A DNA stretch of 35,416 nt from Helicobacter pylori PMSS1 (GTDB lineage: Bacteria > Campylobacterota > Campylobacteria > Campylobacterales > Arcobacteraceae): the NCBI GenBank assembly GCA_945883785.1, contig CAMCYD010000008.1, positions 1 through 35,416 of the forward strand. The letters are read 5' to 3'. Positions within the stretch are counted from its first letter, which is position 1. Each line of letters starts with the position of its first letter. A model generated the notes under the pieces. The model saw nothing but the letters and a program-made list of their open reading frames with translations. It made no database searches and was not told the origin of the DNA. The position numbers were made by a program, and so were the translations under genes. Positions 1 to 35,416 of this stretch are shown one piece after another.

Positions 1-777
1 GCTTCAAGTGAAGGAAAACAATTAGCTACTGAAACTACTAGAGCTATGGATGAAATCAATAAAGAGGTAAACGCTATTAGTGAAGCTATCACTATTATTG
101 ATCAAATAGCTTTCCAAACAAATATCCTTTCTTTAAATGCAGCAGTAGAGGCAGCAACCGCTGGTGAGGCTGGCAAAGGATTTGCAGTTGTTGCACAAGA
201 GGTAAGAAACCTTGCAACAAGAAGTGCAGATGCTGCAAATGAGATTAAAAAACTTGTATCAAACGCAACACAAAAAGCGAATAACGGCAAAAAAATAGCT
301 GATAGTATGATAAGTGGATATAGTAATCTGAATATGAATATAGAACAGACTATCAATCTTATTAAAGATGTAGAACTTGCAAGCAAAGAGCAACTTGCAG
401 GTATAAATCAAATAAATGATGCAGTAAATTCTTTAGATCAACAAACACAAAGAAATGCTTCAATAGCATCTCAAACACATGATGTAGCAGTTCAAACTGA
501 TACTATCGCAAAATTTATAGTTGAAAGTGCAAATGAGAAAGAGTTTATAGGGAAAAATGAAGTAAAAGCGAAGAATATGACAAAAATAGCGAATAGCGGT
601 CACGAAGTGAACTTTCCCCGAAAACAATCAACTCATTCTGCACTAGCAATGCAACTAGTTGTTGCTTCAAAATCAAAAGCTTCAGCTCCAACTCCAGTAG
701 CTAAAACTACACCGTCTGCACCAATGAAACCAATCGCAGCATCAAATAATGATGACGATGAGTGGGCAAGTTTTTAA
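1..777 (+). CDS. Methyl-accepting chemotaxis protein, C-terminal part (gene starts before the window)
   Basis: The reading frame is open from base 1 to the TAA at 775-777, so the gene enters from the left and only its last 258 codons are seen. They contain the conserved cytoplasmic hairpin tip of chemoreceptors ([20 protein letters not shown], then [19 protein letters not shown]), which contacts CheA and CheW. The following coiled coil ends in a roughly 60-residue linker rich in Ala, Pro, Ser and Thr. The protein finishes with an acidic run and EWASF, which has the aromatic spacing of the NWETF-type pentapeptide that tethers CheR or CheB in other bacteria. The ligand-binding and membrane parts lie outside the window, so the stimulus is unknown. 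A hairpin terminator follows directly. Confidence 0.95.
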
Positions 778-815
778 ACTTGCCCATAAAGCTTTCAATA
801 AATTGCATTTTTTCT

Positions 816-849
816 AATAAATAGAGGTTACTCTCTATTTATTTTTTTT
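816..849 (+). terminator. Rho-independent terminator of the chemoreceptor gene
   Basis: An 11-bp perfect stem (816-826 with 833-843, six-base loop) is followed on the plus strand by a run of T (844-849). The stem also encodes the last codons of oorC on the other strand, whose TAA falls in the loop. The minus strand has no T run after the stem, so it probably acts only for the plus strand. Confidence 0.75.
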
Positions 850-1394
850 GCTTCATCTGAATACTTATATCCTAAATCAAAAGCTTTTAGATTTACTGGA
901 TGCACTTTCGTTGGAACCTTATCAAGCATTACTTCTTTGAGTAACTCTTTATCAATAGCATTTGTAAAATTATTAGCGATAGCAAGTGCTACAACCGATT
1001 GAGTAATAACATTACCAACTTCTTCTTTTGCAATTGTAATAATAGGAATCTCTACAATATTCCATTTTTTTCTATCCTCATCTGTTGGATGGACTAGGTT
1101 TGGTTCTATAACTATTGTTCCGCCAAGAGTAACTCCGTTTTTAAAAGAGTTATAGCTCACTTGGGCAACGGAGAGCATAAAATCAATTTCACCATCGTTT
1201 GCATAAGGATAAAAAATTTCATCATCATCAAGCGTGATATCAACAACTGTTGGACCACCTCTTACTTGAGATGTATATGTTGCTGTTTTTAATCCATTCC
1301 CGCCAGCTTTAATTTTAGCTTCCGCAAAAATTTCACCCGCAAGAAGAACACCTTGTCCACCAACACCTGTAAATCTCATTAATGTTCTAGCCAT
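828..1394 (-). CDS. oorC: 2-oxoglutarate:acceptor oxidoreductase, gamma subunit
   Basis: This 188-residue protein is the gamma subunit of the ferredoxin/flavodoxin-type 2-oxoglutarate oxidoreductase, which makes succinyl-CoA and CO2 from 2-oxoglutarate and CoA, or runs in reverse. The N-terminal RFTGVGGQGVLLAGEIFAEA is the family signature. The frame is open further upstream, to 1511, but that extension overlaps oorB and lacks family-like sequence. The ATG at 1392-1394 has an AAGGAG Shine-Dalgarno (1401-1406) at good spacing, so I chose it. The oorB stop codon overlaps this ribosome site, which fits translational coupling at the end of the oorDABC operon. Confidence 0.95.
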   Translation of the reverse strand: MARTLMRFTGVGGQGVLLAGEIFAEAKIKAGGNGLKTATYTSQVRGGPTVVDITLDDDEIFYPYANDGEIDFMLSVAQVSYNSFKNGVTLGGTIVIEPNLVHPTDEDRKKWNIVEIPIITIAKEEVGNVITQSVVALAIANNFTNAIDKELLKEVMLDKVPTKVHPVNLKAFDLGYKYSDEAKKINRE

Positions 1395-1404
1395 AGGTTT
1401 CTCC

Positions 1405-2262
1405 TTATATTTTTTTCTCAAAGTCATCTTGAGTGATAACTTTTCGTTTACCTTGATGCACTGCTTTAATCTCTTCGTACATATCACAATACTCTCTAGC
1501 TGTATCATCATGTTTCAAAATTCCTGTTGGAAAAATATTCATTTGTTCTTCAGGAGATAGTTTTTCCCATTTTGAAAGCGGAGTGGTGATGCTATCAATC
1601 CAGTTAAGATTTTCCATAGCACTTGCCATTTTATTTTTTCTACCAAGATTGATATGACAATTTGACATAACATCAAAGAAAGAAAAACCTTTATGTTCAA
1701 AACCTTTAACTAAAAGCTTTTCAAGTTTTTTAGGATCAAGCATAGTTTCTCTACCTACAAACGAAGCACCAGCAGCGATTGCTAATTTACAAGCATCAAA
1801 AGTAGGGTCAATATTTCCAGCTTTTTGAGACACAGTCCAAAAACCTTGTGGAGTCGTTGGTGATGTTTGAGAATTTGTAAGACCATAAATAAAATTATTA
1901 ATCATTACAAAATTAAGATCAATATTTCTTCTGCAACCATGAATTGTATGATTCCCACCAATAGCAAGAGCATCACCATCTCCAGCAACACAAATAACAT
2001 GTTTGCTAGGATTTGCCAACTTAATACCTGTTGCATAAGCTATTGTTCTCCCGTGAGTTGTATGTACCGTATTGAAGTCAACATAAGAAGAAAATCTTCC
2101 AGAACATCCAATTCCTGAAACAACACAAACATCATCTTGCTTCCAACCTATCGTATCAATAGCTCGAATAACAGCTTTTAAGACAACACCATCACCACAT
2201 CCCCAACACCATAGTGTCGGCATTTTTTCTAATCTTAAGTATTTATCGTAATTAAATGCCAT
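1405..2262 (-). CDS. oorB: 2-oxoglutarate:acceptor oxidoreductase, beta (TPP-binding) subunit
   Basis: The 285-residue beta subunit binds thiamine diphosphate and an iron-sulfur cluster. GDGDALAIGGNH starts at residue 94, with the second Asn region (NFVMINN) at 117-123, and forms the TPP/Mg site. Cysteines in LWCWGCGDG (C19, C22) and IGCSG (C53), with a later SNCH, match the positions used for the [4Fe-4S] cluster in this family. The gene lies one base after the oorA stop codon and has a strong AAGGAGGT ribosome site inside the end of oorA (2271-2278). It works with OorA as the catalytic core, with OorD supplying electron transfer clusters. Confidence 0.97.
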   Translation of the reverse strand: MAFNYDKYLRLEKMPTLWCWGCGDGVVLKAVIRAIDTIGWKQDDVCVVSGIGCSGRFSSYVDFNTVHTTHGRTIAYATGIKLANPSKHVICVAGDGDALAIGGNHTIHGCRRNIDLNFVMINNFIYGLTNSQTSPTTPQGFWTVSQKAGNIDPTFDACKLAIAAGASFVGRETMLDPKKLEKLLVKGFEHKGFSFFDVMSNCHINLGRKNKMASAMENLNWIDSITTPLSKWEKLSPEEQMNIFPTGILKHDDTAREYCDMYEEIKAVHQGKRKVITQDDFEKKI

Positions 2263-2263
2263 T

Positions 2264-3400
2264 TTAAAATACCTCCTTAACTTTTGCTACAATTTCATGT
2301 GGAGAAATAGCTCTACCATTTACTTTATAAAGACCTTCTAAATCTAATCTGCTAGAAACTCTTTCAACTTCAGCCGTATATTGTTTAATATTTAACTCTA
2401 CACAAAGAACATTTTTAATTTTGTCTGTAAAATATTTAATTCTTGTAGCAGGACTTGGCCATAAAGTAATTGGTCTAAACAATCCTGCCTTGATTCCCTC
2501 TGCTCTTAGGTGTCTAATGGCTTCTTTAGCAGCAAGTGATACAGAACCATAAGCAATAATCATCACTTCAGCATCTTCCATCATATATTCTTCATTTAAT
2601 TCAATTTCATCTTTATGCAGTTCAACCTTATCTTCCAATCTTTGGATAAGTTTTCTACAAGTTTCAATCTCTTCAGTCGGAAAACCATTTTTATCATGAT
2701 GCAAACCTGTAAAATGGTATCTATATCCTTCAAACATTGGATTTAAAGTAGCTGGTTCATCATGTTCACACCCGTATGGGAAATACTCGTTAGCAGGTCC
2801 TTCAAATTTCTTTCTTGGGACTATCCCCGCTTTTACAGCTTCTGCGGTTGGTACAATCGCTTTTCCATGCATATGACCTAAAGTTTCATCTGTTAAAACG
2901 ATAACAGGTTGCATAAATCTATCAGCTAGATTAAATGCTCTTACCACTTCTGTATAACATTCAGCTAAGTTTCCAGCACACAATGTGATTGATTTATAAT
3001 CTCCATGTGATGGATTTTTTGCTTGAAGAACATCACCTTGCGAAACTCTTGTTGGAAGACCAGTTGATGGACCACCTCTCATAACATTTATGAGAACCAA
3101 AGGTGTTTCGGTCATTTGAGCAAGCCCCAAGTTCTCAGCTTTTAGTGACACACCAGGACCTGAAGTTGCTGTTAAAACTCTTACTCCACTCATTGAAGCA
3201 CCTATAACACAACATATACCTGCAATCTCATCTTCCATTTGTATCGCTGCTCCACCAATTTCAGGCAAAAGATCAGATATTACATGCATAATTTCACTTG
3301 ATGGAGTTAGCGGATATCCACCAAAAAACATACATCCAGCATCAATCGCCGCTATCGCTGATAATTCATTACCAGTAGATATCATTTCTCTAGTTATCAT
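2264..3400 (-). CDS. oorA: 2-oxoglutarate:acceptor oxidoreductase, alpha subunit
   Basis: The 378-residue alpha subunit carries the pyrimidine-binding side of the TPP site. Visible family features are GNELSAIAAIDAGCMFFGGYP near the start, the TATSGPGVSLKAENLGLA stretch around residue 78, and a C-terminal transketolase-C-like domain (VMIIAYGSVSLAAKEAIRHL). The start ATG has a ribosome site (GGAGAAAATG context at about 3405-3410) in the short gap after oorD. The order D-A-B-C is the one known from Helicobacter and Campylobacter oor operons. The acceptor (ferredoxin or flavodoxin) cannot be read from the sequence. Confidence 0.97.
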   Translation of the reverse strand: MITREMISTGNELSAIAAIDAGCMFFGGYPLTPSSEIMHVISDLLPEIGGAAIQMEDEIAGICCVIGASMSGVRVLTATSGPGVSLKAENLGLAQMTETPLVLINVMRGGPSTGLPTRVSQGDVLQAKNPSHGDYKSITLCAGNLAECYTEVVRAFNLADRFMQPVIVLTDETLGHMHGKAIVPTAEAVKAGIVPRKKFEGPANEYFPYGCEHDEPATLNPMFEGYRYHFTGLHHDKNGFPTEEIETCRKLIQRLEDKVELHKDEIELNEEYMMEDAEVMIIAYGSVSLAAKEAIRHLRAEGIKAGLFRPITLWPSPATRIKYFTDKIKNVLCVELNIKQYTAEVERVSSRLDLEGLYKVNGRAISPHEIVAKVKEVF

Positions 3401-3411
3401 TCATTTTCTCC

Positions 3412-3744
3412 TTATTTACCGTAATTTATAGGTAATCTATAATTATTATTTTTAATAGCTTCAGCTCTTGCTTTAGCTTGATCGCTTAATTTAGCAAATT
3501 TTATATTATCTGTTTTTTTATCTGCAACATAAATTGCGAAATCTGGACAACTTAACTCACAATCATTGCAACCAATACAATCTTCTAATGCAACGATTTC
3601 AATCATCGCTCCAAGAGTAGAAGTAGGTTCCGCTTTCATAGAAAGAACACCTGCTGGACATACGCTTACACATACATCACATGCCTTGCATCTAGCTGTA
3701 TTAACCCATACAGGAGTATTTTCTGGTGCTACCATTAATGACAT
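3412..3744 (-). CDS. oorD: 2-oxoglutarate:acceptor oxidoreductase, delta (ferredoxin-like) subunit
   Basis: This 110-residue protein has two four-cysteine motifs, C19-C22-C25-C29 and C56-C59-C62-C66, the pattern of an 8Fe ferredoxin with two [4Fe-4S] clusters. It passes electrons between the OorAB catalytic site and the soluble acceptor. The frame is open to 3798, but the ATG at 3742-3744 follows an AAGGGG ribosome site and gives the normal N-terminus (MSLMVAPENTP). It is the first gene of oorDABC, so the operon promoter should lie in the gene-free stretch upstream. Confidence 0.95.
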   Translation of the reverse strand: MSLMVAPENTPVWVNTARCKACDVCVSVCPAGVLSMKAEPTSTLGAMIEIVALEDCIGCNDCELSCPDFAIYVADKKTDNIKFAKLSDQAKARAEAIKNNNYRLPINYGK

Positions 3745-4070
3745 TTTTTCCCCTTCATTATTCAATAGATTTAAATAGAACATATGTTTTTCATACATTA
3801 CTAATAGTATATTACCTAATATAGTACAATAATATTTTTATACAAATAATTATTTTATAGCTATTATGCAGAGTGTTACATTTTGAAGCAGTAGAATATG
3901 AGAAAGATTTTGATTTTTAATGATTTGTAAATTATAAAGAATTACAGTTCTTTTTAGTAATAAAAAATAAGATTGAAATAATTAATGGAGAAAGAATTTT
4001 TTTCTTTGAAATTAAGAAACTTTGGTTGAGAAATTAAGGATTTTTTTGAGATCTTTAAGATTAATAAAGC
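3745..4070. other. Gene-free AT-rich stretch upstream of oorD
   Basis: No credible reading frame lies here on either strand. It must hold the minus-strand promoter of oorDABC. The best minus-strand -10 candidate is TATACT (complement of 3806-3811), about 60 bases before the oorD start, with no recognisable -35, which is usual in this phylum. Near 4050 there is only a short imperfect dyad (ATCTT/AAGAT). I see no riboswitch-like structure. Confidence 0.4.
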
Positions 4071-4093
4071 GAAACCCAAATAAATTGGGTTTC
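4071..4093 (-). terminator. Hairpin terminator after the small lipoprotein gene
   Basis: A 9-bp perfect stem (GAAACCCAA at 4071-4079 with TTGGGTTTC at 4085-4093) begins eight bases after the lipoprotein stop codon. On the minus strand it is followed by a weak U-rich run (GCTTTATTAA). It separates the lipoprotein from oorD. Confidence 0.6.
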
Positions 4094-4101
4094 TAACTAA
4101 A

Positions 4102-4296
4102 TTATTTTACTTCAGCAACAGGAGCTTCAGTAGTATTCTCTTCCACTGCAGGAGCTTCAGTAACAGGAGCAACTTCAGCAGCAGGAGCAACAGTTTCAAC
4201 TGGAGCAGCTACAGGAGCTTCTTCTTTTTTTGAACATCCACTAAAAGATGCAACTAAACCTAACGTAACAAGAGCTGTAAACAGTACTTTTTTCAT
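4102..4296 (-). CDS. Small Ala/Pro/Glu/Val-rich lipoprotein
   Basis: The 64-residue product has a lipoprotein signal peptide: MKK, a hydrophobic core, and the lipobox FSGC with Cys21 as the lipid attachment site. The mature part (about 44 residues) starts SKKEE and is a low-complexity series of EAP, VAP and AEV units with no Cys or aromatic residue, so it is probably an extended, acidic periplasmic tail. Lys after Cys is compatible with outer-membrane sorting. The gene is a separate unit between sucD and oorD, with its own TATAAT box upstream and a terminator behind. I do not recognise a family beyond small lipoproteins of this kind, and no link to the TCA enzymes is evident. Confidence 0.85.
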   Translation of the reverse strand: MKKVLFTALVTLGLVASFSGCSKKEEAPVAAPVETVAPAAEVAPVTEAPAVEENTTEAPVAEVK

Positions 4297-4361
4297 ATGT
4301 AATTCCTAATTTTGATTTTAGACTTTTAGGTTTGAAATTTCTCTCCAAAAAAGTTTCGCGA

Positions 4362-4367
4362 ATTATA
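4362..4367 (-). promoter_or_regulatory. -10 box of the small lipoprotein gene
   Basis: A perfect TATAAT on the minus strand lies 66 bases before the lipoprotein ATG. There is no clear -35, as is normal for sigma70 promoters in this phylum. The leader contains a GGAG run at about 4342-4347 that is far from the start codon. Confidence 0.5.
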
Positions 4368-4423
4368 ATGAGTAAAGCTTAAAATAAGTTGAAATATTAA
4401 ATATTTGTTAAATAATAATAAAT

Positions 4424-4457
4424 AAAAAAGGGACTTGAAAGCTCAAGTCCCTTTTTT
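4424..4457 (-). terminator. Strong terminator of sucCD
   Basis: A 15-bp stem (4424-4438 with 4443-4457, core AAGGGACTTGA, loop AAGC) is flanked by A and T runs on both sides, so it has terminator form in both directions. It lies 30 bases after the sucD stop codon and isolates sucCD from the lipoprotein gene. Confidence 0.9.
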
Positions 4458-4487
4458 TTTATTTACAAAGATTACACTTTCAAACTA

Positions 4488-5360
4488 TTATTTTGAAAGA
4501 ACCTTTTTTATAGCTTTTCCAATATCAGCGGGAGAGACAACAACTGTAACTCCAGCAGCTTCAAGTGCGGCCATTTTTTCTGCAGCCGTTCCAGCACCAC
4601 CAGATACTATCGCCCCAGCATGTCCCATTCTTTTACCTTTTGGTGCAGTTTGTCCAGCGATAAATGCAACAACTGGTTTTGTGATATGTTCTTTGATATA
4701 AGCAGCTGCTTGTATTTCAAGATCCCCACCAATTTCACCAATCATAACAATTGCATGAGTTTCAGGATCTGCTTCAAACATAGGCAATAATTGTTTATAT
4801 GAAAGACCGATAATTGGGTCTCCACCAATTCCAACTGCAGTTGTGATACCAAATCCTTCTTTACACACTTGATTTGCACCCTCATAAGTTAAAGTACCAG
4901 ACTTACTTATAAGCCCTACATTTCCTTTTTTGAAAATATTTCCTGGCATAATTCCTATTTTGCACTCTTCTGCCGTGATAATTCCTGGACAGTTTGGTCC
5001 GATTGTCATCATTCCATGTTTTGTAGCATAAGCTTTTGCAGCTTGCATATCTCTTACAGGTGCACCTTCTGTGATAATAACAGCTAAAGTAATACCAGCA
5101 GCAGCAGCTTCCATAACAGCATCTGCCACAAAAACAGGCGGTACAAATATCATAGTTACGGTCGCACCAGTCGTAGCAACAGCATCCTTTACTGTGTTAA
5201 AAACAGGTTTTCCAAGATGTTCCTGTCCACCCTTGTTTGGAGTTACACCTCCAACAATTTGAGTTCCATATGCAATACATTGCTCAGCATGGAAAGTTCC
5301 CTCTTTACCTGTAAAACCTTGAACGATTACTTTTGTGTCTTTGTTTACTAAAATTGACAT
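4488..5360 (-). CDS. sucD: Succinyl-CoA synthetase, alpha subunit
   Basis: The 290-residue alpha subunit of the ADP/GDP-forming succinyl-CoA ligase interconverts succinyl-CoA and succinate with substrate-level phosphorylation. The CoA-binding N-terminal fold starts [17 protein letters not shown], and the phosphorylated histidine is H247 in [12 protein letters not shown]. The length is that of the E. coli protein. Its ATG overlaps the sucC stop by one base (TAATG), so the two subunits are translationally coupled. It takes the succinyl-CoA made by OorDABC, encoded just downstream, and passes succinate towards fumarate. Confidence 0.98.
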
Positions 5361-6535
5361 TATTTTTCTCCTTTAGCTGCTTTTACTGCTTTAGCTGCAC
5401 CATCAGCTAAGTCAGTTGCTGCTATAACATTTGCTATATTTGCATTTTTTAGAATCTCTGCAGCTTCAGGTGCATTTGTACCATCAAGTCTAACTATTAC
5501 TGGAACCCTTACATCTACCATTTTCGTAGCTTCTAAAATACCATTTGCGATTCTATCACATCTTACAATTCCACCAAAAATATTTACGAAAATCGCTTTT
5601 ACTTTTGGATTTTTAAGGATAATCTCAAATCCTTTTGCAACAGTTTCAGCATTTGCTTTTCCACCAACATCAAGGAAGTTCGCAGGTGTTCCACCCATAT
5701 AATTGATTGTATCCATTGTTCCCATAGCTAGTCCAGCTCCATTTACCATACAACCAATCTCACCATCAAGTGAAATATATGAAAGTCCATATTGACTTGC
5801 TTCTCTTTCATCTGCATCTTCTTCACTAATATCTCTCATATCTTCGATATCTGGATGACGTCCTAGTGCTGAATCATCAAATCCCATTTTCCCATCAAGC
5901 GCTAAAAAATCACCATTTGCTGTTTTAATTAATGGATTAATTTCTATCATCTCAGCATCATTTTCCATATAAAGTTTATATAATTTTGAAGCAAAACTAA
6001 TAAATTTCTTTTGTTCAATTGGGTCGGTAATTCCTAAACCAAAGACAAGTTCTCTCCCGTGAAATCCTTGAAAACCAATAGCTGGGTCAACTGCAACTTT
6101 GATTATTCTTTCTGGATTGTCATGGGCTACAGTTTCTATTTCCATACCACCTTGTGTCGAAGCCATAATAATTGGCATCTCTTTTGCTCTATCAAGCACT
6201 ACACCTAAATAGAGTTCATCCTTGATATCCGCACCCTCTTCGATATAGACTTTTTGTACAAGTTTCCCCTCCGGTCCTGTTTGATGAGTAATAAGTGTCA
6301 TACCCAAAATCTCTTTAGTGAAAGTTTCAACTTCCTCAATAGAACGAGCCAATTTAACTCCCCCACCAAGTCCTCTTCCTCCAGCATGTATTTGAGCCTT
6401 TACAACCCATAATTTTCCACCAAGTTCGTGAGCATTTGCAACAGCCTGTGCTGGTGTATTTGCCACGATACCTCTCGGTGTTGGCACACCATATTTAGCA
6501 AAAATTTGTTTTGCTTGATATTCATGAATATTCAT
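5360..6535 (-). CDS. sucC: Succinyl-CoA synthetase, beta subunit
   Basis: The 391-residue beta subunit has an ATP-grasp fold with the glycine-rich [10 protein letters not shown] loop from residue 52, and the C-terminal ligase-CoA domain with [10 protein letters not shown] and [12 protein letters not shown]. The start [18 protein letters not shown] is canonical and has a GAGGAG ribosome site (6541-6546 region). The promoter-like TATAAT upstream lies inside a dispersed repeat (6558-6718), so the leader of this operon may come from an inserted element. Nucleotide preference (ATP or GTP) cannot be read with confidence. Confidence 0.98.
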
Positions 6536-6557
6536 ATTTACTCCTCTTTAGATTGGA

Positions 6558-6718
6558 GAGCCACTTACAAATTCAAACAAATGATTATAAACAATTTCAA
6601 TCATCATCTTTCCCTTTTAAAAATAACCATTTGCGAAGGAGCAAAAAGTGATTTTTAAAGTGAAAATCTAATAATCGCTACTATTCATACTCAAAATCTT
6701 TGAATTTGCAAGTGGCTC
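6558..6718. repeat. 161-bp element with inverted ends, MITE-like, in the sucC leader
   Basis: GAGCCACTTACAAATTCAAA at 6558-6577 returns inverted at 6699-6718 with one mismatch in 20. The 141 bases between have no reading frame. The first 54 bases recur at 35208-35261 with 51 identities, so the left end is a dispersed repeat. A shorter relative of the right end (TTTGCAAGTGACTC) occurs at about 25818-25831. I see no target duplication and cannot assign an IS family. The rest of the 6536-6878 gap holds only a hairpin near 6802-6836. Confidence 0.6.
6584..6589 (-). promoter_or_regulatory. TATAAT box reading into sucC, carried by the dispersed repeat
   Basis: The minus strand reads TTTATAATC here, 49 bases before the sucC ATG. 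It is the best -10 sequence in the gap and is conserved in the second repeat copy at 35.2 kb. There is no recognisable -35. Confidence 0.5.
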
Positions 6719-6801
6719 TGAACTATAAAAGTATAACAAAGTAGGGATAAAATAAAAAAATTAAAAGTAGGATTTTCTAAGATAATATGAGTAGTGTTTA
6801 G

Positions 6802-6836
6802 TTTCTACACACTAAAAAATATTGAGTGTGTAGAAA
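6802..6836 (-). terminator. 12-bp hairpin downstream of fumB, possible terminator
   Basis: TTTCTACACACT (6802-6813) pairs perfectly with 6825-6836 across an 11-base loop. It lies 42 bases beyond the fumB stop. The minus strand has its T run in the loop rather than after the stem, so it is not a textbook terminator; it could instead protect the 3' end of the mRNA. Confidence 0.45.
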
Positions 6837-6878
6837 AGGGTGCTTGTGTAAATTTTTTTATAAAAATAAATTTTCGTG

Positions 6879-7436
6879 TTATTTTACTTCGTATTGCTCT
6901 CTACCCATTTGGTAGAGGTCATTTCCAAAAGTATCATTAATAACAGTTACAGGGAAATCCACCACAGTTATTTTTCTAATAGCTTCAGGTCCAAGTTCAG
7001 GATATGCGATAATTTCTGAACTCGTGATTTTTTTCCCGAGTAATGCACCCGCTCCTCCGGTTGCTCCAAAATAGATGCCACCATATTCTATACAAGCGTC
7101 TTTTACCCCTTGGTCTCTTTTTCCTTTTCCTATCATTCCTAAACTTCCATTTTTTAGAAGAGTAGGTGAGTAAGTATCCATTCGATAGCTTGTAGTTGGT
7201 CCTGCACTTCCTATTGGGTCACCTGGTTTTGGAGGAGTTGGACCTACAAAATAAATGACGCTTCCTTTCAAATCAAAAGGTAATTCTTCTCCTGCTTCGA
7301 TTAAATCTACTAGTCTTTTATGTGCAGCATCTCTCGCTGTATAAACTATTCCGTTTAGATATACGATATCCCCAGCTTTTAATTCTCTTGTTGTTTCCTC
7401 AGTTAAAGGTGTTGTTAAATAATATGTTTTGCTCAT
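6879..7436 (-). CDS. fumB: Class I fumarate hydratase, beta subunit
   Basis: The 185-residue protein matches the C-terminal (beta) part of iron-sulfur fumarases, which in this lineage is a separate polypeptide. Diagnostic stretches are LKAGDIVYLNG near the start, YFVGPTPPKPGDPIGSAGPT, and GGIYFGATGGAGALLGKKI. With FumA it hydrates fumarate to malate. A good AGGAG site precedes the ATG, in the 22-base gap after fumA. The symbol follows the two-subunit naming and should not be confused with E. coli fumB. Confidence 0.93.
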   Translation of the reverse strand: MSKTYYLTTPLTEETTRELKAGDIVYLNGIVYTARDAAHKRLVDLIEAGEELPFDLKGSVIYFVGPTPPKPGDPIGSAGPTTSYRMDTYSPTLLKNGSLGMIGKGKRDQGVKDACIEYGGIYFGATGGAGALLGKKITSSEIIAYPELGPEAIRKITVVDFPVTVINDTFGNDLYQMGREQYEVK

Positions 7437-7458
7437 TCAAGATTCTCCTAATTTTCAA

Positions 7459-8310
7459 CTAAATTGTGATATGTGCATGTCTTGAACTATGACATTGCAC
7501 ATTCACTGAAACTGGTAAAGATGCTATATGACAAGGGTTCGACTCAATATGAACCGCCAAAGCAGTTTTAGTTCCGCCCATCCCCATAGCTCCAATTCCA
7601 AGTTTATTTAACACTTCTAAAATTTGTCCTTCAAACTCTGCCATTTCAGGGTCTTCATTTACACTTCCAAGTGTTCTAAAAAGTGCATGTTTGCTTGAAA
7701 TTGCAGCTCTTTCGAAAGTTCCACCAATCCCAACTCCAACAGTAATAGGAGGACAAGGATTTGGACCTGCATTAGAGATACACTCTTTTACAAATTTTAA
7801 AACTCCATCTTTCCCAGCAGCTGGAGCTAAAACTGTAGCTCGAGAAACATTTTCACTTCCACCACCTTTTGCTGCATATTCAACATCTATTTTATCTCCA
7901 GCAACTATGTCAAAGTGGATAATAGCTGGTAAGTTATAACCGATTTTGTCTTTTAAATTTGCTCTACTAAATGGCTCACAAGTTGAAGCTCGAAGATAAG
8001 CATCTATATATCCTTGCTCTGTCCCCTTATTGATAGCATCTTTGAGTAATCCACCATTTATTTTTACTTCATCCCCAACTTTTACAAAAAATACAGCTAG
8101 TCCAGTATCTTGACAGAGTGGTCTTTTTTCACTTTTCGCAATATCTGCATTTTCTAAGATTTGTTTTAAAACTTCTCTGGAAACTGGAGATTTTTCCTCT
8201 TCCATAGCAGTTTTTAAAGCATCATAAGCATCTTGTGGTAAATCTGTGCCGCAATGAACGATAATATCTCTTATCGCTTTTACAACATCATTAAATTCTA
8301 TTACTCTCAT
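7459..8310 (-). CDS. fumA: Class I fumarate hydratase, alpha subunit
   Basis: The 283-residue alpha subunit holds the oxygen-sensitive [4Fe-4S] cluster; likely ligands are C66 (PLCQDTG), C111 (STCEPFS) and C186 (NPCPP). AKGGGSENVSRA is also characteristic of the family. It forms the active enzyme with the beta subunit encoded directly downstream. It shares a transcription unit with mdh (28-base gap upstream), so the two steps fumarate-malate-oxaloacetate are made together. Confidence 0.95.
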   Translation of the reverse strand: MRVIEFNDVVKAIRDIIVHCGTDLPQDAYDALKTAMEEEKSPVSREVLKQILENADIAKSEKRPLCQDTGLAVFFVKVGDEVKINGGLLKDAINKGTEQGYIDAYLRASTCEPFSRANLKDKIGYNLPAIIHFDIVAGDKIDVEYAAKGGGSENVSRATVLAPAAGKDGVLKFVKECISNAGPNPCPPITVGVGIGGTFERAAISSKHALFRTLGSVNEDPEMAEFEGQILEVLNKLGIGAMGMGGTKTALAVHIESNPCHIASLPVSVNVQCHSSRHAHITI

Positions 8311-8337
8311 ATTTTGTATCCTTTATTTTGTTTTTAG

Positions 8338-9291
8338 TTATCGTGTATAAAAATTATTTGTATAAAGTGCATCTACAAGTTCAACAACACTACCAACTGA
8401 TTTTGCAAATTTTCTATCTTGGTCATCATTTAAATTTGCTTCGATAACTTTTTCAGCTCCAGTTGCACCAATCATAACAGGAACACCACTGACTGTATTT
8501 TTGTATCCATACTCGCCATCAAGCATAACACTGCATGGATAGATTTGTTTCGTATCACTTAAAACTGCCTCAGCCATAAGTGAAGCTGCTTTTGCAGGAG
8601 CATAATAAGCACTTCCGTCTCTTAAGAGAGAAACGATTTCGGCTCCACCTTTTTTGGTTTTTTCTACTATCTCGTGAATCTCTTCCCAAGAAAGTAAATC
8701 TGTAAGTGGAACGCCAGCAACTGTTGAAAATCTAGGAAGTGGAACCATATCATCACCATGCCCACCCATTACAGAACATCTAATTTGACCAGCACCATAT
8801 CCAAGTTTTTCATAAACAAAGTGAGCCATTCTTGCACTATCTAAAATACCAGCCATCCCTAAAACTCTATTTCGTGGCCAACCACTTTCTTTTAATGCTA
8901 CATAAACCATAGCATCTAGTGGATTTGATACAGGGATAATGATCGCATTTGGAGAGTATTTCATAATATCTGCCATTACAGTTCTCATAATTTCTGCATT
9001 TTTGATAAGCAAATCATCTCTATTCATTCCAGGGAGTCGTGGACTTCCTGCAGCTACAACAATAACATCACAGTCGATTAAATCTTCAGGTCGCTCAGCA
9101 TGTTTTACAACTGTATGTTTTCTTGCTGCTTGAACTGCTTGAGACATATCAAGAGCCAAACCTTTTGCTTTTGTTGGATTACTACTTGATCGTAAAATTA
9201 CCTCATGACAAGCTCCATTCATTGCTAAAATATACGCACAAGTTGAACCTACATTCCCAATTCCTACTATTCCTACCCTTTTACCTCGCAT
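8338..9291 (-). CDS. mdh: Malate dehydrogenase (LDH-like type)
   Basis: The 317-residue enzyme interconverts malate and oxaloacetate. It has the Rossmann motif GIVGIGNVGST (7-17), substrate-binding Arg85 and Arg91 in SPRLPGMNRDD, Asp151/Arg154 in GILDSAR, and catalytic His178 in GGHGDD. Arg at the specificity loop marks malate rather than lactate dehydrogenase. At the end of the second strand, where NAD enzymes carry Asp, this one reads VILRSSSN, which hints at NADP(H). The ATG has an AAGGGG site and a TACAAT box 28 bases upstream, placed after the icd terminator. Confidence 0.95.
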   Translation of the reverse strand: MRGKRVGIVGIGNVGSTCAYILAMNGACHEVILRSSSNPTKAKGLALDMSQAVQAARKHTVVKHAERPEDLIDCDVIVVAAGSPRLPGMNRDDLLIKNAEIMRTVMADIMKYSPNAIIIPVSNPLDAMVYVALKESGWPRNRVLGMAGILDSARMAHFVYEKLGYGAGQIRCSVMGGHGDDMVPLPRFSTVAGVPLTDLLSWEEIHEIVEKTKKGGAEIVSLLRDGSAYYAPAKAASLMAEAVLSDTKQIYPCSVMLDGEYGYKNTVSGVPVMIGATGAEKVIEANLNDDQDRKFAKSVGSVVELVDALYTNNFYTR

Positions 9292-9318
9292 TTTTACCCC
9301 TTTATATAAATCTGGCTT

Positions 9319-9324
9319 ATTGTA
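9319..9324 (-). promoter_or_regulatory. -10 box of the mdh-fumA-fumB unit
   Basis: The minus strand reads GCTATACAATAAG, giving a TACAAT box 28 bases before the mdh ATG and just beyond the terminator that ends icd. No -35 is apparent. Confidence 0.5.
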
Positions 9325-9342
9325 TAGCTTTCTTATTTACAA

Positions 9343-9387
9343 AAAACTAAAGGTTGAAGCTTTTAGCGAGCTTCAACCTTTAGTTTT
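9343..9387 (-). terminator. Terminator between icd and mdh
   Basis: An 18-bp perfect stem (AAAACTAAAGGTTGAAGC at 9343-9360 with 9370-9387, nine-base loop) is followed on the minus strand by TTTTTTGT. It should stop transcription leaving icd before mdh. Confidence 0.85.
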
Positions 9388-9408
9388 CTGAGAATATTTT
9401 CATTTTGT

Positions 9409-9446
9409 AGCGCTTCAAAGGGAATTTGTCCCCTTTGTGAAGTGCT
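9409..9446 (-). other. Second hairpin after the icd stop codon
   Basis: AGCGCTTCAAAGGG (9409-9422) and CCCTTTGTGAAGTGCT (9431-9446) pair imperfectly, starting eight bases after icd. No T run follows on the minus strand, so it looks like an mRNA 3'-end hairpin ahead of the real terminator. Confidence 0.4.
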
Positions 9447-9453
9447 CGAAAGA

Positions 9454-11652
9454 TTATATGTTATCTATGATTGCATTTAATGTAGCAGATGGTCTCATCG
9501 CTACAGTTGTTTTTGTATCATTTGGATGATAGTATCCACCAATATCTTGAGCTTTTCCTTCAACAGCCATAAGCTCAGCCATAATTGTAGCTTCATTTTC
9601 AACTAAAGCTTTTGCGATTGGAGCAAATTTAACGGCAATTGATGGTGCTTTTGTTTGAGATGCCAAAGCCTCTGCCCAATATTGTGCTACAAAGAAATGA
9701 GATGCTTTATTATCAGGCTCCCCTGCACTTCTTCCTGGAGCTTTATTGTTATCAAGATACCCTGCATTTGCAACATCAAGTGCTTCAGTTACAGCTTCAA
9801 GTTCTTTCGAATTGTGTTTTTGAGCGATAAATCTTAAAGACTCAGCAAGTGCTAAAAACTCACCTAAAGAATCCCATCTTAAATGTCCTTCTTTTACAAA
9901 TTGCTCAACATGTTTAGGAGCTGAACCACCTGCACCTGTTTCAAATACACCACCACCAGTTAATAATGGTACTATTGAAAGCATTTTAGCCGATGTTCCG
10001 AGCTCTAAAATTGGGAAAAGGTCAGTTAAATAATCTCTTAAAACATTTCCAGTTGCACTTATAGTGTCAAGTCCAGCTCTTACTCTTCTTAAACTATATT
10101 TCATAGCTTGTTTTGGAGCTAAAATTTCATAGTTAATAGGAGATTTCTCCAAATGAGTTGGTAAATAAGTCATAAGTTTTTTAATTAAATTTGCATCATG
10201 TGGTCTAAAACTATCAAGCCAAAAAATTACAGGCTCGCCAGTAATCATCCCTCTTTCATGAGACAATTTAACCCAGTCTTTGATAGCTGAATCTTTAGTT
10301 CGGCTCATTCTCCAAATATCACCTTTTTCAACATTGTGGCTCATTAAAACTGTACCGTTTTCATCTTTTACTTCAACTACACCATCTTCAGCGATTTCAA
10401 AAGTTGTAGGATGCGAACCATACTCTTCAGCTTTTTGTGCCATCAAACCAACATTTGCAACATTTCCCATAGTTGTTACATCAAATTGACCATTAGCTAC
10501 ACAATCATCAACAATTTCTTTATAAAAAGTAGCATAAGTTCTATCAGGAATTACAGAAACACACTCTTGTACTTTTCCAGCAGAATTCCACATTTTCCCA
10601 CCATCTCTTACAACAACTGGCATAGAAGCATCTATGATGATGTCGTTTGAAGCATGAAGATTTGTGATACCTTTATCACTATCAACCATCGCCATATTTG
10701 GTTGAGTTTCGTAAACCGCCATTAAAGCTGTTTCGATTTCAGCTTTTTTGCTAGATTTTTCAAGTTTTTTGTAAAGATCCCCAAGTCCAAGATTTGCACT
10801 GTAACCTATTGCTTTAAACTCATCTGCGTATTTAGCAAATACATCTTTGAAAAATACTTCAACTGCATGTCCAAACATAATTGGATCTGAGATTTTCATC
10901 ATAGTAGCTTTTAAATGTAAAGACCAAAGGATATCGTTTGCTTTAGCATCATCTAAAGTTTTTTGATAAAATGCTCTTAAAGCCTTAGCTGACATAAATG
11001 TTCCATCTAAAATTTCACCATCAACTGCATTAATCTCTTTTAAAAGTTTACCATTAAGTTCAATTGTAACTTTTCCATTTCCCTCTTTGATAAGTGATTG
11101 CTCATTTTCATAAAAATCATTCCCAGTCATATGAGCGACACAAGTTTTTGAGTTTTCAGCAAAAGCTCTAAGTTTATGTGGATTTTTCTTCGCAAAATTT
11201 TTAACTGCAACCGCTGCTCTTCTATCGCTATTTCCTTCTCTTAAAACTGGATTTACAGCACTTCCTAAACAAGTTGAGAATTTTTCTTTAATAGCCTTTT
11301 CTTCATCGGTTTGAGCATCTTCTGGATACGAAGGTATATTATAGCCTTGTGATTGAAGCTCAGAAATACACTCTTTTAATTGTGGAATAGAAGCTGAAAT
11401 ATTTGGTAATTTTATAATATTACAATCTGGGTCTTGAACTAATTCACCAAGAGTTGCTAAGGCATCAGATTGTTGTTGTTCAGGTTTTAATCTATCAGAA
11501 AATGTTGCTATAACTCTTCCTGAAAGTGAAATATCGCTTAGTTCTACTGTTACATCTGCATCTTTTACAAATGCTTTTACTATAGGTAAAAATGAATAAG
11601 TTGCAAGAGCTGGAGCCTCGTCTATTTTTGACCAAATTATTTTTGCTGACAT
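9454..11652 (-). CDS. icd: Isocitrate dehydrogenase, monomeric NADP type
   Basis: The 732-residue length and the opening KIIWSKIDEAPALATYSFLPIV identify the large monomeric class of isocitrate dehydrogenase, unrelated in length to the 400-residue dimeric enzymes. Family blocks seen include VNPVLREGNSDRRAA, TMMKISDPIMFGHAVEVFF and RVRAGLDTISATGNVLRDYLTDLFPILELGTSAKMLSIVPL. It interconverts isocitrate and 2-oxoglutarate plus CO2 and is NADP-linked in characterised members. It feeds or drains the 2-oxoglutarate used by OorDABC. It is its own transcription unit, with two hairpins behind it and a 155-base gap upstream. Confidence 0.97.
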   Translation of the reverse strand: MSAKIIWSKIDEAPALATYSFLPIVKAFVKDADVTVELSDISLSGRVIATFSDRLKPEQQQSDALATLGELVQDPDCNIIKLPNISASIPQLKECISELQSQGYNIPSYPEDAQTDEEKAIKEKFSTCLGSAVNPVLREGNSDRRAAVAVKNFAKKNPHKLRAFAENSKTCVAHMTGNDFYENEQSLIKEGNGKVTIELNGKLLKEINAVDGEILDGTFMSAKALRAFYQKTLDDAKANDILWSLHLKATMMKISDPIMFGHAVEVFFKDVFAKYADEFKAIGYSANLGLGDLYKKLEKSSKKAEIETALMAVYETQPNMAMVDSDKGITNLHASNDIIIDASMPVVVRDGGKMWNSAGKVQECVSVIPDRTYATFYKEIVDDCVANGQFDVTTMGNVANVGLMAQKAEEYGSHPTTFEIAEDGVVEVKDENGTVLMSHNVEKGDIWRMSRTKDSAIKDWVKLSHERGMITGEPVIFWLDSFRPHDANLIKKLMTYLPTHLEKSPINYEILAPKQAMKYSLRRVRAGLDTISATGNVLRDYLTDLFPILELGTSAKMLSIVPLLTGGGVFETGAGGSAPKHVEQFVKEGHLRWDSLGEFLALAESLRFIAQKHNSKELEAVTEALDVANAGYLDNNKAPGRSAGEPDNKASHFFVAQYWAEALASQTKAPSIAVKFAPIAKALVENEATIMAELMAVEGKAQDIGGYYHPNDTKTTVAMRPSATLNAIIDNI

Positions 11653-11688
11653 TTTTGTTTCCTTTTCTTTGTGTTTTAATGTGATTGG

Positions 11689-11694
11689 ATTTTA
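11689..11694 (-). promoter_or_regulatory. Possible -10 box of icd
   Basis: The minus strand reads ATGCTAAAATCC, a TAAAAT box 37 bases before the icd ATG; an AAAGGAAA ribosome site lies between. A second candidate cannot be excluded in this very AT-rich leader. Confidence 0.35.
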
Positions 11695-11807
11695 GCATTA
11701 AAAAGTTTTTAGATATTAAAAAGTAACAAAAAAAATGGGTAATTTATTTAATATGTTTCATTTTGATACATAAGTAAAAAGTGTACAATAGAATCAAATG
11801 CTATGGC

Positions 11808-13232
11808 TTAGATATCTTTCCATAACTCTTTTGATGGTTTTTGTTTTGATGGTTCTTTTTTATCTTTCTCTTTGTGTAACTTATCGTAAACATTTTTATC
11901 TTTTGTTTTTTCAGGTGCTTTTGTTTTTTCAGGTGCTTTTTTTGTTTCTTTTGCTTTTGAAGTTTCTTTTTGAGGTGTTTCTGTTTTGTTTTTTTTGATA
12001 GAATTTTTTTGTTGAGGAACCTCTTTCTCAGAAGATTTTATTGTCTTTTTTACAATATCGTCTTTCTTTTTTGTAGTGTTTGTATTTTTGGAATCACTTT
12101 TAATTGTTGACTTCATAGTCGTTGACTTTACATTCTTCTTTTCAATAATTTTTTCTGCATTTTTTTCTAGCCCTTTTTCTTTTTGTTCTATAGGCTTTGT
12201 TTCTTCATTTGAAATAATCTTTTCTTGAGCTACCGTTGTTGCTATATTTGCTTTATGGGCTTCGAAATTTGAAGCAAATGAATGACCTCCCCCCTCAGCT
12301 TTTTTCATAAAAAATAGGTAGCTATTTTTTGCAGGAAAAATGGCAGCTTTGATAGCTTCAAATTCCACCGCACACACAGGATCAGTTGGGATACCTGCAT
12401 ACTTGTAAGTATTGTAAGAAGTATCGTCATTTGCTATCATCGTTGGAGTTACTTTTGTATGGGAAAACTCTCCATAGTTAAGCGTTCCATCCATTTGAAG
12501 TTTCATTTTTTGGGCAAGTCGATTGTACACTACACCAGAAACTTGCATCATCTCTGCTTTTGAACCCGATTCTTTTTGGATAACTGAAGCGATGATAATG
12601 TACTTGTACCACACTTGTTTATAGTATTTTCCAAATATCTTTATACTGTATTTTTGATATTCTTCATCTGTATATTGGAAAAGATACAGGAGCAAATCCC
12701 TTGGATTCATACCAATTGGAAGATTGTAGGTTTGCGAGATGATATTTCCATCTTTTTTATAGGCAAGTTCAGCATACACTTTAAACAACTCTTCTCTTGG
12801 AAGTTTGAGTTTATCGGCAAGTTCATTTAAAAAGAAATAATAAGTTTCTCCAGGGATTAAGACAACAGTAGCAAGAGCAGCTTTTGATGTTGTTATTTTG
12901 TGCAAAAAATCAAGTTTTGTAAGTTTCGTATTGTCTGCTTTTAGCCCCATATCCATCCATCCACTTTGTGGGTACCCTATAAAAAACAGTGCTATTCTAT
13001 CTACAAAATTAAGGCTATATCCATTTTGATTTAGGTAAGATAATGCATTAGAAGTTGATCCTTTTGGTATAAAAACAACTCTTTTTGATTCTATTGGCAA
13101 GGTGAAATAAAACAAGATGGTTATAAAAATGACGAGAATATACTCTATTATATTTAAAGCTATAACTCTTTTGCTTGTTTTTTTTATATTTTCCGTGATG
13201 TTGCTGATATTTTTTCTAATTAATGGAATCAA
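11808..13232 (-). CDS. mltG: Endolytic murein transglycosylase MltG (YceG family) with long basic C-terminal tail
   Basis: MltG cuts nascent glycan strands at the inner membrane. One N-terminal membrane segment (about residues 24-46) is followed by the LysM-like IPKGST region and the catalytic domain, with Glu221 in ASVIQKESG and the later LQMDGTLNYG and NTYKYAGIPTDPV blocks. From about residue 340 the protein gains a 135-residue tail almost entirely of Lys, Glu, Thr, Ser and Pro, including a tandem KAPEKT; most MltG proteins lack this. No ATG precedes the membrane segment. The only ordinary start is TTG at 13230-13232, which overlaps the divergent AsmA-like gene by about 116 bases and has a weak ribosome site, so the true start is uncertain. 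Confidence 0.88.
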   Translation of the reverse strand: MIPLIRKNISNITENIKKTSKRVIALNIIEYILVIFITILFYFTLPIESKRVVFIPKGSTSNALSYLNQNGYSLNFVDRIALFFIGYPQSGWMDMGLKADNTKLTKLDFLHKITTSKAALATVVLIPGETYYFFLNELADKLKLPREELFKVYAELAYKKDGNIISQTYNLPIGMNPRDLLLYLFQYTDEEYQKYSIKIFGKYYKQVWYKYIIIASVIQKESGSKAEMMQVSGVVYNRLAQKMKLQMDGTLNYGEFSHTKVTPTMIANDDTSYNTYKYAGIPTDPVCAVEFEAIKAAIFPAKNSYLFFMKKAEGGGHSFASNFEAHKANIATTVAQEKIISNEETKPIEQKEKGLEKNAEKIIEKKNVKSTTMKSTIKSDSKNTNTTKKKDDIVKKTIKSSEKEVPQQKNSIKKNKTETPQKETSKAKETKKAPEKTKAPEKTKDKNVYDKLHKEKDKKEPSKQKPSKELWKDI

Positions 13233-16200
13233 ACTGAATAATCTTTCTTTTGGTGGTATTGATATTTCGGAATTGTATTTAAAATATGATAAAAAACTCT
13301 TTTTGCAAATTAGTAATCTCGGTTATCAAGGAAAAAAGTTAGACTGCAATATTTCAATTGGTAGTGACCATCAAAAATTTATTGTCGAGATTGAAAACTT
13401 TTACTATCAAAATCTAAAAATGAATTTTAGCGGCAAGCTTTTGCTTGATATAGAAGAGATTGAAGCCTTAAAAGATGGAACAAAAAAAGAGTTGACTTTT
13501 GATGCTGTTTCAATTATTTTTGATCAAAATCTTTCGCCAATTCTAGCAGAGAAGTTTTTTGTACATTTTCAAGATGATATCAATTTTCGTTTTTTACATC
13601 CAACTTTAGATGGTGTGAAGCTTGATAATTCGACTATAGATATTGTAGATTTGGCTCATGATGGCATTCTTAAAGTCTATTTGGATATTTATAATATGTT
13701 AGATTTGCGAATTTTGAAGATACTTGGAAATTATGAAGTTGAGCTCCCATTTAAACAAATAAGGGGGGCGACACACACTTTAGTACATATTGACATTCCT
13801 TTTTCAGATGATTTGGGAACTGTTATCTCTGCGGTTGCTAAAGTGCAAAACGGTGTTGTATCTGTTGGAGACAATCATCTCAATGTAAAACACACTCCAC
13901 CAGATCCAAACTCAAAAACAAAAGTGAGTGTAAGGGTGGAGCTTGCAAACAATAAAGTGTTGTTTGAGGATTATGCATTTCACTCCGATTTGCTTCATAT
14001 TGAATACGAAAAGGATGTAATAAAAATAGCCTCGAAACAAAATGATATTCATAAAGCAACGACAATGGTAGCAAACATTGAAAATCTCAATGCAATGCTA
14101 AAAGAGAAAAAACTTTTTTATGCTGTTGATATCAAAGACCCAAAAGCAAATTTTATAACAGTGGTGGGAGATACAAATCTTAAAGAACAAATCACAACCG
14201 GAGATTTTTTTGTTCGTCATTTTAATTACGATAATAAAGCGATAATAAACTCTGAACAGTTTACTTTTAAAGTTCAACATAAACCATTGAATGTTCAATG
14301 TAATGGGGATTTTGGAGTAGATATGCAAGTAGAAAATAATTTAACTCAAAAAGTTTTATTTGAAAATTTTGAGTTAAATTATAAAAATAATACAGTAAAA
14401 CTGTATGCAAATATTTTAGAGGAAAATAATACAGCAACGCTTCAACATACAACTGATTTGGATAAAAATAGTTCAAATGGAACAGTATTCATAAGTAATT
14501 TTGAGTATAAAGATGAAGCTAAAATACAAAATCAATCTGTGTATTATAAAGTAGAACACGAGCCACTTATAGCAAATATTACAGGCGATATTGAGATATT
14601 GCTTACAAATAATGGAAAAAATGAAAGTAACAAAATTCGATTTGAAAAACTAGTTGCGAGATATGAAAATAATCAAGCAACTATTGATACCAATATTAGA
14701 GAAAATCAAAATTTAGCGACCTTACATAATACAAGTTATTTTGATAAAAATGTTTCCAATGGTGCTTTGGCTATTGAAAATTATGAATATGAAGATAAAG
14801 CTAAAATGCAAAATCAGACTTTATTGTATACAGTAAACCATCAACCATTTACAGCTAAAGTAAGTGGAAATATTGAAATACTTTTGAAAGATACTGGGTC
14901 AAAAGAGGATAAAAAGATTAGTTTTGAAAATTTTCTTGCCCAATATCAAGATGAAAAAGTAACTGTTCATTCTGATATTATAGAAAATAATAATACGGCA
15001 AAAATTTCTAATGTTACATATTTGGACAAAGATAAGTCAAATGGGAGCCTATTTATAAATAATTTTCAATATGACGATGTAGCAAAATTGCAAAATCAAA
15101 CCATAAATTATGAAGTAAAACATAAGCCATTTCAAGCACATATCACAAGTGATTTGACAGCAACTTTGCAAAATAAAGAGACTATTTTAAATGGTTTAGA
15201 TGTGGTGTATGGGAAAAATAGTATCAATCTCAAAACAAATTATTTAGAGGGTAATGCTTCTGCCTATCTTACAAATACGACAAACTTAGATACAAATACT
15301 TCAAAAGGAAACCTTGAATTAAAAACTTTTACATTTAAACAATATCTTGATTTGAAAAATGAATTTTTGCAATATAGTGTTGATTTTAAAAATGGAATAA
15401 AAGCTTCTATCCCAAAATATTTGCTAACTTACACAAAAGATGCAAATAACACACAAAATCTTTTTGTTGGAAAACTGAACAATCTTTTAGGCAAAGTAAA
15501 TCTTGTTTCAAACAAAAGTCTGAATAATGGTACTTTACATATCTCTAGCAATAAAGAATTTCAAAATACCAATATTATCATCAATGATTTGGGAGTGGAT
15601 ATAAATAGCACACTTTTCAAATCAGACCAAGCTGATAAAACTAATGAAACTGTCGTTCAAGCAGAGCAAAATAATTCAGATTTACCAAAAATATCACTTA
15701 AAATGTTTAATTCAAAAGTTTCGATTGATGGGATGGATTTGAATTCATCTTCAATCCTTGGAGAATTTTATAAGCAAGATATGGATATAAAATATTTGCC
15801 TCAAGATGAAAATAGCACTATTAAATTGTATAAAAGCGGAGATAGTTTGAGTATAAAAGCGACAGGTTTAAGTGATAACTTTATAAATAGTTTGGCAAAA
15901 AAAGATATTTTTGATGATGGACTTTTCTCACTTGATATTGACGGAAATAAAACAAATATGTACGGTGGAATGTATGTGAGAGATACAACGGTAAAAAATG
16001 TAAGAATTTTAAATAATCTTATTAGTTTTGTCAATACCACACCAGCTATCATTAATCCCCTTTTGGCATTGCCAACACTTTTTAGAATGAGCGAAACGAA
16101 TTTTGATATGAATGGTTATTTGATAAAAGATGGCTATGTCAAATTTGACTATGATTATGAAAATAAATTTCTTAATCTTCCATCATTTTATACAAGAAGT

Positions 16201-16554
16201 AAAATGATGGATTTTAAAGGAAAAGGAAAAGTAGATATAGCAAATAAAAAATTAGAGGCTGGAATAGATGTGATATTTTTGAAAGATTACTCTAAATTTG
16301 TCAATCACATCCCACTTATAGGGTATATCCTAACAGGAGATGATGGCAATTTTGTGACAAATGTCGATATCAATGGAACTTTTGAAACTCAAGAATTTAC
16401 GACTCATGCTATTTCAAATACAGCAGAGGGTGTAGTAAATATGATAAAACGAACGATTTCTGTTCCTTTTATCCCTTTTATGGATAATGGAAAAAAAGAG
16501 GATGGAAACTCTACAAAACAAAACACAACAAACACTACAAATGAAGGAAATTGA
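13117..16554 (+). CDS. AsmA/YhdP-like envelope protein with internal repeats
   Basis: The 1145-residue protein has an N-terminal membrane anchor (about residues 8-35) and a long beta-rich periplasmic part. The C-terminal region (SETNFDMNGYLIKDGYVKFDY, KGKGKVDIANKKLEAGIDV, IPLIGYILTGDDG) is the AsmA-like C-terminal domain of large lipid-transport bridge proteins such as YhdP and TamB relatives. Four consecutive 93-94-residue repeats span residues 360-728. The final residues are Asn/Thr-rich. Starts at 13117 and 13129 are both possible; AAGGTG at 13098 is distant from either. The gene overlaps mltG at its 5' end and dnaB by one base at its 3' end. A role in moving phospholipid to the outer membrane is inference from the family. 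Confidence 0.85.
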   Translation: MVIKMTRIYSIIFKAITLLLVFFIFSVMLLIFFLINGIKLNNLSFGGIDISELYLKYDKKLFLQISNLGYQGKKLDCNISIGSDHQKFIVEIENFYYQNLKMNFSGKLLLDIEEIEALKDGTKKELTFDAVSIIFDQNLSPILAEKFFVHFQDDINFRFLHPTLDGVKLDNSTIDIVDLAHDGILKVYLDIYNMLDLRILKILGNYEVELPFKQIRGATHTLVHIDIPFSDDLGTVISAVAKVQNGVVSVGDNHLNVKHTPPDPNSKTKVSVRVELANNKVLFEDYAFHSDLLHIEYEKDVIKIASKQNDIHKATTMVANIENLNAMLKEKKLFYAVDIKDPKANFITVVGDTNLKEQITTGDFFVRHFNYDNKAIINSEQFTFKVQHKPLNVQCNGDFGVDMQVENNLTQKVLFENFELNYKNNTVKLYANILEENNTATLQHTTDLDKNSSNGTVFISNFEYKDEAKIQNQSVYYKVEHEPLIANITGDIEILLTNNGKNESNKIRFEKLVARYENNQATIDTNIRENQNLATLHNTSYFDKNVSNGALAIENYEYEDKAKMQNQTLLYTVNHQPFTAKVSGNIEILLKDTGSKEDKKISFENFLAQYQDEKVTVHSDIIENNNTAKISNVTYLDKDKSNGSLFINNFQYDDVAKLQNQTINYEVKHKPFQAHITSDLTATLQNKETILNGLDVVYGKNSINLKTNYLEGNASAYLTNTTNLDTNTSKGNLELKTFTFKQYLDLKNEFLQYSVDFKNGIKASIPKYLLTYTKDANNTQNLFVGKLNNLLGKVNLVSNKSLNNGTLHISSNKEFQNTNIIINDLGVDINSTLFKSDQADKTNETVVQAEQNNSDLPKISLKMFNSKVSIDGMDLNSSSILGEFYKQDMDIKYLPQDENSTIKLYKSGDSLSIKATGLSDNFINSLAKKDIFDDGLFSLDIDGNKTNMYGGMYVRDTTVKNVRILNNLISFVNTTPAIINPLLALPTLFRMSETNFDMNGYLIKDGYVKFDYDYENKFLNLPSFYTRSKMMDFKGKGKVDIANKKLEAGIDVIFLKDYSKFVNHIPLIGYILTGDDGNFVTNVDINGTFETQEFTTHAISNTAEGVVNMIKRTISVPFIPFMDNGKKEDGNSTKQNTTNTTNEGN
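14194..15300 (+). repeat. Four tandem ~282-bp coding repeats in the AsmA-like gene
   Basis: Units begin at 14194, 14473, 14755 and 15037, with lengths of 279, 282, 282 and 264 bases. Each encodes SNG-x-L-F-I-x-N-F-E-Y, then AK-x-QNQ, then V-x-H-x-PF, then a GDIEILL-like strand, an ENNNTA block and LDKN. A fifth, much decayed unit begins near 15301. Protein similarity is clear while the DNA has drifted, so the duplication is old. Confidence 0.85.
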
Positions 16555-17993
16555 TGGATAATATTTATGCAATAAACATAGAAAGAGCAGTTTTAAGCTC
16601 GATTTTTTTTAGCCCAGAGGTTATAGAGGATATTTTAGGGATACTCAAACCAAAAGATTTTTATCTTCCTGCTCACAAAAAGATTTTTGAAGTGATGGAG
16701 CAACTGAACTCTCAAGATTTACCAATCGATGAGGAGTTTATACGACGAAGAGTTGATAGTAAAGAGGTGGATGATAGTGTTTTGATTGAGATACTTTCTG
16801 CAAATGCTATCTCAAATACGATGGCGTATGCAAAAGAGATTAAAGATAGTTCGGTGAAAAGGGAGTTGATTTCTCTTGCTACTTCTATCAAAAAAGTGAC
16901 TATCGAAGATGAGCTTCCTGCTAGTGAAGCGGTAGATTTTGTTCAAAATGCACTCTATAAAATCACAACCGATAGCGCAAGTAGTGAGCTAAAAAATATG
17001 TACCAAATTACTACAGATACTTTGCTTCATATGGAGAAGATGAAACAAAGGGGAAATTCTTATCTTATAGGGGAAACCACTGGATTTGATGAGCTTGATA
17101 GAAAAACAACTGGTTTTAATAATGGTGACCTTGTGATAATAGCTGCTCGTCCTGCTATGGGAAAAACTTCTTTTGTTTTGAATACGGCTTTGAGAAATGT
17201 AGAAAATGGATGTGGAGTGATATTTTTCTCTCTTGAGATGCCAGCAGAGCAACTTATGATGAGGTTATTGAGTACAAAAACCAAAATTCCTTTGCAAAAT
17301 GTAAGAAAAGGGGATTTGGATGATAAACAATGGAGTGCTATCACAAGGGCTTTTGAAGACTTAAATAAAAAGAAACTTTTTGTCGATGATAGTGGAAGTG
17401 TCAATATCAATCAACTAAGAGCACGGGTGCGAAAAATCGCTGGAAATAAAGAGAACAATATCAAAATGGTCATCATCGATTATCTTCAACTTATGCAAGG
17501 GACAGGTGGAAAAGATAGACACTTGGAGGTTTCTGAAATCAGTAGGGGGCTTAAGATGCTAGCAAGAGAGATGGGCGTTCCTATTTTGGCACTTTCTCAG
17601 CTGAATCGTGGGCTAGAAAGCCGACCAGATAAAAGACCGATGCTTAGTGATATACGAGAATCTGGGTCAATCGAGCAGGATGCCGATATCATAATGTTTG
17701 TCTATCGTGACGATGTTTACAAGGAGAGAGATGAACAAAGAAAAGAGAAAGAATCAAAGGACAAAGGGGAAGCTTATAAAAGTGCGTTTATCAACAAACC
17801 AATAGAAGAAGCGGAAATCATCATCGGAAAACAAAGAAACGGACCAACAGGGACTGTGAAACTCGATTTCCACAAAGAACTTACGATGTTTGTTGATAAA
17901 GATGCTCCACATAGAAATGCCCCAGTTGTCACAACTTATGAGAGTGTTGCTGATGCTGAAATCGATACTATCGTGGATATCCCTGATATATGA
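16554..17993 (+). CDS. dnaB: Replicative DNA helicase DnaB
   Basis: The 479-residue hexameric helicase unwinds DNA at replication forks. The N-terminal domain (NIERAVLSSIFF) is followed by a linker and the RecA-like ATPase with Walker A ARPAMGKTS at 198-206, the VIIDYLQLM Walker B region, and EISRGLKMLAREMGVPILALSQLNR. The last 40 residues are acidic. The ATG shares its A with the TGA of the AsmA-like gene (TGATG) and has an AAGGAA ribosome site, so both are co-transcribed. No intein is present. Confidence 0.97.
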   Translation: MDNIYAINIERAVLSSIFFSPEVIEDILGILKPKDFYLPAHKKIFEVMEQLNSQDLPIDEEFIRRRVDSKEVDDSVLIEILSANAISNTMAYAKEIKDSSVKRELISLATSIKKVTIEDELPASEAVDFVQNALYKITTDSASSELKNMYQITTDTLLHMEKMKQRGNSYLIGETTGFDELDRKTTGFNNGDLVIIAARPAMGKTSFVLNTALRNVENGCGVIFFSLEMPAEQLMMRLLSTKTKIPLQNVRKGDLDDKQWSAITRAFEDLNKKKLFVDDSGSVNINQLRARVRKIAGNKENNIKMVIIDYLQLMQGTGGKDRHLEVSEISRGLKMLAREMGVPILALSQLNRGLESRPDKRPMLSDIRESGSIEQDADIIMFVYRDDVYKERDEQRKEKESKDKGEAYKSAFINKPIEEAEIIIGKQRNGPTGTVKLDFHKELTMFVDKDAPHRNAPVVTTYESVADAEIDTIVDIPDI

Positions 17994-18076
17994 AAAAGAA
18001 AATAGTAGAACGGTATGATTTAAGTGATGAGGGAGAAGTAGTCATCAAAATTTCAGCTCAAAGGGTTGAAGTATAA
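17990..18076 (+). pseudogene. Truncated 28-codon reading frame coupled to dnaB
   Basis: An ATG overlaps the dnaB stop (ATGA) and opens a 28-residue frame, MKKKIVERYDLSDEGEVVIK then ISAQRVEV, ending in TAA at 18074-18076. The composition and the opening resemble the N-terminus of a longer conserved protein rather than random sequence, and the coupled start is what an operon partner would have. Nothing continues it in any frame, and a hairpin repeat starts 38 bases later. I read it as the leftover front of a gene whose remainder was deleted or replaced. It could also be a genuine micro-protein. Confidence 0.45.
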
Positions 18077-18113
18077 TACCCCAAGAAAACAAAACAACAT
18101 TTTTCACTTTTCT

Positions 18114-18192
18114 TGCTCCTACTCTCCTGAGTTGGAGCATTGTGTAGTTTGTGGTTGTATGTATGCATTCCCACTCAGGAGAGTGGGAACGA
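18114..18192. repeat. Double-hairpin repeat, copy 1
   Basis: Hairpin A is TGCTCCTACTC (18114-18124) against GAGTTGGAGCA (18129-18139), one mismatch in 11. A GT-rich linker follows. Hairpin B is TTCCCACTC (18168-18176), loop AGGA, GAGTGGGAA (18181-18189), then CGAG. It belongs to the widespread GCATTCCCA...TGGGAACGAG palindromes of bacterial intergenic DNA. Confidence 0.8.
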
Positions 18193-18196
18193 GGAA

Positions 18197-18547
18197 TTAC
18201 TTTTCGTTTCGTAAATCATCTATTGTAAAATGTTGTTCAATGAGTTCTCTTAACTCTCCATCACTCAGGCTTTCTTTTTCAGTTTTGGAATAAACAGAGA
18301 TAAGAATAATTTTATCTTCAAGTTGAGCATAGATAATCGCTCTAAAACCGCCACTTTTACCAGTTGGAATTGAAGAGTTTTTTATTCTTTTTTTAAAAAG
18401 ATTCAATCCTAAAAATACACCAAAATCATTATTCTGTTCAATCTCCTCTAATGCTTGTTGCAAGTCAGACTTTAAAAGCCTAAATTTTTTTGATAACTTC
18501 TTTGCTTCTTTTAAAAAGTTATCACTGTACTCAATTATCAAGCTCAT
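18197..18547 (-). CDS. RelE/ParE-superfamily toxin
   Basis: The 116-residue protein has the order of elements of a RelE-like toxin: SDNFLKEAKKLSKK near the N-terminus, then a long helix, the basic KKRIKNSSIPTGKSGGFRAI core, and the strand IILISVYSKTEKESLS. RelE-type toxins are mostly ribosome-dependent mRNA endonucleases; whether this one is cannot be shown here. It overlaps the upstream antitoxin gene by 17 bases, the usual toxin-second order. The 3' end lies only four bases from hairpin repeat copy 1. Confidence 0.82.
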   Translation of the reverse strand: MSLIIEYSDNFLKEAKKLSKKFRLLKSDLQQALEEIEQNNDFGVFLGLNLFKKRIKNSSIPTGKSGGFRAIIYAQLEDKIILISVYSKTEKESLSDGELRELIEQHFTIDDLRNEK

Positions 18548-18818
18548 TCCATAGTGTACTAATTGATTTTGTGTTACCTAGTTTAACATCGTTTAGACCT
18601 GCTTTGATAGATGTTAAGATTTGTTGTGCTTCTACTTTTTTAAGTGTTTCGCTCATAGCTTCGTACTCATCTTTTGAAACAAGTACTGCTTCAACTTTAT
18701 TGTTTTTTAGAATTGCTAACTTATCAACTGTATTATTTGTCAGTTGTAAAAGATATGACCCAAACTTTTTGGCTAACTCTGATGATGAAACAAGTTCATT
18801 TGTGGAATATGTTACCAT
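18531..18818 (-). CDS. Phd/YefM-type antitoxin
   Basis: The 95-residue protein has the Phd/YefM pattern: MVTYSTNELVSSSELAKKFG for the DNA-binding dimer, then DKLAILKNNKVEAVLVSKDEYEAM, the most recognisable family block. The C-terminal third is the likely toxin-binding arm. The start has a GAGGG site at about eight bases. It is the first gene of the pair and presumably represses the shared promoter. Confidence 0.85.
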   Translation of the reverse strand: MVTYSTNELVSSSELAKKFGSYLLQLTNNTVDKLAILKNNKVEAVLVSKDEYEAMSETLKKVEAQQILTSIKAGLNDVKLGNTKSISTLWNELDN

Positions 18819-18856
18819 TTTATTTCCCTCTTTATTTTCCGTATAATATTGTGTGT

Positions 18857-18862
18857 ATCATA
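18857..18862 (-). promoter_or_regulatory. Possible -10 box of the toxin-antitoxin unit
   Basis: The minus strand reads GCTATGATACAC, giving TATGAT 38 bases before the antitoxin ATG. A TATTAT at about 18843-18848 is a nearer alternative. I cannot define an operator here. Confidence 0.35.
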
Positions 18863-18908
18863 GCATAACTCTATAAAATTGAACACGTATCAAACGAAGT
18901 ATATAATG

Positions 18909-19070
18909 TTAAATAATCAGCCATTCTAAGATATTGATTACTTCTATAGTATTATCAAAATTATCTTCATTTGTAGAATCATCAAGCTAATCATAGCCAT
19001 TTATTTGATTGTTTCCCTCTTGAAAAGGTGTTTTAACTCCAATCCTAAAATATATTGCAGATATATTCTC
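18909..19070 (-). pseudogene. Decayed reading frame cut by a hairpin repeat
   Basis: One minus-strand frame reads like protein for about 53 codons: NISAIYFRIGVKTPFQEGNN, then QINGYD, a TAG at 18987-18989, then LDDSTNEDNFDNTIEVINIL and EWLII before TAA at 18909-18911. It has no start codon and its upstream end runs straight into hairpin repeat copy 2. The acidic, amphipathic run before the final stop is typical of a real C-terminus. I recognise no family. The rest of 18819-19232 holds the antitoxin promoter, the repeat and the promoter of the DUF4160 gene. Confidence 0.35.
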
Positions 19071-19071
19071 T

Positions 19072-19150
19072 TGCTCCTACTCCTGAGTTGGAGCATTTTG
19101 TGGTTGTGTGTATGTATGCATTCCCATCGAAAGAACGATGGGAATGAGTA
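19072..19150. repeat. Double-hairpin repeat, copy 2
   Basis: Hairpin A is TGCTCCTACTC (19072-19082) with GAGTTGGAGCA (19085-19095). The linker matches copy 1 closely (TTTTGTGGTTGTGTGTATGT). Hairpin B is CATTCCCATCG (19119-19129), loop AAAGAA, CGATGGGAATG (19136-19146). Hairpin B differs from copy 1 in both arms together, so base pairing is conserved. Confidence 0.82.
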
Positions 19151-19199
19151 AAGTAGCTTTTGTACCAAACTCCATACCAAAAAGTAATACAAAGTAAGT

Positions 19200-19205
19200 T
19201 ATAAT
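19200..19205 (+). promoter_or_regulatory. -10 box of the DUF4160/DUF2442 pair
   Basis: GTTATAATATTT gives a perfect TATAAT 27 bases before the ATG at 19233, with an AAGGA ribosome site between. No -35 is apparent. Confidence 0.55.
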
Positions 19206-19232
19206 ATTTTTAATTAAAATAAAAGGACTAAG

Positions 19233-19469
19233 ATGCCTACGGTTTTTAAAGTTGGGAATATCCGTTTTTTCTTTTTTTCAAGAGAGGAAAGTAGAGTTCA
19301 TATCCATGTTATTTCCCCTGATGGTGAAGCTAAATATTGGCTACAGCCAAACATTGAGTTAGCTACAAATCAAGGTTTTTCACAAAAACAACTGGGCGAA
19401 ATCAGAAATATTATAGAGGAGCATAAAGATGAGTGCATATCAGCTTGGCAAAGATTCTTCAACAACTGA
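19233..19469 (+). CDS. DUF4160 domain protein
   Basis: The 78-residue protein is a complete DUF4160 unit: MPTVFKVGNIRFFFFSREE, then RVHIHVISPDGEAKYWLQPN, then the helical GFSQKQLGEIRNIIEEHKDECISAW. Conserved His residues in VHIHV are a family hallmark. DUF4160 proteins are regularly encoded next to DUF2442 proteins, as here, and the pair has been suggested to act as a toxin-antitoxin system. No biochemical role is established that I can state. The overlap of about 41 bases with the next gene fits a coupled two-gene module. Confidence 0.85.
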   Translation: MPTVFKVGNIRFFFFSREESRVHIHVISPDGEAKYWLQPNIELATNQGFSQKQLGEIRNIIEEHKDECISAWQRFFNN

Positions 19470-19689
19470 AGTAACAAATATCTCCACAAATGGCTTTTGG
19501 TTACTTAGCGGGGGCAAAGAACTCTTTTTACCGTTTAGTAAATTTCCGTGGTTTAGACAAAGTTCCATCGATGAAATTATTTGTGTTGAAGAGCTTCGTC
19601 AAGGACATTATTATTGGGAAAAACTTGATGTAGATTTGACCGATGAGATTATAAACAATCCAGATAATTTTCCCTTGGTGGCGAGTTAA
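19429..19689 (+). CDS. DUF2442 domain protein
   Basis: The 86-residue protein shows the DUF2442 layout: TEVTNISTNGFWLLSGGKEL, then LPFSKFPWFRQSSIDEIICV, and the end HYYWEKLDVDLTDEIINNP. The start at 19429 has a GGAG ribosome site inside the DUF4160 gene; the frame difference and overlap argue for translational coupling. DUF2442 proteins resemble small DNA-binding or antitoxin-like partners, but the direction of action in this pair is unknown. The stop is followed within 40 bases by hairpin repeat copy 3. Confidence 0.85.
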   Translation: MSAYQLGKDSSTTEVTNISTNGFWLLSGGKELFLPFSKFPWFRQSSIDEIICVEELRQGHYYWEKLDVDLTDEIINNPDNFPLVAS

Positions 19690-19728
19690 CCACTATTTCC
19701 ATTTGTATTTTCCTTATTTTGTTTTCTC

Positions 19729-19870
19729 CTAGCTCCAAAGCTCCAGCTTGGGAGTTTGTATTGCAGTTTGTGGTATTTTCGAGGAAGCTTTTTGCTAAAG
19801 CAAAACCGCATTTGCTAGCTTTGATTATTTGTATTCTTGTATGCATTCCCATCGAGGACGATGGGAACAA
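19729..19870. repeat. Double-hairpin repeat, copy 3, with an internal insertion
   Basis: Hairpin A is degenerate (CTCCTAGCT near 19728 with AGCTTGGGAG near 19753). A linker like that of the other copies (GTTTGTGGT) follows, then about 60 extra bases that include TTTTGC/GCAAAA, then TATTCTTGTATGCA. Hairpin B is TTCCCATCG (19846-19854), loop AGGA, CGATGGGAA (19859-19867). Confidence 0.7.
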
Positions 19871-20071
19871 GTGAAATTGGGAATATATACAGTAGAGAAA
19901 CCGAGCGAACTGATGAATAGTATCATCAAAGATACGATTCCAAGACTTGAAACAGACATCAAAGCTGGTGATATGCGATGGCTTGAACTTTATAATTTTT
20001 TAGAAGAGTTAGGGTTGGTAAGTTTGAGTGATGAACAATATGAAAAGATTTGGGAAAACACAGAGCATTAA
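19871..20071 (+). CDS. Short helical protein of unknown function, possibly a 3' gene fragment
   Basis: A frame of 66 codons from GTG at 19871 to TAA encodes KLGIYTVEKPSELMNSIIKD followed by an amphipathic helical region with WLELYNFLEELGLVSLSDEQ. Codon use and composition look like genuine coding. The GTG lies three bases after hairpin B of repeat copy 3, and GGGAAC of the hairpin is the only ribosome-site-like sequence. The frame stays open upstream through the palindrome to a TTG at 19829, but those codons are repeat sequence. It may be the tail of a gene whose front was replaced by the repeat, or a small gene that took its start from it. No family recognised. Confidence 0.45.
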   Translation: MKLGIYTVEKPSELMNSIIKDTIPRLETDIKAGDMRWLELYNFLEELGLVSLSDEQYEKIWENTEH

Positions 20072-20109
20072 GGGAGTTTACTTTTACTATCTGTTTGTAT
20101 CACTGTATT

Positions 20110-20135
20110 CATTCCCAATGAGGACATTGGGAATG
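20110..20135. repeat. Hairpin repeat, copy 4 (hairpin B only)
   Basis: CATTCCCAATG (20110-20120), loop AGGA, CATTGGGAATG (20125-20135): a perfect 11-bp stem. Only a remnant of the GT-rich linker precedes it and hairpin A is absent. It lies between two convergent genes (20071 and 20155) but has no T run on either strand. Confidence 0.8.
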
Positions 20136-20154
20136 AGAAAAAAACTTAAGAGTT

Positions 20155-22686
20155 TTAATTCGAATTCTTTTGAGTCTTAAAAGAAAGTGCTTTCTCTCTA
20201 TCAAAAAATAAATAAACATCATGGTCTGAATCATCAATGTCTGAATCTGTAGCGATTATGTAATCCTGATGTAGTGTTTTATATGTAAGTTGTTTTTTTT
20301 CTGCAATAATACTCAGAACATTGTTGCTGATAGTATATGTTGTATCGTAATCTTTTCCACTGTCTATTGTGCCTATTTCACTCCATACCATAACACCATT
20401 TGACTCAAATTTCATTTTGGCAACATTATATCCAGTTTGACTCTCGTGACCAAAATCATCTTTTCCTACATAATATAAACTGTTTCCAGGCAGGAAGATA
20501 GAAGCAAAAGTATTGCTTTTAATTGTCTCTTTGATTGCATTCATCGCTGTTTCATTGTATGTTGTCCAAGTGTGTATCTCACCTTTTTTGTCATGCCAAC
20601 CTCTCCACACTTTGTCACCTGTACTATCAGGATTTGCAACAGTATATATTGCTGATTCTTCATCGTATTGTTGACCATCATACGGTGTTGCTATAAGGAT
20701 TTGTTTCCCTTGTATAGTTTTTATTTCCCAAGTTCCAGCATTTGTATTGATTACTTTACCGCCACTTTGTACTTCAAAGAGTTTTCCACTTGTTGCATTA
20801 CCATTGCAAGTGTAAGATGGGTAGCTACTATTTGATGTTGACGAGAGCGTCGCACCAAAAGCATAACCACCATCTCCATCACCCATAAACCAATGAGTAC
20901 CACATTGCCCCTCTATGACACTTTTTAGTGTAGTGTAATATGATACATTGTTATTTTGTGAATCGTGCCAATTTCTTTGAGGTTCATGAATTTCAAAATT
21001 ATCAGTAGTAGTTTCGAACTTCGCCATATATGCTTTTGCACCAACTGGCATAGTTACTGGGAGAGATATTTTGTCATCAAGATTTGCTGTATAGTTACCT
21101 GCAATATCTTTTGATTCGTTGATACCAAATTTGCCATCGAAAATTGCCACAGAATTATCACTTTGTTTTGTAAAGGCATTGTTCACTTCTATCCAGCTTC
21201 CATTGGAGAGCTGATAATTTTTTTCATCATCGAAAAAACTTACAAATTCTTTCTTATCATAATCGTAGTCTAATCTTGACCATGTAATCGTATTACCTGT
21301 AGTAAAATCATTTTGTTCGATTTTGTAAGCATCACGCTCCTTCCCATTATACCAATCTATCCAAGCATCGACTTTATACATAGTAAACGGTACTGTGATA
21401 GCGATAAACGGTTTTGCAGCATTTGTTGCATCTGTTTGTTGTTGTGCAACCGTTTCTCTTGCTTCGGTTTTTTCTGCTATTTTTGTATCTATAAGTGTCA
21501 CCAAACTACTATAGCTAGAATTTGAACCAAGGGCTGTTTTCATTTGCTCCAAAGTCATAGTTGGATTGATAAGTGTTGCTAGGTTAGAAAGAAGATTTGT
21601 ATAAACACTCAGTCCACTCTCACTGACTCCGAGTCCAAGAAGTATCCTTTTGACAGACTCTATTTGTGAGTTCGTTTTGAGTGTAGCAAGATTTCCTCCT
21701 ACACCTGCTGTTGCACTTATCGTTTCTTGTGCTTTGACTGTAGCAACGACACTTGAGAACTCTGATATTTTGGTAGCATCGATAGCACCTGTTTCACTTT
21801 TAAAAACAGTATCGACGGCTGTTGCTAGATTTTTGGCATTGGATATCATACTCTCCATTGTCGTAGCATTGACATCAAGTGCTATTTGGATATCTCCTTT
21901 TGCACCCTCTACGATTGCTGTGACATCAGTTGCTACAGTTTTTGTATCCAATGATTTAGCTAATTTTGTGAAAATCTCAAAAGAAGCATCCGCTTTTGCA
22001 TTTGTGTTTTGCCCTTCTTTTGCTACTTCGACGATTTTCTCCACCGCTTTTTGTACCTGAAGTGCTTTACTGAGGACATCACCGTTGCCACCTTTTGCAA
22101 GAGCGACTGGGTCAGAGCTTACTTGCTCTTTTGTGAGTCCGAGGACTGTTGCTACTTTTGCTTTTGCAGCCTCTATTTTTTCTACCTGTGTTCCTGTGCT
22201 TGAAACATCACTTACAAAAGCTGCTACAAGTGTAGTAAGTGGTGTAACATTTATAGTGCCATTCCCATCATTTGGCGATTTGAGCTTCCCTATGAAATCC
22301 TCCGCTGTGTCACTATCTTGTCCACCATAGACTAGGAGTTGTGCTGTTTGGATATTTTCATGTGCTTTATGAAGAGAAGTGAGTGCAAGTGAAAAGCTCC
22401 CATTATCATCAGTGAGTCCATAAGGCTCGCTTGGCTGACAATAGCCATTATTGTCTAGGTCAAGACATACTGTTGAGTATCGCAAATATCCATCAACGGC
22501 ACTGCCTGTGATAGTTGTTTGTGGTGTTATGGTTGTTGCAGTCTGTGTGCCAGAAGAAGTATTTTGTGAGCCACTACCACCTCCACTTCCTGCGTCTGTT
22601 GTGCTACTGTCACTTCCGCATCCTGTCAAAACAACACCAAGTAAAATACTACTCGCTATGAGACTTATTGTTCTTTTTTTATACAT
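20155..22686 (-). CDS. Large surface or periplasmic lipoprotein
   Basis: The 843-residue protein has a lipoprotein signal peptide ending in the lipobox VLTGC (Cys23), then a Ser/Gly/Thr linker. Residues about 60-110 read GSAVDGYLRYSTVCLDLDNN then GYCQPSEPYGLTDDNGSF, a domain seen at the front of many large bacterial lipoproteins, with an Asp-rich loop that may bind calcium. The middle (about 140-430) is helical and Ala/Thr/Val-rich. The C-terminal half is beta-rich with many aromatic residues and Asp/Asn and contains several WxxW-like stretches. No catalytic motif was recognised. The start is the ATG with AAAGGAAT upstream. It is divergent from the XRE regulator, which may control it. Confidence 0.85.
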   Translation of the reverse strand: MYKKRTISLIASSILLGVVLTGCGSDSSTTDAGSGGGSGSQNTSSGTQTATTITPQTTITGSAVDGYLRYSTVCLDLDNNGYCQPSEPYGLTDDNGSFSLALTSLHKAHENIQTAQLLVYGGQDSDTAEDFIGKLKSPNDGNGTINVTPLTTLVAAFVSDVSSTGTQVEKIEAAKAKVATVLGLTKEQVSSDPVALAKGGNGDVLSKALQVQKAVEKIVEVAKEGQNTNAKADASFEIFTKLAKSLDTKTVATDVTAIVEGAKGDIQIALDVNATTMESMISNAKNLATAVDTVFKSETGAIDATKISEFSSVVATVKAQETISATAGVGGNLATLKTNSQIESVKRILLGLGVSESGLSVYTNLLSNLATLINPTMTLEQMKTALGSNSSYSSLVTLIDTKIAEKTEARETVAQQQTDATNAAKPFIAITVPFTMYKVDAWIDWYNGKERDAYKIEQNDFTTGNTITWSRLDYDYDKKEFVSFFDDEKNYQLSNGSWIEVNNAFTKQSDNSVAIFDGKFGINESKDIAGNYTANLDDKISLPVTMPVGAKAYMAKFETTTDNFEIHEPQRNWHDSQNNNVSYYTTLKSVIEGQCGTHWFMGDGDGGYAFGATLSSTSNSSYPSYTCNGNATSGKLFEVQSGGKVINTNAGTWEIKTIQGKQILIATPYDGQQYDEESAIYTVANPDSTGDKVWRGWHDKKGEIHTWTTYNETAMNAIKETIKSNTFASIFLPGNSLYYVGKDDFGHESQTGYNVAKMKFESNGVMVWSEIGTIDSGKDYDTTYTISNNVLSIIAEKKQLTYKTLHQDYIIATDSDIDDSDHDVYLFFDREKALSFKTQKNSN

Positions 22687-22715
22687 TTTGATTCCTTTTT
22701 ATTTTTTGTCATATC

Positions 22716-22721
22716 ATTATA
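22716..22721 (-). promoter_or_regulatory. -10 box of the large lipoprotein gene
   Basis: The minus strand reads TTTTATAATGAT, a perfect TATAAT 30 bases before the ATG. No -35 is evident. The operator-like dyad at 22794-22812 lies about 75 bases upstream of it, so joint control with the XRE gene is possible but unproven. Confidence 0.5.
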
Positions 22722-22793
22722 AAAAACAAGTGTTATATTTGGTGTGACATTACTAAAGAGATTTGACAAATTCTTTACAAAGTTTTCAAACAT

Positions 22794-22812
22794 AACCTTA
22801 TGGTTATAAGAT
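22794..22812 (+). promoter_or_regulatory. Operator-like dyad 1 over the XRE promoter
   Basis: AACC-TTAT-GGTT followed by ATAAGAT. The dyad extends to ATAACC/GGTTAT, and the -10-like TATAAG at 22805-22810 lies inside it. A second copy lies 57 bases downstream. A separate dyad, ATTGAT-TTT-ATCAAT, sits between them at about 22816-22830. Confidence 0.5.
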
Positions 22813-22850
22813 TAAATTGATTTTATCAATAGAATCCATTCAATTAACTT

Positions 22851-22869
22851 AACCAATAGGTTGTAAGAT
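22851..22869 (+). promoter_or_regulatory. Operator-like dyad 2 over the XRE ribosome site and start
   Basis: AACC-AATA-GGTT followed by GTAAGAT, matching dyad 1 at AACC, GGTT and TAAGAT. It covers the AGG ribosome site and the first two bases of the ATG at 22868. Confidence 0.5.
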
Positions 22870-23125
22870 GAAACGATTTGCAGATATTACCAATGATGAG
22901 ATTGAAGAAATATATGGCTATATCTCTTTAAATGTTAAAAATGCTCGTAAAATAAAAAATATGACACAAACTGAAATCGCTTTATCTATGGGATTTACAA
23001 CGGCTACTTTTTACACAAATGCTGAAAATTGTGCAAATGGCAAACATTTTAATTTAGAACATTTGATTAAAATAGCGAAGATTTTGGATATTGATTTGTC
23101 TGAACTTATAAAGTTTCCAGAGTAA
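22868..23125 (+). CDS. XRE-family (Cro/cI-like) helix-turn-helix regulator
   Basis: The 85-residue protein is a single HTH_3-type domain: residues 18-45 (ISLNVKNARKIKNMTQTEIA, then LSMGFTT) hold the first helices and the turn, and HLIKIAKILDIDLSELIKF is the typical last pair of helices. There is no effector or metallopeptidase domain, so it is a stand-alone DNA-binding protein. The recognition helix reads TTATFYTNAENCANG, which departs from the usual pattern of phage repressors. Repeated AACC-N4-GGTT dyads over its own promoter and start suggest autoregulation. The divergent large lipoprotein gene is the other candidate target. Confidence 0.85.
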   Translation: MKRFADITNDEIEEIYGYISLNVKNARKIKNMTQTEIALSMGFTTATFYTNAENCANGKHFNLEHLIKIAKILDIDLSELIKFPE

Positions 23126-23155
23126 TATTTAGATAAATGGCAATGCTTTGTCCTA

Positions 23156-23220
23156 GTCACTGCGAGGAACGAAGCAGTCCAAGAAGCCGACTTTTGGATT
23201 GCTTCGTTCCTCGCAATGAC
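23156..23220. repeat. Long palindromic repeat of the GTCATTGCGAGG type
   Basis: Two 26-base arms (23156-23181 and 23195-23220) pair with two mismatches around a 13-base loop. The arms start GTCACTGCGAGGAACGAAGC and end CGTTCCTCGCAATGAC. The sequence matches a palindrome family found in intergenic DNA of many unrelated bacteria. It is GC-richer than its surroundings. Nothing else is visible in 23126-23336 apart from the promoter region of the response regulator. Confidence 0.8.
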
Positions 23221-23336
23221 GGAATTTGTCATATTGCTATCTTTTTTAAATAATATAACACAAAATATAACGAAACTATTTTAAAATAGTCTTCCTGTTT
23301 TTAAAATCTTAAAAGTATCAAGAAAGGCTTTCCCTT

Positions 23337-23996
23337 ATGTACAATGTTCTAATACTAGAAGATGACCCTTATATCTCTTTTGATATCAAACAAATTATAG
23401 ATGAGATGGATGGTTTTTGTGGATTTATCGCTTCAGATATGAAAACAGCACTTCAAATTGCAAAAAACAATCCCATACATATCATCCTTGCAGATATTCA
23501 TATCAAAGGGGAAACAAACGGGATAGATACTGCTTATACACTCCAAAATCTGTACCAATCTCTTGTTATTTTTTTAACTTCTTATAATGATGATGCGACA
23601 CTTCAAAGTGCTTCCAAAGTGAACTCTTCTGGGTATATTTTAAAACCTTTTAGAGAAACTGAACTGCAAACAAGTATCAAACTATGTGCTATGAAACTTT
23701 CAAACGATAACCATGAATATATTATTAGTGATAACTATAGATTTGATACTCTCAAACAAAAACTTTTTTATAACAATGAAGTGGTTTTATTGACCAAAAA
23801 AGAGCAACAACTTTTTTTATTACTTTTTCAAAATCGTGGTCAAGTGATACCATTTTCCCATATCGATGAAGTTATTTGGCAAAATGAGATAGTGACAGAT
23901 ACTACAAGACGGCAACTCTTCCATCGTTTTAAAATCAAACTCCCCGCTTTGTCTTTTAAAAGTATCCGATATGATGGATATATGATGGAGCTTTAA
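23337..23996 (+). CDS. OmpR-type response regulator
   Basis: The 219-residue protein has an N-terminal receiver domain with the acidic pocket E8/D9/D10 (LILEDDP), the phosphorylated Asp53 (ILADIHIKG), Thr81 (FLTSYND) and Lys103 (ILKPFRE). From about residue 130 a winged-helix DNA-binding domain follows (FDTLKQKLFYNNEVVLLTKK, ending SIRYDGYMMEL). The receiver resembles those paired with HWE/HisKA_2-type kinases. Its partner is most likely the convergent DISM kinase, because the genes overlap at their stop codons. The ribosome site is AAAGG, somewhat distant from the ATG. Confidence 0.92.
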   Translation: MYNVLILEDDPYISFDIKQIIDEMDGFCGFIASDMKTALQIAKNNPIHIILADIHIKGETNGIDTAYTLQNLYQSLVIFLTSYNDDATLQSASKVNSSGYILKPFRETELQTSIKLCAMKLSNDNHEYIISDNYRFDTLKQKLFYNNEVVLLTKKEQQLFLLLFQNRGQVIPFSHIDEVIWQNEIVTDTTRRQLFHRFKIKLPALSFKSIRYDGYMMEL

Positions 23997-25768
23997 CTCC
24001 AATGGATAGTTATCGTACTTCCCTTTTGAGATGAAAATTCTAGTGTTCCGTGGAGTTCATCTTTTACAAGCCTCTCAACTAAAGAAAGCCCGAAAGATGT
24101 TTTATGTGCTTCCCATTCAAAGCCTTTCCCATTATCAGAAATCTTCAAGGAAATATCTTTTCCATTTTGCTCTAATAAGATAAAAACTTCCCCTTTTTCA
24201 TCGGGTTCAAAAGCATATTTGATTGCATTTGTTACCAATTCATTGACAATAAGCCCACAATAAATAGCATCATCAACTTTCAGGGACATATCACTTTTTG
24301 TAGTTATAGTGAGATTTCTTTTTGGATAACCTCTTTTTATCTCTTTGAGCAAATCTTCTAAATATGCAGAGGCATCGAGCTTCTCAATATTTTGGTGTGC
24401 ATAGAGAATTTCATGAATTTTCCCTATCGAATGGATATTTCCCTCAGCCTCACTTAGTTTTTTTCTCCCATCAAAATCAAGATAAGGGCGAAGTTTGAGT
24501 CTATAAAGGGAGACTATAAATTGAAGATTGTTTTTGACACGGTGATGGAGTTCACGAATCAAAATTTGTTGGGTATTTAAAGCACTTGCGAGTGCTTTTG
24601 TATGGTTTAGTTTTCGAGAAAGGACAACTGAAAAGAGAAGTGCTTCAATCGCTAAACTCATCTCATAAAAATACCAATAGCCATTTGTTGGGATATAAAT
24701 ACCAAAATTAAAAAACAAAAAAACAAAATGCCCAAATATATTTGCTCCCAATCCAACTAATAAATAAAAACTATTTTCCTCTTTTTTATAAATCAAATAG
24801 ATGATGACCCCTAAAGCTACTAAAAATACAAGTACTGCTAATTCAACTATCAAATCAAGAAAATAGTATATTCCTATAGCAGTTATAAAAGTAAGCACTA
24901 TGATAAGTGCGATAAATCCTTGAAAGACTCTATGGATATAGAAAAATCTTTTGGTGTGGACTAACTCCATAAAAAAGAGGATAAAAAAGATTTCTATCAT
25001 AGACATATAGTAAATTCCAAGGTAAGCATCAATTTGAGTATAAGATTGTATGAAAGTATCTGAAAGACCTAAAAAATAAAATATCGGTAGAAGAGTACCC
25101 GTATAGGAAAAAAAGTGATTGTAAGAAACCATCAATAAAAAAAGAACATAATAAAGATACACCCTTTCTTGTGTAAAGAGATAGATAAAACTATTGTATA
25201 TAGCAAGGGTTATTATCAAAGAAAGGAAGAAAGTCAAAATCATTATCCTTTTGAGATTCTTTTCCCATAAAATATCTTTTGTTTCTGCTGTAAGATGAAA
25301 ATATATAGCACAAGAATTTGATAAAACTCGTAAATAATACTCTTCTGTGGTCTGAGCTTTGAGAGTGAGTGGAAAATAAAAATCTATAATACCATCAAGT
25401 GGTGGACGATTTAAAGCACCAATATTTATCTCTTTGCCATTTTGGTTATAAAGTGTAATCGAATCTAGCATTGAATTATCTATATGAAGCATCCTTGTGA
25501 TTGGATATTGTGTAGGATTTGATAGAGAAAATCGCAACCATACAGCCTCATCTTGTGTATATCCACGACTTATAAAATCTGTATTTGACTTTTGAAATGG
25601 AGCTTTTTGTATGTTGTTAAAACTAAATTTTCCACCTTTATCGATAAAAATCTCAGATTTTTCAAGAAGTGAGGTATTTTGAGGAGTAACATCGATAACA
25701 CTACACTGAGCTTCAAGGGTTATAAATAACAAAAAAATGATACGAAAAATATTAACGATGTATTTCAT
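23993..25768 (-). CDS. 7TM-DISM sensor histidine kinase (HisKA_2 type)
   Basis: The 591-residue membrane kinase starts with a signal peptide, then a periplasmic beta domain of the 7TMR-DISMED2 kind (DEAVWLRFSLSNPTQYPITR, YYLRVLSNS), then seven hydrophobic segments between about residues 172 and 385. The kinase core follows: the phospho-acceptor His408 in IRELHHRVKNNLQFIVSLY, the N box NELVTNAIKYA (509-519) and the G1 box DNGKGF (545-550). The DISMED2 domain is thought to bind carbohydrate-like ligands; the real signal is unknown. The catalytic residues are intact. It converges on the response regulator gene and shares TTAA with it, so it has its own promoter in the gap before the DEAD-box gene. 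Confidence 0.93.
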   Translation of the reverse strand: MKYIVNIFRIIFLLFITLEAQCSVIDVTPQNTSLLEKSEIFIDKGGKFSFNNIQKAPFQKSNTDFISRGYTQDEAVWLRFSLSNPTQYPITRMLHIDNSMLDSITLYNQNGKEINIGALNRPPLDGIIDFYFPLTLKAQTTEEYYLRVLSNSCAIYFHLTAETKDILWEKNLKRIMILTFFLSLIITLAIYNSFIYLFTQERVYLYYVLFLLMVSYNHFFSYTGTLLPIFYFLGLSDTFIQSYTQIDAYLGIYYMSMIEIFFILFFMELVHTKRFFYIHRVFQGFIALIIVLTFITAIGIYYFLDLIVELAVLVFLVALGVIIYLIYKKEENSFYLLVGLGANIFGHFVFLFFNFGIYIPTNGYWYFYEMSLAIEALLFSVVLSRKLNHTKALASALNTQQILIRELHHRVKNNLQFIVSLYRLKLRPYLDFDGRKKLSEAEGNIHSIGKIHEILYAHQNIEKLDASAYLEDLLKEIKRGYPKRNLTITTKSDMSLKVDDAIYCGLIVNELVTNAIKYAFEPDEKGEVFILLEQNGKDISLKISDNGKGFEWEAHKTSFGLSLVERLVKDELHGTLEFSSQKGSTITIHWS

Positions 25769-25800
25769 TTTGTAAGGGTAGCAAGTTTTTGATAAAAGTT

Positions 25801-25838
25801 ATACCAAATTGTTTTATTTGCAAGTGACTCTTTGGTAT
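25801..25838. other. Inverted repeat in the kinase/helicase divergent region
   Basis: ATACCAAA (25801-25808) pairs with TTTGGTAT (25831-25838) over a 22-base spacer. The spacer includes TTTGCAAGTGACTC, resembling the right end of the 6558-6718 element. The following TATAAAAGTA also recurs after that element. It could be an operator or a decayed repeat end. Confidence 0.35.
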
Positions 25839-25874
25839 AAAAGTAACAAAATCAACCCTAAATGGATAATAAGC

Positions 25875-25880
25875 TACAAT
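25875..25880 (+). promoter_or_regulatory. Possible -10 box of the DEAD-box helicase gene
   Basis: AAGCTACAATGTAG gives TACAAT 26 bases before the ATG at 25907. If it is used, the in-frame ATG at 25862 lies upstream of the transcript and cannot be the start. Confidence 0.4.
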
Positions 25881-25906
25881 GTAGAAATTACCCATTAGGA
25901 AGCAAA

Positions 25907-27145
25907 ATGTCATTTGACAAATTTAACTTATCACCAAAGATAAACGAAGCATTGGTAGCTAGTAACTACACCAATCCAACACCTATCCAAGAAGCTGTTA
26001 TCCCTCTTATTTTAGAAGGTGTTGATATTATGGCAAAAGCACAAACGGGTAGCGGTAAGACTGCTAGTTTTGTGTTGCCGATACTTCATCAATATTCATT
26101 TCAAGAGCAACCCAAAAAAGCTAAAATAAAAGTGCTTGTGTTAACCCCAACAAGAGAATTAACTCTTCAAGTAGCAGATACTTTTAGAATTTTTAGTAAA
26201 TATTTAGAGCAAAAGCCAAAAATAGCAACAATTATCGGCGGACAAAATATAGGCGACCAGCTTTTAGATATCCAAAAAGGGTGTCATATCGTTGTGGCGA
26301 CTTCTGGGCGACTTCTTGAAATCTGTGATAAAAAACAGATAGATTTATCCTCTTTAGAGTACTTTATCCTTGATGAAGCGGATAAGATGCTTGACCTTGG
26401 ATTTGCTGATGAGCTTGATGCTATCCTTTCAATCCTCCCAATAAAACGAAAAAATCTTCTGTTTTCAGCTACATATCCAGCTAAAATGGTATCAATCGCA
26501 GCAAAGATAACCACAGATGCGGTAAAAGTATCGATAGAAAATGAGATGCCTACGGTGGAAAATATCACACAAAGAGCTATTTTTGTGGCAAAAGAGAAAA
26601 GAAGTCCACTTCTTCAAAAGTTAATTCGTGAAAATAAATTTGGCAAAGTGTTGGTATTTATGGCAAATAAAAGAGCGAGTGATAATATCGCTGCAAAGTT
26701 TAGAAAGTATGGCTTTTTGGCCGATTCTTTTCATGGGGATTTGCTTCAAGAAGAGAGAATTTACACCCTTGAAGCCTTTAAAAATAAAAAAATAAAAATA
26801 CTTTTTTCAACCGATATAGCAAGTCGTGGACTTCATATTGATGATATTGATTGTGTTATCAATTTTGATTTGCCAAGAGGTGTGGATGAGTATATCCATC
26901 GTATCGGTCGAACGGCAAGAGCTGGAAAAAGTGGAGTTGCTATCTCATTTGTCGATAACGAAACATATCCTCATTTTAAACTTATCGAAAAAAGATGTAA
27001 CATACGAATCGAAAAAGAAACTATTGAGGGATTTGAACTTGAAGTGGTAGCACCTATCAAACAAAAAGGAAATGCTCCAATAAAAGGGAAAAGGAAAAGT
27101 AAAAAAGATAAGTTACGAGAAAGCGAAGCGAGCAATACTAAATAA
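25907..27145 (+). CDS. DEAD-box ATP-dependent RNA helicase, RhlE-like
   Basis: The 412-residue protein has all core motifs in order: Q motif (FNLSPKINEALVASNYTNPT, PIQ), Walker A AQTGSGKT (45-52), PTREL (81-85), DEAD (156-159), SAT (187-189), and the C-terminal DIASRGLHIDD and HRIGRTAR. The last 30 residues are strongly basic, as in RhlE-type proteins that assist ribosome assembly and cold growth. The frame opens at 25862, but the ATG at 25907 has an AGGAAG ribosome site and begins at the usual distance before the Q motif. It converges with bioB, 11 bases apart, over an AT-only dyad. Confidence 0.94.
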   Translation: MSFDKFNLSPKINEALVASNYTNPTPIQEAVIPLILEGVDIMAKAQTGSGKTASFVLPILHQYSFQEQPKKAKIKVLVLTPTRELTLQVADTFRIFSKYLEQKPKIATIIGGQNIGDQLLDIQKGCHIVVATSGRLLEICDKKQIDLSSLEYFILDEADKMLDLGFADELDAILSILPIKRKNLLFSATYPAKMVSIAAKITTDAVKVSIENEMPTVENITQRAIFVAKEKRSPLLQKLIRENKFGKVLVFMANKRASDNIAAKFRKYGFLADSFHGDLLQEERIYTLEAFKNKKIKILFSTDIASRGLHIDDIDCVINFDLPRGVDEYIHRIGRTARAGKSGVAISFVDNETYPHFKLIEKRCNIRIEKETIEGFELEVVAPIKQKGNAPIKGKRKSKKDKLRESEASNTK

Positions 27146-27156
27146 ATAAGTTGTAT

Positions 27157-28002
27157 TTATTTACAGCTAGAAGCTATTGGAAAACCTAAGGTTTCAAGAG
27201 CTTCGATATCTTTTGAAGCAGAATTTCCTTTTGTTGTAAGATAATCTCCGATAACAATTGCATTGGCTCCATAGTTAAAAACTTCATATTGATTTTCACC
27301 AAACATCAGCTCTCTTCCCCCTGCAACCATTATTTTATGGGCATTTGGTACGGATCTTCTTACGAGTGTAATCAGCTCAAAAGCTTCCTCTTTAGAGATA
27401 GAGTTTTTCACAAGAGGTAGTGCCTCATTTGGATGAAAGAAGTTAATTGGAACATTTGCTGGTTCGAGCGAGGCTATTGATTGTATCATCGAAATTCTAT
27501 CTTCTTGTGTTTCTCCAAGTCCAAATATTCCACCACAGACAAGATTTAATCCAGCTTTTTTAGCATCAAGACAAGTTTGATATCTCTCATCCCAAGTATG
27601 AGTGGTACAAATCTCTTTATAAAATTCTTTAGAGGTTTCAAGATTGTGGTTGTAGTTATCAACTCCTGCATTTTTTAGTTCCAGAAGTTGTTCATAAGTT
27701 GCAGTTCCATTACAAGCTATTATTTTAAGTCCAAGGTCAAGTGCTTTAACTGCTTTTGCAGCACTCACAACATAAGCGAGTCTATCAGCATCAAGCCCTT
27801 TTCCAGCAGTTACTAAACAAAAGCCTATCGCTTTATTTGCTCTTGCCATTTTTGCTTCTTCTACTATTTGTTCAATTGTTTTTCGTCTATATCTTACGAT
27901 GTCTGCTTTGTATTTGACACTTTGAGTACAAAATTTGCAGTCTTCATTGCAAGTGCCACTTTCGATATTTGATATTGCACACAGATATACTTTATCTTTC
28001 AT
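27157..28002 (-). CDS. bioB: Biotin synthase
   Basis: This radical SAM enzyme inserts sulfur into dethiobiotin. The [4Fe-4S]-SAM motif is C18-x3-C22-x2-C25 (SGTCNEDCKFCTQS), followed by KAIGFCLVTAGKG, ACNGTATYEQL, VDNYNHNLET, LVCGGIFGLGE and PINFFHPN. At 281 residues it is the short form common in this phylum. The frame is open to 28035, but the ATG at 28000-28002 has an AAGGAG site (28009-28014) and begins MKDKVYLCAIS as relatives do. It overlaps the upstream phosphodiesterase gene by 11 bases, so the two are translationally linked. No other biotin gene is nearby. Confidence 0.94.
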   Translation of the reverse strand: MKDKVYLCAISNIESGTCNEDCKFCTQSVKYKADIVRYRRKTIEQIVEEAKMARANKAIGFCLVTAGKGLDADRLAYVVSAAKAVKALDLGLKIIACNGTATYEQLLELKNAGVDNYNHNLETSKEFYKEICTTHTWDERYQTCLDAKKAGLNLVCGGIFGLGETQEDRISMIQSIASLEPANVPINFFHPNEALPLVKNSISKEEAFELITLVRRSVPNAHKIMVAGGRELMFGENQYEVFNYGANAIVIGDYLTTKGNSASKDIEALETLGFPIASSCK

Positions 28003-28504
28003 AGGTAATCTCCTTTTGTTGCCAAATTCCATCATCTGGCTTTCTAAAATTATAAGTTATTCGGTATTGTTTTTCAAATATCTCCAATGTAGCACATTCA
28101 CTTAAGGGTTTATTTCTAGCACACACTTCCCCTGGATTGATAGTAAGTGTTCCATTTTCATATTTTGTTTCAAATTGATGAGTATGCCCAAAAATAATAA
28201 TATCAGTGTCATTATTCATAAAATAAGGTTGGTGCATAAGCTTAAATTTTGTCTCTTTGATTTTGAAATAATAAGGTTCTTTGTGGATTTTATAGTCATT
28301 TTGATATTGGATAAGATTTGAGTCGTTATTTCCAAAAACACTTGTATAAATCAGTCCAGAATTTTTGAGTATTTGGAGCGATTCTTCAGTTTCCAAATCC
28401 CCAGCATGGATGAGAATCTCACAACCAAGCGACTTTAAATAAATTATTGCTTCACTTAAAAATACGGTTTTTGTGTGGCTGTCTGAGAGTATTCCTATCT
28501 TCAC
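27992..28504 (-). CDS. YfcE/MJ0936-type metallophosphoesterase
   Basis: The 170-residue protein has the calcineurin-like metal-binding motifs: D8 and H10 in ILSDSH, D36 in HAGDLE, GNND at 58-61, and GHTH before FETKYENGTLTINPG. Members hydrolyse phosphodiesters or cyclic phosphates with two metal ions; the natural substrate is unknown. The start is GTG at 28502-28504, since no ATG lies before ILSDSH, and the ribosome site is weak. It sits two bases after the topA stop codon, so translation probably depends on topA. The gene overlaps bioB at its 3' end. Confidence 0.9.
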   Translation of the reverse strand: MKIGILSDSHTKTVFLSEAIIYLKSLGCEILIHAGDLETEESLQILKNSGLIYTSVFGNNDSNLIQYQNDYKIHKEPYYFKIKETKFKLMHQPYFMNNDTDIIIFGHTHQFETKYENGTLTINPGEVCARNKPLSECATLEIFEKQYRITYNFRKPDDGIWQQKEITYER

Positions 28505-28506
28505 AA

Positions 28507-30984
28507 TTAGCTTTCTTTTTTATTTCGCATCACTTTTGTAGCTACTTTTTTGGCAGGTGCCTTTGCCGTTGTGGTAGCTTTTGTCGTTTTTACAGTTGTC
28601 TGTTTTTTGGCAGGAGCTTTTTTGGTTGTTTTGCTCACTGTTTTTTTGGCAGGAGCCTTCTCTTTTTCAACTACCTCTTTTTCTGCTATCACTTTTTTCC
28701 CAGCTACTTTTCTTTTCCCAGTGGCAGGTTGGTTTTTGATAATCTCTCGCACCTCTTCTAGTGAAAGTGCCTTAATATCTTGTTCATCAAGAGTTTTTGG
28801 GAGTTTATAATTATTTTTCCCTTCTTTGATATAAGCCCCAAATCTTCCATTTAAAATTTGAATTTTAGCTTCCGTAAAATCTTTCATAAGAGCTTTCTCT
28901 TTTGCAAGTCTAAGTTCCGCAACAACTTCCAAAGCCCTTTTTAAATTTATTTCATAAGGATTATCCATTTTCAAACTAAAATATTCACTTTTTATTTGTA
29001 CATATGGTCCAAATCTTCCAATATTAACTTTGACATCATTGCTACTTTCATCTTTACCCAAAGTTTTAGGAAGTGTTAAGAGAGTCAAAGCTTCCTCTTT
29101 TGTAATCGTATCAACATTGAAATTGCTAGGAATTGAAACAAACCGTGGTTTTTCTTCATCTTCTTTTGCCCCAAGTTGAACAAAAGCACCATATTGTCCC
29201 ATACTTGCCAAAATTGGTTTTCCAGTTTTTGGATCTTCTCCTAAACTTCTAGCTTCTGCAAATTTGGCTCGTGGAGCATTTTTCTCTTTATCTTCTACAT
29301 TTTTGATAAAATCCCCATAAAAATCATGCATAACTTTTATCCATGATATTTTACCTTCGGCTATCTCATCAAATTCTTCTTCGATTGAAGCTGTAAATCC
29401 AAGGTCAACAATTTTTGGAAAATGCTCTACCAAAAAGTCATTTACTACCTCACCAATAGGTGCAGGCGCTAATTTTTTATCTTCGGTTGTTATAATATAT
29501 TCTCTTGCTTGAATTGTTGAGATGGTTGGAGCATAAGTTGAAGGTCTTCCAATTCCCTCAGCTTCTAGTTTTTTAACCAAACTAGCTTCCGTATATCTTG
29601 CTGGTGGTTTTGTAAAATTTTGTTCTGGAGTTATTGCTTCAAGGTCTAATATAGTTCCTTTTTTAATAGTTGGGAGTATTTTTTCTGTGCTATCAAGCAC
29701 AGCTTCTGGGTCATCACTTCCTTCTGTATATGCTTTCATAAATCCAGCAAATACGATTCTCGTCCCTTTAGATTGGAATTCATATTGTTTTTTATCACCA
29801 GCGAGTATGCTATAAGTTGTATTCGCTATCACTGCATTTGCCATTTGACATGCTAAAGTTCTTTTCCAAATGAGACTATAGAGTTTATATTGAGAATTAT
29901 CAAGGTATCGTTTGATATCGCTTGGCTTAAGATGCATATTTACAGGTCTGATAGCTTCGTGAGCCTCTTGTGCACCTTTTGCTTTTGTAGTAAATTTTCG
30001 TGGGCTTCCTAATGTATACTCTTTCCCATATTCCGCTTCGATAACCTCTTTAGCCATCGTCGTAGCAGTGAGGGAAAGATTGACACTATCCGTTCTCATA
30101 TAAGTAATCAAACCACCAGTATGATTTGGAATATTGATACCACCTTCATACAATTGTTGAGCAACTATCATGGTTTGTTTTACACTAAAACCAGCTTTTC
30201 TACTTGCTTCTTGTTGTAAAGTTGAAGTTATAAAAGGAGGTGCAGGATTTCTTTTGCTCTCTTTTTCTTCAATATCAGCTAAAAGATAAGAACCTTTTTC
30301 GCAATTATTTTTGATAATAAATGCTTCTTTTTCGTTTCTGATTTTTGCAGTTTTCCCATCTATTTTTGCTAACTCTGCTCTAAAAGATGGATTTTTTAAG
30401 TCTAGTTTGATTTTCCAAAATTCTTCACTTAGAAAGGCTCGAATTTCTCGTTCTCTATCAACTATAATTCGAACAGCAACACTTTGAACCCGTCCAGCAC
30501 TCAAGCCATACTTTACTTTTTTCCATAAAAGTGGACTTAATTTGTATCCAACTGCTCTATCTAAAAGTCTTCTTGCTTGTTGAGCATCTACTAAGTTTTG
30601 GTCAACATCTCTTGGATTTTTGAGAGCTTCTAAAATAGCACCTTTTGTAATTTCGTGAAAAACTATCCTTTTAAGGGGGTTTTTTTCAATTTTAAGAGCT
30701 GGAATAAGATGCCAAGCGATAGCTTCTCCCTCTCTATCCTCATCGGCTGCGAGATAGATAACTGTGTCTTTTTTGATATTTCTTTTAAGGTCGCTGATTA
30801 CCTTTGTTTTATCTTTTGTTACTTGATAATCTGGGAGAAAATTGTTCTCAGGATCAAACCCAAGAGTTGATTTTGGTAAGTCCCTCACATGCCCCATTGA
30901 AGCCATCACAGTGTAGTCCGAACCTAAAAATTTTGCGATAGTTCTGGCTTTCGCTGGGGATTCGACGATGACTAAGTTTTTCAT
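28507..30984 (-). CDS. topA: DNA topoisomerase I (type IA)
   Basis: The 825-residue enzyme relaxes negative supercoils. The Toprim domain has Glu8 (VESPAKA) and the DxD pair D81/D83 (AADEDREGEA); the active-site tyrosine is Y295 in GGLITYMRTDS. From about residue 560, C-terminal repeats of the GRFGPYVQ and GRFGAYIKEGKNNYKLP kind follow. The usual zinc-finger cysteine clusters are missing. Instead the last 60 residues are a Lys/Ala/Pro/Thr-rich tail with several APAKK units, like histone-H1 tails. The start ATG has an AAGG site. It heads a three-gene set with the phosphodiesterase and bioB. Confidence 0.97.
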   Translation of the reverse strand: MKNLVIVESPAKARTIAKFLGSDYTVMASMGHVRDLPKSTLGFDPENNFLPDYQVTKDKTKVISDLKRNIKKDTVIYLAADEDREGEAIAWHLIPALKIEKNPLKRIVFHEITKGAILEALKNPRDVDQNLVDAQQARRLLDRAVGYKLSPLLWKKVKYGLSAGRVQSVAVRIIVDREREIRAFLSEEFWKIKLDLKNPSFRAELAKIDGKTAKIRNEKEAFIIKNNCEKGSYLLADIEEKESKRNPAPPFITSTLQQEASRKAGFSVKQTMIVAQQLYEGGINIPNHTGGLITYMRTDSVNLSLTATTMAKEVIEAEYGKEYTLGSPRKFTTKAKGAQEAHEAIRPVNMHLKPSDIKRYLDNSQYKLYSLIWKRTLACQMANAVIANTTYSILAGDKKQYEFQSKGTRIVFAGFMKAYTEGSDDPEAVLDSTEKILPTIKKGTILDLEAITPEQNFTKPPARYTEASLVKKLEAEGIGRPSTYAPTISTIQAREYIITTEDKKLAPAPIGEVVNDFLVEHFPKIVDLGFTASIEEEFDEIAEGKISWIKVMHDFYGDFIKNVEDKEKNAPRAKFAEARSLGEDPKTGKPILASMGQYGAFVQLGAKEDEEKPRFVSIPSNFNVDTITKEEALTLLTLPKTLGKDESSNDVKVNIGRFGPYVQIKSEYFSLKMDNPYEINLKRALEVVAELRLAKEKALMKDFTEAKIQILNGRFGAYIKEGKNNYKLPKTLDEQDIKALSLEEVREIIKNQPATGKRKVAGKKVIAEKEVVEKEKAPAKKTVSKTTKKAPAKKQTTVKTTKATTTAKAPAKKVATKVMRNKKES

Positions 30985-31116
30985 AAAAAGGACCTTGTAG
31001 ATTTAAAATAAGCGAAATGTTAGCATAAAAAAATTTAATTTTGATTAGAGCTAAATTTAGAGAGCTATACTTTTTATATCAAAAATATAAAAAATGCCAT
31101 AGCTTTATTTTAATAA

Positions 31117-31122
31117 TATAAT
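31117..31122 (+). promoter_or_regulatory. -10 box of the RodZ-like gene
   Basis: AATATAATTGAT gives TATAAT 41 bases before the GTG at 31164. It lies in a very AT-rich region without a clear -35. Confidence 0.4.
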
Positions 31123-31163
31123 TGATAAAATGATAAATTATTTTAATAAAAATGGAGAATTTG

Positions 31164-31973
31164 GTGGACAATAATTTTGGCATCTTAAAGAATATGGATG
31201 ATGAAGAGCTGTATAGTAAGACATACATAACCTTTGAAAATTTAGAAGCAATTAAAAATAAGGATTTTAAATTTTTTACTAGATTCAAACTTATTGGTTT
31301 TATAGATATATTATCAAAAAGACTTGACCTTGATTTGAGCGAATTTAGAAATGAAGCAAATCAATATTTTGATTCAATAGAACCAATCATAGAAGTAGAA
31401 GAGCCAAGAAAAGATTCTATATCATTTAATATGAATGAGCACAAAAAAATACTTTTTTCAATAGGAATTGGTTTTGTCATAATACTCTTTCTCATATTTT
31501 TATATTCTTTATTTAGCTCAGATTCAAATAAAGATTTAACAAAAATTCAAGTTTCTCCACCAAGTAATGTTGTTGTGACACCTTCTTTGGAAGCAGTAGA
31601 AGAAAAAAATACGACAATAGACACTCAAAAAATAGATGAAAATAAATCAATGCAAATAGTGAAAAATGAAACACCATCAATACAAAAAGATAGCGAGATA
31701 AAAATTGTTCCAACTAGAAAAATATGGATTGGAGTTATAAATCTGGATACAAAAGAAAAACATGGGAAAACAACTTCAGAAACATTAGAAATTGATACTT
31801 CTAAAAATCAAATTATTGTGATAAATGGAGCATATTTATCCCTTATGGTTGGAGATAAAGAGAGTAAATATGACTATGAAGGAAGAGTAAGATTTATGTG
31901 TAAAGATGGAAAAATTGAAGAGATAAGTTATACATATTTTAAATCACTCAATAATGGAAAAGGATGGGATTAA
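31164..31973 (+). CDS. RodZ-like single-pass membrane protein
   Basis: The 269-residue protein has a helical cytoplasmic N-terminus (ITFENLEAIKNKDF, LIGFIDILSKRLDLDLSEFR), one membrane segment (KKILFSIGIGFVIILFLIFL at about 95-115), a low-complexity linker, and a periplasmic beta domain (KIWIGVINLDTKEKHGKTTS, RVRFMCKDGKIEEISYTYF). This order recalls RodZ, which links MreB to the wall machinery, although the N-terminal helix-turn-helix is not clear. I chose GTG at 31164 because GGAG (31154-31157) is six bases upstream; the ATG at 31152 overlaps that site and has none of its own. It precedes tkt by 75 bases. Confidence 0.7.
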   Translation: MDNNFGILKNMDDEELYSKTYITFENLEAIKNKDFKFFTRFKLIGFIDILSKRLDLDLSEFRNEANQYFDSIEPIIEVEEPRKDSISFNMNEHKKILFSIGIGFVIILFLIFLYSLFSSDSNKDLTKIQVSPPSNVVVTPSLEAVEEKNTTIDTQKIDENKSMQIVKNETPSIQKDSEIKIVPTRKIWIGVINLDTKEKHGKTTSETLEIDTSKNQIIVINGAYLSLMVGDKESKYDYEGRVRFMCKDGKIEEISYTYFKSLNNGKGWD

Positions 31974-32012
31974 TTTCTCCCCTTTTTAATCAAATATTTT
32001 TACAAATTTAGT

Positions 32013-32018
32013 TAGAAT
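32013..32018 (+). promoter_or_regulatory. Possible -10 box of tkt
   Basis: TTAGTTAGAATCC gives TAGAAT 30 bases before the TTG start of tkt. It suggests transcription of tkt independent of the RodZ-like gene. No -35 is evident. Confidence 0.4.
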
Positions 32019-32048
32019 CCCCGAAAAATTTAAATTCAAGGTAATACA

Positions 32049-33989
32049 TTGTCAAATAATATTTTAAAAAAACAAGCAGATACAATTAGATTTTTAGCAG
32101 CTGATATGGTGCAAAGAGCAAATAGTGGACACCCAGGTGCTCCTATGGGACTTGCTGATATTGCTACAGTTTTGAGTAAATACCTCAAAATTAATCCAAA
32201 AGATGCAACTTGGCTCAACAGAGATAGATTGGTTTTTAGTGGAGGACATGCGAGTTCTTTGGTATATTCATTGCTTCATCTTTGGGGATTTGATGTAACT
32301 TTAGACGATTTAAAAGCTTTTAGACAAGTGGGTAGTAAAACTCCAGGGCATCCTGAGTACAAACATACTCATGGAGTTGAAATTACGACAGGACCACTTG
32401 GGCAGGGGATTGCAAATGCGGTTGGTTTTGCACTTGCGAGTGAGTATGCTAAACATTGTTTAAATACTCCAATGGCAAAAGTTATTGACCATCATGTGTA
32501 TTGTTTTTGTGGAGATGGAGATTTGCAAGAGGGGATTTCATACGAAGCGATTGCAACTTTGGGGCATCAAAAAGTTTCAAATTTTACACTTATTTATGAT
32601 AGTAATGATATTTCAATAGAGGGCGATATTAGTATCGCTTGGAGTGAAGATGTGGCTTTACGATTTCAAGCAGTTGGATTTGATGTGATAAAAATTGATG
32701 GACACAATTTTGAAGAGATTGAAAATGCTTTGGTTACAAGTAGAAATAGTGATAAACCAACAATAATCATAGCTAAAACCAAAATTGGAAAAGGGGCTGC
32801 AACTTTAGAGGGAAGTCACCATACACACGGAGCACCACTTGGGAATGACGAAATAAAAGCCTCTAAAATCAAAGCTGGATTTGACCCAGAAGCAACTTTT
32901 GTAGTGTCAGATGATGTAAAAAAAGCATTTGACAAAACAGAATCTGGAGAATTATTAAGTAAAGCTTGGGACAAAATGGTTGCTAAAGATTTGCCAGAAG
33001 TTGAACAAAATGTAACTTTACAAGCACTTTTAAATCCTGATTATAAAAAAGTTGTTTATCCAGAATTTAAAGAAGATGAGCAAATCGCGACAAGAGATAG
33101 TAACCATAAAATCTTAAATGCTATCGCTAAAGCAGTTCCTTCATTTTTAGGTGGAAGTGCAGACCTTGCACCATCAAATAAAACCGAACTTATGGGGCTT
33201 GGAGATTTTCCAAAAGGGAGAAATATTCACTTTGGTATTAAAGAACACTCAATGGCAGCGATTTGTAATGCTATGAATATCTATGGACTCTTTCGTGTAT
33301 ATAGTGCAACTTTCTTTATCTTTAGTGATTATCTTAAACCAGCAGCTCGTGTTGCAGCTCTTAGCCATATCCCACAACACTTTATCTGGACACACGATAG
33401 TATAGGTGTTGGGGAAGATGGAGCGACCCACCAACCAATCGAGCAATTAAGCCAATTTAGAGCGATGCCAAATTTTTATACATTTAGACCAGCAGATGCA
33501 AGTGAAAATATCAAATGTTGGGAAAAAGCACTCACTATGAATGCCCCAACTGGATTTGTCCTTACTAGACAAAAACTTCAAACTCTTAAAAATAAAAGAG
33601 AAATCGGAGATGTTGCAAATGGTGGATATCTTTTAAAAGCAAGAGAAAACGCAACTGTAACTTTGATGGCGAGTGGAAGTGAAGTGATGCTTTGTTTGCA
33701 AACTGCATGTCATCTTGAAAGTGAATTTGGAATCGTTTGTAATATCGTAAGTGTCCCTTGTTTTGACCTTTTATGTGAGCAATCAAAAGAGTATATCGAT
33801 AGTATTATAAACCCAAAGACGAAAAAAATAGCAGTTGAGATGTCTAATTCTATGGAGTGGTATAAATTTGCTGATGAGTTTGTTGGGATAAATACATTTG
33901 GACAAAGTGGACCAGCTGAGGAGCTTTTTGAATTATACGGTTTCACACAAGAGAAGTTGAAAGCAACAATCAAAAATCTTGTAGGATAA
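32049..33989 (+). CDS. tkt: Transketolase
   Basis: The 646-residue thiamine diphosphate enzyme moves two-carbon units in the pentose phosphate pathway (and the Calvin cycle where present). Visible are NSGHPGAPMGLA near residue 25, TTGPLGQGIANAVGFALA, the TPP motif GDGDLQEGISYEAIATLGHQ followed by NDISIEGD, and HDSIGVGEDGATHQPIEQL. The length is normal. The only start consistent with the N-terminus is TTG at 32049 with an AAGG site eight bases away. A tetrapyrrole or isoprenoid neighbour, as in some relatives, is absent here. Confidence 0.97.
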   Translation: MSNNILKKQADTIRFLAADMVQRANSGHPGAPMGLADIATVLSKYLKINPKDATWLNRDRLVFSGGHASSLVYSLLHLWGFDVTLDDLKAFRQVGSKTPGHPEYKHTHGVEITTGPLGQGIANAVGFALASEYAKHCLNTPMAKVIDHHVYCFCGDGDLQEGISYEAIATLGHQKVSNFTLIYDSNDISIEGDISIAWSEDVALRFQAVGFDVIKIDGHNFEEIENALVTSRNSDKPTIIIAKTKIGKGAATLEGSHHTHGAPLGNDEIKASKIKAGFDPEATFVVSDDVKKAFDKTESGELLSKAWDKMVAKDLPEVEQNVTLQALLNPDYKKVVYPEFKEDEQIATRDSNHKILNAIAKAVPSFLGGSADLAPSNKTELMGLGDFPKGRNIHFGIKEHSMAAICNAMNIYGLFRVYSATFFIFSDYLKPAARVAALSHIPQHFIWTHDSIGVGEDGATHQPIEQLSQFRAMPNFYTFRPADASENIKCWEKALTMNAPTGFVLTRQKLQTLKNKREIGDVANGGYLLKARENATVTLMASGSEVMLCLQTACHLESEFGIVCNIVSVPCFDLLCEQSKEYIDSIINPKTKKIAVEMSNSMEWYKFADEFVGINTFGQSGPAEELFELYGFTQEKLKATIKNLVG

Positions 33990-34025
33990 ATTTTAGAGAT
34001 ATGTATTTCCTCTCATCAGAATAGA

Positions 34026-34053
34026 ATGTAGAGAGATTTAAATCTCTCTACAT
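34026..34053. promoter_or_regulatory. 28-bp perfect palindrome between tkt and the EF-hand gene
   Basis: ATGTAGAGAGATTT (34026-34039) is followed without spacer by its exact reverse complement (34040-34053). It lies 37 bases after the tkt stop and 45 bases before the next ATG. No T run follows on either strand, so it is not a standard terminator; it may be an operator. A TATAAAAGT box follows at about 34071-34079. Confidence 0.6.
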
Positions 34054-34097
34054 GATAAAATTGTTCTGGTATATAAAAGTGATAATTAAGGGACAGC

Positions 34098-35087
34098 ATG
34101 AAAATAGTAGCATATGGAACCGCATTTACCTCTTATGCGGTAAATGGCTTAAAACAACAATCAAAAGAAGAGATAAAAAATGAAATGGTCTCTTTTTCTA
34201 AAGAATTACAACAAACGAATGAATTAGAAAATATTTCCTATCATACTACTACATTTGATGAAAACTTAAAACAAACTGTTTTTAGAGATCCAGTAAATAG
34301 TAAATATGTGGTTGCTTCTTTAGAAAATGAAACAATAGAAAAACTCAAAGAACACTTTGGAAGTGGTGATATCATCCAAAAAGAAGATGGAACAATAAAA
34401 TTGACAGGAAGAGCAGAAGCATTTGTTTCAGGATGGTTTGGTGATATCGCTTACAAAAGAGGATTTTTAGATGCTGATACAGATCATAATGGTCAATTAA
34501 ATGAAGATGAATATGATAAAACATCTAATGATTTTGGAATTCAAGAATTTGCACTTACAGAATCAATAACTGGAACCGAAAAATTACTTGTAGGGGGTGC
34601 AAAGATTTTAGAAGGAAATATTTATGCTTCTTCTCAAAAAGCTTATCTTTCTGAAATAGGATACTACCGAAATTATAGAGAACTAGATATTGCCACCTCT
34701 TTAGATGATGAACTCAATACAACTCTTCAAATTGATAGTGATTTTGATGGCAAGATGAGTTTAGAAGAGGCTTATAGTACAAAAGCTGATAAAGATGCAG
34801 AAACTACTATATTAAGAAATCTTCAAAGGTGGGGTGTCAGTGTAATACCATCAGATATAGATACAAAAGATTTTGATAGTATATTAACTCTTATCCTTGA
34901 TGCATTTTTTACTCTCTCGGATGAAGAACAAGAAAAAAAGCTTAACCAATATATAGAAGAGTTGCATAATCAAACAAATGAGTATTTAGAAGAAAATCAG
35001 CAAAATTATAGCTCACAAGAGGTTATTGATGTAATGATACAACTAAAGAAAAAAACATACAAAGAAGAGGAGAATATTGAGATTTAA
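34098..35087 (+). CDS. Protein with two EF-hand calcium-binding loops
   Basis: The 329-residue protein has no signal peptide or membrane segment. Two canonical EF-hand loops are visible: D127-E138 (DTDHNGQLNEDE) and D213-E224 (DSDFDGKMSLEE), each with the acidic 1-3-5-12 positions and Gly6. Between them lies a conserved-looking stretch (TGTEKLLVGGAKILEGNIYA). The C-terminal 80 residues are strongly helical, acidic and Gln-rich (EEQEKKLNQYIEELHNQTNE). The ribosome site is AAGGGA. Location and role are unknown; a cytoplasmic calcium sensor or a signal-less secreted protein are both possible. Confidence 0.85.
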   Translation: MKIVAYGTAFTSYAVNGLKQQSKEEIKNEMVSFSKELQQTNELENISYHTTTFDENLKQTVFRDPVNSKYVVASLENETIEKLKEHFGSGDIIQKEDGTIKLTGRAEAFVSGWFGDIAYKRGFLDADTDHNGQLNEDEYDKTSNDFGIQEFALTESITGTEKLLVGGAKILEGNIYASSQKAYLSEIGYYRNYRELDIATSLDDELNTTLQIDSDFDGKMSLEEAYSTKADKDAETTILRNLQRWGVSVIPSDIDTKDFDSILTLILDAFFTLSDEEQEKKLNQYIEELHNQTNEYLEENQQNYSSQEVIDVMIQLKKKTYKEEENIEI

Positions 35088-35143
35088 AATAAATACTCTT
35101 TTTGTAATAGAATGTGCGACAAATACAGATAATCTTCACTCAC

Positions 35144-35174
35144 ATCCCATCGTCCTTTCGATGGGAATGCATAC
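35144..35174. repeat. Hairpin repeat, copy 5, inverted orientation
   Basis: TCCCATCG (35145-35152), loop TCCTTT, CGATGGGA (35159-35166), then ATGCATAC. Read on the minus strand it is GTATGCATTCCCATCGA with its partner, matching copies 2 and 3 near 19 kb. Hairpin A is absent. It lies 56 bases after the EF-hand gene. Confidence 0.75.
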
Positions 35175-35207
35175 CGAAATATAAATATTCAAAATAAATA
35201 AACAAAG

Positions 35208-35261
35208 GAGCCACTTGCAAATTCAAATAAATGATTATAAACAGTTTCAATCATCATCTTT
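35208..35261. repeat. Second copy of the left end of the sucC-leader repeat
   Basis: GAGCCACTTGCAAATTCAAA and the next 34 bases match 6558-6611 at 51 of 54 positions, including the TATAAT on the minus strand. Similarity stops abruptly at 35261 and no inverted right end is found before the window ends. The rest of 35088-35365 holds only hairpin copy 5. Confidence 0.7.
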
Positions 35262-35365
35262 TTACTTTAACGGACATTTTCCTCAAAAACATCAACCAAG
35301 CCTATGTTTTAGCAATTCATTGAAATATATGTAAGCACGGAATTAAATAATAGATTAAGGATATT

Positions 35366-35416
35366 ATGGTACTATTATCTGAAATCTATAAAACGGAATT
35401 AAAAATGTACATAGCA
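35366..35416 (+). CDS. Start of a gene running off the window
   Basis: ATG at 35366 follows TAAGGA (35356-35361) and opens 17 codons to the end of the window (MVLLSEIYKTELKMYIA). The ribosome site and the long gap before it support a real start. Too little is visible to name a family. Confidence 0.45.
   Translation, partial: MVLLSEIYKTELKMYIA

Follow-up and report, generated by a model that had tools for sequence, protein, structure and literature searches.

Three AsmA-like proteins of Escherichia coli, YhdP, TamB, and YdbH, are described as collectively essential and have been implicated, on genetic grounds, in phospholipid transport (PMC8593681, PMC8912898). E. coli YhdP is reportedly of sufficient length to cross the periplasm, with a C-terminus able to enter the outer membrane (PMC11226057). 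The proteins of the RBG superfamily (VPS13, ATG2, SHIP164, Hobbit, and Tweek) are built around a modular groove. In the passages of the RBG survey cited here, each module has six groove-crossing elements, namely five strands and a loop, and all modules begin on the same side; for VPS13, growth through repeated central duplication is described, and the basis of the varying module number is named as yet to be studied (PMC7613979). Bridge proteins in which groove modules are repeated are already known, as is the growth of such proteins by central duplication, seen in VPS13. The new part of the present work is a within-genus length series in a bacterial YhdP; the literature searched, which included few subscription papers, contained no series of copy numbers within one genus for a bacterial AsmA-type bridge.

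The YhdP-like protein and its locus

The window, i.e. the whole stretch of 35,416 nucleotides analysed here, contains the following features relevant to this study. The last line refers to another genome of the same genus, G007.

11808..13232, minus strand: mltG-like gene, divergent neighbour, adjoining the yhdP-like gene in all 21 loci examined
13117..16554, plus strand: yhdP-like gene, ORF of 1145 aa comprising a membrane helix, a YhdP-like core, the repeat array, and a conserved C-terminal part
13129..13224, plus strand: N-terminal hydrophobic helix (aa 5-36), presumed inner-membrane anchor
13468..13968, plus strand: YhdP-homologous core ahead of the array (aa 118-284; hhalign E 7e-7)
14194..14472, plus strand: repeat unit 1, 93 aa, starting at aa 360; orthologous first unit
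14473..14754, plus strand: repeat unit 2, 94 aa, starting at aa 453; six predicted strands
14755..15036, plus strand: repeat unit 3, 94 aa, starting at aa 547; six predicted strands, variable middle unit
15037..15300, plus strand: repeat unit 4, 88 aa, starting at aa 641; orthologous last unit
15301..15576, plus strand: degenerate fifth unit (aa 729-820; z ~3 against units 2-4; i-E 0.23)
15817..16476, plus strand: C-terminal part conserved in alignment A2 (about aa 901-1120), with a conserved K-R...P helix region at its end
16551..17993, plus strand: dnaB-like gene, whose start overlaps the yhdP-like stop codon at 16551-16554
G007:C28:2120-4777: DUF748/AsmA-type protein L067, present in G007 alone in the genus

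Judged by its sequence, the protein encoded at 13117..16554 is AsmA-like and a diverged representative of the YhdP family. Taken alone, it matched no Pfam family in hmmscan (noise only, and nothing at E <= 1 for PF13116), no NCBIfam family, and no sequence in the PDB. The PDB search with A2, an alignment and profile of 21 relatives, likewise gave no match, and that with the unit profile gave noise only. Homologues were present in 51 of 60 related genomes according to the sequence search and in 52 according to the 21-row profile A2. PF13116 was matched by 14 of the 21 A2 members at E <= 0.1 (best 1.7e-63). The nearest relative outside the genus, L038 of genome G019, was found by the window protein at E 4e-85 and scored 83 bits against PF13116, for which the cut-off is 46 bits. 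Comparison of A2 with E. coli YhdP by hhalign gave E 7e-7 and probability 92 over 165 columns, with aa 118-284 of the window protein corresponding to residues 505-692 of E. coli YhdP. A direct genome search with PF13116 placed model positions 541-677 at window 13495-13905 (E 9e-10; 36.7 bits, below the 46-bit cut-off). This model exceeded its cut-off in 41 of the 60 related genomes and detected just one of the eight genomes of the window's genus, so it is insensitive here. In the relatives, its matches extend to positions 1223-1224 of 1224. Among the eight A2-negative genomes of the 60, one, G050, does have a match to PF13116. The AsmA-like assignment made in the initial annotation is thus borne out, as YhdP family, by PF13116 in the relatives and by the profile match to E. 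coli YhdP.

The window protein shares with E. coli YhdP the homologous core, an N-terminal membrane helix, and an all-beta body, and the C-terminus of E. coli YhdP is homologous to that of the relatives of the window protein. The segment of aa 5-36 is hydrophobic in all aligned relatives; it formed a helix (block pLDDT 47-69) in a low-confidence full-length AlphaFold2 model, which was calculated from two rows and discarded (pLDDT 29.3). Two differences are apparent. E. coli YhdP displays no such array of four recognisable repeats of 93-94 aa, its best self-match being no better than those of shuffled sequences. The window protein is also about 120 aa shorter ahead of the core than YhdP of a sister genus: PF13116 position 534 corresponds to aa 254 in L040 and position 541 to about aa 127 in the window protein, and this N-terminal shortening is a feature of the window's genus (g1). 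TamB is an AsmA-like periplasmic bridge too, but belongs to a different family.

The neighbouring gene at 11808..13232 is named mltG-like for its sequence resemblance, and we take that at 16551..17993 to be dnaB-like. A dnaB-like gene lies 3' of the yhdP-like gene in all six sufficiently long loci of the genus and was not found in the 14 loci of other genera examined. In the predicted ORFs, the yhdP-like gene (plus strand) and the mltG-like gene (minus strand), the latter starting with TTG, share 116 bp at their 5' ends in a head-to-head overlap (window 13117-13232). An identical overlap of 116 bp is predicted in locus L031 (5001-5116), and similar positions were seen elsewhere in the genus. 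Short tandem repeats of 18 and 30 bp occur in the mltG-like gene, in its lysine-rich tail (window 11900-11987). The protein encoded at 9454-11652 is presumably aconitase-like (acnB). It is 90-94% identical to its counterparts in G007 and G006 and about 67% to those in G002, G004, and G005; the dehydrogenase adjoining it is 93-98% identical in all five, a pattern that may hint at replacement of the acnB-like gene. At 18197-18818, on the minus strand, there is a small overlapping pair of ORFs, which we take to resemble a RelE/ParE-type toxin with its antitoxin.

Repeat array and copy number within the genus

The units of the array begin at window positions 14194, 14473, 14755, and 15037, with a weak fifth from 15301, giving spacings of 279, 282, 282, and 264 nt (93, 94, 94, and 88 aa). 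These starts and spacings are exactly those given in the initial annotation. Its four tandem repeats also stand as four units, since all six pairs among units 1-4 reached z values of 15.7-34.0 in comparison with 500 residue shuffles per pair; the length of 93-94 residues does not hold for the fourth unit, which has 88. Pairwise identity among units 1-4 is 27-45%. The fifth unit is marginal: its z is 3.0-3.3 when compared with units 2-4 and -0.3 with unit 1. The unit profile revealed a weak downstream copy at about aa 731-821 (i-E 0.23) and a weak upstream copy at about aa 240-333 (i-E 0.13). At the DNA level, the array displays only a shorter three-copy family of 71-73% identity, and Tandem Repeats Finder reported no repeat over it. 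The array is therefore old and chiefly visible at the protein level. Its growth by tandem duplication, proposed at the outset, is supported by the shuffle scores together with the unit tree and the unit DNA comparison described below.

Comparison of the repeat number between species, suggested in the initial annotation, revealed one to four copies inside a single genus (eight genomes). According to the unit profile, there are four units in the window's genome (G000) and in G007, four and a partial fifth in G002, three in G004 and G005, two in G003, and one in G001. At least two are present in G006, where two and a half units are followed by the contig end; this genome was accordingly omitted from A2, A4, and the comparison of C-terminal arms. 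The arms on both sides of the array vary little in length across the genus, i.e. 329-361 aa before and, without G006, 396-427 aa after it. In the arm tree, a clade of G001 and G003 (97) branches outside the other genomes (100), among which the order of G000/G007, G002, and G004 is poorly supported (39-49).

In a tree of 24 units, the first units of the six genomes that carry three or four units clustered together, and so did their last units, G006 being counted by its two and a half. The middle units vary in number between genomes. Units 2 and 3 of G007, whose gene coincides in coordinates with locus L031, pair as sisters (0.938) with 78% identity; their DNA identity is 71 and 73% to window unit 2 and 62% each to window unit 3. 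With the first and last units orthologous and the middle ones turning over, the array grew and turned over from its middle. Differences between orthologous units are greatest at third codon positions, and for this reason the copies look to be under purifying selection. Among 398 genomes sampled from the order, the 94-aa unit was strongly matched in three, all of the window's genus; two further genomes gave marginal matches, in other proteins (E 7e-4 and 1e-3).

Predicted structure of the units and a possible mechanism

Units 2-3 (188 aa) were modelled with AlphaFold2 from six rows, cut as two-unit pieces, in shifted register, from the window and L031 proteins. The resulting model (pLDDT 86.7, pTM 0.67) consists of 12 strands and no helix. 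The strands are long (10-14 residues), six per unit, and follow one another in sequence order. Three of the five models were good (78-87) and two were poor (47.4 and 45.7). In this two-unit model, the 12 strands make up a single continuous sheet, and the separate folding of repeats, which the initial annotation had named as the contrary outcome, was not seen. As far as the prediction can say, adjacent units continue one sheet and are not separate domains. Since a single sheet runs over both, the most likely contribution of a unit to the predicted groove wall is about six strands.

A Foldseek search of the PDB with the two-unit model returned nothing at E <= 0.001. The best match in VIA-align was apolipoprotein B-100 (Z 13.0, 172 residues, rmsd 8.6), followed by porin-type barrels with Z of about 10-11, such as OmpT (Z 10.9, 161 residues, rmsd 2.9 A). 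These matches, to single curved sheets and barrels, run over model residues 1-188; according to the tool's own note, such likeness may reflect a shared arrangement and not kinship. No known AsmA-family structure was among the matches listed, which excludes nothing. A test for plain hydrophobic alternation along the strands gave no significance, 1914 of 20000 shuffles doing as well. A second test on the same data, made after the plain version had failed, permitted each strand one phase shift and yielded one hydrophobic face per strand (15 of 5000 shuffles as good). One phase shift per strand is what a kinked groove strand would need.

The window protein is probably a YhdP-family AsmA-like bridge across the periplasm, whose central groove has been lengthened by tandem modules of about 94 residues. 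The N-terminal helix would anchor the protein in the inner membrane, the open beta-sheet groove would shield lipid tails across the periplasm, and the C-terminal end would meet the outer membrane. The lipid cargo is assumed by analogy with E. coli YhdP, and the groove would continue along the full length of the protein. Tandem duplication of the module would lengthen the central groove in this genus, each module of six predicted antiparallel strands extending the sheet by about six. As the number of strands is even, a copy could be inserted without the chain switching the side of the groove. With a beta-strand spacing of 0.48 nm, six strands would arithmetically add at most about 2.9 nm, and proteins with one and four units would differ by up to about 8.6 nm. 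For comparison, the periplasm of E. coli is reported to be about 3-4 nm wider with the Lpp+21 variant (PMC8824477). Modular groove, central duplication, and six crossings are points of likeness to the RBG superfamily. The sixth RBG element is a helix or loop crossing back, whereas the window units have six predicted strands and no helix; the RBG definition, a five-strand meander plus a crossing loop or helix as worded in the cited passage (PMC7613979), does not describe the unit model.

Variation in length and its interpretation

The yhdP-like gene was matched in 101 of 104 genomes in a family-wide search. Open frames of 972-999 aa were found in 29 of 31 species of genus g10 and of 980-1012 aa in 14 of 16 species of g19, in a comparison that omits truncated, split, or unmatched genes (G016 and G075 in g10; G104 and the unmatched G099 in g19). 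The seven uncut genes of the window's genus, g1, span 827-1156 aa. Seven fetched g10 proteins with identities down to 38% had a length range of 23 aa; the range was 329 aa in seven fetched g1 proteins with identities down to 34%. The yhdP-like gene at G016:C1:1098135-1101040 consists of two frames, of 628 and 350 aa, with internal stops, and is a pseudogene or the result of a sequencing error.

The YhdP-like proteins of other Arcobacteraceae represent the same gene by synteny and sequence, and most of those examined have one internal duplication. In many of them, it consists of 104-111 aa at about aa 510-650; in contrast to the array, it has two copies only and lies further downstream, and the total length of these proteins is nearly constant. 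Fetched proteins without it (g2, g7, and g8) have 840-880 aa and those with it about 972-1007 aa. The duplication was insignificant in G020 (score 74, with shuffles reaching 76), was not found in L094, and in L095 was not at that offset. It is independent of the array of the window's genus. Given such separate duplications in other genera, the middle of YhdP is a recurrent duplication site in the family, with the window's genus furthest among the genomes seen. Another internal duplication, with an offset of 124 aa near aa 274, was observed in the 1115-aa YhdP-like protein L048 (G011).

Two explanations of the varying copy number were considered; they concern the reason for the variation and not the identity of the protein. 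Array length may be neutral, units being gained and lost by unequal crossing-over while bridge function is unaffected, because the protein is flexible or need not span the whole periplasm alone. The turnover of middle units, seen in L031 units 2 and 3 that are nearer to window unit 2 than to unit 3, and the fourfold difference in copy number among congeners fit this explanation. E. coli YdbH is shorter than YhdP and TamB. Bridges of differing length coexist in E. coli, where YhdP has 1266 aa and TamB 1259 aa as given in PMC8912898. We regard neutrality as possible but hold it tentatively, since length is almost fixed in similarly diverged sister genera, as the 23 aa of g10 against the 329 aa of g1 illustrate, and since the units look to be under purifying selection.

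The other explanation, which we consider rather doubtful, is that the number of units is tuned to the gap between the two membranes, a wider periplasm calling for more of them. It would agree with central, even-stranded modules added serially and with the widening of 3-4 nm by Lpp+21 in E. coli (PMC8824477), roughly that predicted for one unit. It would also agree with the repertoire of bridges in these genomes. TamB was detected in none of the eight genomes of the genus, G000 included, with Pfam PF04357 or an order-level TamB profile, the latter finding it in 12 of 60 relatives. YdbH was found in none of the eight, and the DUF748 and AsmA models matched one and the same protein, in G007 only. 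Because the Pfam models are weak here, with PF13116 finding one of eight genomes, TamB was re-tested with the order-level profile, and it alone; the absences other than that of TamB are correspondingly weak. The YhdP-like protein may thus be the sole AsmA-type bridge in most members of the genus, no other being detected in seven of eight genomes, and so may span the periplasm alone. Against tuning, the series of units partly offsets the N-terminal shortening of about 120 aa in the genus, and the total length reaches no single common value. That the six-strand unit of 94 residues is a duplicable length module, whose copy number evolves as a ruler matching the channel to periplasm width, we judge unlikely. 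The distribution of TamB was also compared with that of YhdP: TamB occurs in three of eight A2-negative genomes (G041, G042, and G052) and in nine of 52 A2-positive ones, too weak a difference to treat the two proteins as mutual alternatives.

It is very improbable that the units are separate Ig-like beta-sandwich domains forming a spacer or stalk instead of a groove wall: their size of about 93 aa is typical of such domains and there are weak Pfam noise matches (V-set, E 0.092; EndoS_Ig-like, E 0.0022, in unit 1 only and below the cut-off), but 22 of 23 units have no EndoS_Ig-like match, the two-unit model aligns as a single sheet across both units, and the array sits in a YhdP-family protein with YhdP-homologous parts on both sides.

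With the protein read as a YhdP-family bridge whose central groove is lengthened by tandem modules, what is at stake is whether the length of a bridge-like lipid transporter must match the gap it spans. One genus with one, two, three, and four module copies at a single site, between arms of constant length, makes this question testable, and the apparent lack of another AsmA-type bridge in most of its members adds to the value of the genus for this purpose.
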